A stretch of DNA of 48,901 nucleotides from Methanolinea sp. (GTDB taxonomy: Archaea; Halobacteriota; Methanomicrobia; Methanomicrobiales; Methanospirillaceae). Shown in pieces: positions 1 through 48,901 of this stretch. The DNA is taken from NCBI GenBank assembly GCA_018263335.1, contig JADFCY010000013.1, forward strand, positions 1-48,901, in the 5' to 3' direction. The position numbers were made by a program, and so were the translations under genes. How positions within the stretch are numbered: the first letter of the stretch is position 1; the number at the start of each line of letters is the position of its first letter. The notes under the pieces were generated by a model that had not been told where the DNA came from, searched no databases, and saw nothing but the letters and a program-made list of their open reading frames with translations.

Positions 1-818
1 AGCATCACGCTCAATGATCCTTCCATTACACCTATCCCAAGTGGAATTTGGGAAATAAGTCCGAAGATAATTGATAGACTGAAAAGAATTGCAGTATCAA
101 GGGGACTGATATAATAACCAAATCCGATGATTACCAGCCACAAACGTCCAAATTCAAATAAAAGAGAAGTCAGAGAAAGAATAAATGTAATAATTACTGG
201 CATCAGTGGGATTTTCTGCAGTATAAACTGGTAAGAAAGGTTTGTGCTTTTTTTAACTTTTATCAAAATTTTTACTGCATGCCTTAGAAATAATTCAGAT
301 TTATAGTAAAAAACGATGAGAAAACCGATGATAAGAGCGGTCAATTGAAGAAGAATTATCGATGTATCGTCAACCCGTGTGAATAAGATTAAAAGGGAAA
401 AAATGAACAATATGACAATTTCAAAAAACCTTTCATAAAATATCATAGAGATTCCGGACTGGAGATCCAAGCCATATTTTCTTTTCATATAATACGCTTT
501 GAACAGGTCACCAATCTTCCCAGGAGTAATGTTCGCATAAAAAAAGCTTGATATGGTGACGATTGCGGCATCAACCCAAAAAATTTGTTGATTATATGTT
601 CTTGACAGGTATTTCCATCTCACAATTTTTAGGAAAATATTCGCAAGGGAAAATATGAGGGCAAGCACAAGGAAGTATAAGTTCAACTGGAAAAAAACAG
701 GGATATTGGTGATAATATCAGAATTGCAGATCACATAAAAAAGGATTGCAAGTCCCAAGGTAAACAGAACAATATAAAGATACTTTTTTGGCATCGGGAG
801 TATTTTCAGCCACTCCAT
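1..818 (-). CDS. Flippase-like integral membrane protein (UPF0104 / LPG-synthase TM family), cut by the window edge
   Basis: Reading the minus strand from an ATG at 818 gives an open frame of 272 codons with no stop before base 1, so the C-terminus is missing. The product is very hydrophobic, with several predicted membrane spans. It carries the two signatures of the AglD/UPF0104 flippase-like family: a TPGKIGDLFKAYYMKRKYG segment near residue 100 and QIPLGIGVMEGSL close to the truncated end. Members of this family sit in the cytoplasmic membrane and are associated with lipid or glycolipid translocation or modification; the substrate here cannot be told. A TATA-like box (about 826-836) ends only a few bases before the 818 ATG, so the in-frame ATG at 794 (MPKKYLYIV) may be the true start. 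The gene is far richer in A+T than everything to its right, which suggests a surface-polysaccharide or transferred region beyond the edge. Confidence 0.8.
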   Translation of the reverse strand, partial: MEWLKILPMPKKYLYIVLFTLGLAILFYVICNSDIITNIPVFFQLNLYFLVLALIFSLANIFLKIVRWKYLSRTYNQQIFWVDAAIVTISSFFYANITPGKIGDLFKAYYMKRKYGLDLQSGISMIFYERFFEIVILFIFSLLILFTRVDDTSIILLQLTALIIGFLIVFYYKSELFLRHAVKILIKVKKSTNLSYQFILQKIPLMPVIITFILSLTSLLFEFGRLWLVIIGFGYYISPLDTAILFSLSIIFGLISQIPLGIGVMEGSLSVM

Positions 819-860
819 TGTGTAGATTTATATCATCTATCTTAATTCTTGCATAAAATA

Positions 861-880
861 ATAACCGCGTTTCCGGTTAT
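861..880. repeat. Perfect 7-bp inverted repeat between divergent genes
   Basis: ATAACCG and CGGTTAT are separated by six bases. The element lies between the flippase-like gene (minus) and the SelB-like gene (plus), just upstream of the latter's TATA-like box. It could be an operator or a small hairpin. No regulator can be named from the sequence. Confidence 0.35.
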
Positions 881-889
881 CACGAGCAT

Positions 890-903
890 ATCTAAAATAA
901 TTT
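890..903 (+). promoter_or_regulatory. Box A (TATA-like) promoter of the SelB-like gene
   Basis: The A/T stretch TCTAAAATAATTTG is centred about 28 nt before the ATG at 927. Archaeal transcription normally starts 22-27 nt downstream of the box centre, so the message is probably leaderless. This fits the lack of a Shine-Dalgarno sequence before 927. Confidence 0.45.
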
Positions 904-926
904 GAAATCACTACTTTGTAACACAC

Positions 927-1889
927 ATGCCCAACCTCACCGTCGCGGTCATCGGCCCGGAAGGCTACGCAGGCCACCTGGGGAAGAAAGGAACGGTCTC
1001 GGACATCACATTTTATAACCAGAAGAGGGACGACGTCACGGTCACCTATATCGAGCCGAGCCGCTATCCCGAGAAGCTCTCCTCGCTCTTCTTCTCACTC
1101 TCTATGGCGGGAATGGCCCTCCTCATCGTGGACGAGATCAACGCGGTCTTCGGGGAGTGCGTCCTGATGCTCGACATGGCAGGAATTAAAAAGGGCGTCC
1201 TCGTGCTGCGGAATTATTTATCAGAAGAGCAGGTTGCACCCCTTGTGAAAGGGACGGTGGTAGAGCACTACTCACTCCATGCTGACGACCACGGGCACCT
1301 GAGGGAACTCTTCCTCGAGGAGGCCGGAAAGGTACAGCCGTTGTCGGAGGGCTCGACGGGCGGATCTGTCCCCGTTGATCACCATTTCCCGGTGAAGGGA
1401 GTCGGCATCGTGGTCCTTGGCGGTGTCGCGGAGGGGACGATACGGGCCCATGACCAGTTGAAAGTGCTTCCCACCGGGAAAGTCGCCCATCTCCGGTCAA
1501 TCCAGAAGCACGATGACGACGTAACAGAGGCGAGTGCAGGAGACCGGGTCGGGCTTGCGCTGAAGGGAGTGGAGGCAGACGATCTCGACCGGGGATATGT
1601 CCTCTCGACCAACCCCGCGCTCGTGTCTTCACATATCCTGAACGGAAGAGCCGAGCTGGTCCGCTACTGGCCGGCCCCCTTAAAGGAGCAGATGGTCGTG
1701 TACCTGGGGCACTGGATGCAGTTTGTTCCCGCGAGAATTGCGTTCGTCAACAACGCCGGGGACTGGAGAAGGCCGGAGATCACTCTCCGGTCCGAGAAGG
1801 AAATTGTGTATCCTCCGGGAGCATCTATCCTCATCCATTCCCTTGAGGGCGGCAGGCTCAGGGTGGTGGGAAGGATCGTCCCCGCATGA
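927..1889 (+). CDS. SelB-like / EF-Tu-like protein with degenerate GTPase domain (aSelBL type)
   Basis: The 320-residue protein has the layout of a translational GTPase: an N-terminal G-like domain (about 1-150) followed by EF-Tu domain-2-like and domain-3-like beta barrels. The domain-2 signature is around residues 155-230 (GVGIVVLGGVAEGTI, then VGLALKGVEADDLDRGYVLS). The G domain is decayed. The P-loop position reads GPEGYAGHLGKKGT instead of GHVDHGKT, and I see no DxxG or NKxD motif. This matches the described archaeal family of SelB-like proteins that lack a full set of GTPase motifs and occur patchily in methanogens. A true SelB is unlikely given the missing motifs and short C-terminus. 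Its role is unknown; binding of an aminoacyl-tRNA or ribosome without GTP hydrolysis is only inference. The gene stands alone behind its own promoter. Confidence 0.75.
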   Translation: MPNLTVAVIGPEGYAGHLGKKGTVSDITFYNQKRDDVTVTYIEPSRYPEKLSSLFFSLSMAGMALLIVDEINAVFGECVLMLDMAGIKKGVLVLRNYLSEEQVAPLVKGTVVEHYSLHADDHGHLRELFLEEAGKVQPLSEGSTGGSVPVDHHFPVKGVGIVVLGGVAEGTIRAHDQLKVLPTGKVAHLRSIQKHDDDVTEASAGDRVGLALKGVEADDLDRGYVLSTNPALVSSHILNGRAELVRYWPAPLKEQMVVYLGHWMQFVPARIAFVNNAGDWRRPEITLRSEKEIVYPPGASILIHSLEGGRLRVVGRIVPA

Positions 1890-1963
1890 ACGCGACGACG
1901 CGTCCGGGCATTGTGAAACACCTGATCTGGGGAAGCGACTTTTTGGTTGACCGGGTCAGCGGA

Positions 1964-1973
1964 GTTAAATACG
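1964..1973 (+). promoter_or_regulatory. Box A promoter of the LemA-DUF2207 unit
   Basis: GTTAAATACG is centred near 1968, about 27 nt before the ATG at 1996. This supports a leaderless or nearly leaderless start at 1996 rather than at the upstream in-frame ATG at 1975, which would fall before the expected transcription start. Confidence 0.45.
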
Positions 1974-1995
1974 CATGGGAGAGATAGGTGAAGCT

Positions 1996-2568
1996 ATGGC
2001 ACTTGGAGATCTCATCCCCTGGATCGTGGGGGGCATCATCGTCCTCGTCATCGTGGGACTGGTGCTCTATTTTGTCGGGGTATACAACCGGTTCTTCAGC
2101 CTGAAGAACTCGTCTGAGGCGACGCTTGGCCAGATACGGGTGGCGATGAAGAAACGCCTCGACATGATCGACCAGCTCCTGGGCGCGGTCAAGAGCTACG
2201 CCTCATTCGAGCGTGAGACATTCGAGAAGGTCACGGCCATGCGGGCAAGTGTGGGAAGCGCTGGTCCCGGCGACCTCAACCAGATCGAGCGGGAGTCGCG
2301 CTCACTCCTCGGGAGGCTCTTTGCCGTCGCGGAGAACTACCCCGACTTAAAGACGAATGCCACGGTGATGAACCTGATGGATGCGGTCCGCGGGGTCGAG
2401 GACGAGATCGCCCGTCAGCGGTATACCTACAACAACATTTCCCAGCAGTTCAATACCCTCCGCGACGTGATCCCCTCGAACTTCGTGGCCAGGATCCTCG
2501 GGTTGCCGAAGTTAGAGTACCTGGAGTTTGAAGAGGCCATCCAGACACCCCCGAAGATCGCGTTCTGA
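1996..2568 (+). CDS. LemA family protein
   Basis: 190 residues. One N-terminal membrane segment (about 6-28, IPWIVGGIIVLVIVGLVLYFVGVYN) is followed by the typical LemA helical region: NRFFSLKNSSEATLGQIRVAMKKR, then LFAVAENYPDLKTNATVMNLM, then ARQRYTYNNISQQFNTL and a final IPSNFVARILGL segment. LemA proteins are membrane-anchored helical bundles of unknown biochemical role. An ATG at 1975 would add seven residues, but 1996 is preferred because of the promoter spacing and the GGTGA just upstream. The downstream DUF2207 gene begins 11 nt after the stop, and LemA is commonly paired with such TM/Gly-rich proteins, so the two are probably one functional unit at the cell surface. Confidence 0.9.
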   Translation: MALGDLIPWIVGGIIVLVIVGLVLYFVGVYNRFFSLKNSSEATLGQIRVAMKKRLDMIDQLLGAVKSYASFERETFEKVTAMRASVGSAGPGDLNQIERESRSLLGRLFAVAENYPDLKTNATVMNLMDAVRGVEDEIARQRYTYNNISQQFNTLRDVIPSNFVARILGLPKLEYLEFEEAIQTPPKIAF

Positions 2569-2579
2569 GAGAGGGGCGC

Positions 2580-4397
2580 ATGAGCGAGACGAGATCACTT
2601 CTGATCCTTGTCGTGCTGGCAATCATCCTGGGTGCGGTTGCGGTTATCCTGGCACTGGCAATCCCTCCCCTTATTGAGGGGGACCTTGTCGTGGACCGGT
2701 ACCAGGCCACGCTCCAGGAGGATGGATCGTTCCAGGAGACCTACACGTACGAGGTGAAGAGCAGCGGAAAATACAGGATGCTCTACCGGTACTGGCAGGA
2801 CCCCCTCTCGTCTCAACCGCTCGAGTCCCCCCATATCCAGATCATCGATATGGAAAAACCACGAGGTACTGTGGGGTACCTGAAGGACTGGTCAGGAGAG
2901 GTCACGCTCTATAAAGATGATAATCCAGAGTATATCCTGTTTGTACGGGACCGCGCTGAAAGAAACGAAGTGGGAATATACAACCCGGGATATTTCCCCG
3001 CAGGCAAATACACCGTCTCGTACACCTACCGGCTCTTTCCGCCCATCGAGTATGACGCAATTGACGCTCACCTGAACCTCCGGCTGGTCGACAGACACAT
3101 CCCGTTCAGGGACCTCGAGATCCGTATCCCCGAGCGATACGGACGCGAGGTGTTCCCCCACCCGCCCGGACTTGCTGTGGCACGCGAGGGCGGCTGGGTC
3201 ACCATCAGTGGGGAGGTGGCGGGGGACGAGGTCCTGGGAGTCGAGATGCTCTTTTTGGCGGATGAGGCACAGAGGATGCCAGGGGTTTATACCTCCGTTG
3301 AGGACGTGAGAGGAAAGACGCTGGCCGCCAACCCGTTTTACCACCGGGTTCCCCTCCTGGGAGCCTGGGCACTCTATATCGGGGGGCTTCTCTCTGTGGT
3401 CCTCACTCCGCTGCTCCTGGTATACATTTACAGAAAATTCGGACGCGAGAAGGAGTTCACTGTTCCCGAGTTTCTCAGTTTCTGTCCGAACCCCTCGATG
3501 AAGCCATGGGCCGTCAACCTCCTCTTCAAGGGGGACGCAATCGAGTTCGACCAGGACGGGTATTACGCGACCCTGCTTGACCTGCACCGAAGAAAAGTGA
3601 TCACCATCCAGGAGAAGCCTGGAGGGAAAGGGATCACCATCACAGTGAACAGGAGCCAGTCCGATGAGCCGTACGAACAGCGGGTTCTTGACTTCCTGCA
3701 GGATGTACAGGAGAACGGGACCGTCGACTCCGAGGCCCTGCAGCAGATGGCGGCCGATGCCAGAAGGGACAGGACCATTGAACGAAAGATGCTCAATTAC
3801 CAGCAGCAGCTCTCCGGTGTGACGAAGAGGTCTGATCCCCGCCTCATATCCCGCTATATCGTGGACGGGCGGGATCACCTCTTTCCACTCCTCTTTGTCG
3901 GCATCTCGTTCTGCGCTGTCTCCGTCATGGCAGTCATCCTCTACCCGGTCCTTTCGGCATTGCTCGTCCCCGCGATCGTCCTCTTTGCAGGGATGATTGT
4001 CCAGTCGGGAGTCGCGCTGGCATTTCCCTCGACCCTCTTTGGACACTGGAAGGATGACCGCTACAAGGAGAAACTGGAATGGGACGCGTTTGCCCGGTTC
4101 CTCTCGGATCTTGCCCTCATCAGGCAGTACACGCCGGCCGATATCTCCATGTGGGGAGAGTGGCTGGTCTACGGAACTGCGCTTGGGGTAGGCGAGAAGG
4201 TCGAGCGGGCGATGGAGGCCCTTCATGTCAGCCTTCCCGAAGCTGGTGTGCCCATGGCTATGGGACTGAGGACCGCATTTGTGCCGGTTCTCGCGTTCAC
4301 CCCCCCGTCACGCGGAGGGAGCGGCGGTGGGTTCGGGGGAGGGGGGTCTTTTGGGGGCGGCGGCGGGTTTGGCGGCGGAGGCGTAGGCGGCAGATGA
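2580..4397 (+). CDS. DUF2207 domain membrane protein with Gly-rich tail
   Basis: 605 residues. An N-terminal membrane helix (about 5-30) is followed by a beta-rich extracytoplasmic DUF2207 region (about 40-250), a second helix near 258-285 (LLGAWALYIGGLLSVVLTPLLL), a cytoplasmic segment, a further hydrophobic pair near 432-475, and a tail made almost only of Gly with Phe and Ser (last 30 residues). This is the domain order of the family partnered with LemA in bacteria and archaea. Start ATG at 2580 lies 11 nt after the LemA stop, with GAGAGGGGC upstream, so the genes are co-transcribed. The function is unknown. Membrane-envelope maintenance or a complex with LemA is inferred only from genomic pairing. 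Confidence 0.88.
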   Translation: MSETRSLLILVVLAIILGAVAVILALAIPPLIEGDLVVDRYQATLQEDGSFQETYTYEVKSSGKYRMLYRYWQDPLSSQPLESPHIQIIDMEKPRGTVGYLKDWSGEVTLYKDDNPEYILFVRDRAERNEVGIYNPGYFPAGKYTVSYTYRLFPPIEYDAIDAHLNLRLVDRHIPFRDLEIRIPERYGREVFPHPPGLAVAREGGWVTISGEVAGDEVLGVEMLFLADEAQRMPGVYTSVEDVRGKTLAANPFYHRVPLLGAWALYIGGLLSVVLTPLLLVYIYRKFGREKEFTVPEFLSFCPNPSMKPWAVNLLFKGDAIEFDQDGYYATLLDLHRRKVITIQEKPGGKGITITVNRSQSDEPYEQRVLDFLQDVQENGTVDSEALQQMAADARRDRTIERKMLNYQQQLSGVTKRSDPRLISRYIVDGRDHLFPLLFVGISFCAVSVMAVILYPVLSALLVPAIVLFAGMIVQSGVALAFPSTLFGHWKDDRYKEKLEWDAFARFLSDLALIRQYTPADISMWGEWLVYGTALGVGEKVERAMEALHVSLPEAGVPMAMGLRTAFVPVLAFTPPSRGGSGGGFGGGGSFGGGGGFGGGGVGGR

Positions 4398-4427
4398 GTG
4401 GCGGGATCGCGCGTATTGGAGAGGTCC

Positions 4428-4880
4428 ATGCAGTATACTGAAGGGCGTGCGGGGAGGATATTCGTCCTCCGCATCGACCATGGGGAAGATCTCCTCGAAA
4501 TGATCCTCCAATGCATACGCGAAGAGAAGGTCCTCTGTGGGACCGTCCAGGTGCTCGGCGCTCTGGGACAGGCACACCTGGTGACTGGGCCGGAGGAACC
4601 CATCCTTCCCCCAGTCCCGCATCGCGAGGAGGTTGCGGGGGGATGGGAGGTCCTCGGGGTGGGTTCGATCTCGTGGGGAGAGGATGGCCCTCACCTCCAC
4701 CTCCACTCGGCAATCGGTCAGGGATCGGTATCCCTTGCAGGATGCCTCCGGGACCGTGCGACGGTCTACATCGTGGTAGAAGCAATCATCACAGAGATCG
4801 CGGGCATTCACGCGGTCAGAAGCCATGACAAGGTGACCGGGCTGCAGCTGCCCCGGTTCCTGCCCGGAAGTCCTCCATGA
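4428..4880 (+). CDS. PPC-domain (DUF296) protein
   Basis: A 150-residue single-domain protein with the PPC/DUF296 pattern: an N-terminal R-I-F-V-L-R-I-D strand and helix, the core GTVQVLGALGQAHLV, and the histidine-rich strand GPHLHLHSAIGQG that in this family places His residues around a metal site. A GTG at 4398, directly after the DUF2207 stop, would give ten more residues. I prefer ATG 4428 because it is preceded by GGAGAGG at a suitable distance and begins with the usual family N-terminus. Archaeal single-domain PPC proteins form trimers; DNA binding is proposed for plant fusions but is not established for these. Its 3' end overlaps the next gene as ATGA. Confidence 0.82.
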   Translation: MQYTEGRAGRIFVLRIDHGEDLLEMILQCIREEKVLCGTVQVLGALGQAHLVTGPEEPILPPVPHREEVAGGWEVLGVGSISWGEDGPHLHLHSAIGQGSVSLAGCLRDRATVYIVVEAIITEIAGIHAVRSHDKVTGLQLPRFLPGSPP

Positions 4881-6706
4881 AGAGGAGACAGCCAAAGTTC
4901 CTCCCGATGACCCTTGCGGAGGCAAAGAATCTCCGGATCGACCAGTTCGACGTGATTCTTGTCAGCGGTGATGCCTATGTTGATCACCCCTCGTTTGCTG
5001 CCGCGGTCATCGGCAGGGTGATCTGGGACGAAGGGTTCTCGGTCGGGGTGATCGCGCAACCCGACTGGAGGAGTGACGATGACTTTCTTCAGCTTGGCGC
5101 TCCCCGCCTCTTCTTTGCGATCTGTCCGGGGAACTGCGACTCTCTCGTGAACAATTATACCGCTGCGAAGAAGAGGCGTTCAAGCGACGTATATTCTCCC
5201 GGAGGCAGTATCCGGAGACCTGACAGGGCAGCAACAGTCTACAGCGACAGGGTCCACTCGCTCTTTCCCGGAGTGCCCCTCGTTCTGGGCGGCATCGAGG
5301 CATCTTTGAGGAGATTTGCACACTACGATTACTGGTCTGACGCAGTCAGGCACTCGATCCTTGCGGATGCTCCTGCCGACCTGCTCGTGTACGGCATGGG
5401 TGAATCGCAGGTCAGGGAGATCTCCCGGCGCCTTGATGCAGGGGAGGCTGCGGCATCCCTGACTGATATCAGGGGGACGGTCTTCCGTGTCCCTCCTTCC
5501 CGTTATCAGGGTTCCTGTGCATTCCCGCTCCTGGAGATCCCCTCCTTTTCGGAAGTCGAGAAAGACAGGGTGGCCTATGCAAGGGCGTTTGCCATGCACT
5601 ACCGCGAGCAGAACCCGTATACGGGAAAAGCGGTCGCGCAGAGGCACCCAAAGACAGTAATTATCCAGAACCCGCCAGCACTCCCCCTCTCCACCCCTGA
5701 ACTGGACGCCGTCTACGAACTGCCCTATTCCCGGAAAGCCCACCCATCGTATACACATCCCGTACCGGCACTCGAACCCGTGAAATTCTCGCTCATCAGC
5801 CACCGGGGGTGCTTTGGTTCCTGTGCATTCTGCGCCCTTACCCACCATCAGGGGCGCATCATCCAGAGCAGGAGCATCGAGTCTCTGGTAAGGGAAGCGA
5901 CCCGCATGGCAGGGATGCCGGGATTTTCGGGTGTGATCAGTGATGTGGGGGGACCTACCGCCAACATGTACGGCATGGAGTGCCCCCGCTGGGCCGTTTC
6001 CGGTCCATGCCCGGATAAGGCATGCACTGAGAGTTGTCCGAACCTCCCGGTCTCCCACCAGCGGCAGATTACGCTTCTCCGCCGCCTTAAAAAGATTCCG
6101 GGAGTGAAGCGTGTCTTCATCGGATCTGGCGTCCGGTACGACCTTCTGGTTGCCGATCCCGGAAACCCGCTCCCCGAGATCTGCGCCAATCACGTGTCAG
6201 GGCACCTGAAAGTTGCCCCGGAACACATCTCTCCAGGCGTCACCGCACTGATGGGAAAGCCAAAAAAAGAGGTCTTCGAGCGGTTTCTTGCCGCGTTTTC
6301 GGGATGCCAGGAAGGCAGGGAGAAGAGGCAGTATGTCCTCCCGTATTTCATGTCGGGGCACCCCGGGTGCACGGTTGAGGACATGATCGACCTTGCGGTC
6401 TTCATCCGCGACCACGACCTCTATACCGAGCAGGTGCAGGACTTCACTCCGACTCCGATGACGGTGTCAACCTGCATGTATTATACGGGGCTCAATCCCT
6501 TCACCCTTGAACCGGTACATGTCCCGAAAGGAAGGGAGAAACAGGTCCAGAGGGCGCTTCTCTCATTCCGTGACAAGAAGACCAGGCACCTGGTCGACGA
6601 GGCACTCAAGTCGGTGGGGAGAAGGGATCTCCTCTACGGGGACAAAGGAACCCATACCCCCGGAAGAAGGGGGAGGGAACCCCGAGGGGAGCAGAAGGGC
6701 GCTTAG
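4877..6706 (+). CDS. YgiQ family radical SAM protein (UPF0313)
   Basis: 609 residues, the full family length. The N-terminal UPF0313 region (about 1-295) contains FDVILVSGDAYVDHPSF and the VPLVLGGIEASLRRFAHYDYW segment. The radical SAM core follows, with its iron-sulfur ligands in HRGCFGSCAFCALTHHQGR (about 309-327). Further conserved blocks are SDVGGPTANMYGM, FIGSGVRYDLL, HLKVAPEHIS and EQVQDFTPTPMTVSTCMYYTG. The reaction of YgiQ proteins is not established. Start ATG 4877 overlaps the stop of the PPC gene by 4 nt, so translation is probably coupled. The 3' end overlaps the convergent carboxymuconolactone decarboxylase-like gene by 4 nt. Confidence 0.93.
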   Translation: MKRRQPKFLPMTLAEAKNLRIDQFDVILVSGDAYVDHPSFAAAVIGRVIWDEGFSVGVIAQPDWRSDDDFLQLGAPRLFFAICPGNCDSLVNNYTAAKKRRSSDVYSPGGSIRRPDRAATVYSDRVHSLFPGVPLVLGGIEASLRRFAHYDYWSDAVRHSILADAPADLLVYGMGESQVREISRRLDAGEAAASLTDIRGTVFRVPPSRYQGSCAFPLLEIPSFSEVEKDRVAYARAFAMHYREQNPYTGKAVAQRHPKTVIIQNPPALPLSTPELDAVYELPYSRKAHPSYTHPVPALEPVKFSLISHRGCFGSCAFCALTHHQGRIIQSRSIESLVREATRMAGMPGFSGVISDVGGPTANMYGMECPRWAVSGPCPDKACTESCPNLPVSHQRQITLLRRLKKIPGVKRVFIGSGVRYDLLVADPGNPLPEICANHVSGHLKVAPEHISPGVTALMGKPKKEVFERFLAAFSGCQEGREKRQYVLPYFMSGHPGCTVEDMIDLAVFIRDHDLYTEQVQDFTPTPMTVSTCMYYTGLNPFTLEPVHVPKGREKQVQRALLSFRDKKTRHLVDEALKSVGRRDLLYGDKGTHTPGRRGREPRGEQKGA

Positions 6707-7152
6707 TGCCTGTCGAGTTCGATCCCCGTATTGTCGCAGGGGATGCACTTTGCCATCTTCTCGTCAAAAATACGATAGGCATTCGCCAGTACCGAGGAGT
6801 TCGAGATCATTCCTGCCAGGAGGATCACTTCCAGTATCTCTTCCCTGCTCGCACCCTTCTTTACTGCAGCCTGCATGTGATAGCTTGTGCAGTGCGGGCA
6901 GCGGAGGGCCGAACCGACCGCCATGCTGATCAGCTCGATGTACTTGGGGTCGATGGCACTGGTCTTTGTCACTGCGGTCTTATAGAGAAGATGGGAGATG
7001 AGCACTTCCGGCCGTTCAGCCATCCGCTTGAATATGAGGGGTGCACGGCCGTACTCCGCCTCAATATCCTTCATCCATGCCTCTGCGATCTCTTCTCCCC
7101 CACACGAGACGATCTCCTGCAGGGTGTGTTCGAATTCTTCCAGGTCGTTCAT
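6703..7152 (-). CDS. Carboxymuconolactone decarboxylase / AhpD-like protein
   Basis: 149 residues, all helical in character. It has the AhpD/CMD core SALRCPHCTSYHMQAAVKKGAS with the redox CxxC at Cys85/Cys88 and the conserved His92, followed by EEILEVILLAGMISNSSVLANA. A thiol-dependent hydroperoxide or disulfide role is typical for CxxC members; true decarboxylase activity is unlikely. It is a single gene with its own promoter. GGGAGG stands 6-7 nt before the ATG at 7152, and a TATA-like box (7188-7197) lies further upstream. Confidence 0.88.
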   Translation of the reverse strand: MNDLEEFEHTLQEIVSCGGEEIAEAWMKDIEAEYGRAPLIFKRMAERPEVLISHLLYKTAVTKTSAIDPKYIELISMAVGSALRCPHCTSYHMQAAVKKGASREEILEVILLAGMISNSSVLANAYRIFDEKMAKCIPCDNTGIELDRH

Positions 7153-7187
7153 GACGAACCTCCCTGACTAGATATCCTCGGGGAAGC

Positions 7188-7255
7188 CATATTATACTGC
7201 TGACGGAGCAGGGTAAGTGCGAAAAAATTCGCAGTAAAAGTCACGTATTTATAAG
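7188..7255. promoter_or_regulatory. Divergent promoter region (two box A elements)
   Basis: On the minus strand GTATAATATG (7188-7197) lies about 40 nt before the CMD start at 7152. On the plus strand TATTTATAAG (7246-7255) lies about 62 nt before the META-domain gene start at 7313. Each distance leaves a short leader that includes a GGAG-type ribosome site. Confidence 0.5.
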
Positions 7256-7312
7256 AACCACGCCAAAGATCTGGATGGTTCCCCAGATAATTGAGGACCA
7301 GGAGAGAGCTAT

Positions 7313-8908
7313 ATGCCAAATAGGAGTCCTTTTCTACGCTCCACATGCCTGGTGCTTCTCGTCGCGCTTTGTTTTGGAGCGATGGGAGCAGTCCAGGCCG
7401 CACCAATGAGATATGATCTCAGCGAGAAACTGTCATCTTACCGGATGCAGGACCAGTCATCTTTCCAGATGCCGGCCAAGAATATGTCTGTTCCGGCATC
7501 CTACTCCCGCGCGGATGTTGCCGGCGCGGTCAATACCTGGAAGAGAGACCTTCCCATCCCGGGTAGCATCGTTCGTGAGAATGCTCCCGTCAGTGCACCG
7601 TCAATCGCGAAGGGTCCCCAGAGATTCAACTTCACCATCCCTGAACGGTCGCATGGGATCAACCCGGTCAGGGAGAGGGCATTCAACCAATCGGCGGGGA
7701 AATCGTCCCTTGTTTCAACCACGGGAACCGTGGTGTACATGGATCTCGAGGGCGGATTCTATGGCATCGTCGCCGATGACGGCACCCGTTACCTTCCCGA
7801 TACCCTTCCGGAATCATGCAAGGTGGATGGGATCAGAGTGAAATTCACCGGCATGGAGAAGACCGGAGTGGCCAGCATCTACATGTGGGGCACATCCCTT
7901 CGGATTCTGTCGGCAGTTCCCCTCGGTGAAGAGGTGCGGGCGCAGGGAAGAATCGAGTACATCGACCTTGCCGGCGGATTTTACGGGATCGTCTGCGCTG
8001 ATGGAAGATCTTTTTTGCCCCTGAACCTGAACAAAGAGTTCCAGGTTGACGGGATGGAGGTCTCTTTTACTGCGAGGACGGTCCCTGACACCCTTGGCAT
8101 CTACATGTGGGGAATCCCGGTCACTATCATCTCCATATCAGCATCACAGGAAGAGGAGAAGTCGGCGGGATCATCCCTCATTGGGCAATGGACCCTGGTC
8201 GGCATGGACCGTGGCGGAGTCATAGCCCCTGTGATCCAGGGAAGTATGATCACGGCGGCATTCTCGACAGATGGCAGAGTCAGCGGGACCGCAGGCTGCA
8301 ACCTCTATTTTGCACCGTTCGAGCAGAGTGGCGCTACCCTTCGGATCGGGCCCGCAGGTTCGACTGAAATGTATTGTAGCGATACTGCCAGGGCGATCAT
8401 GAAGCAGGAGAGCACCTACCTGCAGCTCCTTGGATCTGCGGCATCCTGGGAGATCAGGAATGGAGACCTCGTGATCTCGGACTCATCTGGTCGCAAGATA
8501 CTGGTCTTCTCGCCCGGCATCGAGGATATATCCGATCGACAGGAGCCCCTGGTCGAGTTCTGGAGGACCGGCGGCTTCGCAGGGAACAACGACCACCTTG
8601 AGATCTACCCGGACGGGAAGGTCTCGCTCACCCGAAAGGACTATTCCGTCAGCTTCGATCTTTCAAAAGGAGCACTCGAGGAGATCAGCACTCTCCTCGG
8701 GAGTTCCGGGTTCATGGCACTTTCGCCCGAATACCGGGCACCACCCGGGAGCGCAGACCTGTTCCTTTACCAGATACGCGCATATGGAAAGACCGTGCTC
8801 GTGGAGGATACCGTGATCCCCGAATCCCTCCAGCCACTCGTTGATGCGCTCTCTCGCATCGTGGGGGAGAACGCCCCCGATGACATTGCGCCACCGCGGG
8901 CTCACTGA
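7313..8908 (+). CDS. Exported META-domain protein with duplicated beta module
   Basis: 531 residues. A signal peptide (about 1-29, LVLLVALCFGAMGAVQA) leads into a low-complexity linker. Two homologous modules of about 60 residues follow (roughly 136-200 and 204-268), each reading x-Y-(M/I)-D-L-x-G-G-F-Y-G-I-V ... V-D-G-(I/M)-x-V-x-F ... I-Y-M-W-G. Next is a META/HslJ-like domain (about 284-400) with W-T-L-V-G-M and the hallmark G-T-A-G-C-N-L-Y. The last 110 residues (RTGGFAGNNDHLEIYPDG..., with Leu-rich helices) resemble emfourin-type domains, with less certainty. GGAG precedes the ATG at 7313. It is presumably displayed outside the membrane, and its ligand is unknown. A poly-T stretch follows the stop. 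Confidence 0.75.
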   Translation: MPNRSPFLRSTCLVLLVALCFGAMGAVQAAPMRYDLSEKLSSYRMQDQSSFQMPAKNMSVPASYSRADVAGAVNTWKRDLPIPGSIVRENAPVSAPSIAKGPQRFNFTIPERSHGINPVRERAFNQSAGKSSLVSTTGTVVYMDLEGGFYGIVADDGTRYLPDTLPESCKVDGIRVKFTGMEKTGVASIYMWGTSLRILSAVPLGEEVRAQGRIEYIDLAGGFYGIVCADGRSFLPLNLNKEFQVDGMEVSFTARTVPDTLGIYMWGIPVTIISISASQEEEKSAGSSLIGQWTLVGMDRGGVIAPVIQGSMITAAFSTDGRVSGTAGCNLYFAPFEQSGATLRIGPAGSTEMYCSDTARAIMKQESTYLQLLGSAASWEIRNGDLVISDSSGRKILVFSPGIEDISDRQEPLVEFWRTGGFAGNNDHLEIYPDGKVSLTRKDYSVSFDLSKGALEEISTLLGSSGFMALSPEYRAPPGSADLFLYQIRAYGKTVLVEDTVIPESLQPLVDALSRIVGENAPDDIAPPRAH

Positions 8909-8923
8909 AGATACCCTCCACCC

Positions 8924-8930
8924 TTTTTTT
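8924..8930 (+). terminator. Poly-T terminator after the META-domain gene
   Basis: A run of seven T, followed by a second T run at 8937-8940, lies 16 nt past the stop codon. This is typical of archaeal intrinsic termination. Confidence 0.45.
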
Positions 8931-9023
8931 CCCTCGTTTTCCAGACACTACTGCTTGGGACCACGCAAACCCACGCGTATCCCTGCCAGTTTTTCATGTA
9001 AACTGCAGGAACGGGACCAATCG

Positions 9024-9033
9024 GTTTAATAGG
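9024..9033 (+). promoter_or_regulatory. Box A promoter of the FxLYD lipoprotein
   Basis: GTTTAATAGG is centred 27 nt before the ATG at 9055, and no Shine-Dalgarno sequence is present. This predicts a leaderless transcript and supports the first ATG as the start. Confidence 0.5.
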
Positions 9034-9054
9034 ACACGGTGAAGAGTCTTCTCC

Positions 9055-9603
9055 ATGAGAAGGGTGGGAATGAGGAGTGGACGGGGCGTATCCTGGATGA
9101 TGGTAGTGGCAGTTTTTGCAGGTCTGCTCGCACTTTCAGGCTGTATATCACCCCAGGACTTCATCCCGGAACCAGGCCCCGGCCCCGTTGAGACTGTCAG
9201 CCCCGGGGCCACTCCGACTCCGGGCACTTCAATTCAGGGAGGGGGCATTGATCTCCCCATCGATGCCGGCAGGGGTGTTCCCCAGTACATCATCAAGACC
9301 CCTTACGGGTATCTCATCACCACTCCCAAGACGGGTGTCCGCCTGTCCGTGATCGAGATCAGGGATGACGTGGATGCCACCGGCCAGCGGATCATATCAG
9401 GGAGGATAAAGAACGACGAGAGTTCCCGCATCGACCATATCACCGTGAATTTCAACCTCTACAACTCGAACGGAAACCTCCTCGGAAACACATATGCGAG
9501 CGTGAACTCGCTTGGCCCCGGAAAAGTGTGGAGGTTCTCAACACAGCCGTTTGCATACCGGGACTACCAGTATTACGAGATGTCGGGAATATTTACCGCA
9601 TGA
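9055..9603 (+). CDS. FxLYD-domain lipoprotein
   Basis: 182 residues. A lipoprotein signal peptide ends in the lipobox LSGC (Cys about residue 30). A Pro/Thr/Gly-rich spacer follows (to about 70), then a C-terminal FxLYD-type beta sandwich (about 95-182) with SGRIKNDESSRIDHI, NFNLYNSNGNLLGN and the closing P-G-K-V-W-R-F pattern. Such proteins are lipid-anchored to the outer face of the cytoplasmic membrane. The function is unknown. It is a single gene between the META-domain gene and the end of the MCR activation operon on the other strand. Confidence 0.8.
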   Translation: MRRVGMRSGRGVSWMMVVAVFAGLLALSGCISPQDFIPEPGPGPVETVSPGATPTPGTSIQGGGIDLPIDAGRGVPQYIIKTPYGYLITTPKTGVRLSVIEIRDDVDATGQRIISGRIKNDESSRIDHITVNFNLYNSNGNLLGNTYASVNSLGPGKVWRFSTQPFAYRDYQYYEMSGIFTA

Positions 9604-9640
9604 TGGGGAGGGGAGCTTGGCAACAACGGCCCCGTTCAGA

Positions 9641-10579
9641 TCAGATCACGAGGTTGGTCTCGGAGAATGGCTTTATCCGGATGAGGATATAGTCTCGCAT
9701 GCGGGAGGGGAGGACCTCTGCGAGATCGCCGATGGTCACCCCTTCGTCGATTCCTGTCTTTCGTAACACCGGTCCGAAAGTATCGTAGGGGAGCTTGACC
9801 CGGAGACCCCCCATCTGCACGGTGATGGGAGTCGGCGAGAGCACCTCGTGAATCTCGTCGATCTTCTCCGAGATGATATCCATCAGGCGTGCGGGAGAGA
9901 TGGAGAGGGGATCCTTTGCCATCTCCTCCCTTTTTTTGTCGAGCACCCGCGTGACCTCCTCTACCACATCATCGAGCCGCGAGATCTCGTCTGACTCCTT
10001 TGTCCTGTGCATGAAGCGCCCGATACTTCCCACGTACCCATCGACCGGCGGATCGATGATCGCCTTCAGGGCCTCAGTCGGAGGACCACCGCAGAGAACG
10101 ATGGGGACCATGATCCCCCTCCGGAGGACCGGGAATTTTTTCTCGATGCAGGTCTCGAAATCGCCGAGCAGGTACACTGCCAGGTCGTGCTCGTTGATGA
10201 CATCGCGCTCCTCGTCGTTCAACTGGGCGATGCGCTTCCCAAAGCCCCTGGCAAGACCCACCATGTTGGTCTTGGCCCCAAAACGGCGGATATACTCGGC
10301 GACATCACAGGATGCATGGGGGAGGTGGTGGATCTCAAGGGACGGCGTCACCACCGCGATCTCGGTTCCCACCAGGGGCGAGAGGGTGATATCCCCGGTG
10401 AGCGGTTTACCAATTTTTCGTATCAGTTCAATGTCGTCTTTAGGGACGAGCGCCTGGAGTACCACCTCCTGTGCAATCATGTGCTTCTGGATGATGTAGC
10501 CGCCGAGATCCTCGATGAGGTCTATGATCTCGTCGTGGCGGTAGATACCCCCCTTGTAGGTGACCGGGACCAGGATCAC
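9641..10579 (-). CDS. Methanogenesis marker protein 7
   Basis: The 312-residue product closely matches my memory of methanogenesis marker 7: MILVPVTYKGGIYRHDEII at the N-terminus, GLARGFGKRIAQLNDEERD, and VLCGGPPTEALKAIIDPPVDGYVG in the middle. The start is GTG at 10579, whose GTGA overlaps the stop of marker 17, so the two are translationally coupled. It is the last gene of the operon. Published work on MCR activation complexes places marker 7 with markers 3 and 17, McrC and component A2. By that comparison it would help reduce Ni(II)-F430 to the active Ni(I) state. The start is fixed by the overlap and by the conserved N-terminus. Confidence 0.9.
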   Translation of the reverse strand: MILVPVTYKGGIYRHDEIIDLIEDLGGYIIQKHMIAQEVVLQALVPKDDIELIRKIGKPLTGDITLSPLVGTEIAVVTPSLEIHHLPHASCDVAEYIRRFGAKTNMVGLARGFGKRIAQLNDEERDVINEHDLAVYLLGDFETCIEKKFPVLRRGIMVPIVLCGGPPTEALKAIIDPPVDGYVGSIGRFMHRTKESDEISRLDDVVEEVTRVLDKKREEMAKDPLSISPARLMDIISEKIDEIHEVLSPTPITVQMGGLRVKLPYDTFGPVLRKTGIDEGVTIGDLAEVLPSRMRDYILIRIKPFSETNLVI

Positions 10580-11157
10580 AGGGACTCCCCCATCAGTGAA
10601 AATTTTTGCCTGACAATATCTTCGATATCCTCAGGCAGGGTGTCCTCGCTTGCCACAAGGTAAAACCTGCCGTTCCCATAGTACTGCCTCCTGACCTTGA
10701 ACCCCTCGGGCTGGATGACCTGGAGAGCGTAGATGAGGTCCTTGTAAATCGACTCGCTCGGGTCAAAAACCGGGAGATCCTCCAGGGATCGAGACTCTTC
10801 CTCGTCAAGATAGAGGATGATGGTGAAACGATCGGGTTGTTCCACGTGGTCTTTGCCGTATTTTTTCCACAGGATCTGCAAAAGGGGAGCCAGGTATGCT
10901 TCATTTCCGATGGATATTGTCACTTTCCTGTCCTGGATATTCACATCCGCAAAGTCGCGAAGCCTTACGATACCAGGGAGTTTCCTCGTCACACCGCCAG
11001 CAACAAAGAGCGGAACCTTTGGATCTATGAAGATATGCAGTTTCAGGACGACGCGGATGAGGTTATGGTCAAGGAGCACCACGTCGGCGATCCGGCGGTA
11101 GTAGTCCCCACCCGCCTTTTCGGGGCATTCCACCTCGAAATACTCCACTGCCTCCAT
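10576..11157 (-). CDS. Methanogenesis marker protein 17
   Basis: 193 residues: MEAVEYFEVECPEKAGGDYYRR, DHNLIRVVLKLHIFIDPKVP, and a C-terminal YGNGRFYLVASEDTLPEDIED segment, as expected for marker 17. The ATG at 11157 directly abuts the stop of the marker 15 gene (11158), and the 3' end overlaps marker 7 by 4 nt. It is known as part of the MCR activation assembly and has no recognised catalytic motif of its own. Confidence 0.9.
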   Translation of the reverse strand: MEAVEYFEVECPEKAGGDYYRRIADVVLLDHNLIRVVLKLHIFIDPKVPLFVAGGVTRKLPGIVRLRDFADVNIQDRKVTISIGNEAYLAPLLQILWKKYGKDHVEQPDRFTIILYLDEEESRSLEDLPVFDPSESIYKDLIYALQVIQPEGFKVRRQYYGNGRFYLVASEDTLPEDIEDIVRQKFSLMGESL

Positions 11158-12393
11158 CTACTCTCCCTTGATGAACCCTGAAGCCAAAAGCGCGGAACCT
11201 ACCGCGCCGATGTACTGGGAGTGGTGCGGAACGACGATCTCGGTCTGGAGGAGGTCCTCCATCGCCCGGACGAGCCCCTGGATCAGGGATGTCCCGCCGA
11301 CCATGATCACCGGGTCCTTGATATCCACCTCCTGGAGCTGCTGCTCGAAGACCTGCTCCGCAACGCTGTGGCAGGCAGCGGCGGCCACGTCCTCGGGGCT
11401 GCTTCCCGCGGCAAGGGCGTTCACCAGGCTCTGGGTCCCAAAGACGATGCAGTAACTGTTCATGGGTACTTTCTGTGAGAGGCCCTTCATGGCAAGCGGA
11501 CCGAGTTCTGTGATATCGACCCCGAGCCTCTTTGAAGTCATCTCGAGGAACCGGCCGCTCGCACCCGCGCAGATGCCTCCCATCGTGAATGTCCCTGGGA
11601 TGCCGTCCTGGACGCTGATGGCCTTGTTGTCCATGCCCCCGATGTCGATCACCGTGGACGGCCCACGCTGGGTGTCTGCGAGGAAGACTGCCCCCTTGGA
11701 GTTGACGGTCAGCTCCTCCTGGACGAGGTCTGCCTTCAGGTGATCACCGACGAGGAACCGGCCGTATCCCGTGGTCCCTATCGCCTCCAGATCTTCGCGG
11801 GTCACTCCGGCGGCAGAGAGGGCCTGCGCGACTGCATCATCGGCGCTCTGGAGTACGGCGGTGGTGGGAAGCCAGCCGGTCCCGATGATCTCGTTGTCCC
11901 GCATTACCACCGCCTTCGTGGTACTCGACCCTGAATCGACACCCATCGTGAGTCCCTGCTGCACCTCTCTCGCCAGGAGCGCCCGCCGCCGTGCGATGGT
12001 AGTCAGCGCCTCCATCCGGGTGAGGAGCGTCCCTGCAGTTGTTCGCTCGGTGAACGAATAGCTGACCACCGGAAGTCTCGAGTTCTCGTGGATGTAACGA
12101 CGGAGCTCGTTCCGGACGATTGCCGCCTCCGCGCACCTGAAGCAGGTGGCGATGAAGACGGCGTCCGCCTCCACCCGGCCCTCAACGAGGGCCTTTGCAC
12201 GCGCAATGGCGAGCTTGAGATCGGGACTCCGCACGTCAAGGCCGAATTCATCGAAGGAGTGCCTGATGTCTGCGAGTTTTAAATCAGGAAAGAAGATCTC
12301 CGCGTCCACTGCCGCAGCCGCCTCGTCGATCTCCTTCTGTACCCCGCTGTACTCCGGACCGCAGGAGAGCTGTGCAATCCTCACTCGGCTCAT
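11158..12393 (-). CDS. Methanogenesis marker protein 15 (BadF/HgdC-type iron-sulfur ATPase)
   Basis: 411 residues. The N-terminal 135 residues form a separate domain ([33 protein letters not shown]). The remainder is an ASKHA-fold ATPase of the 2-hydroxyacyl-CoA dehydratase activator type, with phosphate-1 loop [13 protein letters not shown] (about 152-164), [18 protein letters not shown], and the two interface cysteines of the HgdC family in [13 protein letters not shown] and SYCIVFG. In HgdC-like activators two such subunits share a [4Fe-4S] cluster and use ATP to push electrons to very low potential. This would suit MCR activation, but its direct participation is inferred. The start overlaps marker 5 as ATGA. 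Confidence 0.92.
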
Positions 12394-12839
12394 GGCGAAC
12401 CCCCCTCAAGGGTATCGAGGAACCTTTTGATTGCCGCCACGAACTCGACCCCCTCCTCCTCGTTTCGTGGATATTCAAGGTCGAGGACCGGGATGTCCTT
12501 CTTCCTTACCAGGTACTTGATGAGTTCGTTTGTCCGGGCACATCCCATGCACCCGAACGAATAATCTGCGTTGTTGATGATGATCGCCGCCTCTGCCTCG
12601 TCGATCATGGGCCCGTAAAGGGACATCCTGCCGCGCACACCTGACGGTACTTCCACTGCAGCCCACCTGAGGCCTTTCTTCGGCTCTTCCGGGGTGATCT
12701 GGAGTGGGGGCGACTCGAGCCCCGCTGTCTGGATCCTTTCGCGGACCTGGAGGGCTGCAGAGAGGGGTTTATGCCCGAACCTGGCCACCAGGTCCGAGAG
12801 GATGAGGCTTGTGGTGGGGTAGAGAAAGACCTTTGCCAT
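12390..12839 (-). CDS. Methanogenesis marker protein 5
   Basis: 149 residues: [58 protein letters not shown] in the middle, and a conserved [15 protein letters not shown]. The closely spaced cysteines in FGCMGCAR could bind a metal centre and recall the partner subunits of HgdC-like activators, but this is inference. It lies directly before marker 15 (ATGA overlap) and one base after the marker 6 stop, so it is made with the activation machinery. Confidence 0.9.
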
Positions 12840-12840
12840 G

Positions 12841-13299
12841 TCAGGACTCCTGTGATTCGATGATCTTCTTCAGCCGTGCGGCATCGAGCCCGGGCTTTTT
12901 TGAGGGGGTGGGGGGATGCGGCAGTTCTCCGGGGGGTCGTCCCGGGAGCGCCTCGAGCCCCTTTGAGATGTTTCTTATCAGTCCTATCTCGAACTCATGC
13001 CCGAAGTAACCGGGGCGGGCTCCTCCGAGGTTTGCCCGGCACCTCCTCGGGTCACCCGGAGGAAAACCCCTGTCTTTTACGAAGATGTGTGACGGGTCGA
13101 GCGCCCTGAGGGAACTCACAATACGGTCCACATCAGCCTCTTTCCCGGTAACCTGGAGCCCGAAGCATGTCTCCTTGATCATCACGCCCTGCGAGATCTC
13201 GTATGCCCTGATGGCGAGATCGGAAGGGGTCATCTCCGGGGACTCGACAAAAACATACCTGGTCACGGAACCTGCATAGCGGGGGCTGTAGGCGGTCAA
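12841..13299 (-). CDS. Methanogenesis marker protein 6
   Basis: 152 residues with the marker 6 pattern: RYVFVESPEMTPSDLAIRAYE, ETCFGLQVTGKEADVDRIV, IFVKDRGFPPGDPRRCRA and GYFGHEFE. The start is a TTG at 13299 placed in a TTGA overlap with the stop of marker 3; the overlap is the main reason to accept a TTG start. A Pro-rich stretch near residue 130 (PPGELPHPPTPSKKPG) lengthens the C-terminus. The molecular role is unknown. It is part of the same transcription unit. Confidence 0.9.
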   Translation of the reverse strand: MTAYSPRYAGSVTRYVFVESPEMTPSDLAIRAYEISQGVMIKETCFGLQVTGKEADVDRIVSSLRALDPSHIFVKDRGFPPGDPRRCRANLGGARPGYFGHEFEIGLIRNISKGLEALPGRPPGELPHPPTPSKKPGLDAARLKKIIESQES

Positions 13300-14825
13300 G
13301 GCTTCACTTCCCTTATATATACGATCTCATTCTCACGCAGGAGAGGGAGTTTATTCAGGTCAATCACTTTTCCTATGATATTCGTACTCTCGAACGGCTC
13401 CGAAGTGGGGCCAAACTCGCTGTTGTCACTTGTGCGCACTCCCACCATACCGGATCCCTTCCTTGAGTCGTTGGTGATTGCAAGCGTCCCTGAGGATACA
13501 TGGTCAACAGGGGTGTTTTCTGGGATGATGTTCACTCCCCTGGGGACTTTTGGCTTGAAGAGAAACACGTCCTCAAAATTGAAGAAGAAAGGAATTCTTC
13601 CCACGTCATGCAGATGAAGACCGGTCAGGAACCGAAAGATCTCACAAGTGACAGGAGCTGCGTTATCGTCGAGCGCGATATCAATTACCTGTTCCAGGGG
13701 CACTCCCTTGAGCTGGACAGATCCCGCCGACAAGCTCTCGAGGGTGGTGGCTGGGTACTGGTCGACAATGATCAGGTCATGGCCTTCCAGGTCGCAATCG
13801 ACCCTGATACCCCTGGACGAGGCGATCTCCCTGGCCTTGTCGATGGGGAGCCCTACAAGGTCAAATCGGGGAGGATTAACCTTTACGTGTATCCTCTCCT
13901 GCTCCTTTGCCAGACGGGCCAGTTCCAGTCCATGTGTCACCTGGCCTGTGACTGAATGTGAGGGAGACGCCGGGAGGTCCTGAATGTAAATATAGAGAGA
14001 ACCGGCAGATCTCCCATGGCACCTGACAGTAACTGCACCCTCCCTCCTTGGTTGTTGCACCTGGCACACAACTTCCGTTCCCGCCTTCCTGTCATCACGG
14101 ATGTGGGTACTCGCTGACCTGCCCACGAAAAATCGATTGTCCTGGAGTGAGAGGAGCATCTGCTCTACGCTCTGGGCAGCAGTCACAGACGTAATACGTC
14201 CACCGGAAAAGCCATGCGAGGTGATCTGCAGGTATGTGATGATCTCCATTCCATCTTCGAGGATCATATCGGGGTCGGTGGTAGTGAATGAACGACTGGT
14301 GTCAGCCCAGTTGAGGACAGGGGATTGTGCAGTAACCATATCCCCGGTGTTCCAGCGGTCAAGGACTCCCCGCCCGCTCACCACCCTGCCGAGGACTCCT
14401 CCCCAGGCGGGGGCCCCGAAGTCGGAAGTATGCCGGCTTCGTGCAAATATAAGGTAGGATCGCTTCGGGTCATACCCCCCACAGCCCAGGATGAGGTCTC
14501 CTCTCTCGTAGAGGACCGCAGTCCGCGCGGGGGAGAACGAAGAAGAGAAAGGACCGAATGCAGCAGCATACCTGTCCTGCCAGTGGATCGAGAAAGGGAG
14601 ATGAAGCTCGGAGGATTCCAGGATCTTCTGCCCCTCGGGGGTGAGGTCCACTACCACCTCCCCTGCGGTCGTGTTCAGACGCAAGCCCCCTGTCGTTGCG
14701 GATTCCCTGGCCCCAGGAAGAATGATTGCGACAGAACAGTCTGGCTCTCTCTCCGGGAGGATCTCTTTTAACCTTGTCCCCTCTTCGACTTCGAGGCGGT
14801 TCCCATCGAGCAGGAGAGTGATCAT
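13296..14825 (-). CDS. Methanogenesis marker protein 3 (UPF0288)
   Basis: 509 residues. A ubiquitin-like N-terminal part (MITLLLDGNRLEVEEGTRLKEIL) is followed by the long marker 3 body: GCGGYDPKRSYLIFARSRHTSDFG, GGVLGRVVSGRGVLDRW, PVTCEIFRFLTGLHLHDVGRIPFFFNFEDV, and a C-terminal half with GMVGVRTSDNSEFGPTSEPFESTNIIG. Marker 3 has been placed in the MCR activation complex. The start ATG at 14825 lies 10 nt after the AtwA stop with GGAG upstream, and the stop overlaps marker 6. Confidence 0.9.
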   Translation of the reverse strand: MITLLLDGNRLEVEEGTRLKEILPEREPDCSVAIILPGARESATTGGLRLNTTAGEVVVDLTPEGQKILESSELHLPFSIHWQDRYAAAFGPFSSSFSPARTAVLYERGDLILGCGGYDPKRSYLIFARSRHTSDFGAPAWGGVLGRVVSGRGVLDRWNTGDMVTAQSPVLNWADTSRSFTTTDPDMILEDGMEIITYLQITSHGFSGGRITSVTAAQSVEQMLLSLQDNRFFVGRSASTHIRDDRKAGTEVVCQVQQPRREGAVTVRCHGRSAGSLYIYIQDLPASPSHSVTGQVTHGLELARLAKEQERIHVKVNPPRFDLVGLPIDKAREIASSRGIRVDCDLEGHDLIIVDQYPATTLESLSAGSVQLKGVPLEQVIDIALDDNAAPVTCEIFRFLTGLHLHDVGRIPFFFNFEDVFLFKPKVPRGVNIIPENTPVDHVSSGTLAITNDSRKGSGMVGVRTSDNSEFGPTSEPFESTNIIGKVIDLNKLPLLRENEIVYIREVKP

Positions 14826-14835
14826 TCACGCTCCT

Positions 14836-16449
14836 TTATGAGGGAGCAGCTTTGCTCATGACCTCGCGCTCTTCTTCAGTCAGAATGGCAAGGACATCGG
14901 GTGTGTTGCCGATCTGGACAATCTTTCCTCCCCTCATCAGGGCAAGCCGGTCGCAGATGTCCCGGACAAAGTCCATGTCATGGGAGACGATGATGAACGT
15001 CTCCTCCATCTCATCGCGGGCATGCATGATGGAGTGCTTGACATCGACCTTGGTGAGGGGGTCCATCGTCCCGGTGGGCTCATCGAGGATGACAATCCTC
15101 GGTTCCCGTATCAATACCTGCGCGAGTGCCACACGGTGCCGCTCACCGTCAGACAGCTGGCCAGGAAGGCGCTCGAGTATCTCTTTACTCTTTGCTTCGG
15201 TAAACCCTGCCATCTTGAGGGTGATGACGGCCTTTCGCATCGCCAGCTCTTTTGGAAACTCGAGCCCAATCGCATCGGTCAGGTTGTCAAGCACCGTCCG
15301 GTGGGGATACAGGTCGTACTCCTGGTGCAGCAGGCCGATGTACCCCTTTGCTCTCCCCCTGTTCTCGATCCCGGGTTTCGTCATGTCGACTGCATCGTCA
15401 CCGATGCGTATGATCATCTCCCCACTGGTCGGCTCAATGATGCCGGCGATTATCCGGGAGAGCGTTGTCTTTCCAGCACCACTCTTTCCAATAATGCCGA
15501 ATATCTCCTTCTCCTTCACCTCGAAAGTGACGCCGTTGACTGCCCGGACCACGCCCCTGTCTACTGAGATGTAGCGCTTGTAGACGTCCCTTGCGATCAT
15601 GATCTCTCCTCCGAAGGCCGGGACCTCGAATTCCTCTGTGTCGGAGAGGTCAGTCATGAAGGTCCGGATGACTTCATCAGGCGACCCAAGGGCGACGATC
15701 TTTCCCTCCACCAGGAGCATGGCCCGGTCGGCAACTTCATTGATGGTTTGAGAGAAGTGTGAGGTGACGACCATTCCCATGTGGTTCTGCTCCGTCGCTT
15801 CAATCAGCATGGAATGCACCAGGTGGGCGGTCTCGGGGTCCAGGGTCCCGGTGGGCTCGTCTGCAAAGAGGAGGAATGGCTCCTTTGCAAGCTGGCGGGC
15901 GAGCACAACCCGCTGTTTCTCCCCTCCCGACAGGTCACGCGCGATATGCATCATGCGGTGGGAGAGGCGCACCTGGTCGAGGAGGTCTGCAGCCCTGTTG
16001 ATAGCCTTCTCCTGGGGGTAATTGATGTCATCAAGCGCATGGAGGACGTTCTCTATCACGCGGTCGTTGCCGTAGAGGGCAAACGTCCTCTGGAACATGA
16101 TTGCGGTATGCTGCATGAGCCTCCGCCTGAGGCCCTCGTCGGGCTCGTTCCAGAGGTCGATGTCCCTTGGTGCAAGAGGGCGTCCGCAATCCGGGCACGC
16201 CTTCCCCGCGAGGCTTCCGACGCCAAGGAACGGGCAGGAATCACATACCGCGACATGGTATACAATTTTTCCCGTGGTCGGTGGCTGCTCCACTCCTCTC
16301 ATAAGGTGCATGAGCACCGTCTTTCCGGCCCCACTGCGGCCGATGATACCGAGGACCTCCCCCTCACCGATCTCAAAAGAAATGTTATGAAGGACTCTTT
16401 TCCCATCAAAGTCCATACAGAGATTCTCAACGGTGATCAGCGGGTTCAT
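14836..16449 (-). CDS. atwA: Methyl-coenzyme M reductase activation component A2, double ABC ATPase
   Basis: 537 residues with two complete ABC ATPase halves and no membrane domain. First half: Walker A GRSGAGKT (about 37-44), an inserted zinc-type knuckle with CDSC and CPDC (about 66-90), signature LSGGEKQRVVLARQLA and Walker B LLFADEPTGTLD. Second half: GKSGAGKTTLSRIIAG, LSDGERHRVALAQVL and IVILDEPTGTMD. This is component A2 (AtwA), which drives ATP-dependent reductive activation of MCR in the cytoplasm. An ATG at 16470 would add seven basic residues. I chose 16449 because GAGGAAA lies just upstream, the box A spacing puts the transcript start near 16463, and the family begins MNPLITVENL. 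It is the first gene of the marker operon. Confidence 0.95.
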   Translation of the reverse strand: MNPLITVENLCMDFDGKRVLHNISFEIGEGEVLGIIGRSGAGKTVLMHLMRGVEQPPTTGKIVYHVAVCDSCPFLGVGSLAGKACPDCGRPLAPRDIDLWNEPDEGLRRRLMQHTAIMFQRTFALYGNDRVIENVLHALDDINYPQEKAINRAADLLDQVRLSHRMMHIARDLSGGEKQRVVLARQLAKEPFLLFADEPTGTLDPETAHLVHSMLIEATEQNHMGMVVTSHFSQTINEVADRAMLLVEGKIVALGSPDEVIRTFMTDLSDTEEFEVPAFGGEIMIARDVYKRYISVDRGVVRAVNGVTFEVKEKEIFGIIGKSGAGKTTLSRIIAGIIEPTSGEMIIRIGDDAVDMTKPGIENRGRAKGYIGLLHQEYDLYPHRTVLDNLTDAIGLEFPKELAMRKAVITLKMAGFTEAKSKEILERLPGQLSDGERHRVALAQVLIREPRIVILDEPTGTMDPLTKVDVKHSIMHARDEMEETFIIVSHDMDFVRDICDRLALMRGGKIVQIGNTPDVLAILTEEEREVMSKAAPS

Positions 16450-16483
16450 TTTTTTCCTCTTACTAGACAATATTGTGCATGGT

Positions 16484-16493
16484 GCATATTACT
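16484..16493 (-). promoter_or_regulatory. Box A promoter of the MCR activation operon
   Basis: On the minus strand AGTAATATGC is centred near 16489, giving a predicted transcript start near 16463 and a leader of about 14 nt with a GAGGAAA ribosome site. A TGCA-CCA-TGCA inverted element (about 16477-16487 on the plus-strand numbering) overlaps the downstream edge of the box and could be a regulator site. Confidence 0.45.
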
Positions 16494-16525
16494 TTTCATC
16501 TGGCATCGGATTGTGGCCATTCTCA

Positions 16526-17335
16526 TCAGCTTTTAAGTCTTTTTACGATGGCTACGACTTCCCGCACATTCTGGACCACGTGGTCTGCAGCCTGGTAGAG
16601 CTCGGGGTGTCTCTCGCCTGACTGCTCTTCGGTGAGGATGGCGATATCAGCCTTCTTCATGGCACACAGGTCGTTTATCCCGTCTCCTACCATCACCACC
16701 TGGTCGTACTCTTCCTGGAGGTCCGCGACGATCTGGGCCTTTACGGTAGGGGTCGCAACTCCGAAGACGCGATCACGGGGGATGCCGAGGTAGTCGGCCA
16801 TCTTCTCAAGTTTCGTCACCCGGTCGCCGGATGCGATATATGTAGGGATCCCCATGCGATGGAGCTCGCCTATCGCCTCCCTCGCACCCTCAAACGGCCG
16901 CCCCCCGGTCGTGACTGTGAACTCGATTCCCGAAAGCGCCATGTTCACAATCACCCCGCTGTTCATCGCAACCATTGCCTCCCTCTTGCAGACCTGCCAT
17001 ACGTTCCTGATGCAGTCCTGGAGGTCACCCACCGTGGCAGAGGGGGAATGGTAGAGTGCCGCCGCGATCTCGTCGGCGGCGAGCACCTTGCGGGTACAGC
17101 TCACCCCAAACCCCACCTGGTGATCCACAAGGTATTGGGAGAGGAGCTGATCCGGCGGAGCAGCGATCACTTCCCTTGAGTGGACGTGGATGACGACAAG
17201 CACCCGTTCAGGTGAGCTGAAGGTGAGGGAGACGGTCTCTATCCCTGGCAGGAGCACCCCCGTTGTCACTTCCTTTGCTACCCGGTAGGTGTGCAGCAGG
17301 GTCCCGGCACTGTCGAATACCACGGCAACAGACAT
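16526..17335 (-). CDS. HAD-superfamily hydrolase with altered catalytic motif
   Basis: 269 residues. The C-terminal half has the P-type-ATPase-like HAD pattern: GIPTYIASGDRVTKLEKMADYLGI (motif II Ser), conserved Lys in TPTVKAQIVADL, and motif IV VMVGDGINDLCAMKKADIAI. The N-terminal motif I reads V-F-D8-S-A10-G-T: the nucleophile Asp8 is kept, but the +2 Asp usual in phosphatases is Ala. A long insert (about 40-150) sits between motif I and the rest. The substrate is unknown. The gene lies about 75 nt upstream of atwA in the same direction, so partial read-through into the MCR activation operon is possible. It starts under a TATA box shared with the divergent isomerase gene. Confidence 0.8.
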   Translation of the reverse strand: MSVAVVFDSAGTLLHTYRVAKEVTTGVLLPGIETVSLTFSSPERVLVVIHVHSREVIAAPPDQLLSQYLVDHQVGFGVSCTRKVLAADEIAAALYHSPSATVGDLQDCIRNVWQVCKREAMVAMNSGVIVNMALSGIEFTVTTGGRPFEGAREAIGELHRMGIPTYIASGDRVTKLEKMADYLGIPRDRVFGVATPTVKAQIVADLQEEYDQVVMVGDGINDLCAMKKADIAILTEEQSGERHPELYQAADHVVQNVREVVAIVKRLKS

Positions 17336-17352
17336 AGGATGAATTTCTCCCG

Positions 17353-17363
17353 TATATTTATAT
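17353..17363. promoter_or_regulatory. Nearly symmetrical TATA box shared by divergent genes
   Basis: TATATTTATAT reads as a good box A on both strands. It is about 23 nt from the HAD start at 17335 (leaderless) and about 42 nt from the isomerase ATG at 17400. Only one TATA element is visible in the 64-nt gap, so the two directions may compete for TBP. Confidence 0.45.
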
Positions 17364-17399
17364 GAGTAAAACCGGCACTATGGTACAATAGTGCCCGCA

Positions 17400-18341
17400 A
17401 TGCTAGCTGATACTGCAGAGAAGATAAAGCGCATGGAGATCCGGGGGGCCGGAAGGATTGCAAGGGCGGCCGTTCAGGCCCTTGACGATCACTCTGCCTC
17501 GCTCGGAACCCCGGACCTGCAGGACTACCTGGCATTGATGAATGAGGCAGCAGGCCTCCTCCTTGAAACCCGTCCCACCGCAGTCTCTCTCCCAAATGCC
17601 ATCCGATCGGTGATGGCTGCCTTCAGGGAGCAGTACCCGGGCGTGGAACAGGCGAAGAGTGCATTCCGGGAGCGGTGCAGGGCATTCATCACGGCATCCG
17701 AGCAGGCGGTCCAGCGAATCGGCGAGATTGGTGCCCGGCATATCCGCAACAATGACACGCTCCTCACCCACTGTAACTCGGAGGCTGCCCTTGCATGCAT
17801 CCTGGAGGCGAAACGGCAGGGGAAGGAGATCTCTGTCTTTGCGACCGAGGTCCGGCCCCGCAACCAGGGCCACCTGACCATCCGGACTCTTGATAAGGCG
17901 GGGATCCCGACCAGTTTCATCGTGGATTCCGCAGCCAGGTACTTCATGAACGAGGTCGACCTGGTGGTGGTTGGCGCCGATGCGGTCTCGGTGAACGGGG
18001 CGGTGGTCAACAAGATCGGGACCTCTCAGATAGCCCTTGCCGCCCGCGAGGCGAGGACACGCGTGATGGTCGCCGCGGAGACCTACAAGTTTGCACCGCG
18101 GACCATTCTTGGGGAGTACATCGAGATCGAGGAGAGGGACCCGGGAGAAGTCCTCTCCCCGGCTATTTTTTCCCAGCTCCCCCACGTCAGGGTGAGAAAC
18201 CCTGCGTTCGACGTGACCCCCGCCGATTATGTTGATCTCATCGTGACCGAGGCAGGGGCCATCCCGCCGCAGATGGCCTACATCATCATCCGGGATGTGC
18301 TCGGGTGGGATATCGGGGAGTATTCAGGGGGGTTTGGGTGA
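17400..18341 (+). CDS. Ribose 1,5-bisphosphate isomerase (e2b2)
   Basis: 313 residues. It resembles eIF2B-alpha-type proteins but has the archaeal ribose-1,5-bisphosphate isomerase features: EIRGAGRIARAAVQAL, HCNSEAAL with the catalytic-type Cys, FATEVRPRNQGHLT, and VVVGADAVSVNGAVVNKIGT with the catalytic-type Asp. The known enzyme turns ribose 1,5-bisphosphate into ribulose 1,5-bisphosphate for type III Rubisco in archaeal nucleoside monophosphate degradation. The Rubisco and AMP phosphorylase partners are not in the window. A GTG at 17391 would add three residues; ATG 17400 gives the common family N-terminus MLADTAEKIKRMEIRGAG. Confidence 0.88.
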   Translation: MLADTAEKIKRMEIRGAGRIARAAVQALDDHSASLGTPDLQDYLALMNEAAGLLLETRPTAVSLPNAIRSVMAAFREQYPGVEQAKSAFRERCRAFITASEQAVQRIGEIGARHIRNNDTLLTHCNSEAALACILEAKRQGKEISVFATEVRPRNQGHLTIRTLDKAGIPTSFIVDSAARYFMNEVDLVVVGADAVSVNGAVVNKIGTSQIALAAREARTRVMVAAETYKFAPRTILGEYIEIEERDPGEVLSPAIFSQLPHVRVRNPAFDVTPADYVDLIVTEAGAIPPQMAYIIIRDVLGWDIGEYSGGFG

Positions 18342-18476
18342 CTGCATGACCCCGAACCCGGGGTGCTTCAGGCACCATTGGCCCGGGCGAATGATTGTAA
18401 GAGTGCACGGCTATACACTCTACACGCACGCATGGGCAGGCCGGGGGCGACACGGGTAAGGGAGGAGATCAAGGGC

Positions 18477-19295
18477 ATGGAATTACACTTTACGAAGCTG
18501 CAGGGGAACGGGAACGATTTCATCCTCATCGACGAGTACGAGGGGGTGGCGATACCTGACGAGATGAAGGCACAGTTCGCTGCGCTGTACTGCGACCGGA
18601 GGTTCGGCATCGGCGCCGATGGGGTCCTCTACCTCTCAAAATCTCAGAAGGCAGACCTGAAGATGCGCCTTCTGCAGCCGGACGAGAGCGAGGCCGAGAT
18701 GTGCGGGAACGGGATCCGGTGCTTTGCGAAGTACGCGTACGACAGCGGCTACGTGGGAAGGTCCTGCACGGTAGAGACTCTTGCAGGGATCATCCCCATC
18801 GAGATGAACTATCACGACGATATCTTCTCTGCGACCATCGGGATGCCTGAGCCGAAGTTTTTGAGGGCCGATATCCCGGCGACCGGCGAGGGGGAGTACA
18901 AGGAGCAGATCAACGGCTTTGAGGTCTACGCCGTCAATACCGGAGTCCCCCACGCAGTCATCTTCACCGATGCGCTTGACTCGGTGAATCTCGGCGAGAT
19001 TGGGCCGAAGATCCGGAGGCATGAAACGTTCCCGAAAGGGGCAAATGTCAACTTCGTTGAGCGCTCAGGAAAGGACTCGCTCCGGGTCAGGACGTTTGAG
19101 CGGGGGGTCGAGGAGGAGACGTTCTGCTGTGGGACCGGGGCGACCGCGGCTGCGGCAGTTGCCCATCACCTGGGGTATGTCGGAGAAAAAGTCGAGGTAG
19201 AGACCATGGGGGGACCGCTCACGATTTACCTTGGCGGGCAGGTGAAGATGGAGGGGCCTGCGACCACGGTATTTTCAGGGACGATCACGTTCTGA
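18477..19295 (+). CDS. dapF: Diaminopimelate epimerase
   Basis: 272 residues, the usual DapF length. Both catalytic cysteines are in their motifs: EMCGNGIRCFAKY near residue 78 and EETFCCGTGATAAAAVAH near residue 223. Other conserved blocks are FTKLQGNGNDFI and FGIGADGVLY. The enzyme interconverts LL- and meso-diaminopimelate in lysine synthesis in the cytoplasm. An open frame extends upstream to 18363, but ATG 18477 has a strong GGAGGAG 11 nt before it and gives the family start. No other lysine genes are adjacent. A seven-T run follows the stop. Confidence 0.95.
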   Translation: MELHFTKLQGNGNDFILIDEYEGVAIPDEMKAQFAALYCDRRFGIGADGVLYLSKSQKADLKMRLLQPDESEAEMCGNGIRCFAKYAYDSGYVGRSCTVETLAGIIPIEMNYHDDIFSATIGMPEPKFLRADIPATGEGEYKEQINGFEVYAVNTGVPHAVIFTDALDSVNLGEIGPKIRRHETFPKGANVNFVERSGKDSLRVRTFERGVEEETFCCGTGATAAAAVAHHLGYVGEKVEVETMGGPLTIYLGGQVKMEGPATTVFSGTITF

Positions 19296-19300
19296 TACCC

Positions 19301-19307
19301 TTTTTTT
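19301..19307 (+). terminator. Poly-T terminator between convergent dapF and ccdA
   Basis: Seven T residues lie 5 nt past the dapF stop, in the 40-nt gap before the 3' end of the convergent CcdA gene. Confidence 0.45.
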
Positions 19308-19335
19308 CGGACCCGTCATGCCAGACCTCTTCTAT

Positions 19336-20013
19336 CTATTTCCCCAGGGGAAAGAATACGAAGATGAGGTAGTAGAGGGAAACCCCGAGCATGACCACTC
19401 CTGCAACGACACGGACCGCTCTCCGGTGCCGGGAGAGCCATGCCAGGACCTCCCTGCTCCGGGAGAGAGAGAGGGCAGCAAATCCAAGGAGCGGGAGGGA
19501 CATCCCCATGCCAAAGGCAAAGAACGAGCCGAGGTTTGCCAGGAAGCCTGAGAGCGTGGTTCCAATCGCGAGGAGCGCTACTACGGCCGCCGCGTTGCAG
19601 GGGAGGATGATGATCCCAAAAAAGAGTCCAAGGAGGAATGCGTCCACGAGTGGCCTCCCGCTTCGGGGGAGGGATACGGTCCCTGTCCACCGGCTGAAGT
19701 CAATATCGAGGATCAGGACGACTGAAAAGGCTGCGAGGACGAGGAATGCTGCCGGCGAGATCAGCGAGAGGAACCGTGAGAGTGAAACCTGCACAACAGT
19801 GACATACACGATCCCGAATGCGAGCATCGAGATGATGACCCCGGCTGCCACGACACACCCGAGCATCAGCATTGAGTACTTCCGTTCGCTGCTGGCCCCC
19901 GTGCCCGCAAGGAACGAGAGAAAGCCGGGATAAAGCGGGATCACGCATGGAGAGCCGAGCGGGGCGTAAAGGCCTGCAAGGAAGGCCATCCACCAGGCAA
20001 AGAGGATCTCCAC
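19336..20013 (-). CDS. ccdA: CcdA-type thiol-disulfide electron carrier, membrane protein
   Basis: 225 residues with six predicted membrane helices, the usual size of CcdA. The two redox cysteines are in place: APLGSPCVIPLYPGFLSFLAG in the first helix and GIIILPCNAAAVVALL in the fourth. CcdA moves reducing equivalents across the membrane to extracytoplasmic thioredoxin-like proteins. The start is GTG at 20013, 3 nt after the stop of the TlpA-like lipoprotein gene, which is its likely partner and lies directly upstream in the same direction. Confidence 0.88.
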   Translation of the reverse strand: MEILFAWWMAFLAGLYAPLGSPCVIPLYPGFLSFLAGTGASSERKYSMLMLGCVVAAGVIISMLAFGIVYVTVVQVSLSRFLSLISPAAFLVLAAFSVVLILDIDFSRWTGTVSLPRSGRPLVDAFLLGLFFGIIILPCNAAAVVALLAIGTTLSGFLANLGSFFAFGMGMSLPLLGFAALSLSRSREVLAWLSRHRRAVRVVAGVVMLGVSLYYLIFVFFPLGK

Positions 20014-20016
20014 CGC

Positions 20017-20574
20017 TCAGCACACCGCCCTGATCAACGATGAGAGCTGGGCTGAGGTCTTTATCCCGGTCTCAAGCAGCCTGGCATCTCCTCCCGGACA
20101 GATCACCATCACCGGGGCCGATGCAGGCGTGACTACCCGCGGGCCAAACCTGTCCACCAGGGATTGGGTCATTCCGGGCGGGGAGATGGCGTAGTAACCT
20201 GAAAACCCGTTCCTCCGGATATGGTCCTTCAGCGCCGCCGCCTCTTCCTTTGGATCGATGTCGAGCCCGATTACTGCGATACTGTCGCCCAGCTCCCTCT
20301 TGATTGCCGATATCTCCTTCTGCTGCAGGGTGCAGATGGGGCAGGAGATGGTGAAGGTATACAGGATGACAGGTGTTCCTGAGAACGAGGCGACGGAAAA
20401 CACCTCTCCCGTCTGCACATCCCTGAGTTCAATGGTTTTCCAGGCATCACCGGATCCGACCTCCCGGGCCTGGTATGGCGCAGTCCCGATACATCCGGCG
20501 AGGAATAGCGTGCAGCATGTGGTCAGGAGAAGAATGGTCAGTACAATCGGAGGGCGGAACGCAGGCCCCTTCAT
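20017..20574 (-). CDS. Thioredoxin-fold (TlpA-like) lipoprotein
   Basis: 185 residues. A lipoprotein signal ends in LAGC (Cys28). The rest is a TlpA/peroxiredoxin-like fold with VASFSGTPVILYTFTISCPIC, the redox pair being Cys78 and Cys81, then AVIGLDIDPKEE and the cis-Pro region TPASAPVMVI. An unusual extra cysteine is the last residue (Cys185). It is anchored outside the cell membrane and presumably reduced by CcdA, whose gene follows within 3 nt. Likely tasks are cysteine reduction or isomerisation in exported proteins or cytochrome-type maturation; the client is unknown. Confidence 0.87.
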   Translation of the reverse strand: MKGPAFRPPIVLTILLLTTCCTLFLAGCIGTAPYQAREVGSGDAWKTIELRDVQTGEVFSVASFSGTPVILYTFTISCPICTLQQKEISAIKRELGDSIAVIGLDIDPKEEAAALKDHIRRNGFSGYYAISPPGMTQSLVDRFGPRVVTPASAPVMVICPGGDARLLETGIKTSAQLSSLIRAVC

Positions 20575-20613
20575 ACCAGTAATGAGAGGAAATCTGGATT
20601 AAATAACTTCTCT

Positions 20614-21300
20614 TCACTGACCCTGGGGAGGGCTGCAGGCGCGGATCCCCTCCCTGGTGATCTCGAAGTCAAACCATGACCCGGTGGGGAGGGAGCGGTG
20701 CTTGGCGAGCGTTGCCCGACGGAGGTGGTCTCTCCTCTCGAGGCGGATGATGGTCTTCGAGAGGTGCTCGAGTGCAGTCCCTCCCAGGCCAACGAAGATG
20801 TTCCTCGTGGTGTCAGTGTAGACCTGGTTTGAGATGAGGACAGGGACCCGGTACTTCCTCGCATACCCAAGCAGCATCAGCACCTGCCCGGTCAGTCTCT
20901 GCATGGCGTCGCGGCCGCGTTCGAGCTGGCTCCGGTAGAGGCCGGTCGCAGAATCGACCACCACGAGTCCGATTTCGTGATCACGGAGCATTCCATCCAA
21001 ACTTTTTACCATCACCCCCTGCTGGGTGAAGTCCTCGGGCTCGTAGAGATAAAGACGTGTGGCGAGGTCCTCCGCCTGTTCTCCCGCGATCTGCCTGAAC
21101 CGCTCGGCAGAGAACCCCTCGCTGTCAAGGAAGAGGACATAGCCTCCCGCACGGAGCGCCGAGACCGAGGCCATGACGCAGAGTGTACTCTTTCCACTGG
21201 CGGGCTCGCCGTATACCTGGGTGATCACCCCGGGGTCAAGGCCGCCACCAAGGAGCATATCAAGTTCCGGTGACCCCGAAGAGAGGAGAGGGGTGCTCAT
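20614..21300 (-). CDS. radB: DNA repair and recombination protein RadB
   Basis: 228 residues: a RecA-fold core without the helix-hairpin-helix N-terminal domain of RadA, as in RadB. Walker A is GEPASGKST (about 31-39), Walker B LVVVDSATGL, and the L2-type region VLISNQVYTDTT is followed by GGTALEHLSKTIIRLERR. RadB is the archaeal RadA paralogue acting in homologous recombination and repair. Its start overlaps the stop of larC as ATGA, so the two are co-translated even though no functional link is known. Confidence 0.93.
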   Translation of the reverse strand: MSTPLLSSGSPELDMLLGGGLDPGVITQVYGEPASGKSTLCVMASVSALRAGGYVLFLDSEGFSAERFRQIAGEQAEDLATRLYLYEPEDFTQQGVMVKSLDGMLRDHEIGLVVVDSATGLYRSQLERGRDAMQRLTGQVLMLLGYARKYRVPVLISNQVYTDTTRNIFVGLGGTALEHLSKTIIRLERRDHLRRATLAKHRSLPTGSWFDFEITREGIRACSPPQGQ

Positions 21301-22484
21301 GCATCCTTCCTTTCTGTTGCCCTCCGGGCCTTGTCTTCAGCCAGGCGGGCAACGTCACGGGCAGGGATTCCGCACGCCTTGGCAACCTCGCGCGTCCGGT
21401 CAAACTCGGCCTTGAGTGAGTAGATCTCCCCCTCCAGTATCCCGCACTTGACAGGGATCTCCCACTCCTGTCCGCACAGGTTGACTCTCACGACACGCGT
21501 CTGCCTTTCAGCAACGAACCGGTGGACGCTCGGGAGGCACCGGACACCGAGTGTGCCGGTCTCCCTGGCCAGCGCGAGAGCGAGCCGTGCAGAGTCATCC
21601 GGGTAACAGATCACTCTCACCAGGTATCCCGGGCGCCCTTTCTTCATCGTGCAGGGAAGGGCACAGACATCGCGGGCTCCCATTGCCATCAGACTGTCCA
21701 TGCAGCCGGCCAGGATCTCCCCAGTCACGTCATCGACATTCGTCTCCAGGACATCGACCTCGTCGCCGTGCGTTTCTGCCCCCGTCTCGAGGAGAGTCAC
21801 ACGCAGGACGTTGGGAACCGCGGGAGGGTCCCTCTCCCCGGCACCGTAACCGATGGCAGCCAGCGTGCCGCAGGGAGGACCGCCACAAGGGAAGGTCGCA
21901 AACTCTGAGAGGAGGGCTGCACCCGTCGGGGTGCAGAGCTCGCCATCGTCGTCGGATCCATACCTCACCGCGAGGCCGGAATCCTCGAGGATGGCAAGGG
22001 TTGCCGGGGCCGGAACCGGCAGTGTGCCGTGGGTGGAGCGGGTGGTTCCCCCCCCAAGCGCGATCGTCCCGACCGCGACCTGGTCAACGGAGAGTGAATG
22101 GAGTGCGGTGCACGCTCCGATTACTTCCGCGATGGCGTCATCTGCACCCACCTCGTGGAAGTGGGAGCTTGCCCCGTGGATGGCCGCCTCCCCTGCAGCG
22201 ATCCGGTCAAATACCCTGCATGCCATGGCAATTGCCTCTCCCGGAGCATCGGCCTTCTGTACCAGCGCATGCACGTCAGAGAGCGAGCGGGAGACGACGG
22301 GAGCCTGAGTGTCCACCCTGATGGCGCGGATCCCGCCCCTTTTTACCTCTGCGATGACTGGTTCTGCCACTACCGATCGCATTGCCCGGGACACCAGGTC
22401 GGCATCCGCGCCGAGGTCAAGAAGGGCTCCGCAGATCATGTCACCCGCTGCACCCCTGAACGGGTCAAAGACCAGGACTCGCAT
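21297..22484 (-). CDS. larC: Nickel-pincer cofactor biosynthesis / nickel insertion protein LarC
   Basis: 395 residues. N-terminal FDPFRGAAGDMICGALLDLG, HFHEVGADDAIAEVIGACTAL, GGGTTRSTHGTLPVPAPATLAIL, and a C-terminal half ETNVDDVTGEILAGCMDSLMAMGARDV plus MKKGRPGYLVRVICYPDD match LarC. In lactobacilli LarC inserts nickel by a CTP-dependent reaction and its C-terminal part needs a programmed frameshift; here both halves are in one open frame. LarB and LarE are not in the window. The start at 22484 lies under a box A and gives a leaderless message. Confidence 0.9.
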   Translation of the reverse strand: MRVLVFDPFRGAAGDMICGALLDLGADADLVSRAMRSVVAEPVIAEVKRGGIRAIRVDTQAPVVSRSLSDVHALVQKADAPGEAIAMACRVFDRIAAGEAAIHGASSHFHEVGADDAIAEVIGACTALHSLSVDQVAVGTIALGGGTTRSTHGTLPVPAPATLAILEDSGLAVRYGSDDDGELCTPTGAALLSEFATFPCGGPPCGTLAAIGYGAGERDPPAVPNVLRVTLLETGAETHGDEVDVLETNVDDVTGEILAGCMDSLMAMGARDVCALPCTMKKGRPGYLVRVICYPDDSARLALALARETGTLGVRCLPSVHRFVAERQTRVVRVNLCGQEWEIPVKCGILEGEIYSLKAEFDRTREVAKACGIPARDVARLAEDKARRATERKDA

Positions 22485-22489
22485 ACGTA

Positions 22490-22521
22490 CTTATAAATCC
22501 CAGCGTATTGCACCTTTAAAT
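22490..22521. promoter_or_regulatory. Interlocked divergent promoters of larC and cdc48
   Basis: CTTATAAATC (22490-22499) is centred about 29 nt before the plus-strand ATG at 22524. On the minus strand TAATTTAAAG (22512-22521) is centred about 32 nt before the larC ATG at 22484. The 39-nt gap thus holds two opposed box A elements, each lying in the other gene's start region. Both transcripts would be leaderless or nearly so. Confidence 0.55.
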
Positions 22522-22523
22522 TA

Positions 22524-24944
22524 ATGCCTGAACTCCATCTGAAGGTTGACAGCGCGTATCCGGGCGATCAGGGCGGCGGAAAGGCGAGGCTCGACCCAGA
22601 GACAATGCTCTTTTTGAAGATCTCTCCCGGCGATATCGTGGTAGTGGAAGGGAAACGCCGGACCGTGGCCAAGGTCTGGCGGTCTCTCGTGGAGGACTGG
22701 AACCAGAACAAGATACGGATCGATAATTTCACCAGGATGAATGCGGGGGTCAGCATCGGCGATACCGTCAAGGTATCCCGCGTGCAGGACGAGGTCGAGG
22801 CAAAGCGGGTAGTACTTGCACCTCCCGAGGACCTCCCGCGGAACGTTCCCATCAATATCACCCCTCACATCGTCAATTCACTTATCGATTTCCCGGTGGT
22901 CAAGAATGACCTGATCCCTCTCTCGAGCGGGTTGCCGTTCCTGCAGACGCAGTTCGTGCCCTTCAAGGTGGTTGAGATAGAGCCCGAACAGGCGGTGATC
23001 ATCACCAAGAACACCCACATCGAGTTCTCCGAGAAACCTGCACCCGGAGTGGAAGGCGCAAAGCGCATCTCCTACGAGGATATCGGGGGGCTCAAGGACG
23101 AGTTGCAGCGCGTGCGGGAGATGATCGAGCTGCCCATGCGCCACCCCGAGCTCTTCCAGAAACTGGGGATCGAGCCGCCAAAAGGTGTCCTCCTCTTTGG
23201 TCCTCCGGGGACGGGAAAGACCCTGATCGCAAAGGCGGTTGCAAGCGAGAGCGGGGCTCATTTCATCTCGATTGCCGGTCCCGAGGTCATCTCGAAGTAC
23301 TACGGCGAGAGCGAGCAGAAACTCCGCGAGATCTTCGACGAGGCCGAGCAGAATGCCCCGTCCATCATATTCATCGACGAGCTCGATTCCATCACTCCAA
23401 GGCGGGAGGAGGTGACGGGCGAGGTGGAGCGTCGCGTGGTTGCCCAGCTCCTGACGATGATGGACGGCCTTGAGGAGCGCGGCCAGGTAGTGGTGATCGG
23501 GGCCACAAACCGGGTGGACGCGATTGACCCGGCCCTGCGAAGACCGGGGAGATTTGACCGGGAGATCGAGATCGGGGTTCCCACCGAGCCGGATCGTATC
23601 GAGATCCTGAAGATCCACACGAGGGGGATGCCGCTTTCAGAGGAGGTAAACCTCGAAATGCTTGCCCAGCAGACCCACGGGTTCGTCGGCGCGGACCTTG
23701 CGGCCCTCGCAAGAGAAGCAGGGATCAGGGCGCTGCGCCGGTACCTCCCCGAGATCGACCTCGACGAGGAGGAGATCCCCGCAGAAGTGCTGGACATGAT
23801 GGAGGTGACCGGCGGGGACTTCCGGGATGCACTGCGGGACGTCAGCCCGAGCGCGATGAGGGAAGTGATGCTCGAGGTCTCCCATGTCACGTGGCAGGAC
23901 GTGGGCGGCCTCGATGAGGCCAAGCAGGAGATACGGGAGGCAGTCGAGTATCCCCTGACAGAGAGGGAGCGATTCGAGGAGCTTGGCATCCGCCCGCCCC
24001 GCGGGGTCCTCCTCTTCGGCCCTCCCGGGACCGGAAAGACCCTGATCGCAAAAGCGGTTGCAAACGAGAGCGGGGCGAACTTCATCGCCATCCGGGGCCC
24101 CCAGCTCCTCTCCAAGTGGGTGGGAGAGAGCGAGCGGGCGGTACGTGAGATATTCAAGAAAGCCCGCCAGGTGGCCCCGGCCATCATATTCTTCGATGAA
24201 CTCGATGCCCTCGCCCCCACAAGGGGAAGCGACGTGGGCAGCCACGTGATGGAGAGCGTGCTCAACCAGATCCTGACTGAGATCGACGGGCTCGAGGAGC
24301 TCAAAGACGTCGTCGTCCTTGGGGCCACAAACCAGCCGATGCTCGTTGACCCCGCACTTCTCAGGGCAGGCCGGTTCGACCGCCTGGTCTATATCGGGGA
24401 ACCGGGCCTGGAAGACCGGGTGCGTATCCTGGCTATTCACCTCCGCGGAATGCCAGTCGAAGGATCAGTCATGGAAGCGCTCGTCGATACGATCGAAGGG
24501 TCCGACGAGGAGACCATCGACGAGCTCTGTAGGCAGCTCGGAAAGGAGCGGGAAGTCACTCCGGAAGAATTCCGCGCTGCGGCAGAGAAGCTCACTGTCA
24601 AGGGAAAGAGCCCTCTTTCGCGGTCTTTACGCCGGAGGTACATGGCTGAAGCGATGAGTTCACGGGGACTCATGGTCCGCGATGAATCCCGTGAATCGCT
24701 CTTGCGTGGTATTGCAGCCCGCACCGAGGGCTACGTGGGCTCTGACCTCGAGGCGCTCTGCCGCGAGGCAGGTGTCTTTGCCATGCGGGAGGGCTCGCGC
24801 CAGGTTGCACAGCGCCACTTCGAGGCGAGCCTTGCGAAGGTGCATCCCACGATGAACCCGCGGCTGAAGGAGTATTACGAGCGTATCCGTCAGTCCTTCA
24901 AGGGCGGACTCCCAAAAGATGTCCAGCCGCCCGAGTACCAGTAA
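22524..24944 (+). CDS. CDC48/VCP family AAA+ ATPase
   Basis: 806 residues with the full archaeal CDC48 layout. The N-terminal substrate and cofactor domain covers about 1-185 ([21 protein letters not shown]). D1 has Walker A GPPGTGKT near 226 and Walker [18 protein letters not shown]2 has Walker A GPPGTGKT near 500 and Walker [16 protein letters not shown]; both carry the arginine-finger blocks ([25 protein letters not shown]). The enzyme unfolds or segregates proteins using ATP and may feed the proteasome. The C-terminus is acidic-poor and ends [12 protein letters not shown]. Transcription is leaderless from the promoter shared with larC. Confidence 0.95.
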
Positions 24945-24963
24945 AGGCCAAAGTATAGTGGGC

Positions 24964-24973
24964 GTTTAATATC
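24964..24973 (+). promoter_or_regulatory. Box A promoter of the acyl-CoA ligase gene
   Basis: GTTTAATATC is centred about 37 nt before ATG 25006. The implied leader of about 10 nt contains no Shine-Dalgarno sequence. Confidence 0.45.
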
Positions 24974-25005
24974 AATATCTGACCAATTTTTCAGGCAGAG
25001 CTCAG

Positions 25006-26547
25006 ATGCAGAACCTCTCCACATTCCTCGACAACCATGCCCTCGACCCCCATGCATGCGCCCTTGCCTGGCCGGCGAAAGGCGAGAGATACACATACCG
25101 AGCCCTTCTTGACATGGTCAGGCGACTCGCTTCGGCGCTGGTTGAATGCGGGCTCTCGAAAGGCGACCGGGTCTGCATATACCTTGGGTCCTGCCCCGAG
25201 TATCTCGTCAGTTACTTTGCCCTCTGGCGTATAGGCGCAGTCGCAGTCCCGGCCAATATCGTATTGAAGGAGGGGGAACTTCGCTACCTTGTCGAGAACT
25301 CAGGTGCCCGCGGCATCATCTGCAGTACCGAGGGGTTGCCGGTCGTAAGGGCGGCGACATCTTCCATTTCACCGCCAGGGATTGTGATCTGCACGGGGGA
25401 TGCACCCAAGGGCACGGTATCGTGGTCCCGGATCATGCAGGAAGAACCATCTTTCCCTGACCCGGCGCCCTGCAGGTTCGATGACCCGTGCCAGATCCAG
25501 TACACCTCGGGGACCACCGGCAGGCCAAAGGGAGCGGTGCTCACCCAGGGGAACTGGATCGCTGCGCTTGACGCAGAGAGGGAGGCACTCGCGCTTCGGG
25601 AGGGCGACATGTACCTCGGCATCTACCCCATGGCGCACGTAGGGGTATCGTGGGGGATCTCGGTCCTGCGGGCAAAAGGGACCTACGTGATCATGGAGCG
25701 ATATCTGGAGGAGGAGTACCTGCGGCTGGCCAGGGAATACCGCATCACCGTACTCTCTGCGATGCCGCCGGTCATCCACGGCCTCTGCAGTGCCCCCGCA
25801 GGAACAGAAGACTCACTCGGATCCGTCCGGGTGATCATCAGCGGGGGCGGCCAGCTGTTGCCCGCAGTCTGGGAGGCGTTCGACAGGCGGTATGGGATCC
25901 CCATCGCAAACTCGTACGGCCTCTCAGAGACCATTGTGGTCGGCACCGGGACCGCGACCGTCGCGGGAATGCCGGAATTGACCCGCGAGTACCGGAGCGT
26001 CGGGATTCCCATCGGGTACAGCGAAGTCCGGATCGTTGACAGTTCTGACCCCGGGATCGTGCTGGGGACGGGCGAGACGGGCGAGATCGCCCTCCGTGGG
26101 CCGTCGGTAGCCGCTGGCTACTGGGATATGCCACGGGAGACTGCCGAGACGTTTCTTCCAGAAGGGTGGTTCCTGACGGGGGACATGGGGCACCTTGACG
26201 AGGGGGGAGCCCTGTTCATCACTGACAGGAAGAAGGACATGATCGTCATGTCAGGCTGGAAGATCTACCCGACAGAGGTCGAGAACATCCTTCTCCAGCA
26301 CCCTGATATCGCGGATGCGGCGGTATTCGGGGTACCCGACGAGAGGAAGGGAGAGATCCCCGTCGCCGCAGTGGTCGCAAGGGCCGGCGGACATCTGGAT
26401 GGGGATGAGGTGGCAGCGTTCTGCAGGAGCCGGATGGCCGGGTACAAGGTACCGAGGAGGGTGGTCTTTGTCGGGTCCCTTCCCAGGGTGCATGGATGGA
26501 AACTCCTCCGTCGCACGCTACGGGAAGAGTTCTCTAAAATATCCTGA
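25006..26547 (+). CDS. AMP-forming acyl-CoA synthetase (fatty-acid-type ligase)
   Basis: 513 residues, the usual length. ANL-superfamily motifs in order: phosphate loop YTSGTTGRPKGAVL (about 166-179), ANSYGLSETIVVGTG, LTGDMGHLDEGGALFITDRKKDMIVMSGWKIYPTEVENIL, and a C-terminal swing domain ending LPRVHGWKLLRRTLRE with the catalytic Lys kept. The usual Gly before that Lys is Trp, a small deviation. The enzyme adenylates a carboxylate and transfers it to CoA; the chain length cannot be told. It stands between cdc48 and the KaiC-like gene, each with its own promoter. Confidence 0.85.
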   Translation: MQNLSTFLDNHALDPHACALAWPAKGERYTYRALLDMVRRLASALVECGLSKGDRVCIYLGSCPEYLVSYFALWRIGAVAVPANIVLKEGELRYLVENSGARGIICSTEGLPVVRAATSSISPPGIVICTGDAPKGTVSWSRIMQEEPSFPDPAPCRFDDPCQIQYTSGTTGRPKGAVLTQGNWIAALDAEREALALREGDMYLGIYPMAHVGVSWGISVLRAKGTYVIMERYLEEEYLRLAREYRITVLSAMPPVIHGLCSAPAGTEDSLGSVRVIISGGGQLLPAVWEAFDRRYGIPIANSYGLSETIVVGTGTATVAGMPELTREYRSVGIPIGYSEVRIVDSSDPGIVLGTGETGEIALRGPSVAAGYWDMPRETAETFLPEGWFLTGDMGHLDEGGALFITDRKKDMIVMSGWKIYPTEVENILLQHPDIADAAVFGVPDERKGEIPVAAVVARAGGHLDGDEVAAFCRSRMAGYKVPRRVVFVGSLPRVHGWKLLRRTLREEFSKIS

Positions 26548-26558
26548 TTCAGGGCAAG

Positions 26559-26567
26559 GATATAAGT
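26559..26567 (+). promoter_or_regulatory. Box A promoter of the KaiC-like gene
   Basis: GATATAAGT is centred 27 nt before the TTG at 26590. It supports a leaderless TTG start there. Confidence 0.45.
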
Positions 26568-26589
26568 GAAGGGACAGAAATAGTACGGT

Positions 26590-27189
26590 TTGGAGATATC
26601 TCCTTTGGCCAAGGACAACAGGCGATCCACCGGCATATCGGGCCTGGATCTCGCCATGGAGGGAGGCTTCCCCCTCGGTGCATCGATAGTAGTCCAGGGC
26701 TCTCCACTTACCGGGATAGACCACATGGCCCGCCAGTTCTGGAGCGTGGACGGCAATACGGGGAGTTACCTGATGATCGACGGCGAGGTCGAACAGGGAA
26801 TGCTCAATGCCTCTGGATTGACGCCTGATCAGCTCGTGGAGCTCTGCAAGGGTGACCGTGTCGTCATTGACTCACTCTCGAGCATCATCCTCTCACGCGG
26901 TATCGATACTGCCATCGCTTTTCTTGAGAGGGTCAAGAAGGAGATCTCGGCCAGGGAAGCCAACATCATGCTCATCCTCTACCCTGATCTCCACCCGTCC
27001 CACGAAGAGATCCGCATCATGCGGATGGCCGACGTGGTGATCGAGTTAAAGGAGGTGATATTCATGAACGAGATCGAGCGCCAGCTCGCCGTCCACAAGA
27101 TCCGCCGTGGCCAGGTCCCAAAACGCCTGATCCCCTTCAATATCACTGAAAAGGGGATCGAACTCTCGACCACGTCGAGGGTGGTATGA
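26590..27189 (+). CDS. KaiC/RecA-superfamily protein with degenerate P-loop
   Basis: 199 residues. The start (STGISGLDLAMEGGFPLGASIVVQG) is that of archaeal KaiC-like RecA-fold proteins. The expected Walker A GxxGxGKT is replaced by QGSPLTGIDHMA, without the Lys. A Walker-B-like strand DRVVIDSLSSIIL is kept, as is the C-terminal block (ADVVIELKEVIF, KIRRGQVPKRLIPFNITEKGIEL). It is therefore likely unable to hydrolyse ATP in the normal way. TTG 26590 matches the promoter spacing; TTG 26605, with GGAG 9 nt before it, is the alternative. There is no ATG in the first 20 codons. A role in signalling or as a partner of another KaiC-like protein is inference. Confidence 0.75.
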   Translation: MEISPLAKDNRRSTGISGLDLAMEGGFPLGASIVVQGSPLTGIDHMARQFWSVDGNTGSYLMIDGEVEQGMLNASGLTPDQLVELCKGDRVVIDSLSSIILSRGIDTAIAFLERVKKEISAREANIMLILYPDLHPSHEEIRIMRMADVVIELKEVIFMNEIERQLAVHKIRRGQVPKRLIPFNITEKGIELSTTSRVV

Positions 27190-27208
27190 ACATCGCGAAG
27201 CGATGTTC
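27188..27208 (+). terminator. Perfect 9-bp hairpin starting in the stop codon of the KaiC-like gene
   Basis: GAACATCGC, loop GAA, GCGATGTTC. The hairpin begins at the second base of the TGA stop (27187-27189). It resembles the end of the adjacent 76-bp repeat unit, so it may be the first, best-paired copy of that element rather than a simple terminator. Confidence 0.5.
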
Positions 27209-27368
27209 ATTCGGATAAGGGGAACAGCCCCGGTCTAGTTCTTTGAAAAATGCCGAAGGAGCAGATATTGCGGAGCGATGTTTCATTCGGATAAGGGGAA
27301 CAGCCCCGGTCTAGTTCTTTGAAAAATGCCGAAGGAGCAGATATTGCGGAGCGATTGTTCATTCGGAT
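27209..27368. repeat. 76-bp tandem repeat, two full copies plus a stub
   Basis: Copy 1 is 27209-27284 and copy 2 is 27285-27360. They differ at only two bases near the end (GCGATGTTTC against GCGATTGTTC). An 8-base stub (ATTCGGAT) begins a third copy at 27361. Each unit holds GGGG-AACAG-CCCC, able to form a hairpin, and an ATTGC-GGA-GCGAT partial stem equivalent to the perfect hairpin at 27188-27208. The array fills the gap between two convergent genes. Short open frames through it on both strands look like chance. Confidence 0.9.
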
Positions 27369-27393
27369 CGGTTGGAAAAGAAGTCGCCCTCCC

Positions 27394-28299
27394 TTATCCA
27401 AGGGCCTGGCGAACCTCCCTGACAGCCGCGACCATGTGGGAGATCTTCCCGAATGCCGCCTCCTTTGGAAGCATCCTGAGTCCGCAGTCGGGGTCAAAGA
27501 GGAGGGCGTCAGGACCAAGGAGATCGACCGCACGTTCGACCCTCTCCCTGATCACGCTCACGGGTTCCACGGCAGGGTCGCTTGAATCCACGCAGCCGAT
27601 GCCGAGTTTTTTCCCTTGGAGCGATCTCCTCTCAAGGAGGTCAAGGTTTTCAGGGCTCTTTGCACATTCGATGTCGAGCATCGCGACGGGGAATGAAAGG
27701 AGTTGGTCAATGATCTCCGACAGGTCCCCGCAGACGTGGAGGGAGACGGGGACCTCGAGGGCCGAGGTCACGCGGGAGAGCGCCTCTCTCCCCGCATCTA
27801 GAGACGCGGCCCCGGTGGAGAGGATGGGCTCGTCGACCTGCAGCATGCAGACCCCGGCCCGCTCAAGGGAAAGGGCCTCGGGGACAAGTGCGGCCGCAAG
27901 ATCGCGAGCCAGGTCCTCCCGGTTCCTGTAGGTCGGCGTGGCGATATGCAGGCCGTGGGAGAGGGTGGTTGGGCCGGTGAGGATGCCCTTCACCAGCGGG
28001 TGGCAGGAGAGGGCGTAACGGGTATCGTTGACGGTGATGGCCCCGGATGCAGGGAGCACCTTGTTGACCACTTCCTGGCCGTGGATGCCGGGGAGCCGGG
28101 TGGAGAACGCCCGTATCATATCCCCCCTCACCTGCCCGTCAGAGATGATGTCGATACCTGCCCGGACCTGTGCGTCGACTGCAACTTTCACCGCGTGCCT
28201 GAAAGGATCGAGGAGGCCTGATAGGCCCGACCCCTGCTCGACGGGAAAGCTCCCCACCACGGTGGTGGGGAGGAAGGGGAATCGTGCGAACGGGTCCAT
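27394..28299 (-). CDS. Core (MetE C-terminal type) methionine synthase
   Basis: 301 residues, corresponding only to the catalytic C-terminal half of cobalamin-independent methionine synthase: FLPTTVVGSFPVEQ, QVDEPILSTG, the zinc ligands in SLHVCGDLSE and DPDCGLRML with the Glu in DIECAKSPENLD. Archaeal core enzymes of this type transfer a methyl group to homocysteine, with methyl-corrinoid proteins or methyl-tetrahydro(methano)pterin suggested as donors. An open frame reaches back to 28353 inside aspS, but ATG 28299 lies 8 nt after the aspS stop and gives a natural N-terminus (MDPFARFPFLPTT). It is co-transcribed with aspS. Confidence 0.88.
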   Translation of the reverse strand: MDPFARFPFLPTTVVGSFPVEQGSGLSGLLDPFRHAVKVAVDAQVRAGIDIISDGQVRGDMIRAFSTRLPGIHGQEVVNKVLPASGAITVNDTRYALSCHPLVKGILTGPTTLSHGLHIATPTYRNREDLARDLAAALVPEALSLERAGVCMLQVDEPILSTGAASLDAGREALSRVTSALEVPVSLHVCGDLSEIIDQLLSFPVAMLDIECAKSPENLDLLERRSLQGKKLGIGCVDSSDPAVEPVSVIRERVERAVDLLGPDALLFDPDCGLRMLPKEAAFGKISHMVAAVREVRQALG

Positions 28300-28306
28300 C
28301 GTCGTC

Positions 28307-29599
28307 TCAAGGAACCAGGCGGTGCCTGTCGCGCGGAAAGAGGACGGCTTCACGGATATTCTGGAGCCCGAGCATGGTCATGACAAGCCGCTCGGCGCCA
28401 AGACCCCATCCGGAGTGGGGAGGCATCCCGTACCGGAACGGGGTGAGGTAGAACAGAAAGCTCTCTGGGTTCAGCCCCTTCGACTGTATCTGGCGGACGA
28501 GGAGGTCGTGCTGGTGCACCCGCTCTGAGCCCGAGGAGAGCTCCATACGGGGGTGCATCAGGTCAAACGCCTTGCAGACGGAAGGGTCGTCGTCGTACGG
28601 CATCGCATAGTACGGTTTTATCGCGGTGGGCCAGTCGACGATGAAGTAGTGGCTGCCCATCTCCTCGCCGATTGCTTTCTCTGCCGCGGTGCCGATGTCG
28701 TCGCCGTACGAGATGGGTTCATCGGTCTTTTTCTGGGCGATTGCGATCGCCTCCTCGTACGGAAGGCGTGGGAAGGGGGACGAGGGGACTTCGAAGTCCC
28801 CAAGTTCGAGCAGGTCGAGAAATGGCCGGCAGGTCGAATCGACTCTCCTGTATGCGGCAATGACGATCTCCTCGAGGAGCGCCATCACCTGGTGGTGATC
28901 GGCGTACGAGACCTCCACGTCGATCGAGGTGGCCTCGTTCAGGTGTTTCGTCGTATTGTGCTCCTCTGCCCTGAAGATGGGACCGATCTCAAAGACCTTC
29001 TCAAAGCCCGCACCCATCATCATCTGCTTGTAGAGCTGCGGGCTCTGGTTCAGGAACGCCTCCTTCTCAAAGTAAGCGATAGGGAAGAGCTCGGTCCCTC
29101 CCTCTGTTGCCGCGGCCACCACTTTTGGAGTGGTGATATGGATGAATCCTGAAGAGAAGAGGTGCTCGTACACCGCCTGCATACAGGCGTTCCTGACCTG
29201 GAAGACTGCAGCTACCCGGGGACGCCTTGCGTCCAGGAAGCGGGAATCGAGCCTTGTATCCAGTTCTGCAGGTACTTTCTCGACGACATCGAGGGGAAGC
29301 GGGCTCTCTGCGAGGCTCACGATCTCGAATGACTCTGGGACAAGCTCCCTTCCCCCCGGGGCTTTCTCGATTGCCTTCACGGTCCCGGCAACCCTGACCA
29401 CGGATTCGCGGGAGACCTCCCTGACTGCGGAGAGCACGGCCTCCGGGACTTTCTTCTTGGGGACGGTCACCTGGATGATCCCGGTGCGATCCCTGACGAG
29501 GAGAAATGAGAGTCCCCCCAGGTCCCGCAACTCGTGGACAAAACCCACTATCTCTGCCCTTTCCACGCCGGGAGTGACCTCCTGTATCGGTATCCGCAT
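28307..29599 (-). CDS. aspS: Aspartate-tRNA ligase, probably non-discriminating
   Basis: 430 residues, archaeal-type class IIb. An OB-fold anticodon domain (about 1-105) is followed by a catalytic domain with motif 2 [27 protein letters not shown] and motif 3 [15 protein letters not shown]. The anticodon domain has His22 in GFVHELRD and Pro81 in KAPGG. These positions are His and Pro in AspRSs that charge both tRNA-Asp and tRNA-Asn, and Trp and Lys in discriminating ones. This suggests that Asn-tRNA is made by transamidation. The frame extends to 29653, but ATG 29599 ([11 protein letters not shown]) gives the family start. A downstream methionine synthase gene follows within 8 nt. Confidence 0.94.
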
Positions 29600-29711
29600 A
29601 TGAAATCCAGTAGCTATGGGATCTGAAGGATAATTGTGTTTTCCTGCGCTCACGGGAATAGCGGAGGATATGGATGCACGCCGTACCTGTTAAAATTGCC
29701 TACGGGACCCT

Positions 29712-30692
29712 TCAGTCAGTCCCGAATATCTCCTGCTGGATGGCCGATTCCATTCCCTGCTGTGCAGAGAGCGCAGCTTTCAGGTGGGCGGGACTCTCCC
29801 AGACAAACCAGTCCTGCATTCCCATCATGACTCCCCAGCGTGAGAGTATCTCTCTTGAAAGCGCGAAGATCTCCCTGAAATATTCCTCGTTAAAATCCCT
29901 CTCCATGTCCATGGTGATGGTGAGCTTGAGGATGTTCGAGAGCGCATCCCCGACCATCTTGGTATGGTACCACGGGGAACGGCTCCAGCGGTGGCTCATC
30001 ATCTCTTTGACGTCAAGGTTCCGGAAGCGCTGGAGCTCGGGGATGTTGATGACGGGGTTCAATTTGTACTCGGAGAGCACGTAGGCAAGCAGCATGTCCC
30101 TGGCATAGTACATCCCGTTGTGCAGGACAAAATAGCGCTGGGGCAGGAACTCTTTGACTGGGACCAGGTCGTGCATGTCGCGCATGCTCTCTTTTAAGAG
30201 GAAGTAGACCTGGGCGTTCCTGATCACGGGGTATTTCCTCGAAATCACGAGGTTTGCGAGGAGGGTGAGCGGGAGTTCGGAGAATGCCTCGTGGAAGAGC
30301 ATATACAGGAGAAAGACGAGCTGCTTCTTTCTCCAGACGGCAATGTTCCGGGTACCCTCGTCCTTGAGGATGTCAAGGTAGATCTGCTGACAGGCAGGGA
30401 GCGCACACTCCTTTGAGAAGGAGATGACCCGAAAATCGTTGTTTTTGGCCGCACAGCCCTTTGCCAGGAGTTCCAGGCAGTGGCGGCAGATGGTGTAGTC
30501 CTTGAGCATCCCAAGCTGGGAACTCGAGAACGCGATCACGTGCTTGCCGGTTCCGAACATGAAGTCATCGATAAGGACTCCCTGTGGAGGCACATCCGTC
30601 CTCCTGACAAGCTGGATCTCGGTCCCGAGGCATCCTTCCGCGAACTCGAGGAGCTCACGCAGGACAGGGGAGAGATTAAACGAGTGGTTCAT
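29712..30692 (-). CDS. Unrecognised 326-residue protein with paired cysteines
   Basis: I do not recognise the family. The frame is long, has coding character like its neighbours, and has a promoter-like box (GTTTATTATTC on the minus strand, near 30760-30770) about 70 nt upstream. Visible features are a Cys-rich part (TICRHCLELLAKGCAAKN, then KECALPACQQ; about 68-125), a hydrophobic helical stretch QLVFLLYMLFHEAFSELPLTLLANLVI (about 147-173), and a C-terminal half rich in Trp, Tyr and Met (HRWSRSPWYHTKMVGDALSNIL; GMQDWFVWESP). The Cys pairs could bind a metal. The spacing to neighbours indicates a single-gene unit. It could be a conserved methanogen-specific protein. No function is proposed. 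Confidence 0.6.
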   Translation of the reverse strand: MNHSFNLSPVLRELLEFAEGCLGTEIQLVRRTDVPPQGVLIDDFMFGTGKHVIAFSSSQLGMLKDYTICRHCLELLAKGCAAKNNDFRVISFSKECALPACQQIYLDILKDEGTRNIAVWRKKQLVFLLYMLFHEAFSELPLTLLANLVISRKYPVIRNAQVYFLLKESMRDMHDLVPVKEFLPQRYFVLHNGMYYARDMLLAYVLSEYKLNPVINIPELQRFRNLDVKEMMSHRWSRSPWYHTKMVGDALSNILKLTITMDMERDFNEEYFREIFALSREILSRWGVMMGMQDWFVWESPAHLKAALSAQQGMESAIQQEIFGTD

Positions 30693-31187
30693 CCGTCACT
30701 TCCAGCGAGGGGGCATGCAGGACCGGGGCGCATCTCAACAGAATGTAACTTCGTCACCGATGAATAATAAACGATACCACGCAGGGCAGGACCAGTGAAA
30801 GGTCCATAGGGGGATCCCGCCTATCGCTCTTCACCCGGGCCTCCCATTGTGAGTTCCTGCATCGTATTTGTGGTTGCTGTTTTTTACAAAATATTCAGCA
30901 AGTCCAACCGATTCGTCTCTCCACGGTTCATGGGAGGGTGCTGGACCATCCCCGCTGTATACTATATGGGAGTGTCGGAGAGGATGAAGTCCAACCGCGG
31001 GGTCCTGGAGGCGGGAGCCTATCGCTGCGATCCCTTGGGCGAAGGGAAGGGTATTGGACCGCGTGGTGTGGCGGGGGGTGAGACCGCTCCCAAAAACAGT
31101 TCATATTCCCCGGTCCCACGTCGATCCATGAACGAAATGCCGAAAAGAAGGCAAAAATGGCGGCTGTTGTTCAGAGAAGAATGGATC
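30693..31187. other. Gene-free stretch of about 500 bp
   Basis: No convincing gene is seen. The longest frame (plus strand, 30849-31283) has poor codon character and overlaps the MNT-HEPN gene. Visible features are a GGACC-AGTGAAA-GGTCC hairpin (30789-30805), the 11-mer AAGTCCAACCG present twice (30900-30910 and 30987-30997), GCCTATCGCT present twice (30819-30828 and 31017-31026), and a T run at 30879-30885. The repeats may be relics of an older element. Confidence 0.4.
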
Positions 31188-31838
31188 TCAGCGGGAAATC
31201 CTCGCGTGGAGTTTCCTGAGCGTCGGCTCAATGGTGGGGAGGTAAATGTTGAGCACGTTCCAGACGAGACCCCAGTCGGGTGAGAAGTAAGGGTGTATCA
31301 GCCGCGACCTGAGGCCTTCGAGCTCTTTCCAGGAGATCCCCCTTGAGTCCTGCATGCACTGGTCCGAGACCCTTGCCGCTGATTCACCTATGACCTCAAG
31401 GCTCCGGACCACGGCACGCCGGAGCGTCTCGTCCTTCTGGAAGTCCCGGGCGGACACACCCTTTGTGCGGTGGGAGAGATAGGAGATCTCATCGAGGATC
31501 TGCCCGAGATACACCTTGTCGCGGCTGAGCACCGCATACTCGGACCCAAGTTCCGGCCTGATGTACGAGGCGAGCACGCGGGACATCACAAGGTCCACTC
31601 TCCTCCCAAGGAGTTCATCGAGGTACAGGGAAAGGCCGATATAGTTTGCATAGGTGTCCATCCCCGAATCGAATTCCACCTCGATATCAACATCGCTTTC
31701 GGTCCGCTCCTCGCCGCGGGCGACGGAACCGAAGATGCCGATCTTCTTCACTCCGTATAGCCTGCGCATCACTGCGAATTTCGCATTCAGGGCGAGTATC
31801 ACCTCTTCCCTTGTAGATGGTCTCTCCTGTGGCGGCAT
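31188..31838 (-). CDS. MNT nucleotidyltransferase-HEPN fusion (single-chain MntA-HepT-like protein)
   Basis: 216 residues with two domains that are usually separate genes. Residues about 1-105 form a minimal nucleotidyltransferase (MntA) with the intact motif GS-x10-DxD (Gly37-Ser38 ... Asp49, Asp51) and a further Asp in RRVDLV (Asp82). Residues about 110-216 form a HEPN/HepT domain with the R-x4-H-x-Y motif intact (Arg177, His182, Tyr184) and the following SPDWGLVWNVL. In two-gene systems HepT is an RNase toxin and MntA adds AMP to the Tyr of that motif. Here both lie in one frame without a break. The open frame runs back to 32477, but ATG 31838 gives the domain start; the upstream part is the antisense of a lipoprotein gene. 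It appears to be a single gene. Confidence 0.85.
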   Translation of the reverse strand: MPPQERPSTREEVILALNAKFAVMRRLYGVKKIGIFGSVARGEERTESDVDIEVEFDSGMDTYANYIGLSLYLDELLGRRVDLVMSRVLASYIRPELGSEYAVLSRDKVYLGQILDEISYLSHRTKGVSARDFQKDETLRRAVVRSLEVIGESAARVSDQCMQDSRGISWKELEGLRSRLIHPYFSPDWGLVWNVLNIYLPTIEPTLRKLHARISR

Positions 31839-31983
31839 CGTGTACCCTTGCCCTCTTTCTCCTCTCTCTTTTGTGTGCCGGGGCCTTATGGGTATCGCCA
31901 GAGCACACCGATTGGCAATGGCCTTCTCCCAGCCCGGGCCGTTTCCATCACCCCGAAGATTCTTTACCGAGCCCTGCACCCTC

Positions 31984-32508
31984 ATGATCATGCACACGCG
32001 TGAGAGACTGGCATGTGTCCTCATCATTGCAGTCCTGGCATCTGCCTGTGGCGGCTGTCTCATGGCGGGAGGCCCTGAAGGAGAAGTGCCCCCTACAGCG
32101 ACCTTCTCTGCTGCCCCCACTCCCCGAGTCATGGAGGGAGGGGTTGATGCCGGCAAACCAAAAGAGCCTTCCCTCCCCCCGAACCAGGCGTATCCCTTCC
32201 GGCCGCAGGGTGTCTTTCGGGCAGGAGACCGTATCCTTCTCAACGGCACGACGATCCTCTCTCCCGGGAACCATATCCTCGTCGAGGTCACGCCTGTCTC
32301 GTTTGGCCCGACGAGGAAGAGTGACCCGGTCGCGGTTTCAGGGAGCGCGGGCGTCGTGGCGGTCCTCGCAGGAGAACGCGGACTTCCGAATACCTGGTCG
32401 TACCTGATCGACACCCGCGGATGGGAACCAGACGAGTACCTGGTAAAGGTGCAGGGAATTGAGGTGCCTCTCTCCACCGCAAGCTACCGCTTCACGCTTC
32501 TCCCCTGA
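31984..32508 (+). CDS. Surface lipoprotein with a domain common in Methanomicrobiales exported proteins
   Basis: 174 residues from ATG 31984 (ATG 31990 is equally possible). A signal peptide with lipobox-like LASAC (Cys about 21, with two further Cys in GGC) is followed by a Pro-rich spacer (to about 65) and one beta domain. The domain runs through RAGDRILLNGTTILSPGNHILVEVTPVSF, SGSAGVVAVL, TWSYLIDTRGWEPDEYLVKV and ends ASYRFTLLP. I recall this layout as a repeated module in S-layer-like and lipid-anchored proteins of this order; the role is unknown. It is divergent from the MNT-HEPN gene (145 nt apart). The longer frame back to 31654 overlaps that gene and is not used. Confidence 0.72.
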   Translation: MIMHTRERLACVLIIAVLASACGGCLMAGGPEGEVPPTATFSAAPTPRVMEGGVDAGKPKEPSLPPNQAYPFRPQGVFRAGDRILLNGTTILSPGNHILVEVTPVSFGPTRKSDPVAVSGSAGVVAVLAGERGLPNTWSYLIDTRGWEPDEYLVKVQGIEVPLSTASYRFTLLP

Positions 32509-32530
32509 TCCCCTTCAGCCAGGTCTCTAT

Positions 32531-33793
32531 TCACCAGGTTCCGGATTTCTTCCCTTTCGCGGGCTTTTCCGGCTCCTGGTCGGGTTGCCTGGGTGGCTGG
32601 GGGATGGCACGGGGCCCTTCGCCCTGCTTCTTCCTTACCTTCTCCAGGGCTTCGAACCCCTCGCGCCTGACAGAAGGGACCGGGTCTGCCAGGAGCCGCG
32701 TCAGCCCGTCGACCGCGGCCGGGTCACCTATCTCCCCAAGCAAAAGCGCCGTCCGCCTGCGGACCTCCGCGTTCTGGTCAGAGAGGAGTTCCAGCAGGGG
32801 GCGGGTGGCCAGCTCACCGATGATCCAGAGCGCTTCCATAGTGCAGTTTCGCACCACGACGTCGCCCTCGCGAAACGCTGCCACGAGCGGGGTGATGGCG
32901 GGATTGCCAAGAAGCGCGAGTGCCCTGACGGCTTCCTGCCGGACATTCCTCTCCCTGTCCCCGAGGACGCCTATGAGGCCGGGGATCGCCCGGGGATCGC
33001 GTATCCTGCCGAGCACACCTGCGGCGCCCTGCCGCACCAGGGGGTCGTCATGGCCGAGTGCCGATATGAGCGGCTCGACTGCGAGGGTGCCGATCGAGGC
33101 GAGTGCGAGCGCCGAACGCTGGCGGATCTCTGGTTGCGGGTGGGCGAGTGCCGCAACCAGGGGAGCGATGCTTTTGCCCCCCATCGAGCAGAGGGCTTCT
33201 GCCGCGGCGATGCGGACGTACCCTGACTCGTCGCCGAGAAGGCTGATCAGCGGGGAAATGGCCTCCTCGGCCCCAAGCATCTTCAGCGCGGCTGCAGCCT
33301 CCCTCCGCACGCCGGGGTCACTGTCCTTTAATGCCTCGATCAGGGGAGCTGAAGCGGACTGCGCCTGCATCTCGCCCAGTATCTCCGCGGCACCGCGCCG
33401 TATTGCGGGATTGTCGCGTGAGAGCGCCCGCGTCAGCGACTCCACTGCGGGTCCCCCGATCAGCACACACGCACGCATGGCCTCCTGGCGGACCGACTCG
33501 TCCTCGGTTCCCAGCACCTCTATTAGCGGGGGAACGGCAGGGAGCCCGATCCTCGCGAGCGTCTCTCCCGCCCCCCTCCTGATGATCCAGTGCTCGTCGT
33601 CAAGCGCATTGACGAGCGGCTCGATGAATGCGTCCCCCAGCTCACCTGCCGCCCGGATGGCGTTCCAGCGGGTTTCCACGTCTCCGTAGGCGAGCGCCTT
33701 CTTTACGCTCTCCATGTGCTCCCTCTCCACTTCATCCGCCTGGTGCGCCCCTTCCCCGCCAAGCGCCCCCTTGAGTGACCGAAAGATGCTCAT
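32531..33793 (-). CDS. HEAT-repeat (PBS-lyase type) protein
   Basis: 420 residues, almost all of it tandem repeats of about 31 residues with the pattern A-V-x-P-L-I-x-A-L-x-D-x-D-x-x-V-R-x-x-A-A-x-A-L-G-x-I-G. I count about eleven units between residues 30 and 380. A charged N-terminal lead (FRSLKGALGGEGAHQADEVEREHM) and a Pro/Lys-rich tail (PQPPRQPDQEPEKPAKGKK) flank the solenoid. It has no membrane segment and no catalytic motif, so it should be a cytoplasmic binding scaffold. Its partner is unknown. It is one of three HEAT proteins in this window and ends convergently with the lipoprotein gene. Confidence 0.9.
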   Translation of the reverse strand: MSIFRSLKGALGGEGAHQADEVEREHMESVKKALAYGDVETRWNAIRAAGELGDAFIEPLVNALDDEHWIIRRGAGETLARIGLPAVPPLIEVLGTEDESVRQEAMRACVLIGGPAVESLTRALSRDNPAIRRGAAEILGEMQAQSASAPLIEALKDSDPGVRREAAAALKMLGAEEAISPLISLLGDESGYVRIAAAEALCSMGGKSIAPLVAALAHPQPEIRQRSALALASIGTLAVEPLISALGHDDPLVRQGAAGVLGRIRDPRAIPGLIGVLGDRERNVRQEAVRALALLGNPAITPLVAAFREGDVVVRNCTMEALWIIGELATRPLLELLSDQNAEVRRRTALLLGEIGDPAAVDGLTRLLADPVPSVRREGFEALEKVRKKQGEGPRAIPQPPRQPDQEPEKPAKGKKSGTW

Positions 33794-33873
33794 TTGGTCC
33801 CGTTCCTCACACCTGTGTCTGACTCGCAGGTAAAAAACCCTTTTCGTTGACTGGGGGCCGGAAAACCGGCTTT

Positions 33874-34776
33874 TCAGCCACCCCTCACGAGAGAGAGTAT
33901 CCTTTTTGCAAGCGCTTCGTCAACCCCGGGGCGGTTCATCAGCGTATCCATCCTGATCGCGCCGCTCACTTCGAGCGGATCCGATGAGTCATGGATGAAG
34001 AAGTCAAGGAACCCGGCGTAGAGTTCCCTCGTTGCAGACGAGTCTGGAAAGAGACCTCGTGCCCTCATCAGGGCCGCGGCCGGGCCGCTCACCGGGGCGT
34101 GACCGATGAACGGGCTCACGGCAACGACCGGGACCTCCTCCAATGCCTCGCGAACACCCCTGCACTCGAGGATGGGCAGGATGCTGGTGATGGGGTTGCT
34201 CGGGCCGATGATTACCGCCTCGGCAGTAGTGATCGCGGAGATGACACCGGGGGTGGCGACAGGAGGAACAGTCCATCTCCTCCTGACCCCCTCGATGGGA
34301 ATCGCGCCCCTGTGCCGGACCCAGTACTCCTGGAAGTGAATCTCGCGCCCCCCGGAGTTGACCACGGTCTCGACGGGAGTGTCAGTCATTGGAAGGATAT
34401 GGGCCGTGACCCCAAGTGCCATGCACAACCGGGCGGTCGCGGCGGTCAGGGTCATCCCTCCCCTGAGGAGTTCTCCCCGAATGAGATGGACAGCCCGATC
34501 GCGGTCCCCTATGGCGATGTATTCCCCGCCGTCCAGCCTATTGAGCTCATTATGGGTGATGAACGTATCCCCCTCCAGTCCCCACCACGAGGACGTGTTG
34601 AGGAGACCGGCGAAGAGATAGATCAGGGTGTCGATGTCGGGCGAAACGAACCCCCCGCTCATCCACACGTCTTCTGCGGTATTGACGACCACCGAGATCT
34701 CATGGTCGGGCAGGTGGTGCCTCATGCCCCGGATCAGCTTGGGGGTCCCGGTCCCCCCTGAGAGGAACGTGATCAT
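33874..34776 (-). CDS. cofD: 2-phospho-L-lactate transferase
   Basis: 300 residues, with MITFLSGGTGTPKLIRGMRHHL at the start, then VVVNTAEDVWMSGGFVSPDIDTLIYLFAGLLN, YIAIGDRDRAVHLIRGELL, and the substrate loop IIGPSNPITSILPIL, as in CofD. The enzyme joins the 2-phospholactate moiety to the deazaflavin Fo to give F420-0 in coenzyme F420 synthesis, an essential hydride carrier in this kind of methanogen. The N-terminus needs the ATG at 34776. The only TATA box nearby (34786-34796) fits the divergent HD gene better. Confidence 0.95.
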   Translation of the reverse strand: MITFLSGGTGTPKLIRGMRHHLPDHEISVVVNTAEDVWMSGGFVSPDIDTLIYLFAGLLNTSSWWGLEGDTFITHNELNRLDGGEYIAIGDRDRAVHLIRGELLRGGMTLTAATARLCMALGVTAHILPMTDTPVETVVNSGGREIHFQEYWVRHRGAIPIEGVRRRWTVPPVATPGVISAITTAEAVIIGPSNPITSILPILECRGVREALEEVPVVAVSPFIGHAPVSGPAAALMRARGLFPDSSATRELYAGFLDFFIHDSSDPLEVSGAIRMDTLMNRPGVDEALAKRILSLVRGG

Positions 34777-34785
34777 AGTTCTCTA

Positions 34786-34796
34786 TTATTTATATG
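34786..34796 (+). promoter_or_regulatory. Box A promoter of the HD-domain gene
   Basis: TTATTTATATG is centred about 37 nt before ATG 34828 and predicts a leader of about 10 nt with GGGA upstream of the ATG. It is too close to the divergent cofD start to serve it in the usual geometry. Confidence 0.45.
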
Positions 34797-34827
34797 AAGG
34801 TGAGAAGAGTGTTGTTTCGGATTGGGA

Positions 34828-36033
34828 ATGAAGATCATCAAGGACCCGGTGCACGGCTACGTGGAAGTCCCGGCATCCATGGTCCCCCTCCTTGATTCTG
34901 CCCCCGTGCAGCGGCTCCGGTACGTGAGGCAACTCGGGTTCTCGTACCTTGTCTACCCCGGCGCCCACCACACCCGGTTCGAGCACTCACTCGGGACGAT
35001 GCACCTTGCCGGGGTGATGGCGCGCCAGCTGGGTCTTGGCGAGAAGGAGCGCCTGCTTGTCGCATCGGCGGGGCTTCTCCATGATGTGGGGCATGGGCCG
35101 TTCTCTCATGCAATCGAGCCGCTATCAGAGGAGTTTGCGGGGAAGAACCACCAGGATGTCGGGGCACTCCTTGAACAGGCCGGGACCGCGGGGATCCTTG
35201 AGGAGATGGGGGTCGAGGTCAGTGCGGTGATCTCCATGATCCGTGGGGAACACCCTCTCTCGGGTATCATACACGGGGAGCTCGATGTGGACCGCATGGA
35301 CTACCTGCTGCGCGACGCACATTACACCGGCGCGCCATACGGCACCGTCGACGCTCACCGCCTCATCCGGAGCACCACTCTCGTCGATGGAAGAGTGGTC
35401 CTTGAAGAGTCGGGGGTCAATGCGGCGGAGTCGCTCCTTATTGCCCGCACCCTGATGCGGCCCGCGGTGTACTTCCACCATGTGAGCCGGATTGCGGAGA
35501 TGATGTTCCAGGCCGCAGTGATGGCGCACGTCGGGGACCAGGCAGCAGACGGCCTTTTTGCCCTCCTCCAAGAGGACGATTCTGCATGCATGCATGCCCT
35601 CCTCACCTCCCCCTCCCCGGTCGCGCGGGACCTCTCACACCGGATATACCAGCGAAGGCTCTACAAGCGGGCGCTATACCTGAACCGCGAACAGGTGAAT
35701 GCGGCGCGGATGGCGCAGTACTGTTCACACCGGAAGAGGGTGGCGCTGGCCGGCAGGATCGCTGACATTGCGGGAGTTCTTCCCCACGAAGTGCTGGTAG
35801 ACATTCCCCCCTTCCCCGGGGACATGTCGCTCCATGTCCAGGTGAAGAACCGGCACCGCGCAGTCGGGATATCCGAGCTCTCTCCCCTGCTGCATACTCT
35901 CAACGATACCCGGAGGGGCCAGTGGAGGCTCGGCGTGTACGCCCCATCCAGGTACAGGGAGCGCGTGGCCGATGTGGCAGCGGACGTGCTCAATGTCAGG
36001 CCCGAGACCACCCAGGAGCAGCTCTTCGGGTGA
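34828..36033 (+). CDS. HD-domain phosphohydrolase (dNTPase/SAMHD1-like)
   Basis: 401 residues. It starts KIIKDPVHGYVEVP and then has the HD metal ligands in order: HTRFEHSLGTMHLA (His in FEHS), LLHDVGHGPFSHAIEPL (HD pair and a second His), and the distal Asp in GELDVDRMDYLLRDAHYTGAPYG. This is the dGTPase/SAMHD1-like arrangement that hydrolyses dNTPs, although family members vary in substrate. A TTG at 34822 would add two residues; ATG 34828 is preferred. The C-terminal 180 residues have no recognised motif. It may be the first gene of a unit that continues into 36109. Confidence 0.85.
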   Translation: MKIIKDPVHGYVEVPASMVPLLDSAPVQRLRYVRQLGFSYLVYPGAHHTRFEHSLGTMHLAGVMARQLGLGEKERLLVASAGLLHDVGHGPFSHAIEPLSEEFAGKNHQDVGALLEQAGTAGILEEMGVEVSAVISMIRGEHPLSGIIHGELDVDRMDYLLRDAHYTGAPYGTVDAHRLIRSTTLVDGRVVLEESGVNAAESLLIARTLMRPAVYFHHVSRIAEMMFQAAVMAHVGDQAADGLFALLQEDDSACMHALLTSPSPVARDLSHRIYQRRLYKRALYLNREQVNAARMAQYCSHRKRVALAGRIADIAGVLPHEVLVDIPPFPGDMSLHVQVKNRHRAVGISELSPLLHTLNDTRRGQWRLGVYAPSRYRERVADVAADVLNVRPETTQEQLFG

Positions 36034-36065
36034 TTCACCCCGGTGTATTCGCGGGCGAAAAAGAA

Positions 36066-36075
36066 TCTTTATGAA
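36066..36075 (+). promoter_or_regulatory. Box A promoter of the small membrane-anchored protein
   Basis: TCTTTATGAA predicts transcription from about 36097, just at the GAGGGGG ribosome site in front of ATG 36109. This rules out the longer frame starting at 36043. Confidence 0.4.
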
Positions 36076-36108
36076 CGCCTGCCACCAAGAGAGTGCGAGG
36101 GGGTCCAA

Positions 36109-36552
36109 ATGATCGAATACTGGATCGTGGTCACCACTGGCGTAGTTGCGGTTGCCTGTGTCTTCTGCGGTGCGTATCTGTACAGAGATTTGCGGGCACG
36201 GGAGTTCGTGAACAACAGGGTGAAACTGAAGGTGTACGAATCGCTCCTCCAGGCAGTGACTGAGATAAACGTCGCCGCCGGCGATGCATACTCGCTTGAC
36301 CGGGCAAAACGGCACCTCGCGTTCACTCTCAACCAGGTCAACCTTGTGGCTGGCCCCCAGGTGCTCCTCCACGTCAACGAGCTCCTGGATTTCCTGAACG
36401 AGACCCGTGAGGGGGATTACGACGTCCTCAAGGAGAAGAACATCCTGAATTCAATCGTGAAGGCAGCGAGAAGGGAACTGGATCCCGCGAGTGCACGAGC
36501 CCTCGAGGAGTCCCAGTTCAGGTTCCGTTTCTATAATCCACCCCGCCAGTAA
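36109..36552 (+). CDS. Small membrane-anchored helical protein, unknown function
   Basis: 147 residues. A single N-terminal membrane helix (about 4-26, YWIVVTTGVVAVACVFCGAYLY) is followed by a basic segment and a helical cytoplasmic domain with NRVKLKVYESLLQAVTEINVAAGDAYSL, RAKRHLAFTLNQVNLVAGPQVLLHVNELLDFLNE and a C-terminal FRFRFYNPPRQ. I do not recognise a named family. GAGGGGG stands 5 nt before ATG 36109. A CCC-T6-GGG element at 36563-36574 follows and may terminate the transcript. Confidence 0.65.
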   Translation: MIEYWIVVTTGVVAVACVFCGAYLYRDLRAREFVNNRVKLKVYESLLQAVTEINVAAGDAYSLDRAKRHLAFTLNQVNLVAGPQVLLHVNELLDFLNETREGDYDVLKEKNILNSIVKAARRELDPASARALEESQFRFRFYNPPRQ

Positions 36553-36671
36553 GTTCCATCATCCCTTTTTTGGGAATTCTCGTTTCGTTTGCAGTTATCC
36601 TCGCCCGCGGGCTTGTAGATTTAAGAGAGAGCAGCTCACACCTTATCCCATGGGTGGGAGGCAAGACTGCA

Positions 36672-37919
36672 ATGCGTGAATTCATCGAGCAGATGCGGGA
36701 GCATTCGATGGTCGTCGACGTGGATAAGAGGCCTACGGACGAGTTCGGTGCACCGAAGATGGCGAGCAGGACAGACTCCCTCATCTTCTTCCATGATCTC
36801 CCCGAAGGCCGCTGCGTCATGAATGTCACGGCCACAAGAAAGGCGCTCTCCCTCGCGCTCGGCGTCGGAGAGGGCGAGATTGGGATGCGCCTCTCGAAAT
36901 CCTCGTACGAGGGAAGCGTGGTCAGGGAGGGCAACCTGGCCATGGCTGCGCCGGACCTCTCCCGTGTCCCCGTCATGAAGTTCTTTCCCGGCGATGCCGG
37001 GAAGTACCTCACCGCAGGCATCGTCTTCTCCCGGTACCAGGGGGTGGAGAATGCGTCCATCCACAGGATGCTTGTCCTTGACCGTGACAGGGTTGCGGCA
37101 AGGCTCGTCGAGGGGAGGCACACCCACATGCTCCACAGGGAGGCGCTTGGCCGGGGAGAAGAGCTCCCAGTGGCTGTTGCGGTCGGGGTCCACCCAGCCG
37201 TGACCTTTGCCAGCTGCTCCCGTGTCCCGAAGGGAAAAGAGCTGCCCTTTGCCGCTGAGTTGCTCGGGGGCGAGATCCGGGTCCACCAGTGCCGTAACGG
37301 GGTGCTGGTCCCCGACGCGGAGATCGTGCTTGAGGGCTACATCGGCAGCGACACGGCACGTGAGGGGCCGTTTGTGGACATCACCGGCACCTACGACAGT
37401 GTTCGCACGCAGCCGGTGATTCGGTTTACCGGGATGCATACCAAGAAGGACTGTATCTACCACAGCATCCTCCCGGGCGGCAACGAGCACCGGATCCTCA
37501 TGGGCGTCCCTTACGAGCCCATCATATTCCGGGCGGTGTCAGGTGTCACTGAGGCGAGGAACGTGGTACTGACTACCGGGGGATGCGGCTATTTCCATGC
37601 CGTGATCCAGATCAGGAAGAGCACCCAGGGGGACGCCAAGAACGCCATCATGGCAGCGTTTGCCGCGCACACATCCCTCAAGCACGTGGTCGTGGTAGAT
37701 GAGGACATAGACCCCGCCGACCCACACGAGGTCGAGTTTGCCCTGGCGACGAGGGTCCGGGGGGACCAGGACATCATGGTGGTCACCGGGGTGAGGGGGT
37801 CGTCGCTCGATCCCTGCAGGGTAGGCGACGGTACCAACGTGAAGGTGGGTGTCGATGCGACGATGGTCCTTGGCAGGGAGGCCGAGTTCCGGCGTGCCGG
37901 GTGGCAGGACGGTTCATGA
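36672..37919 (+). CDS. UbiD-family decarboxylase, likely anhydromevalonate phosphate decarboxylase
   Basis: 415 residues. UbiD-fold features are HRMLVLDRDRVAARLVEGRHTHMLH, VAVAVGVHPAVTFASCSRVP, FVDITGTYDSVRTQPVI and VVVDEDIDPADPHEVEFALATRVRGDQDIMV. UbiD enzymes use prenylated FMN. Because the next gene (ATGA overlap) is an aconitase X homologue, this is probably the archaeal enzyme that decarboxylates trans-anhydromevalonate 5-phosphate to isopentenyl phosphate. An open frame reaches back to 36570, but ATG 36672 starts the conserved MREFIEQM. UbiX and isopentenyl phosphate kinase are not in the window. Confidence 0.85.
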   Translation: MREFIEQMREHSMVVDVDKRPTDEFGAPKMASRTDSLIFFHDLPEGRCVMNVTATRKALSLALGVGEGEIGMRLSKSSYEGSVVREGNLAMAAPDLSRVPVMKFFPGDAGKYLTAGIVFSRYQGVENASIHRMLVLDRDRVAARLVEGRHTHMLHREALGRGEELPVAVAVGVHPAVTFASCSRVPKGKELPFAAELLGGEIRVHQCRNGVLVPDAEIVLEGYIGSDTAREGPFVDITGTYDSVRTQPVIRFTGMHTKKDCIYHSILPGGNEHRILMGVPYEPIIFRAVSGVTEARNVVLTTGGCGYFHAVIQIRKSTQGDAKNAIMAAFAAHTSLKHVVVVDEDIDPADPHEVEFALATRVRGDQDIMVVTGVRGSSLDPCRVGDGTNVKVGVDATMVLGREAEFRRAGWQDGS

Positions 37920-39100
37920 TCCTCTCGCCTGACGAGGAGGCCGTCCTCGCCGGGGAGGAGGGCGAGACGAGGGCCAGGATGCTCGAGATCCTGGTGGCGC
38001 TCGGCAAGGTCTACGGGGCAGAAAGGCTTATCCCCATCGTCAGCGCCCAGGTGAGCGGGGCCTCCTACAAGACCATCGGCCGCTGGGGCCTTGACTGGCT
38101 CCAGAGGCTCGATGCCAGGGTCTCCGTACCGACGGTGCTTAACCCGGTGGGAATGGACCGTTCCCGCTGGCGGGAGATGGGCATAACCCCCGAATTCGCA
38201 CGTGTGCAGGAGAAGGTGCTGGATGCCTACCGGCGCCTTGGCGTGACCATGGAGTGCACGTGCACGCCGTATTACCTGTATATGACCCGGTACGGCGATC
38301 ACCTGGCCTGGTCCGAGTCCTCGGCGGTCGCGTATGCAAACTCGGTGATCGGGGCGAGGACGAACCGTGAAGGGGGGCCAAGCGCCCTTGCGGCGGCGAT
38401 CATCGGGAAGACGCCGGAATACGGGCTCCACCTGGTTGCAGCGAGGGCACCCCAGGTGGTAATCCGCGTCGAGGAAGGAGAGAGGCTCACCGATGCCGCC
38501 CACCTCGGCGCACTCGGATACCTTGCGGGGAGACTTGTAGGCAGCCGCATCCCCCTGTTCGAGGGAATACGGCCAAAGAAGGACCTCCTGAAAGCACTCG
38601 GGGCCGCGATGGCAGCATCCGGTGCGGTGGCCCTCTTCCACGTGAAGGGTATCACTCCCGAGGCGAGGATCTTCTCCTATCCCACAGGAGGGCTGGAGGT
38701 GATCTCCCTCGGATTCGATGAGGTGTCGGCCGCCATGCAAGAGATCCCGGTGGACGCCGTCGCCCTGGGATGCCCCCACTGCTCGCGGGACGAGCTCTCC
38801 CGTATCGCGGAGCTCCTTGCCGGAAAAAAGGTCCGGATTCCGGTCTTTGTCTTTGCCGCGAGGGATGTGTTGTCCCGTCACCCCGAAGAGGTCGCCGCCA
38901 TCGAAGAGAGCGGGGCACACGTGTTTGCCGACACCTGCATGGTGGTATCCCCTGCGATGGAGCGGTTCTCGGCAATCATGGTCAACTCGGGGAAGGCGTA
39001 TGCCTACATCCCGAACATGTGCGGTGCAGCAGTCCGCCTCGGGACCACCGAAGAATGCATCGAGGTGGCGACCGGGGCCCCGGAAGGGAGTCCCCGGTAA
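37916..39100 (+). CDS. Aconitase X large subunit, likely phosphomevalonate dehydratase large subunit
   Basis: 394 residues from ATG 37916, overlapping the UbiD stop. The start MILSPDEEAVLAGEEGE fits aconitase X. Cluster and active-site blocks include IVSAQVSGASYKTIGRWGLDWL, MECTCTPYYLYMTRYGDHLAWSESSAVAYANSVIGARTNREGG, ALGCPHCSRDELSRI, FADTCMVVSPAM and AYIPNMCGAAVRLG; the cysteines match the expected [4Fe-4S] ligands. In archaea this subunit and a small swivelling subunit dehydrate mevalonate 5-phosphate in the modified mevalonate pathway. The small subunit gene is not seen here. Confidence 0.87.
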   Translation: MILSPDEEAVLAGEEGETRARMLEILVALGKVYGAERLIPIVSAQVSGASYKTIGRWGLDWLQRLDARVSVPTVLNPVGMDRSRWREMGITPEFARVQEKVLDAYRRLGVTMECTCTPYYLYMTRYGDHLAWSESSAVAYANSVIGARTNREGGPSALAAAIIGKTPEYGLHLVAARAPQVVIRVEEGERLTDAAHLGALGYLAGRLVGSRIPLFEGIRPKKDLLKALGAAMAASGAVALFHVKGITPEARIFSYPTGGLEVISLGFDEVSAAMQEIPVDAVALGCPHCSRDELSRIAELLAGKKVRIPVFVFAARDVLSRHPEEVAAIEESGAHVFADTCMVVSPAMERFSAIMVNSGKAYAYIPNMCGAAVRLGTTEECIEVATGAPEGSPR

Positions 39101-39141
39101 CCGGGCAGGGTAAAAGGACGGCAATACTCCCCGTTCCGGTG

Positions 39142-39151
39142 GATTTATCAA
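39142..39151 (+). promoter_or_regulatory. Box A promoter of the HEAT/DUF432/MscS cassette
   Basis: GATTTATCAA is centred about 30 nt before ATG 39177, which predicts a leaderless or nearly leaderless message. Confidence 0.45.
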
Positions 39152-39176
39152 CGATTTCATGCAAATACCCTGCTGA

Positions 39177-40418
39177 ATGGCATTTTCTGACCTGCACCTG
39201 AACAGGATGGACCGATACAAACTGGCCATTCTCCTCTTCCTTGTCGCCGTCTCGGTGGCACTCGAGGCAGTCGTGCACCACGCGATGGGGGTAGAGGTGG
39301 TATACTCCCATTTCTTCTACATCCCCGTGGTCCTGGGAGCGGTCTGGTACGGGAAGAGGGGGGTGCTGGTGGCGGTCTTCCTCGCGGCAGTGTACGTCGG
39401 TGACTACTCTCTCATCGGTGGAGCCGTACCAGTCGACGCGTGGATCCGCGCCTTGATGTTCGTCGTCGTTGCCCTCGTTATCGGGACCGTGATGGACTAT
39501 GTCCACAGGGAACAGGAGCAGGTGATGACCCAGATGGCCAATGCCGCGCTGAGGGAAGGCACCTCGGGTCGGTTCCGGGGCAACCTTGACGAATGGAAGG
39601 CGAAGTTACGATCTTCGGTCAACGTGAAGAGGCTCCGGGATGAGAAGGATGTCCGGGGGCTTATCGAGGCCCTCACGCACAGAGACCCAGCGGTCCAGTA
39701 CGAAGCGGCCGAGGCCCTGGGTGTATTGAGGGAACCCTCGGCGGTCATCCCTCTCATGGCCGCACTCACAGGGGACCGCTACTCTGGGGTGAGATGGAAG
39801 GCAGCCGAGGCCCTTGCCCGGATCGGCAGTCCCGCCGTCGAGCCGCTCATCGGGGCGCTTGGAAACCCTGACGAGGACGTGAGGTGGAAAGCGGCGATCG
39901 CGCTCGGCGAGATCGGTGACCCCCGTGCCATCCCCCCGCTGATTGCACTCCTCGAGGACCACGACCGGTTCGTCCAGAGCAGGGCAGCGTACGCACTGGG
40001 CCAGTTCGGCAGTTCCGCCCTCTCCCCACTTCTTCCAGTTCTGCAGGCGGGAAGCCCTGATGCGAGGCGCGGAGCCGCGATCGCGCTCGGAAAGATCGGC
40101 GCTCCGGAAGTGATGGATCCGCTTCTCTTTGCGCTCTCAGACCCCGATGACGCAGTCCGCTCCTCCGTTCTTGACGCCCTCGCGTGCCTTGGCGAAGGCG
40201 TCCATGCACGACTGCTTGCGCATGTCGGCGCAGCCTCCCCGGATGAGAGGAACCGGATCTTCCAGACACTCCGGGAGGCGACCAGCCCGAAGTTTGTGGA
40301 GGGTTTTTTCCCTGTCCTCTCCCTGGCAGACGACGAAACAAGGGACGTGATCCTCTCTTTGGCCCGGAAGAGAGGGGAGAAGCAGACAGAACTCAAAGAA
40401 AGTGGCGCCGGGCGATAA
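39177..40418 (+). CDS. Membrane protein with cytoplasmic HEAT repeats
   Basis: 413 residues. The first 110 form four hydrophobic segments (YKLAILLFLVAVSVALEAVV; FFYIPVVLGAVWYG; VLVAVFLAAVYVG; ALMFVVVALVIGTVMDYV), resembling the membrane-sensor part of archaeal signalling proteins. A helical linker (about 112-150) is followed by about seven HEAT-like repeats (VRWKAAEALARIGSPAVEPLIGAL and similar) to about residue 390. No kinase or other catalytic domain is present. It may pass a membrane state to a binding scaffold. The genes for DUF432, MscS and another HEAT protein follow in the same direction. Confidence 0.82.
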   Translation: MAFSDLHLNRMDRYKLAILLFLVAVSVALEAVVHHAMGVEVVYSHFFYIPVVLGAVWYGKRGVLVAVFLAAVYVGDYSLIGGAVPVDAWIRALMFVVVALVIGTVMDYVHREQEQVMTQMANAALREGTSGRFRGNLDEWKAKLRSSVNVKRLRDEKDVRGLIEALTHRDPAVQYEAAEALGVLREPSAVIPLMAALTGDRYSGVRWKAAEALARIGSPAVEPLIGALGNPDEDVRWKAAIALGEIGDPRAIPPLIALLEDHDRFVQSRAAYALGQFGSSALSPLLPVLQAGSPDARRGAAIALGKIGAPEVMDPLLFALSDPDDAVRSSVLDALACLGEGVHARLLAHVGAASPDERNRIFQTLREATSPKFVEGFFPVLSLADDETRDVILSLARKRGEKQTELKESGAGR

Positions 40419-40453
40419 AATTCCCGCACTGCACGTGGTTTTTTCCCCGGTCA

Positions 40454-40463
40454 AGTATATGTG
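40454..40463 (+). promoter_or_regulatory. Box A promoter of the DUF432 gene
   Basis: AGTATATGTG is centred 27 nt before the GTG at 40485 and overlaps the upstream in-frame GTG at 40461. It therefore favours a leaderless start at 40485. Confidence 0.45.
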
Positions 40464-40484
40464 CTGAGAGTCCCATCTCTTCCT

Positions 40485-41195
40485 GTGTTTGGAATATACA
40501 AGATCCCTTTCCAGACAGATGCGGGCGGGATCACCGTATCGGTTGAGGTCGAAGGCGAAACATCCACTTACAGGAGGGTTGCCCCGGGAGAGACGCTCAC
40601 GAAGCGGCTTGGGTACCGCGAAGGGAGAGTGATCATCAACCCCGTCGAGCCCGTCAACCTGCCTTCGGAGGTGACGGGGATGCTCGAATTCCACTTCACG
40701 CCTGTCACTCTCAGGCCGAGCTCACGGATCCCGGTCTGCCTGAAATTCCCTGTGGAGATCGGGGTATTTGTCGGAGCCGCTGAAAATTATACGCTCCTTG
40801 ACGTCTTCTCCCTTGCCCGGCCCAAGTACTCCCTCTACGGCACCCCGGAGAACGGGTTCATCACGAGGCACGTTGAGTGCGAGGTCTTTGAGTCCGCGCC
40901 CCCTACGGACCCCCTTAAGGAGGGGGTGCTCTTCCTTGCCATCAGGAACTCCGGGAGGGACTGGGTGGAGGTCTCGCGTGCCGTCTTTGACGTCTCCGCA
41001 CTTAGGATCTTCCACGGAAGGATGGTCGCAATCTCCGGAGAGATGGAGGTCTTCTCGCGCCTCGTGGCCGAGACGAGGGTCCTCGACCTGCCGCCCGAGG
41101 AGGGGATGAAGCAGTCGCTGCGCGTGTTTCCCACGAAAAGGTTGCTTATCCCTGAAAAACAGCCGTTCATGATGGAATACGGCGTAGGGGAGTGA
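40485..41195 (+). CDS. DUF432 protein
   Basis: 236 residues from GTG 40485, which gives the DUF432-type start (M)FGIYKIPF; a GTG at 40461 would add eight residues. The fold is beta-rich, with PGETLTKRLGYREGRVIINPVEPVNLP, IPVCLKFPVEIGVFV, KYSLYGTPENGFITRHVE and FPTKRLLIPEKQPFMMEYG. No catalytic motif is visible. DUF432 genes are often found next to mscS in archaea, as here (MscS begins 6 nt after the stop, with GGGGAG upstream). A cytoplasmic binding partner of the channel is a reasonable but unproven idea. Confidence 0.82.
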   Translation: MFGIYKIPFQTDAGGITVSVEVEGETSTYRRVAPGETLTKRLGYREGRVIINPVEPVNLPSEVTGMLEFHFTPVTLRPSSRIPVCLKFPVEIGVFVGAAENYTLLDVFSLARPKYSLYGTPENGFITRHVECEVFESAPPTDPLKEGVLFLAIRNSGRDWVEVSRAVFDVSALRIFHGRMVAISGEMEVFSRLVAETRVLDLPPEEGMKQSLRVFPTKRLLIPEKQPFMMEYGVGE

Positions 41196-41201
41196 ACGGA
41201 A

Positions 41202-42062
41202 ATGGCGTTCGAATCTCTCAGGATTGAAATCATAGGAAATGTCACCCTGTTCGACCTGATCGTATTTGCCATCTCGGTGCTGGCAGCGGCAATCATCGCA
41301 AAAGTCGTTGCCATTTACCTCAAGAAGTCCCTGAGCGACCGGATCCAGCCAAAAGAGATGGACTTTTTGATAAGGATAATCCAGGCTGCGATCGTCATCA
41401 TCGGGATATACCTCGCCCTCCCGAGTTTTGACATCAACCTTGCGGACATGCTGGTGGTGGGGGGCACGATGGGGCTGGTGATTGCGTTTGCAAGCCAGCG
41501 GATCGTCTCGAACTTCGGTTCGGGCCTCTTCCTCATCGCGGAGCGGCCGATGAAGCCCGGGGACAGCGTCAATATCGGGGCGGTGAGCGGAACGGTAGAG
41601 GAGATACGGGTCCTCTCCACCATCATAAAGACCCACGAGGGGGTGTACGTGAGGGTCCCGAACGAAAAGATCTTCACGTCGGAAATCACCAATTTCGTCG
41701 CCAATGTGGCCAGGAGGTTCGAGTACACCATAGGGATCAGCTACCAGTCCGACGCCGCGAGGGCGATCCGCATCATCAAGAGTCTCCTCGACGACCATCC
41801 TTTTGTCCTCAGACACCCGGCCCCGAGCGTCTTTGTGGACACCCTCTCGGACTCGAGCGTGAACCTCAGGGTATTCATCTGGGCACCCTCCCGGGTGTGG
41901 TGGTCGGTGAGGACCGAGATGCTCTGGGCGATCAAGAAAGCGCTCGATGCCGAAGGGATCGAGATCCCATTCCCCCAGAGGGTGATCACGTTTGCCAGGG
42001 ATAAGGAAGGATCCTCCCGTTGCGATACTCCGGGAGATGGAGCTGCCTATGGAAGACCCTGA
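41202..42062 (+). CDS. MscS-family mechanosensitive ion channel
   Basis: 286 residues. Membrane helices cover about 5-115, with the pore-lining TM3 and following beta domain in IAFASQRIVSNFGSGLFLIAERPMKPGDSVNIG, then GTVEEIRVLSTIIKTHEGVYVRVPNEKIFTSEITNF and the C-terminal alpha/beta domain VFVDTLSDSSVNLRVFIWAPS. MscS channels open on membrane tension to release osmolytes under hypo-osmotic shock. It is co-transcribed with DUF432 and overlaps the next HEAT gene. Confidence 0.93.
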   Translation: MAFESLRIEIIGNVTLFDLIVFAISVLAAAIIAKVVAIYLKKSLSDRIQPKEMDFLIRIIQAAIVIIGIYLALPSFDINLADMLVVGGTMGLVIAFASQRIVSNFGSGLFLIAERPMKPGDSVNIGAVSGTVEEIRVLSTIIKTHEGVYVRVPNEKIFTSEITNFVANVARRFEYTIGISYQSDAARAIRIIKSLLDDHPFVLRHPAPSVFVDTLSDSSVNLRVFIWAPSRVWWSVRTEMLWAIKKALDAEGIEIPFPQRVITFARDKEGSSRCDTPGDGAAYGRP

Positions 42063-42558
42063 ACTGGAGAACCTTGCCGCGACACTCGTGCATGGGAACC
42101 TGTCCGCACGACGCGAGGCAGTCAGGCAGCTTGCCGGGATGCGGGAGAAGGCCATTCCCCGACTCATCTCGCTCCTCCAGGAACCGGTGGAGAACGATGT
42201 ACGGTGGTACGCCGCAGTCGCCCTCGTCAGGATCGGCCCGCAGGCAATTGGCCCGCTCGTCGATGCACTATCAAAAAACCCGGATCCCGGTTTCTGCCGG
42301 TATGCCGCCGCCACGCTCGGGCACCTCGGTGAGCAGGCGGTGGCACCGATCCTCTCAGCCATGCGCGATGCGGATCCAAAGACCCGGGGGTTCCTTGCGC
42401 AGGCCCTGTGCAGGATCGGGGAGGCGGCAATCCCCGCGGTCAGGGAGATGCTCGGGTCAGACGACCCGGTGCTCCGTGAGTGCGCCACGCTCACCCTCTG
42501 GCAGATGGGCGAGGTGGGGCTGGAGTCGCTCCTTTCGTCGATGGATGAAAGGGCATAA
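42049..42558 (+). CDS. Small HEAT-repeat protein next to MscS
   Basis: 169 residues, with about five HEAT repeats (REKAIPRLISLLQEPVENDVRWYAAVALVRIG; LGHLGEQAVAPILSAMRDADPKTRGFLAQALCRIG). There is no membrane segment. Possible starts are TTG 41992, ATG 42037 and ATG 42049. I chose the last because GGAG lies 6 nt before it; all three overlap the end of mscS. The overlap implies co-translation with the channel, suggesting that the solenoid acts on MscS or DUF432. Its repeats resemble those of the membrane HEAT protein at the head of the cassette. Confidence 0.82.
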   Translation: MEDPELENLAATLVHGNLSARREAVRQLAGMREKAIPRLISLLQEPVENDVRWYAAVALVRIGPQAIGPLVDALSKNPDPGFCRYAAATLGHLGEQAVAPILSAMRDADPKTRGFLAQALCRIGEAAIPAVREMLGSDDPVLRECATLTLWQMGEVGLESLLSSMDERA

Positions 42559-42667
42559 CAATTATTTGCGGACGTACTCTCCCCTCTTTTCCATTGGAGA
42601 TGATCGAGGAGATAGCGCATGGAGAGATTTCAAAGCCAACTGATAAGTCACTGACGCGGCAAGAGAG

Positions 42668-45600
42668 ATGGTGATGATGCAGTGCTCTCCGGCAATCGAG
42701 CGCTACCTTGCCGGGCTGCAGGAAGGGCTGAACGCGGCCATGGCAGTTGCGGAGCGGGCAAGGGCCGTGGGGATCGACCCCCGCACGGCCGTCGAGATAC
42801 CCGTTGCAAGCGACCTCGCGGACCGTGTGGAGGCCCTCCTTGGGATCAGGGGCCTGGCCGCGAGGATACGCGAGATGGAGGGCCAGATGTCGAGGGAGGA
42901 GGTTGCCCTCCACATCGGCGGGGACTTTGTGCAGCGCAGGTTCGGGGAGAAGAGCGAAGAGGAGATCCTCGACCATGCCATACGCACCGCCATGGCGGTG
43001 CTCACAGAGGGAGTGGTCGCAGCCCCGACGGAAGGGATCGCCAAGGTGGGCATCGGGCGAAATGACGACGGGAGCCGGTACCTGAAGATCTATTATGCAG
43101 GGCCGATCAGGAGCGCAGGGGGGACTGCGCAGGCTCTCTCTGTGCTGGTAGGGGATTTTGTCAGGCGAGCGCTCGGGATGAACCGCTATATCCCCCGCCC
43201 CGAGGAAGTGGAGCGCTACATCGAGGAGATCCGCCAGTACAACTCCATCATGAACCTGCAGTACCTCCCCTCTGAGCGGGAGATCAGATTGATCGTCCAG
43301 AACTGCCCGGTCTGTATCGACGGTGAAGGGACGGAGGAGGAGGAGGTCAGCGGGTACCGGAACCTCGAGCGGGTGGAGACGAACACCGTGAGGGGCGGGA
43401 TGGCGCTCGTGCTTGCAGAGGGCCTTGCACTCAAGGCACCAAAGGTCCAGAAGAACGTGCGGGCGCTCTCGCTGGACGGGTGGGAGTGGCTGGATGAACT
43501 GATCGGAGGGGCCACGAAGGGGGGCGATGGGGATGATGCCCCAGGTATCAGGCCGAAAGACAAGTACCTGCGGGACCTCATCGGGGGCCGCCCCGTCTTC
43601 TCCTACCCGATGAGAAAAGGGGGGTTCAGGCTCCGGTACGGCCGCTCACGGAACACGGGCTTTGCTGCGGCGGGGCTCAACCCTGCGACCATGCATATCC
43701 TCGGGGACTTCCTGGCAGTAGGTACCCAGATGAAGGTGGAGCGGCCGGGCAAGGCCGCCGGGATCGTCCCGGTGGACACCATCCAGGGACCGACGGTCAG
43801 GCTGAAATGCGGAGACGTCCTCAGGATCGACGATGCGGCGCAGGCAAGAGCGCTCAGCCCGGAAGTCGAGCGGATCCTCGACGTCGGGGAGATCCTTATA
43901 GGATACGGCGAGTTCCTTGAGAACAACCACCCCCTTGTCCCGCCTGCCTACTGCCACGAGTGGTGGTGCCTGGAAGGCGGGTCGGTGCGGCCCGAGAACG
44001 AGGAGGAGGCAATCGCCCTCTGCTTCGAGGGAGCATTCCTCCATCCCGACTTCACGTGGCTCTGGGACGACCTCTCATGTGAAGAGATCGCAGAACTTGC
44101 GGACTCAGTTGCGCAGTATGGGGAATTGAAGCACGGTATCCTCGTCCTGCCCCAGGAGGGACGCATCAAGGAGATGCTCGAGGTGATCCTTCTCCCCCAC
44201 CGCGTAAGGGAGGGGCTCATCTGCATCAGCGAATACTACGTCTTCCTCGCGTGCCTTGGTCTTGACCTGAAGCTGAAGAAGCGACCTGCGTGGGAGGGGG
44301 CTCCAAGGGACGACCCGCTCTCCCTCGTTTGCCACCTCTCGGGGTTCCGGATGCGGTCCAGGGGGGGCACCCGCATCGGGGGGCGCATGGGCCGCCCCGG
44401 GAAATCGAAGCCCCGGAAGATGAACCCTCCACCCCACTCGCTCTTTCCCCTCGGCGAGGCGGGAGGCAGCAGACGTTCGTTCCAGGAAGCATCGAACCAC
44501 GCCCCGCAGCCGAACATGGATGGCGGGGTGATCACCATCGAGACCGGGAGGAGGAGATGCCCCTCCTGCGGCACCGAGACGTTCCGCAACCGGTGCGAGT
44601 GCGGGGCTCACACCGATCCGGTCTACAGCTGCCCCCGCTGCAAGCGGGAGCACGAGGGCCTCGAGTGCCCGAACTGCCATACGCCACTTGTCTGCTCATT
44701 GGTCACCAGCCTCAACGTGAAGCAGGAGTATGCGACAGCGATGGAGCGCCTCGGCATCAGGGAGAGCAGCATCTCGCTCGTGAAAGGAGTGAAGGGGCTC
44801 ATCTCCCGGGAGCGGACGGTGGAGCCGATGGAGAAGGGGATCCTCAGGGCGGCGCGGGACCTCTTTGTCTTCAAGGATGGAACAATCCGGTACGATATGA
44901 TCGACCTCCCCCTCACCCACATCCGTCCCGGAGAGGTGGGGGTCTCCCCCGAACGGCTCAGGGAGCTTGGGTACACGGAGGATATCCAGGGAGATCCGCT
45001 CCACGCTCCGACACAGGTGGTGGAACTCAAGGCCCAGGACATCCTGGTCTCTGACTCCTGCGCGGAGTACATGGTGAAGGTGGCGCAGTTCCTTGACGAG
45101 CTCCTTGAGAAGTGCTATGGCCTGCCCCCCTTCTACCGGGTGCAGACGAGGGACGACCTCCTTGGCCACCTGGTGATCGGCCTTGCACCCCACACAAGTG
45201 CAGGAGTGCTCGCGAGGATCGTCGGGTTCTCCCGTGCGAACGTCGGGTACGCCCACCCCTTCTTCCACGCGGCCAAACGGCGGAACTGCTTCTTCGGAGA
45301 CACCATGATCGAGACCTTCGATGGGAGGGAATGGTGCACGAGGCCGATACGGCAGATAGTCTCCGAGAACTTCGACCTTTCCCGGCCGGGGATCGACCGG
45401 CTCGGGACATATTACTCGGACCCGGCGTCCACGCTCCTGGTGCGCACCGTTGACCGTGAGGGCAAGCCCCACCTTCGGCGTGTGACGACGGTCTCCATCC
45501 ACAGGTCTCCGCAAGCCCTGATCCGGTTCGAGACCCGCGGCGGCCGGGAGATTGCCGTGACCCCTGATCACGCAATGCTCGTCTGGGACACCTGTACGCT

Positions 45601-46534
45601 CCGGAAGATCAGGGCGGTCGAACTGGAGGAGGGGGACCCGGTCCCGGTGATGGTGGGAATGAACGTCCTTTCCGATCACATCATCCGCCGCGAGGTCGTC
45701 CCGTCCCCTGACACGCGGGTATTCTGCCTGACCGTGTCAGACGACCACACGGTGCTCGCAAACGGCATCTTCACCGGACAGTGCGACGGCGACGAGGACT
45801 GCATCATGCTCCTCCTTGACGGGCTGATCAACTTTTCCCGCTCGTTTTTACCCGAGACCCGTGGCGGCTCCATGGACGCGCCGCTCGTCCTGACCACCAG
45901 GATCGATCCCGCCGAGATCGACAAGGAGAGTCACAACCTCGACGTGGCGCCCGGCTACCCCCTCGAGTTCTACCTCGCCACCCTTGGGTATGCGCACCCA
46001 AAGGAAGTGGAGGGGCTTGTGGACCGGGTGGGCAGGCGCCTTGGGACCCCCGCACAGATCGAGGGGTTCTCGTTCACGCACGACACGACGGATATCTCAG
46101 CGGGACCCCTCGAGTCCACGTATACCCAGCTCAAGAGCATGATAGACAAGCTCGACGCAGAACTCTCCCTTGCGACGAAGATCCGTGCCGTTGACGAGGA
46201 TGACGTGGCAGAACGGGTGCTGACCACCCATTTTATCCGCGACCTTCAGGGAAACCTCTCTGCCTTCTCAAAGCAGAAGTTCCGGTGCGTGAAGTGCAAC
46301 ACGAGTTTCCGCCGGATGCCGCTTGCGGGCAAATGCAACCGGTGCGGCGGAAACATCATCCCCACGGTCCACGAGGGTTCTGTGAAGAAGTACCTGGAGA
46401 TGTCGCGGGATATCTGCAGGAAGTACCGGGTATCGGAGTATACCCGCCAGCGGGTCCAGGTCCTCGATATGGCGATCGAGTCGACGTTTGGCCAGGAGAA
46501 GAGCCAGCAGATGGGCCTCGCAGACTTCATGTAA
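42668..46534 (+). CDS. polC: DNA polymerase D large subunit (DP2), intein-containing
   Basis: 1288 residues including a 165-residue intein, so the mature subunit has 1123, normal for DP2. Blocks in order: [84 protein letters not shown], a zinc-ribbon group ([32 protein letters not shown]; about 634-680), [16 protein letters not shown], and the catalytic DGDEDC immediately after the intein. The C-terminal zinc finger [24 protein letters not shown] ends in a PIP-like [12 protein letters not shown]-type tail. It is the polymerising subunit of replicative PolD; the small subunit is not in the window. The start may be ATG 42668 or the in-frame ATG 42674. Confidence 0.96.
45287..45781 (+). other. 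Mini-intein in DP2 (165 residues, no homing endonuclease)
   Basis: The intein starts at Cys874 ([13 protein letters not shown], block A), has block B with TPDH ([17 protein letters not shown]) and a C-terminal block [21 protein letters not shown], and is followed by the extein Cys1039. Splicing would join R-R-N to C-D-G-D-E-D. The length leaves no room for a homing endonuclease. Two positions are unusual: the last residue is Gln rather than Asn, as known from the Pyrococcus abyssi PolII intein, and the penultimate residue is Gly rather than His. The site is the known DP2 insertion site. Confidence 0.93.
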
Positions 46535-46567
46535 GGGGAGTCGGGCACATCTGGCCAAACGTCCGCG

Positions 46568-46575
46568 TTTTTTTT
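46568..46575 (+). terminator. Poly-T terminator after polC
   Basis: Eight T residues lie 33 nt past the stop, likely ending the polC transcript. Confidence 0.45.
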
Positions 46576-47043
46576 AACCGGGAGGACGATACCCCCTGGA
46601 AAATGTACGAACTCTCCCGCCTCCGCGAAGGGTTTCCGCCTCTCTCAAAGAACCTCTTCCCTGATTCAGTTTCCACGGTCAAGAGCACCGGAAGAGCAGT
46701 CGAGGTCACCCGGCCCTCAATTTATTTTTGTGGGTATCCCAGAAACCATGGAAGAGGGTCCTCACACGTCTGAAAACGTAAGTACCGCAGAGTACGGACG
46801 TATCTCAGGGTGCCCGGGCGTTTCCCGGGGGCGGTTCCTGGGACCTCGTCTTTGCCAGGAACGGGACGGATGCGATCTGCATGGGTGCCCACCGGTCCTG
46901 AGTGGAGCAGGGTGACGAGGGGATCACTCGGTTGCCCGATCACCCTGCAAACTTTGTGCCCTCGACGAGGCCTCATGGCAGGGGGGTGAGGGGCATTCCC
47001 CGATAGGAACGGGTGAGCACAGGGAGGATCGCCGGGGAAAAAG
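46576..47043. other. Gene-free, hairpin-rich stretch
   Basis: No convincing gene. A TATA-like element (AATTTATTTTTG, about 46719-46731) precedes GC-rich sequence dense in inverted repeats: TTCCTGG/CCAGGAA (13-nt loop) near 46833-46860, GCAGGGTGA/TCACCCTGC near 46907-46947 enclosing CGAG/CTCG, CCTCA/TGAGG near 46970-46992, and GGGG-CATT-CCCC near 46992-47003. It could be a structured RNA, but I find none of the signature sequences of RNase P or 7S RNA. A 55-codon frame starting at 46748 is possible but unsupported. Confidence 0.4.
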
Positions 47044-47934
47044 TTATTCTGGCCTCTTCTCTGCGGGCTCGCCCCCCTTTCGTCCCTTCCACCACCGGTA
47101 AGCGGCATAGGCGACCAGTGCGAGGACGACCAGCGGGATAATCGAGATCAGGATGATCACGAGTGCGGCGGTCACCCCGAGGAACCCGGCGATGCCCTCG
47201 TTGATGACCGAAGTGACCGACGGCCCGTCCCCGGCTCCCACTGGCTCGGGTTCATTGAAGGAGACGGTAATCGTCGCGTACTCGATCCTGTTGTCGAGGT
47301 ATTTCAATCGCCCGTCGATGCGGTCCATCTCCACCTGCACGCGCTCGACCTGCTGCTGTACCTCCAGGATCTCGGAGACGTTTCCTGCCATCTCCATGAT
47401 CCGCTGGTACTGGGCACGCTGGTTTGCGAGCGCCCCCCGCCGTGCCTGGAGGTCGACGTACTCCTCGGTCACGTCATCTGCCTGCACCGACTGGGACCGA
47501 AGTGTCCCAAGCGCGGCGATGGATGCGAGCACCCGGTCAAAGGAAGCGGCCGGGACCCGCATGACAAGGGAACCAGAGAGGCGGTCGCCGCGGTACCGGT
47601 CCAGCGAGAGCGAACCGATGTACCCGCCATTCCCGGTCGCAATGGACTGCAGGGCGTCCCGTGCGGCCATCACGTCTTTTACTTCCAGGTCCACGCGGGC
47701 GGTCCTGAGGATCTTCTGCTCGTCGCCTGCCCACGCACCGGCGCCTGTTGCGGGGACAGCCGTAGGGTAGGCCGTTATCGGGGCGAATCCATAGTCCGCG
47801 CCCACTCCTTCACTGCTCGCTTTCTGGGAGGATATCGTGCCCGGGATATCGGGGGATATACACCCCGCACTCAAGAGTCCCCCCGAAAGGACTGCCAGGA
47901 GAAGGAGAAGGGAGAAGATCTCTCTGTTCTGCAT
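47044..47934 (-). CDS. DUF4349 lipoprotein
   Basis: 296 residues. The lipobox is LSAGC (Cys25), followed by a linker to about 75. The DUF4349 region has RTARVDLEVKDVMAARDALQSIATGNGGYI and GSLVMRVPAASFDRVLASI, then a long coiled-coil (ALANQRAQYQRIMEMAGNVSEILEVQQQVERVQVEMDRI) and LDNRIEYATITVSFNEPEP. A C-terminal membrane helix (about 255-285, VIILISIIPLVVLALVAYAAY) and a basic tail follow. It is therefore anchored at both ends in the membrane. A frame extends to 48057, but ATG 47934 has GGAGGG upstream and starts the signal peptide. The function of the family is unknown. Confidence 0.88.
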   Translation of the reverse strand: MQNREIFSLLLLLAVLSGGLLSAGCISPDIPGTISSQKASSEGVGADYGFAPITAYPTAVPATGAGAWAGDEQKILRTARVDLEVKDVMAARDALQSIATGNGGYIGSLSLDRYRGDRLSGSLVMRVPAASFDRVLASIAALGTLRSQSVQADDVTEEYVDLQARRGALANQRAQYQRIMEMAGNVSEILEVQQQVERVQVEMDRIDGRLKYLDNRIEYATITVSFNEPEPVGAGDGPSVTSVINEGIAGFLGVTAALVIILISIIPLVVLALVAYAAYRWWKGRKGGEPAEKRPE

Positions 47935-48034
47935 ACAAGTCCCTCCCCGGCCGAGAAGAAAAATTATTCCGTGAGTGCGATTCGTTTCGCAGTCTCTTTT
48001 GCCCGGACAGTTGGGTCGACGAGTGCAAAGTGGT

Positions 48035-48044
48035 GAATATTTAT
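48035..48044 (+). promoter_or_regulatory. Box A promoter of tRNA-Leu
   Basis: GAATATTTAT lies about 47 nt before the tRNA and predicts a precursor starting near 48067 with a 20-nt 5' leader. Confidence 0.45.
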
Positions 48045-48086
48045 CCCGGCGGGTCACCCTTGATTATTGGGTACTCATATCCAATC

Positions 48087-48169
48087 GCGAGTGTGACTGA
48101 GAGGCCAAAAGTGACCGACTCAAGATCGGTTCTCGCAGGAGTTCGCAGGTTCGAATCCTGCCACTCGCA
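48087..48169 (+). tRNA. tRNA-Leu (anticodon CAA)
   Basis: 83-nt class II tRNA. Acceptor stem GCGAGTG/CACTCGC (seven pairs), anticodon stem ACCGA/TCGGT around loop CTCAAGA giving anticodon CAA, a long variable arm with CTC-GCAG-GAG, and T arm GCAGG-TTCGAAT-CCTGC. The discriminator is A and CCA is not encoded. It reads UUG leucine codons. No intron is seen. Confidence 0.95.
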
Positions 48170-48236
48170 TTCAACCCCCAAATTCCATTCTTCCCTTCAT
48201 TCTGTTTCATTCCTGTTTTTCTCAATGCCTTCCACC

Positions 48237-48243
48237 TTTTTTT
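48237..48243 (+). terminator. Poly-T terminator downstream of tRNA-Leu
   Basis: Seven T residues follow a generally T-rich stretch about 70 nt past the tRNA. T clusters starting at about 48214 may already end transcription. Confidence 0.4.
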
Positions 48244-48901
48244 CCTTCCTGAACTTTTCCATCGTGGCACAGGTTCCATGTTATCGCTATTTCACCCAGG
48301 AGTCTTTCCAGAACCCCACCCATCATCTTTTCGCGAGAAAAACGGGGACCGTATAGTAAGATCTCATAACGTGGAAGGGAAAGAAAAGGAACGGCGCCCG
48401 AACCCCGGTGAGGCGAAGGGTTGTGCCGCTCGAATCATCAGGGGAGTGCGGAAGATGTGAGAAAATCCCCTCTTCAATTTGGATCAAGGACACGAACCGG
48501 GGTTCCAAAAAGTTCTGCTCCGCGCCCAATCCTCATTTGAGAAAGCGAACTCCTTCCTCCTTTTTCATCGCCACCGGCAAGGAAAATTATAGAATAGCCC
48601 CCTCTTTTAGGCATGTTCAAAAAAATACAAAATACCTCATCGAAATAGCGATTTGAATAAAATCCACCGACATCGAGAAAAGTCACATTTTGAAAAACCT
48701 CGAAATTTGAAAATAATCAAGAATAAACCGTAAATTTGATCGTACTCGAAGGGGAATACATATTTGATCACAAAATGCATCCCCCATTGATAGTTGATCG
48801 GAAGGACCCAAAATGGTTCCTCTGAGAAAGGGTCCTGGCAATTGTATCAGATCGTCGGACACAGCAGGAATTTTCAAAATACGAGATTACCCCGATTAAA
48901 A
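48244..48901. other. Gene-free, increasingly AT-rich right edge
   Basis: No recognisable gene. Four small frames (60-82 codons) on both strands lack family features. The last 350 bp are AT-rich and hold an imperfect palindrome of 34 bp centred on TGATCA (48751-48784, GGGGAATACATATTTGATCA against its opposite arm) and a GGACCC/GGGTCC hairpin (48804-48835). These could be control elements of a gene beyond the edge or remains of an insertion. Confidence 0.4.

What the first reader, a model, noticed from the sequence alone, without database searches (positions are those of the whole stretch)
31188..31838. Toxin and antitoxin fused in one chain: MNT nucleotidyltransferase + HEPN RNase domain
MntA (AMP-adding antitoxin) and HepT (HEPN RNase toxin) are normally two genes. 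Here a 216-residue frame holds both with every key residue present: GS-x10-DxD in the first domain, and R-x4-H-x-Y with its modifiable Tyr184 in the second. A permanent 1:1 fusion suggests self-AMPylation in cis and control by something other than antitoxin decay, for instance a phage- or stress-linked loss of AMPylation.
Basis: partly seen in the sequence, partly recalled or inferred. Interest (0 to 1): 0.72.

Follow-up and report, generated by a model that had tools for sequence, protein, structure and literature searches.

The report
Fused toxin-antitoxin protein, probably domesticated
In a group of methane-producing archaea, a toxin (RNA cutter) and its antitoxin (an enzyme predicted to attach AMP) have merged into one protein that became an ordinary inherited chromosomal gene, and comparison of relatives shows that the cutting site has been decaying while the AMP-attaching site and its presumed target tyrosine have been kept.

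Summary
Window 31188-31838 (-) encodes one 216-aa chain with an MNT nucleotidyltransferase domain (GSX10DXD) and a HepT-like HEPN domain (R177-x4-H182-x-Y184). It is not a sequencing artefact: about 33 orthologues, 32-95% identical, are open across the junction, lie at the same place between cofD and aspS, and are under purifying selection. The fusion has a single origin within its family. The reading 'permanent toxin plus antitoxin' is only partly supported. All 45 split HepTs from related genomes keep R-[DN]-x3-H-x-Y; none of about 33 fused orthologues does. The RX4H arginine or histidine is lost in several fused lineages, including members of the window's own genus, while every member with an intact MNT site keeps that site and Tyr184. 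A second, independent fusion in another archaeal family shows the same pattern. Best reading: a vertically inherited, domesticated MNT-HEPN protein selected for nucleotidyl transfer, probably onto Tyr184 in cis or across a HEPN dimer, rather than for RNase toxicity. The window copy still has R177 and H182, so residual RNase activity is not excluded. MNT-HEPN fusions and their domestication were proposed in 2013, so this is a new variant of a known kind.

The parts
31188..31838 (-). gene of the fused MNT-HEPN protein, 216 aa plus stop
   Evidence: open frame; about 33 fused orthologues; dN/dS about 0.05-0.2 in both halves for nearly all pairs
31572..31769 (-). MNT (NTP_transf_2) domain, residues 24-89
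   Evidence: PF01909 E 2.2e-11; 1wot hit by sequence and fold
31686..31730 (-). GSX10DXD nucleotidyltransferase motif, residues 37-51
   Evidence: invariant in all fused members scored as live-MNT and in nearly all of 48 split MNTs
31593..31595 (-). D82, third catalytic Asp of the MNT domain (equivalent role inferred from S. oneidensis MntA D71)
   Evidence: invariant in live-MNT fused members; role from PMC7641770
31509..31538 (-). MNT/HEPN junction, residues 101-110, inside a continuous predicted helix 95-125
   Evidence: AlphaFold2 model; open in all fused orthologues
31212..31499 (-). HepT-like HEPN domain, residues 114-209
   Evidence: PF01934 E 1.8e-18; HEPN toxin structures matched by fold
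31287..31310 (-). RSRLIHPY = R177-x4-H182-x-Y184, RNase motif and predicted acceptor Tyr184
   Evidence: translation; R177/H182 not conserved in fused orthologues, Y184 conserved
33874..34776 (-). cofD, conserved landmark on one side of the locus (context, not part of the system)
   Evidence: PF01933; synteny
28307..29653 (-). aspS, conserved landmark on the other side (context, not part of the system)
   Evidence: PF00152; synteny

Best explanation
A former MntA-HepT (type VII) toxin-antitoxin pair was fused into one gene, settled between cofD and aspS in an ancestor within its family (Methanoregulaceae by the named relatives), and has since been inherited vertically as an ordinary chromosomal gene. 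Shown: one chain, one locus, single origin, purifying selection, an intact nucleotidyltransferase site, a conserved Tyr184, and erosion of the RNase site across orthologues. Inferred: the protein dimerises through its HEPN domain, the MNT domain uses ATP (or another NTP) and Mg2+ (D49, D51, D82) to put NMP on Tyr184 of its own or its partner's HEPN domain, and this modification switches what the HEPN cleft binds (RNA or a partner). RNA cleavage is no longer what selection maintains in the family; in the window's own lineage some RNase activity may remain because R177, H182 and E152 are still there.
For: Fused orthologues at the same cofD-aspS position across the fused genera, including catalytically dead ones. 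Single origin: all fused rows lie on one side of a branch in the HEPN tree (99*) and the MNT tree (84). Split HepTs: R177, [DN]178, H182, Y184 and E152 in 45/45; fused with live MNT: R 12/25, H 15/25, D/N178 6/25 (all six without H182), E152 16/24, but Y184 25/25 and every MNT catalytic residue 25/25. No fused orthologue of this family has R[DN]x3HxY. Within the window's genus R177 is Lys in L013, L014, L028, L029. Purifying selection in lineages that lost RX4H (HEPN dN/dS about 0.1-0.34). In MNT-dead lineages Tyr184 is lost in most members (7 of 8 rows), as are S38, D49, D51, D82, whereas W170 stays in all and D188 and W193 in 4 of 5 representatives. Parallel case: a second fusion in another family (5 genomes) keeps GSX10DXD and Tyr and lacks an intact RX4H in 5/5, while the nearest split relatives examined keep RDRxIHAY. 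The fused protein carries the only HepT-like domain found at E 1e-6 in four genomes 93-98% complete.
Against: No biochemistry. The window copy itself retains RX4H and E152, so it could still cleave RNA. In one studied HEPN toxin (Legionella), R98A and H103A had negligible effect on RNase activity and a Mg2+ site in helix 2 (Q44, E47) was the active site (PMC11586414), so loss of RX4H does not by itself prove loss of RNase activity. The co-loss of Tyr184 with the MNT site rests on about four independent lineages with long branches and is not statistically testable (one supported independent pair); L045 keeps Tyr with a dead MNT. Whether Tyr184 can reach the MNT site could not be measured because the tools return no coordinates or dimer models.
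Confidence: 0.55

Rival explanations
1. A live single-chain toxin-antitoxin: the HEPN domain is an active RNase held silent by continuous self-AMPylation of Tyr184, released when AMPylation fails.
For: R177, H182, Y184, E152 and all MNT residues are present in the window copy and in close orthologues. Canonical HepT is silenced by AMPylation of the equivalent Tyr (PMC7641770).
Against: RX4H is not maintained in orthologues as close as 81% identity (L013: K177) and is gone in many others that stay under purifying selection. Residue 178 is never Asp/Asn together with R177 and H182 in fused members. No mobility. Nothing links the locus to defence.
Confidence: 0.2
2. A nucleotidyltransferase for some other substrate (protein or small molecule), with the HEPN domain serving as substrate-binding or regulatory domain, as in kanamycin nucleotidyltransferase or the glutamine-synthetase-modifying enzymes; Tyr184 would be part of the substrate site, not the acceptor.
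For: The published domestication scheme for MNT-HEPN fusions (PMC3710099). Aminoglycoside nucleotidyltransferases are the best whole-chain fold matches, but weak. RNase site eroding, MNT site kept.
Against: The HEPN domain is DUF86/HepT-like, not one of the known substrate-binding C-terminal families; Tyr184 and its local motif stay HepT-like. No partner or substrate gene is consistently linked: the 326-aa neighbour also occurs elsewhere in genomes that lack the fusion.
Confidence: 0.2
3. A chromosomal trans-acting antidote that AMPylates, or dimerises with and poisons, HepT toxins of incoming mobile pairs.
For: Related genomes carry many split pairs; HEPN toxins are dimers.
Against: In G097, G099, G101 and G032 the fused protein carries the only HepT-like domain found at E 1e-6, yet the gene is kept. 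Some lineages have a dead MNT site.
Confidence: 0.04

Closest known systems
MntA-HepT (HEPN-MNT, type VII) toxin-antitoxin pair, e.g. S. oneidensis SO_3165/SO_3166 and T. cleftensis CL1_0070/0071
   Same: Same two domains in the same order, GSX10DXD, RX4HXY with the acceptor Tyr, third catalytic Asp
   Different: One chain instead of two genes; fixed 1:1 ratio instead of the crystallised HepT6:MntA2 octamer; vertically inherited at one locus; RNase signature not conserved among orthologues; below the NCBIfam equivalog cut-offs (43 and 25 bits against 60)
HEPN-M (DUF86) domains 'occasionally fused to MNT' and the domestication scheme of Anantharaman et al. 2013 (PMC3710099)
   Same: Fusion of MNT with a DUF86 HEPN; tendency to lose RNase residues
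   Different: Here the loss can be followed inside one orthologous family, the acceptor Tyr is kept with the MNT site, and a second fusion repeats it; the window copy still has RX4H
EzeT, single-chain epsilon/zeta-type toxin-antitoxin (Rocker and Meinhart, PMC4826407)
   Same: Toxin and antitoxin covalently linked in one polypeptide
   Different: Unrelated domains; the fused antitoxin is not an enzyme that modifies the toxin (own knowledge)
Kanamycin/streptomycin nucleotidyltransferases (1kny, AadA)
   Same: Nucleotidyltransferase domain followed by a helical domain; weak fold match
   Different: Different helical domain family, no RX4HXY motif (PMC3710099, Table 1)

Membership tests
MntA-HepT (type VII) toxin-antitoxin system | MNT domain with GSX10DXD | tested here: met
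MntA-HepT (type VII) toxin-antitoxin system | HEPN domain with RX4HXY | tested here: met
   R177-x4-H182-x-Y184 in the window protein, but not conserved in orthologues
MntA-HepT (type VII) toxin-antitoxin system | two separate genes, antitoxin upstream of toxin | tested here: not met
   single frame, domain order kept
MntA-HepT (type VII) toxin-antitoxin system | scores above NCBIfam equivalog cut-offs for MntA and HepT | tested here: not met
   43 and 25 bits, cut-off 60 each
MntA-HepT (type VII) toxin-antitoxin system | mobile, patchy distribution | tested here: not met
   one chromosomal locus, 12 of 13 genomes of the genus counting the window's own; plasmid matches listed are two-gene pairs
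MntA-HepT (type VII) toxin-antitoxin system | RNase toxicity of the HEPN protein neutralised by AMPylation of Tyr | not testable with these tools
   needs protein biochemistry
MNT-DUF86 HEPN single-chain fusions (Anantharaman 2013) | MNT and DUF86 HEPN domain in one chain | tested here: met
MNT-DUF86 HEPN single-chain fusions (Anantharaman 2013) | HEPN typically lacks the RNase residues | tested here: inconclusive
   lost in many orthologues, RX4H kept in the window copy, position 178 altered

The most novel reading that the evidence does not exclude
Fusion of MntA to HepT turns an RNase toxin into a self-modifying protein whose AMPylated tyrosine, not its RNase, is the useful output: a form of regulatory auto-AMPylation that evolved at least twice in methanogenic archaea, with later lineages keeping only a non-catalytic scaffold.
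Probability: 0.3. Interest if true: 0.65.

Novelty: new variant of a known kind. Interest (0 to 1): 0.45.

Why it matters
It gives a natural series, at one locus and within one family, from an intact toxin-antitoxin-like active site through a protein with only the nucleotidyltransferase and acceptor tyrosine to one with neither, plus an independent repeat. That makes the proposed domestication of HEPN-MNT modules directly testable with a handful of constructs, and separates what AMPylation of the HEPN tyrosine is for from RNase silencing.

Tried and rejected
Sequencing artefact or missed stop: rejected, about 33 orthologues in independent assemblies are open across the junction. Upstream extension to the 429-aa ORF: rejected, not conserved. 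The 326-aa downstream neighbour as dedicated partner: rejected, it occurs widely in the family also without the fusion and has no Pfam match. An apparent third fusion in G168 (L144): not trusted, its sequence contains an undetermined base at the junction. L169 (G461): same-frame MNT and truncated HEPN, undecided. Plasmid search for fused forms: the listed best matches are two-piece, two-gene pairs. Phylogenetically independent test of Tyr184/MNT co-loss: underpowered. Coordinates of the structure model were not available, so the reach of Tyr184 to the MNT site was not measured. Literature search for Cmr1-MntA or CRISPR-linked MntA gave nothing relevant.

Full report
Observation. The frame 31188-31838 (-) is a real gene of 216 codons holding PF01909 (24-89) and PF01934 (114-209), with GSX10DXD at 37-51, D82, and R177-S-R-L-I-H182-P-Y184. 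The longer frame upstream is not conserved. An AlphaFold2 model is confident (pLDDT 88) and a single predicted helix (95-125) leads from one domain into the other, with lower confidence just before the junction; Foldseek recovers a minimal nucleotidyltransferase and AMPylated HEPN toxins.

Distribution. Searching the family of the window's genome found the fusion in 12 of 13 genomes of its genus (own genome included; 68-95% identity) and in related genera at 44-56% and 32-39%. An order-wide search found no further trustworthy fused members outside that family (G168 has an undetermined base). Named relatives are Methanolinea sp. and other Methanoregulaceae MAGs. In every fused genus whose flanks could be read the gene sits between cofD (with or without a HEAT-repeat gene) and aspS, whereas comparison genomes with the cofD-aspS block but no fusion show nothing like it there even with unfiltered HMM search. 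HEPN-domain and MNT-domain trees each put all fused rows on one side of a branch (99* and 84): one fusion, then vertical inheritance. A cofD tree is compatible with an early gain and some losses but does not resolve them.

What selection keeps. Pairwise dN/dS is about 0.05-0.2 in both halves for nearly all pairs, with a few higher values (up to 0.34 in HEPN, and one low-divergence outlier, L030/L031, in MNT). In 45 split HepTs of related genomes the residues R177, Asp/Asn178, H182, Y184 and E152 are invariant. In 25 fused members with a live MNT site R is kept in 12, H in 15, Asp/Asn178 in 6 (all six lack H182), E152 in 16 of 24, yet Y184 and every MNT catalytic residue is kept in all. Inside the window's own genus R177 is replaced by Lys in L013, L014, L028 and L029; in genus g17 the motif reads KDRLAGMYF or RSRLSLPYF. 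At least four changes in the presence of H182 and six in that of R177 are needed on the tree.

Dead enzymes. Eight rows (from about four lineages) have lost the MNT site. Among 40 columns invariant in live members, the ones lost there are S38, D49, D82, D51, neighbours of the DXD motif, R106, E204 and Tyr184, while W170, E117 and D107 stay in all five representatives and D188 and W193 in four. Tyr184 thus goes with the MNT site rather than with the fold; but independent cases are too few for a formal test, and L045 keeps the Tyr. The dead forms still fold as MNT-HEPN and have dN/dS of 0.02-0.15, so the chain also has a non-catalytic use.

A repeat. In another family (f8, the family of G472 in the phylum search; G363, G472, G492, G506, G581) an independent fusion keeps GSX10DXD and the Tyr but reads GDRLISAYF, GDRLRSAYF, RDHLICTYF or RDRLISDYF, so RX4H is broken in 5/5; the nearest split relatives read RDRxIHAYF.

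Context. The same genome carries three split pairs, only one of which (contig C43) looks intact; those on C2 and C3 have stops. In G097, G099, G101 and G032 the fused protein carries the only HepT-like domain found at E 1e-6, so it does not exist merely to handle split toxins. The 326-aa neighbour is not specific to the fusion.

Mechanism. I commit to a domesticated MNT-HEPN protein in which the MNT domain nucleotidylates Tyr184 in cis or across a HEPN dimer and the modification controls binding rather than RNA cleavage. Shown here: anatomy, single origin, synteny, constraint pattern. Known from others: MntA transfers AMP to the equivalent Tyr (PMC7641770), HEPN domains fused to MNT typically lack RNase residues (PMC3710099). 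Inferred: self-modification, dimer, binding switch. Main caveat: the window copy still has R177, H182 and E152, and in one HEPN toxin the RX4H residues are not the RNase site (PMC11586414).

Novelty. MNT-DUF86 fusions and their domestication were proposed in 2013, and a fused TA exists (EzeT). New here: an orthologous series showing the loss in steps, retention of the acceptor Tyr with the MNT site, and an independent parallel case.

Noticed in passing
genome of the window, contigs C2, C3 and C43 (L007, L009, L008): Three split MNT/HepT pairs: C43 looks intact (GSX10DXD, RDLLIHRY), C3 has a TAG inside the HEPN gene, C2 has several stops; mobile pairs decay while the fused gene stays intact.
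   Followed up: partly
L008 2690-3401: A further MNT frame and a HEPN-like gene directly upstream of the C43 pair, possibly a class II (PF05168-type) pair; not run against Pfam.
   Followed up: no
window 31990-32508 (+): Lipoprotein-like gene divergent to the fused gene evolves fast (72-44% identity in the nearest species) and is not detected in L014-L016.
   Followed up: partly
window 29712-30692 (-): 326-aa protein without any Pfam match, strongly conserved across the family and present next to the fusion in most genera; function unknown.
   Followed up: partly
related genomes: Many split MNT-HEPN pairs lie in the same reading frame separated by a single stop codon, an easy route to fusion.
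   Followed up: no
PDB 9z7q: The structure archive lists a Cmr1-MntA fusion, another MntA fused to a different protein.
   Followed up: no

Follow-up and report, generated by a model that had tools for sequence, protein, structure and literature searches.

The closest described counterpart of the channel examined here is E. coli MscS (PDB 2vv5 and others), with which it shares a common core of transmembrane helices, a beta domain and a C-terminal domain. Unlike E. coli MscS, the archaeal protein is paired with DUF432. The HEAT-repeat proteins encoded beside this pair have partial counterparts of their own. Archaeal PAS-histidine kinases carry an N-terminal membrane domain homologous to that of the larger HEAT protein (HEAT1), with 34-40% identity in the closest two, but in HEAT1 the PAS and kinase domains are replaced by HEAT repeats. 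The closest solved matches to the HEAT1 solenoid are the alphaRep artificial HEAT-like binding proteins (3ltj and 7z0g, approximately 40% identity), which are soluble designs, whereas HEAT1 has a membrane domain. A literature search, which left most subscription journals outside its reach, found no paper joining HEAT repeats, MscS and archaea. The sequence-only reading had been unaware of any description of the HEAT partners, and indeed no paper on the arrangement was found.

The window, a 48,901-nucleotide stretch of a Methanolinea sp. contig, carries the open reading frames of HEAT1 (listed at 39177-40418), DUF432 (40461-41195), MscS (41202-42062) and a smaller HEAT protein, HEAT2 (41992-42558), all on the + strand. 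The positions of these frames and their Pfam matches confirmed four same-strand genes with short gaps or overlaps, as had been claimed from the sequence. Genes for a UbiD-family decarboxylase and aconitase X (36570-39100, + strand; Pfam and NCBIfam) bound the syntenic block on its upstream side, and the order UbiD-AcnX-HEAT1 is kept in relatives. Downstream lies the gene for the DNA polymerase D (DP2) large subunit (42668-46534, + strand; NCBIfam PRK14714, 1994.7 bits), which contains an intein recognized by N- and C-terminal intein models. HEAT frames number about 12-13 per 2.03 Mb in the genome of the window, or about 0.6% of genes if the genome holds roughly 2,000. Chance adjacency of HEAT genes and DUF432-mscS was ruled out, because the arrangement recurs in whole families of the order.

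The mscS gene (41202-42062, + strand) encodes an MscS-type mechanosensitive channel of 286 amino acids, in which PF21088 (TM2/3; 29.0 bits), PF00924 (beta; 72.4 bits) and PF21082 (C-terminal; 67.9 bits) follow one another in order, all over their cut-offs. Its alignment with E. coli MscS 2vv5 covered residues 20-270 with an E value of 2.9e-37. At 119.6 bits, the DUF432 protein scored above the PF04254 cut-off of 21, which places it in that family. Because its homologues begin with the N-terminal consensus M-[FY]-G, the gene most likely starts at GTG 40485 and not at 40461, giving a protein of 236 amino acids (40485-41195, + strand). In the structure model (pLDDT 90, pTM 0.87) DUF432 is a soluble, all-beta protein. 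No solved relatives were found by sequence; Foldseek returned no match at E <= 0.001, although an absent match is not proof of a new fold, and the best VIA-align hits (Z 5.6 or less over approximately 60 residues) were not convincing.

HEAT1 (39177-40418, + strand) combines a membrane domain at approximately residues 12-120 with a HEAT solenoid at approximately residues 150-400, according to Pfam and a structure model. It matched Pfam HEAT_2 over the cut-off (139.7 bits), and the model (mean pLDDT 83, pTM 0.59) comprises helices at residues 8-37, 45-81 and 86-126 followed by a helical solenoid, so that the N terminus is predicted to consist of long membrane-type helices. We call the membrane domain DUF4118-like only, because HEAT1 scored below the DUF4118 (PF13493) cut-off (16.1 versus 28.4 bits), whereas a histidine kinase with the same type of membrane domain passed it (28.9 bits). 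The first 130 residues of HEAT1 matched many larger proteins in related genomes, and two of those tested are PAS-histidine kinases; the earlier description of this domain as sensor-like therefore stands. HEAT2 (+ strand) is a small soluble protein that matched HEAT_2 over the cut-off (75.9 bits); across the order, its homologue is encoded upstream of the gene for the polymerase D large subunit. The gene ends at 42558, and its most likely starts, ATG 42037 and ATG 42049, give overlaps of 26 and 14 nucleotides with mscS, respectively; the start at TTG 41992, as listed, is less probable.

The intergenic regions suggest how these genes may be transcribed. Upstream of HEAT1, the conserved TATA-like element ATTTATC (39143-39149, + strand) is a putative promoter of that gene; the GGTGGATTTATCA..GATTT block before HEAT1 is kept in the closest relatives, and CTTTAAATTTT is found at a similar distance in other genera. 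Across 27 loci with HEAT1 directly upstream of DUF432, the AT fraction peaked at 0.96 at positions -29/-28 from the DUF432 start, against approximately 0.45 around it, and the TATA-like peak spanned -34 to -25. The corresponding element in the window is AAGTATATG (40453-40461, + strand), the putative TATA box of a DUF432-mscS-HEAT2 unit. Unlinked loci of the order have a similar AT peak before DUF432, and no peak was seen before mscS or HEAT2. The polymerase gene is preceded by another conserved TATA-like element, GATAAGTC (42642-42649, + strand); GATAA[AG]TC stands approximately 30-40 nucleotides before this gene in most relatives. Provided that these elements act as promoters, the likely transcription units would be HEAT1, DUF432-mscS-HEAT2 and the polymerase gene. 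A single four-gene operon is disfavored, since promoter-like elements precede both HEAT1 and DUF432. HEAT2, having no promoter-like element, is probably transcribed from the promoter of DUF432 and would thus be coexpressed with the channel.

The survey detected DUF432 in 151 of 199 Methanomicrobiales genomes and in 184 of 393 genomes of the phylum sample. Around it, 140 loci were fetched, and with the window 141 were annotated (101 inside the order and 40 outside). Directly after DUF432 stands mscS in 139 of the 141 loci, with gaps near zero. Among the 101 loci of the order, 50 have a HEAT gene immediately after mscS and 28 have one immediately before DUF432, whereas none of the 40 loci outside the order showed HEAT genes flanking DUF432-mscS among the positions listed. 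A Methanosarcina laboratory strain has DUF432-mscS without HEAT genes. Neither HEAT-MscS nor DUF432-MscS fusion frames occurred among the fetched loci. Family and genus labels used here include f1g3 (Methanoregula), f4 (Methanofollis), f5g19 (Methanoculleus), f9 (Archaeoglobaceae) and f8 (we infer Methanosarcinaceae); the genus of the window is Methanolinea-like. The full order HEAT1-DUF432-MscS-HEAT2-polymerase occurs in f3, in f6g20, in the Methanolinea-like genus and in several further genera of f1. In f4 the order is DUF432-MscS-HEAT2-HEAT1, followed in several genomes by the polymerase gene, and f6g27, which we take to be Methanocorpusculum, has the small HEAT gene only, with genes upstream that by eye are NfeD- and SPFH-like instead of HEAT1. 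Conservation of HEAT genes beside DUF432-mscS in relatives, which the sequence-only reading had made its test, was thus seen in f1, f3, f4 and f6. Elsewhere, the neighbors of DUF432-mscS appeared by eye to be CorA-like, Ca-ATPase-like, NfeD-/SPFH-like or DUF389-like, and they vary by lineage.

The HEAT genes, however, are not tied to DUF432-mscS wherever both occur. Of the 135 genomes with located genes, 120 have HEAT2 no more than 6 kb from the polymerase gene; in the remaining 15 it is more than 6 kb away or on another contig. By approximate counts, DUF432 stands beside HEAT2 in 34 of these 120 genomes, elsewhere in 61, and is not among the matches listed in 25, a few of which do have a DUF432 match, so that no DUF432 was found beside HEAT2 in about 86. 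Most of the genomes examined in which DUF432-mscS is elsewhere or undetected still have HEAT1-HEAT2, or HEAT2 by itself, upstream of the polymerase gene. HEAT1 and HEAT2 sit side by side upstream of the polymerase gene without DUF432-mscS in genomes G004 and G080 (f5, the Methanoculleus group); the same pair without DUF432-mscS was seen in f2g34, f2g25, f3g26 and f1g2, and in the f3g26 genomes, which retain both HEAT genes, DUF432 was not detected. Among others, f1g3, f2g23, f2g29 and f2g31 have HEAT2 upstream of the polymerase gene with DUF432-mscS elsewhere or undetected. On a tree of the polymerase N-terminal region, f3, f4, f6 and some of f1 carry the linked state, whereas f2 plus f5, f3g26, and f1g2 plus f1g3 carry the unlinked one. 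This distribution favors ancestral linkage followed by at least three separations, with several deep nodes of the tree weakly supported. In the DUF432-MscS tree, the copies of the order grouped together (support 0.93), and the base of the order was not resolved.

We therefore regard the HEAT genes as probably long-standing neighbors and not obligatory parts of the channel, because they outlive the departure of the channel genes in several lineages. Our preferred reading, with a probability of roughly 60%, is that two separately conserved units meet here, the DUF432-mscS pair and a HEAT1-HEAT2 block upstream of the polymerase gene. This would make the locus an ordinary DUF432-MscS osmotic valve operon, with HEAT2 as a cotranscribed but dispensable neighbor and HEAT1 transcribed separately. 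The core would be the DUF432-mscS pair, translationally tight, near-constant in the phylum and starting at its own putative TATA box. Under osmotic down-shock, MscS would most likely open in response to membrane tension as an emergency release valve, and the same transcript would supply DUF432 as a soluble, all-beta accessory protein. The arrangement ancestral to the Methanomicrobiales most likely had DUF432-mscS between HEAT1, membrane anchored and with its own promoter, and HEAT2, with the polymerase gene just downstream. A separate protein-binding job, for which the channel would not be required, is the most likely role of the HEAT proteins. Several observations count against this reading, among them the linkage in four of six families and in genomes G021 and G064 that is taken up below. 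The HEAT genes of f4 remain with DUF432-mscS in a new gene order, and f1g12 and f1g5, where the polymerase is present, lack detectable DUF432 and HEAT2 alike. The linked HEAT2 proteins are also closer to that of the window at 77-80% polymerase identity (46.9% versus 41.9%), the seven linked genomes all being from the window's own family.

The sequence-only reading had proposed an osmotic or tension-sensing module in which HEAT proteins gate or scaffold the channel. On this account HEAT2, and HEAT1 where it is membrane anchored, would bind MscS or DUF432 on the cytosolic side and scaffold, cluster or gate the channel. Linkage in four of six families points to some selection for keeping HEAT and channel genes together, and so do genomes G021 and G064 (the latter presumably Methanosphaerula palustris), in which the small HEAT gene remains with DUF432-mscS at a great distance from the polymerase gene. 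HEAT2 overlaps or abuts mscS without a promoter-like peak of its own, and the resemblance of the HEAT1 solenoid to alphaRep binding proteins fits a binding role. Nevertheless, at least three lineages separated the genes while the HEAT genes stayed, the HEAT pair or HEAT2 remaining by the polymerase gene after DUF432-mscS had left or vanished. Nor does HEAT2 appear to depend on the channel. At 71-76% polymerase identity, HEAT2 identity to the window was 41.2% in linked genomes (n = 21) and 42.2% in unlinked ones (n = 50; Mann-Whitney p 0.18, the genomes being related and hence not independent). Relaxed constraint on HEAT2 after separation was thus not seen in this matched-divergence comparison. 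Moreover, when columns conserved in linked loci yet lost in both unlinked groups were sought, none of the 41 conserved columns of DUF432 and none of the 67 of MscS tracked linkage at the thresholds used. HEAT1 has its own promoter-like element, as does DUF432, and in some cassettes it is without the membrane domain, and the absence of fusions among the fetched loci likewise speaks against a joint complex. Gating or scaffolding by HEAT proteins, as first proposed, draws support from nothing but the neighborhood itself, the outcome of the dependence tests having been negative, and we consider such a channel module unlikely. We are similarly doubtful of a lineage-specific MscS complex in which DUF432, the small HEAT protein and a second HEAT protein, held in the membrane by a kinase-type sensor domain, would jointly tune or cluster the channel, the association having later been lost in several lineages.

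The constancy of HEAT2 upstream of the polymerase gene invites the further explanation that it is a DNA-replication adaptor linked to the large subunit of polymerase D, with the channel genes as passers-by. Against the 120 of 135 genomes that would agree with this stand the 15 in which HEAT2 is distant or on another contig, the polymerase gene's own conserved promoter-like element, and f1g5 and f1g12, in which the polymerase is present but HEAT2 gave no match at the cut-off applied. Outside the order, none of 17 genomes has a HEAT gene on the same strand immediately before the polymerase gene, and one has a match on the opposite strand. We hold this adaptor role to be quite improbable. Equally improbable is a shared stress response without contact, with HEAT1 as a membrane signal adaptor and both HEAT1 and the valve operon answering osmotic or membrane stress: HEAT1 shares its membrane domain with PAS-histidine kinases, and other lineages place DUF432-mscS beside apparent membrane or ion proteins (by eye), but this domain is general-purpose in the surveyed genomes, HEAT1 also occurs with no DUF432-mscS nearby, and the neighbors of DUF432-mscS differ between lineages.

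The two-unit reading bears on how such neighborhoods are interpreted, since for the HEAT genes a conserved gene order can hint at a complex that an order-wide comparison fails to support. If HEAT-MscS contact were nevertheless true, channels of a class generally held to be self-sufficient would gain a cytosolic scaffold. DUF432 is the near-constant genomic partner of MscS across the archaeal phylum, and a search for DUF432 as a whole word or for PF04254, outside which most subscription journals lay, found no paper naming it. As a possible accessory subunit of the channel, DUF432 merits testing ahead of the other parts.

Three of the surveyed genomes (G047, G003, and G009) each carried two copies of the DUF432-mscS pair, one linked to a HEAT gene and the other lacking this linkage. 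As judged by eye, genes of other kinds also flanked the pair in the fetched loci. In two loci of group f6g27 (L145 and L146), which belongs to the same order, NfeD-like and SPFH/stomatin-like genes lay upstream of DUF432, at the position that is taken by HEAT1 in other families. Outside the order, DUF432-mscS was directly preceded by a CorA-like gene in four f8 loci (L200, L207, L219, and L227). By the same inspection, a Ca-ATPase-like P-type ATPase was assigned upstream of DUF432 in a Methanoregula locus (L076, f1g3), and a DUF389-like membrane protein downstream of mscS in an f30 locus (L201).

Within the window, the gene for the polymerase D large subunit (42668-46534, + strand) contained an intein, matched by both N- and C-terminal intein models, and was followed downstream by a DUF4349 protein gene (47044-48057, − strand) and then by a tRNA-Leu at 48087. 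A further HEAT protein of 420 aa (32531-33793, − strand) adjoined CofD and a 429-aa ORF (31188-32477, − strand), in which residues 237-302 matched a nucleotidyltransferase domain and residues 327-422 were HepT-like, whereas the N-terminal stretch of about 230 residues had no domain assigned to it. This ORF is possibly a fused MntA-HepT toxin-antitoxin pair.
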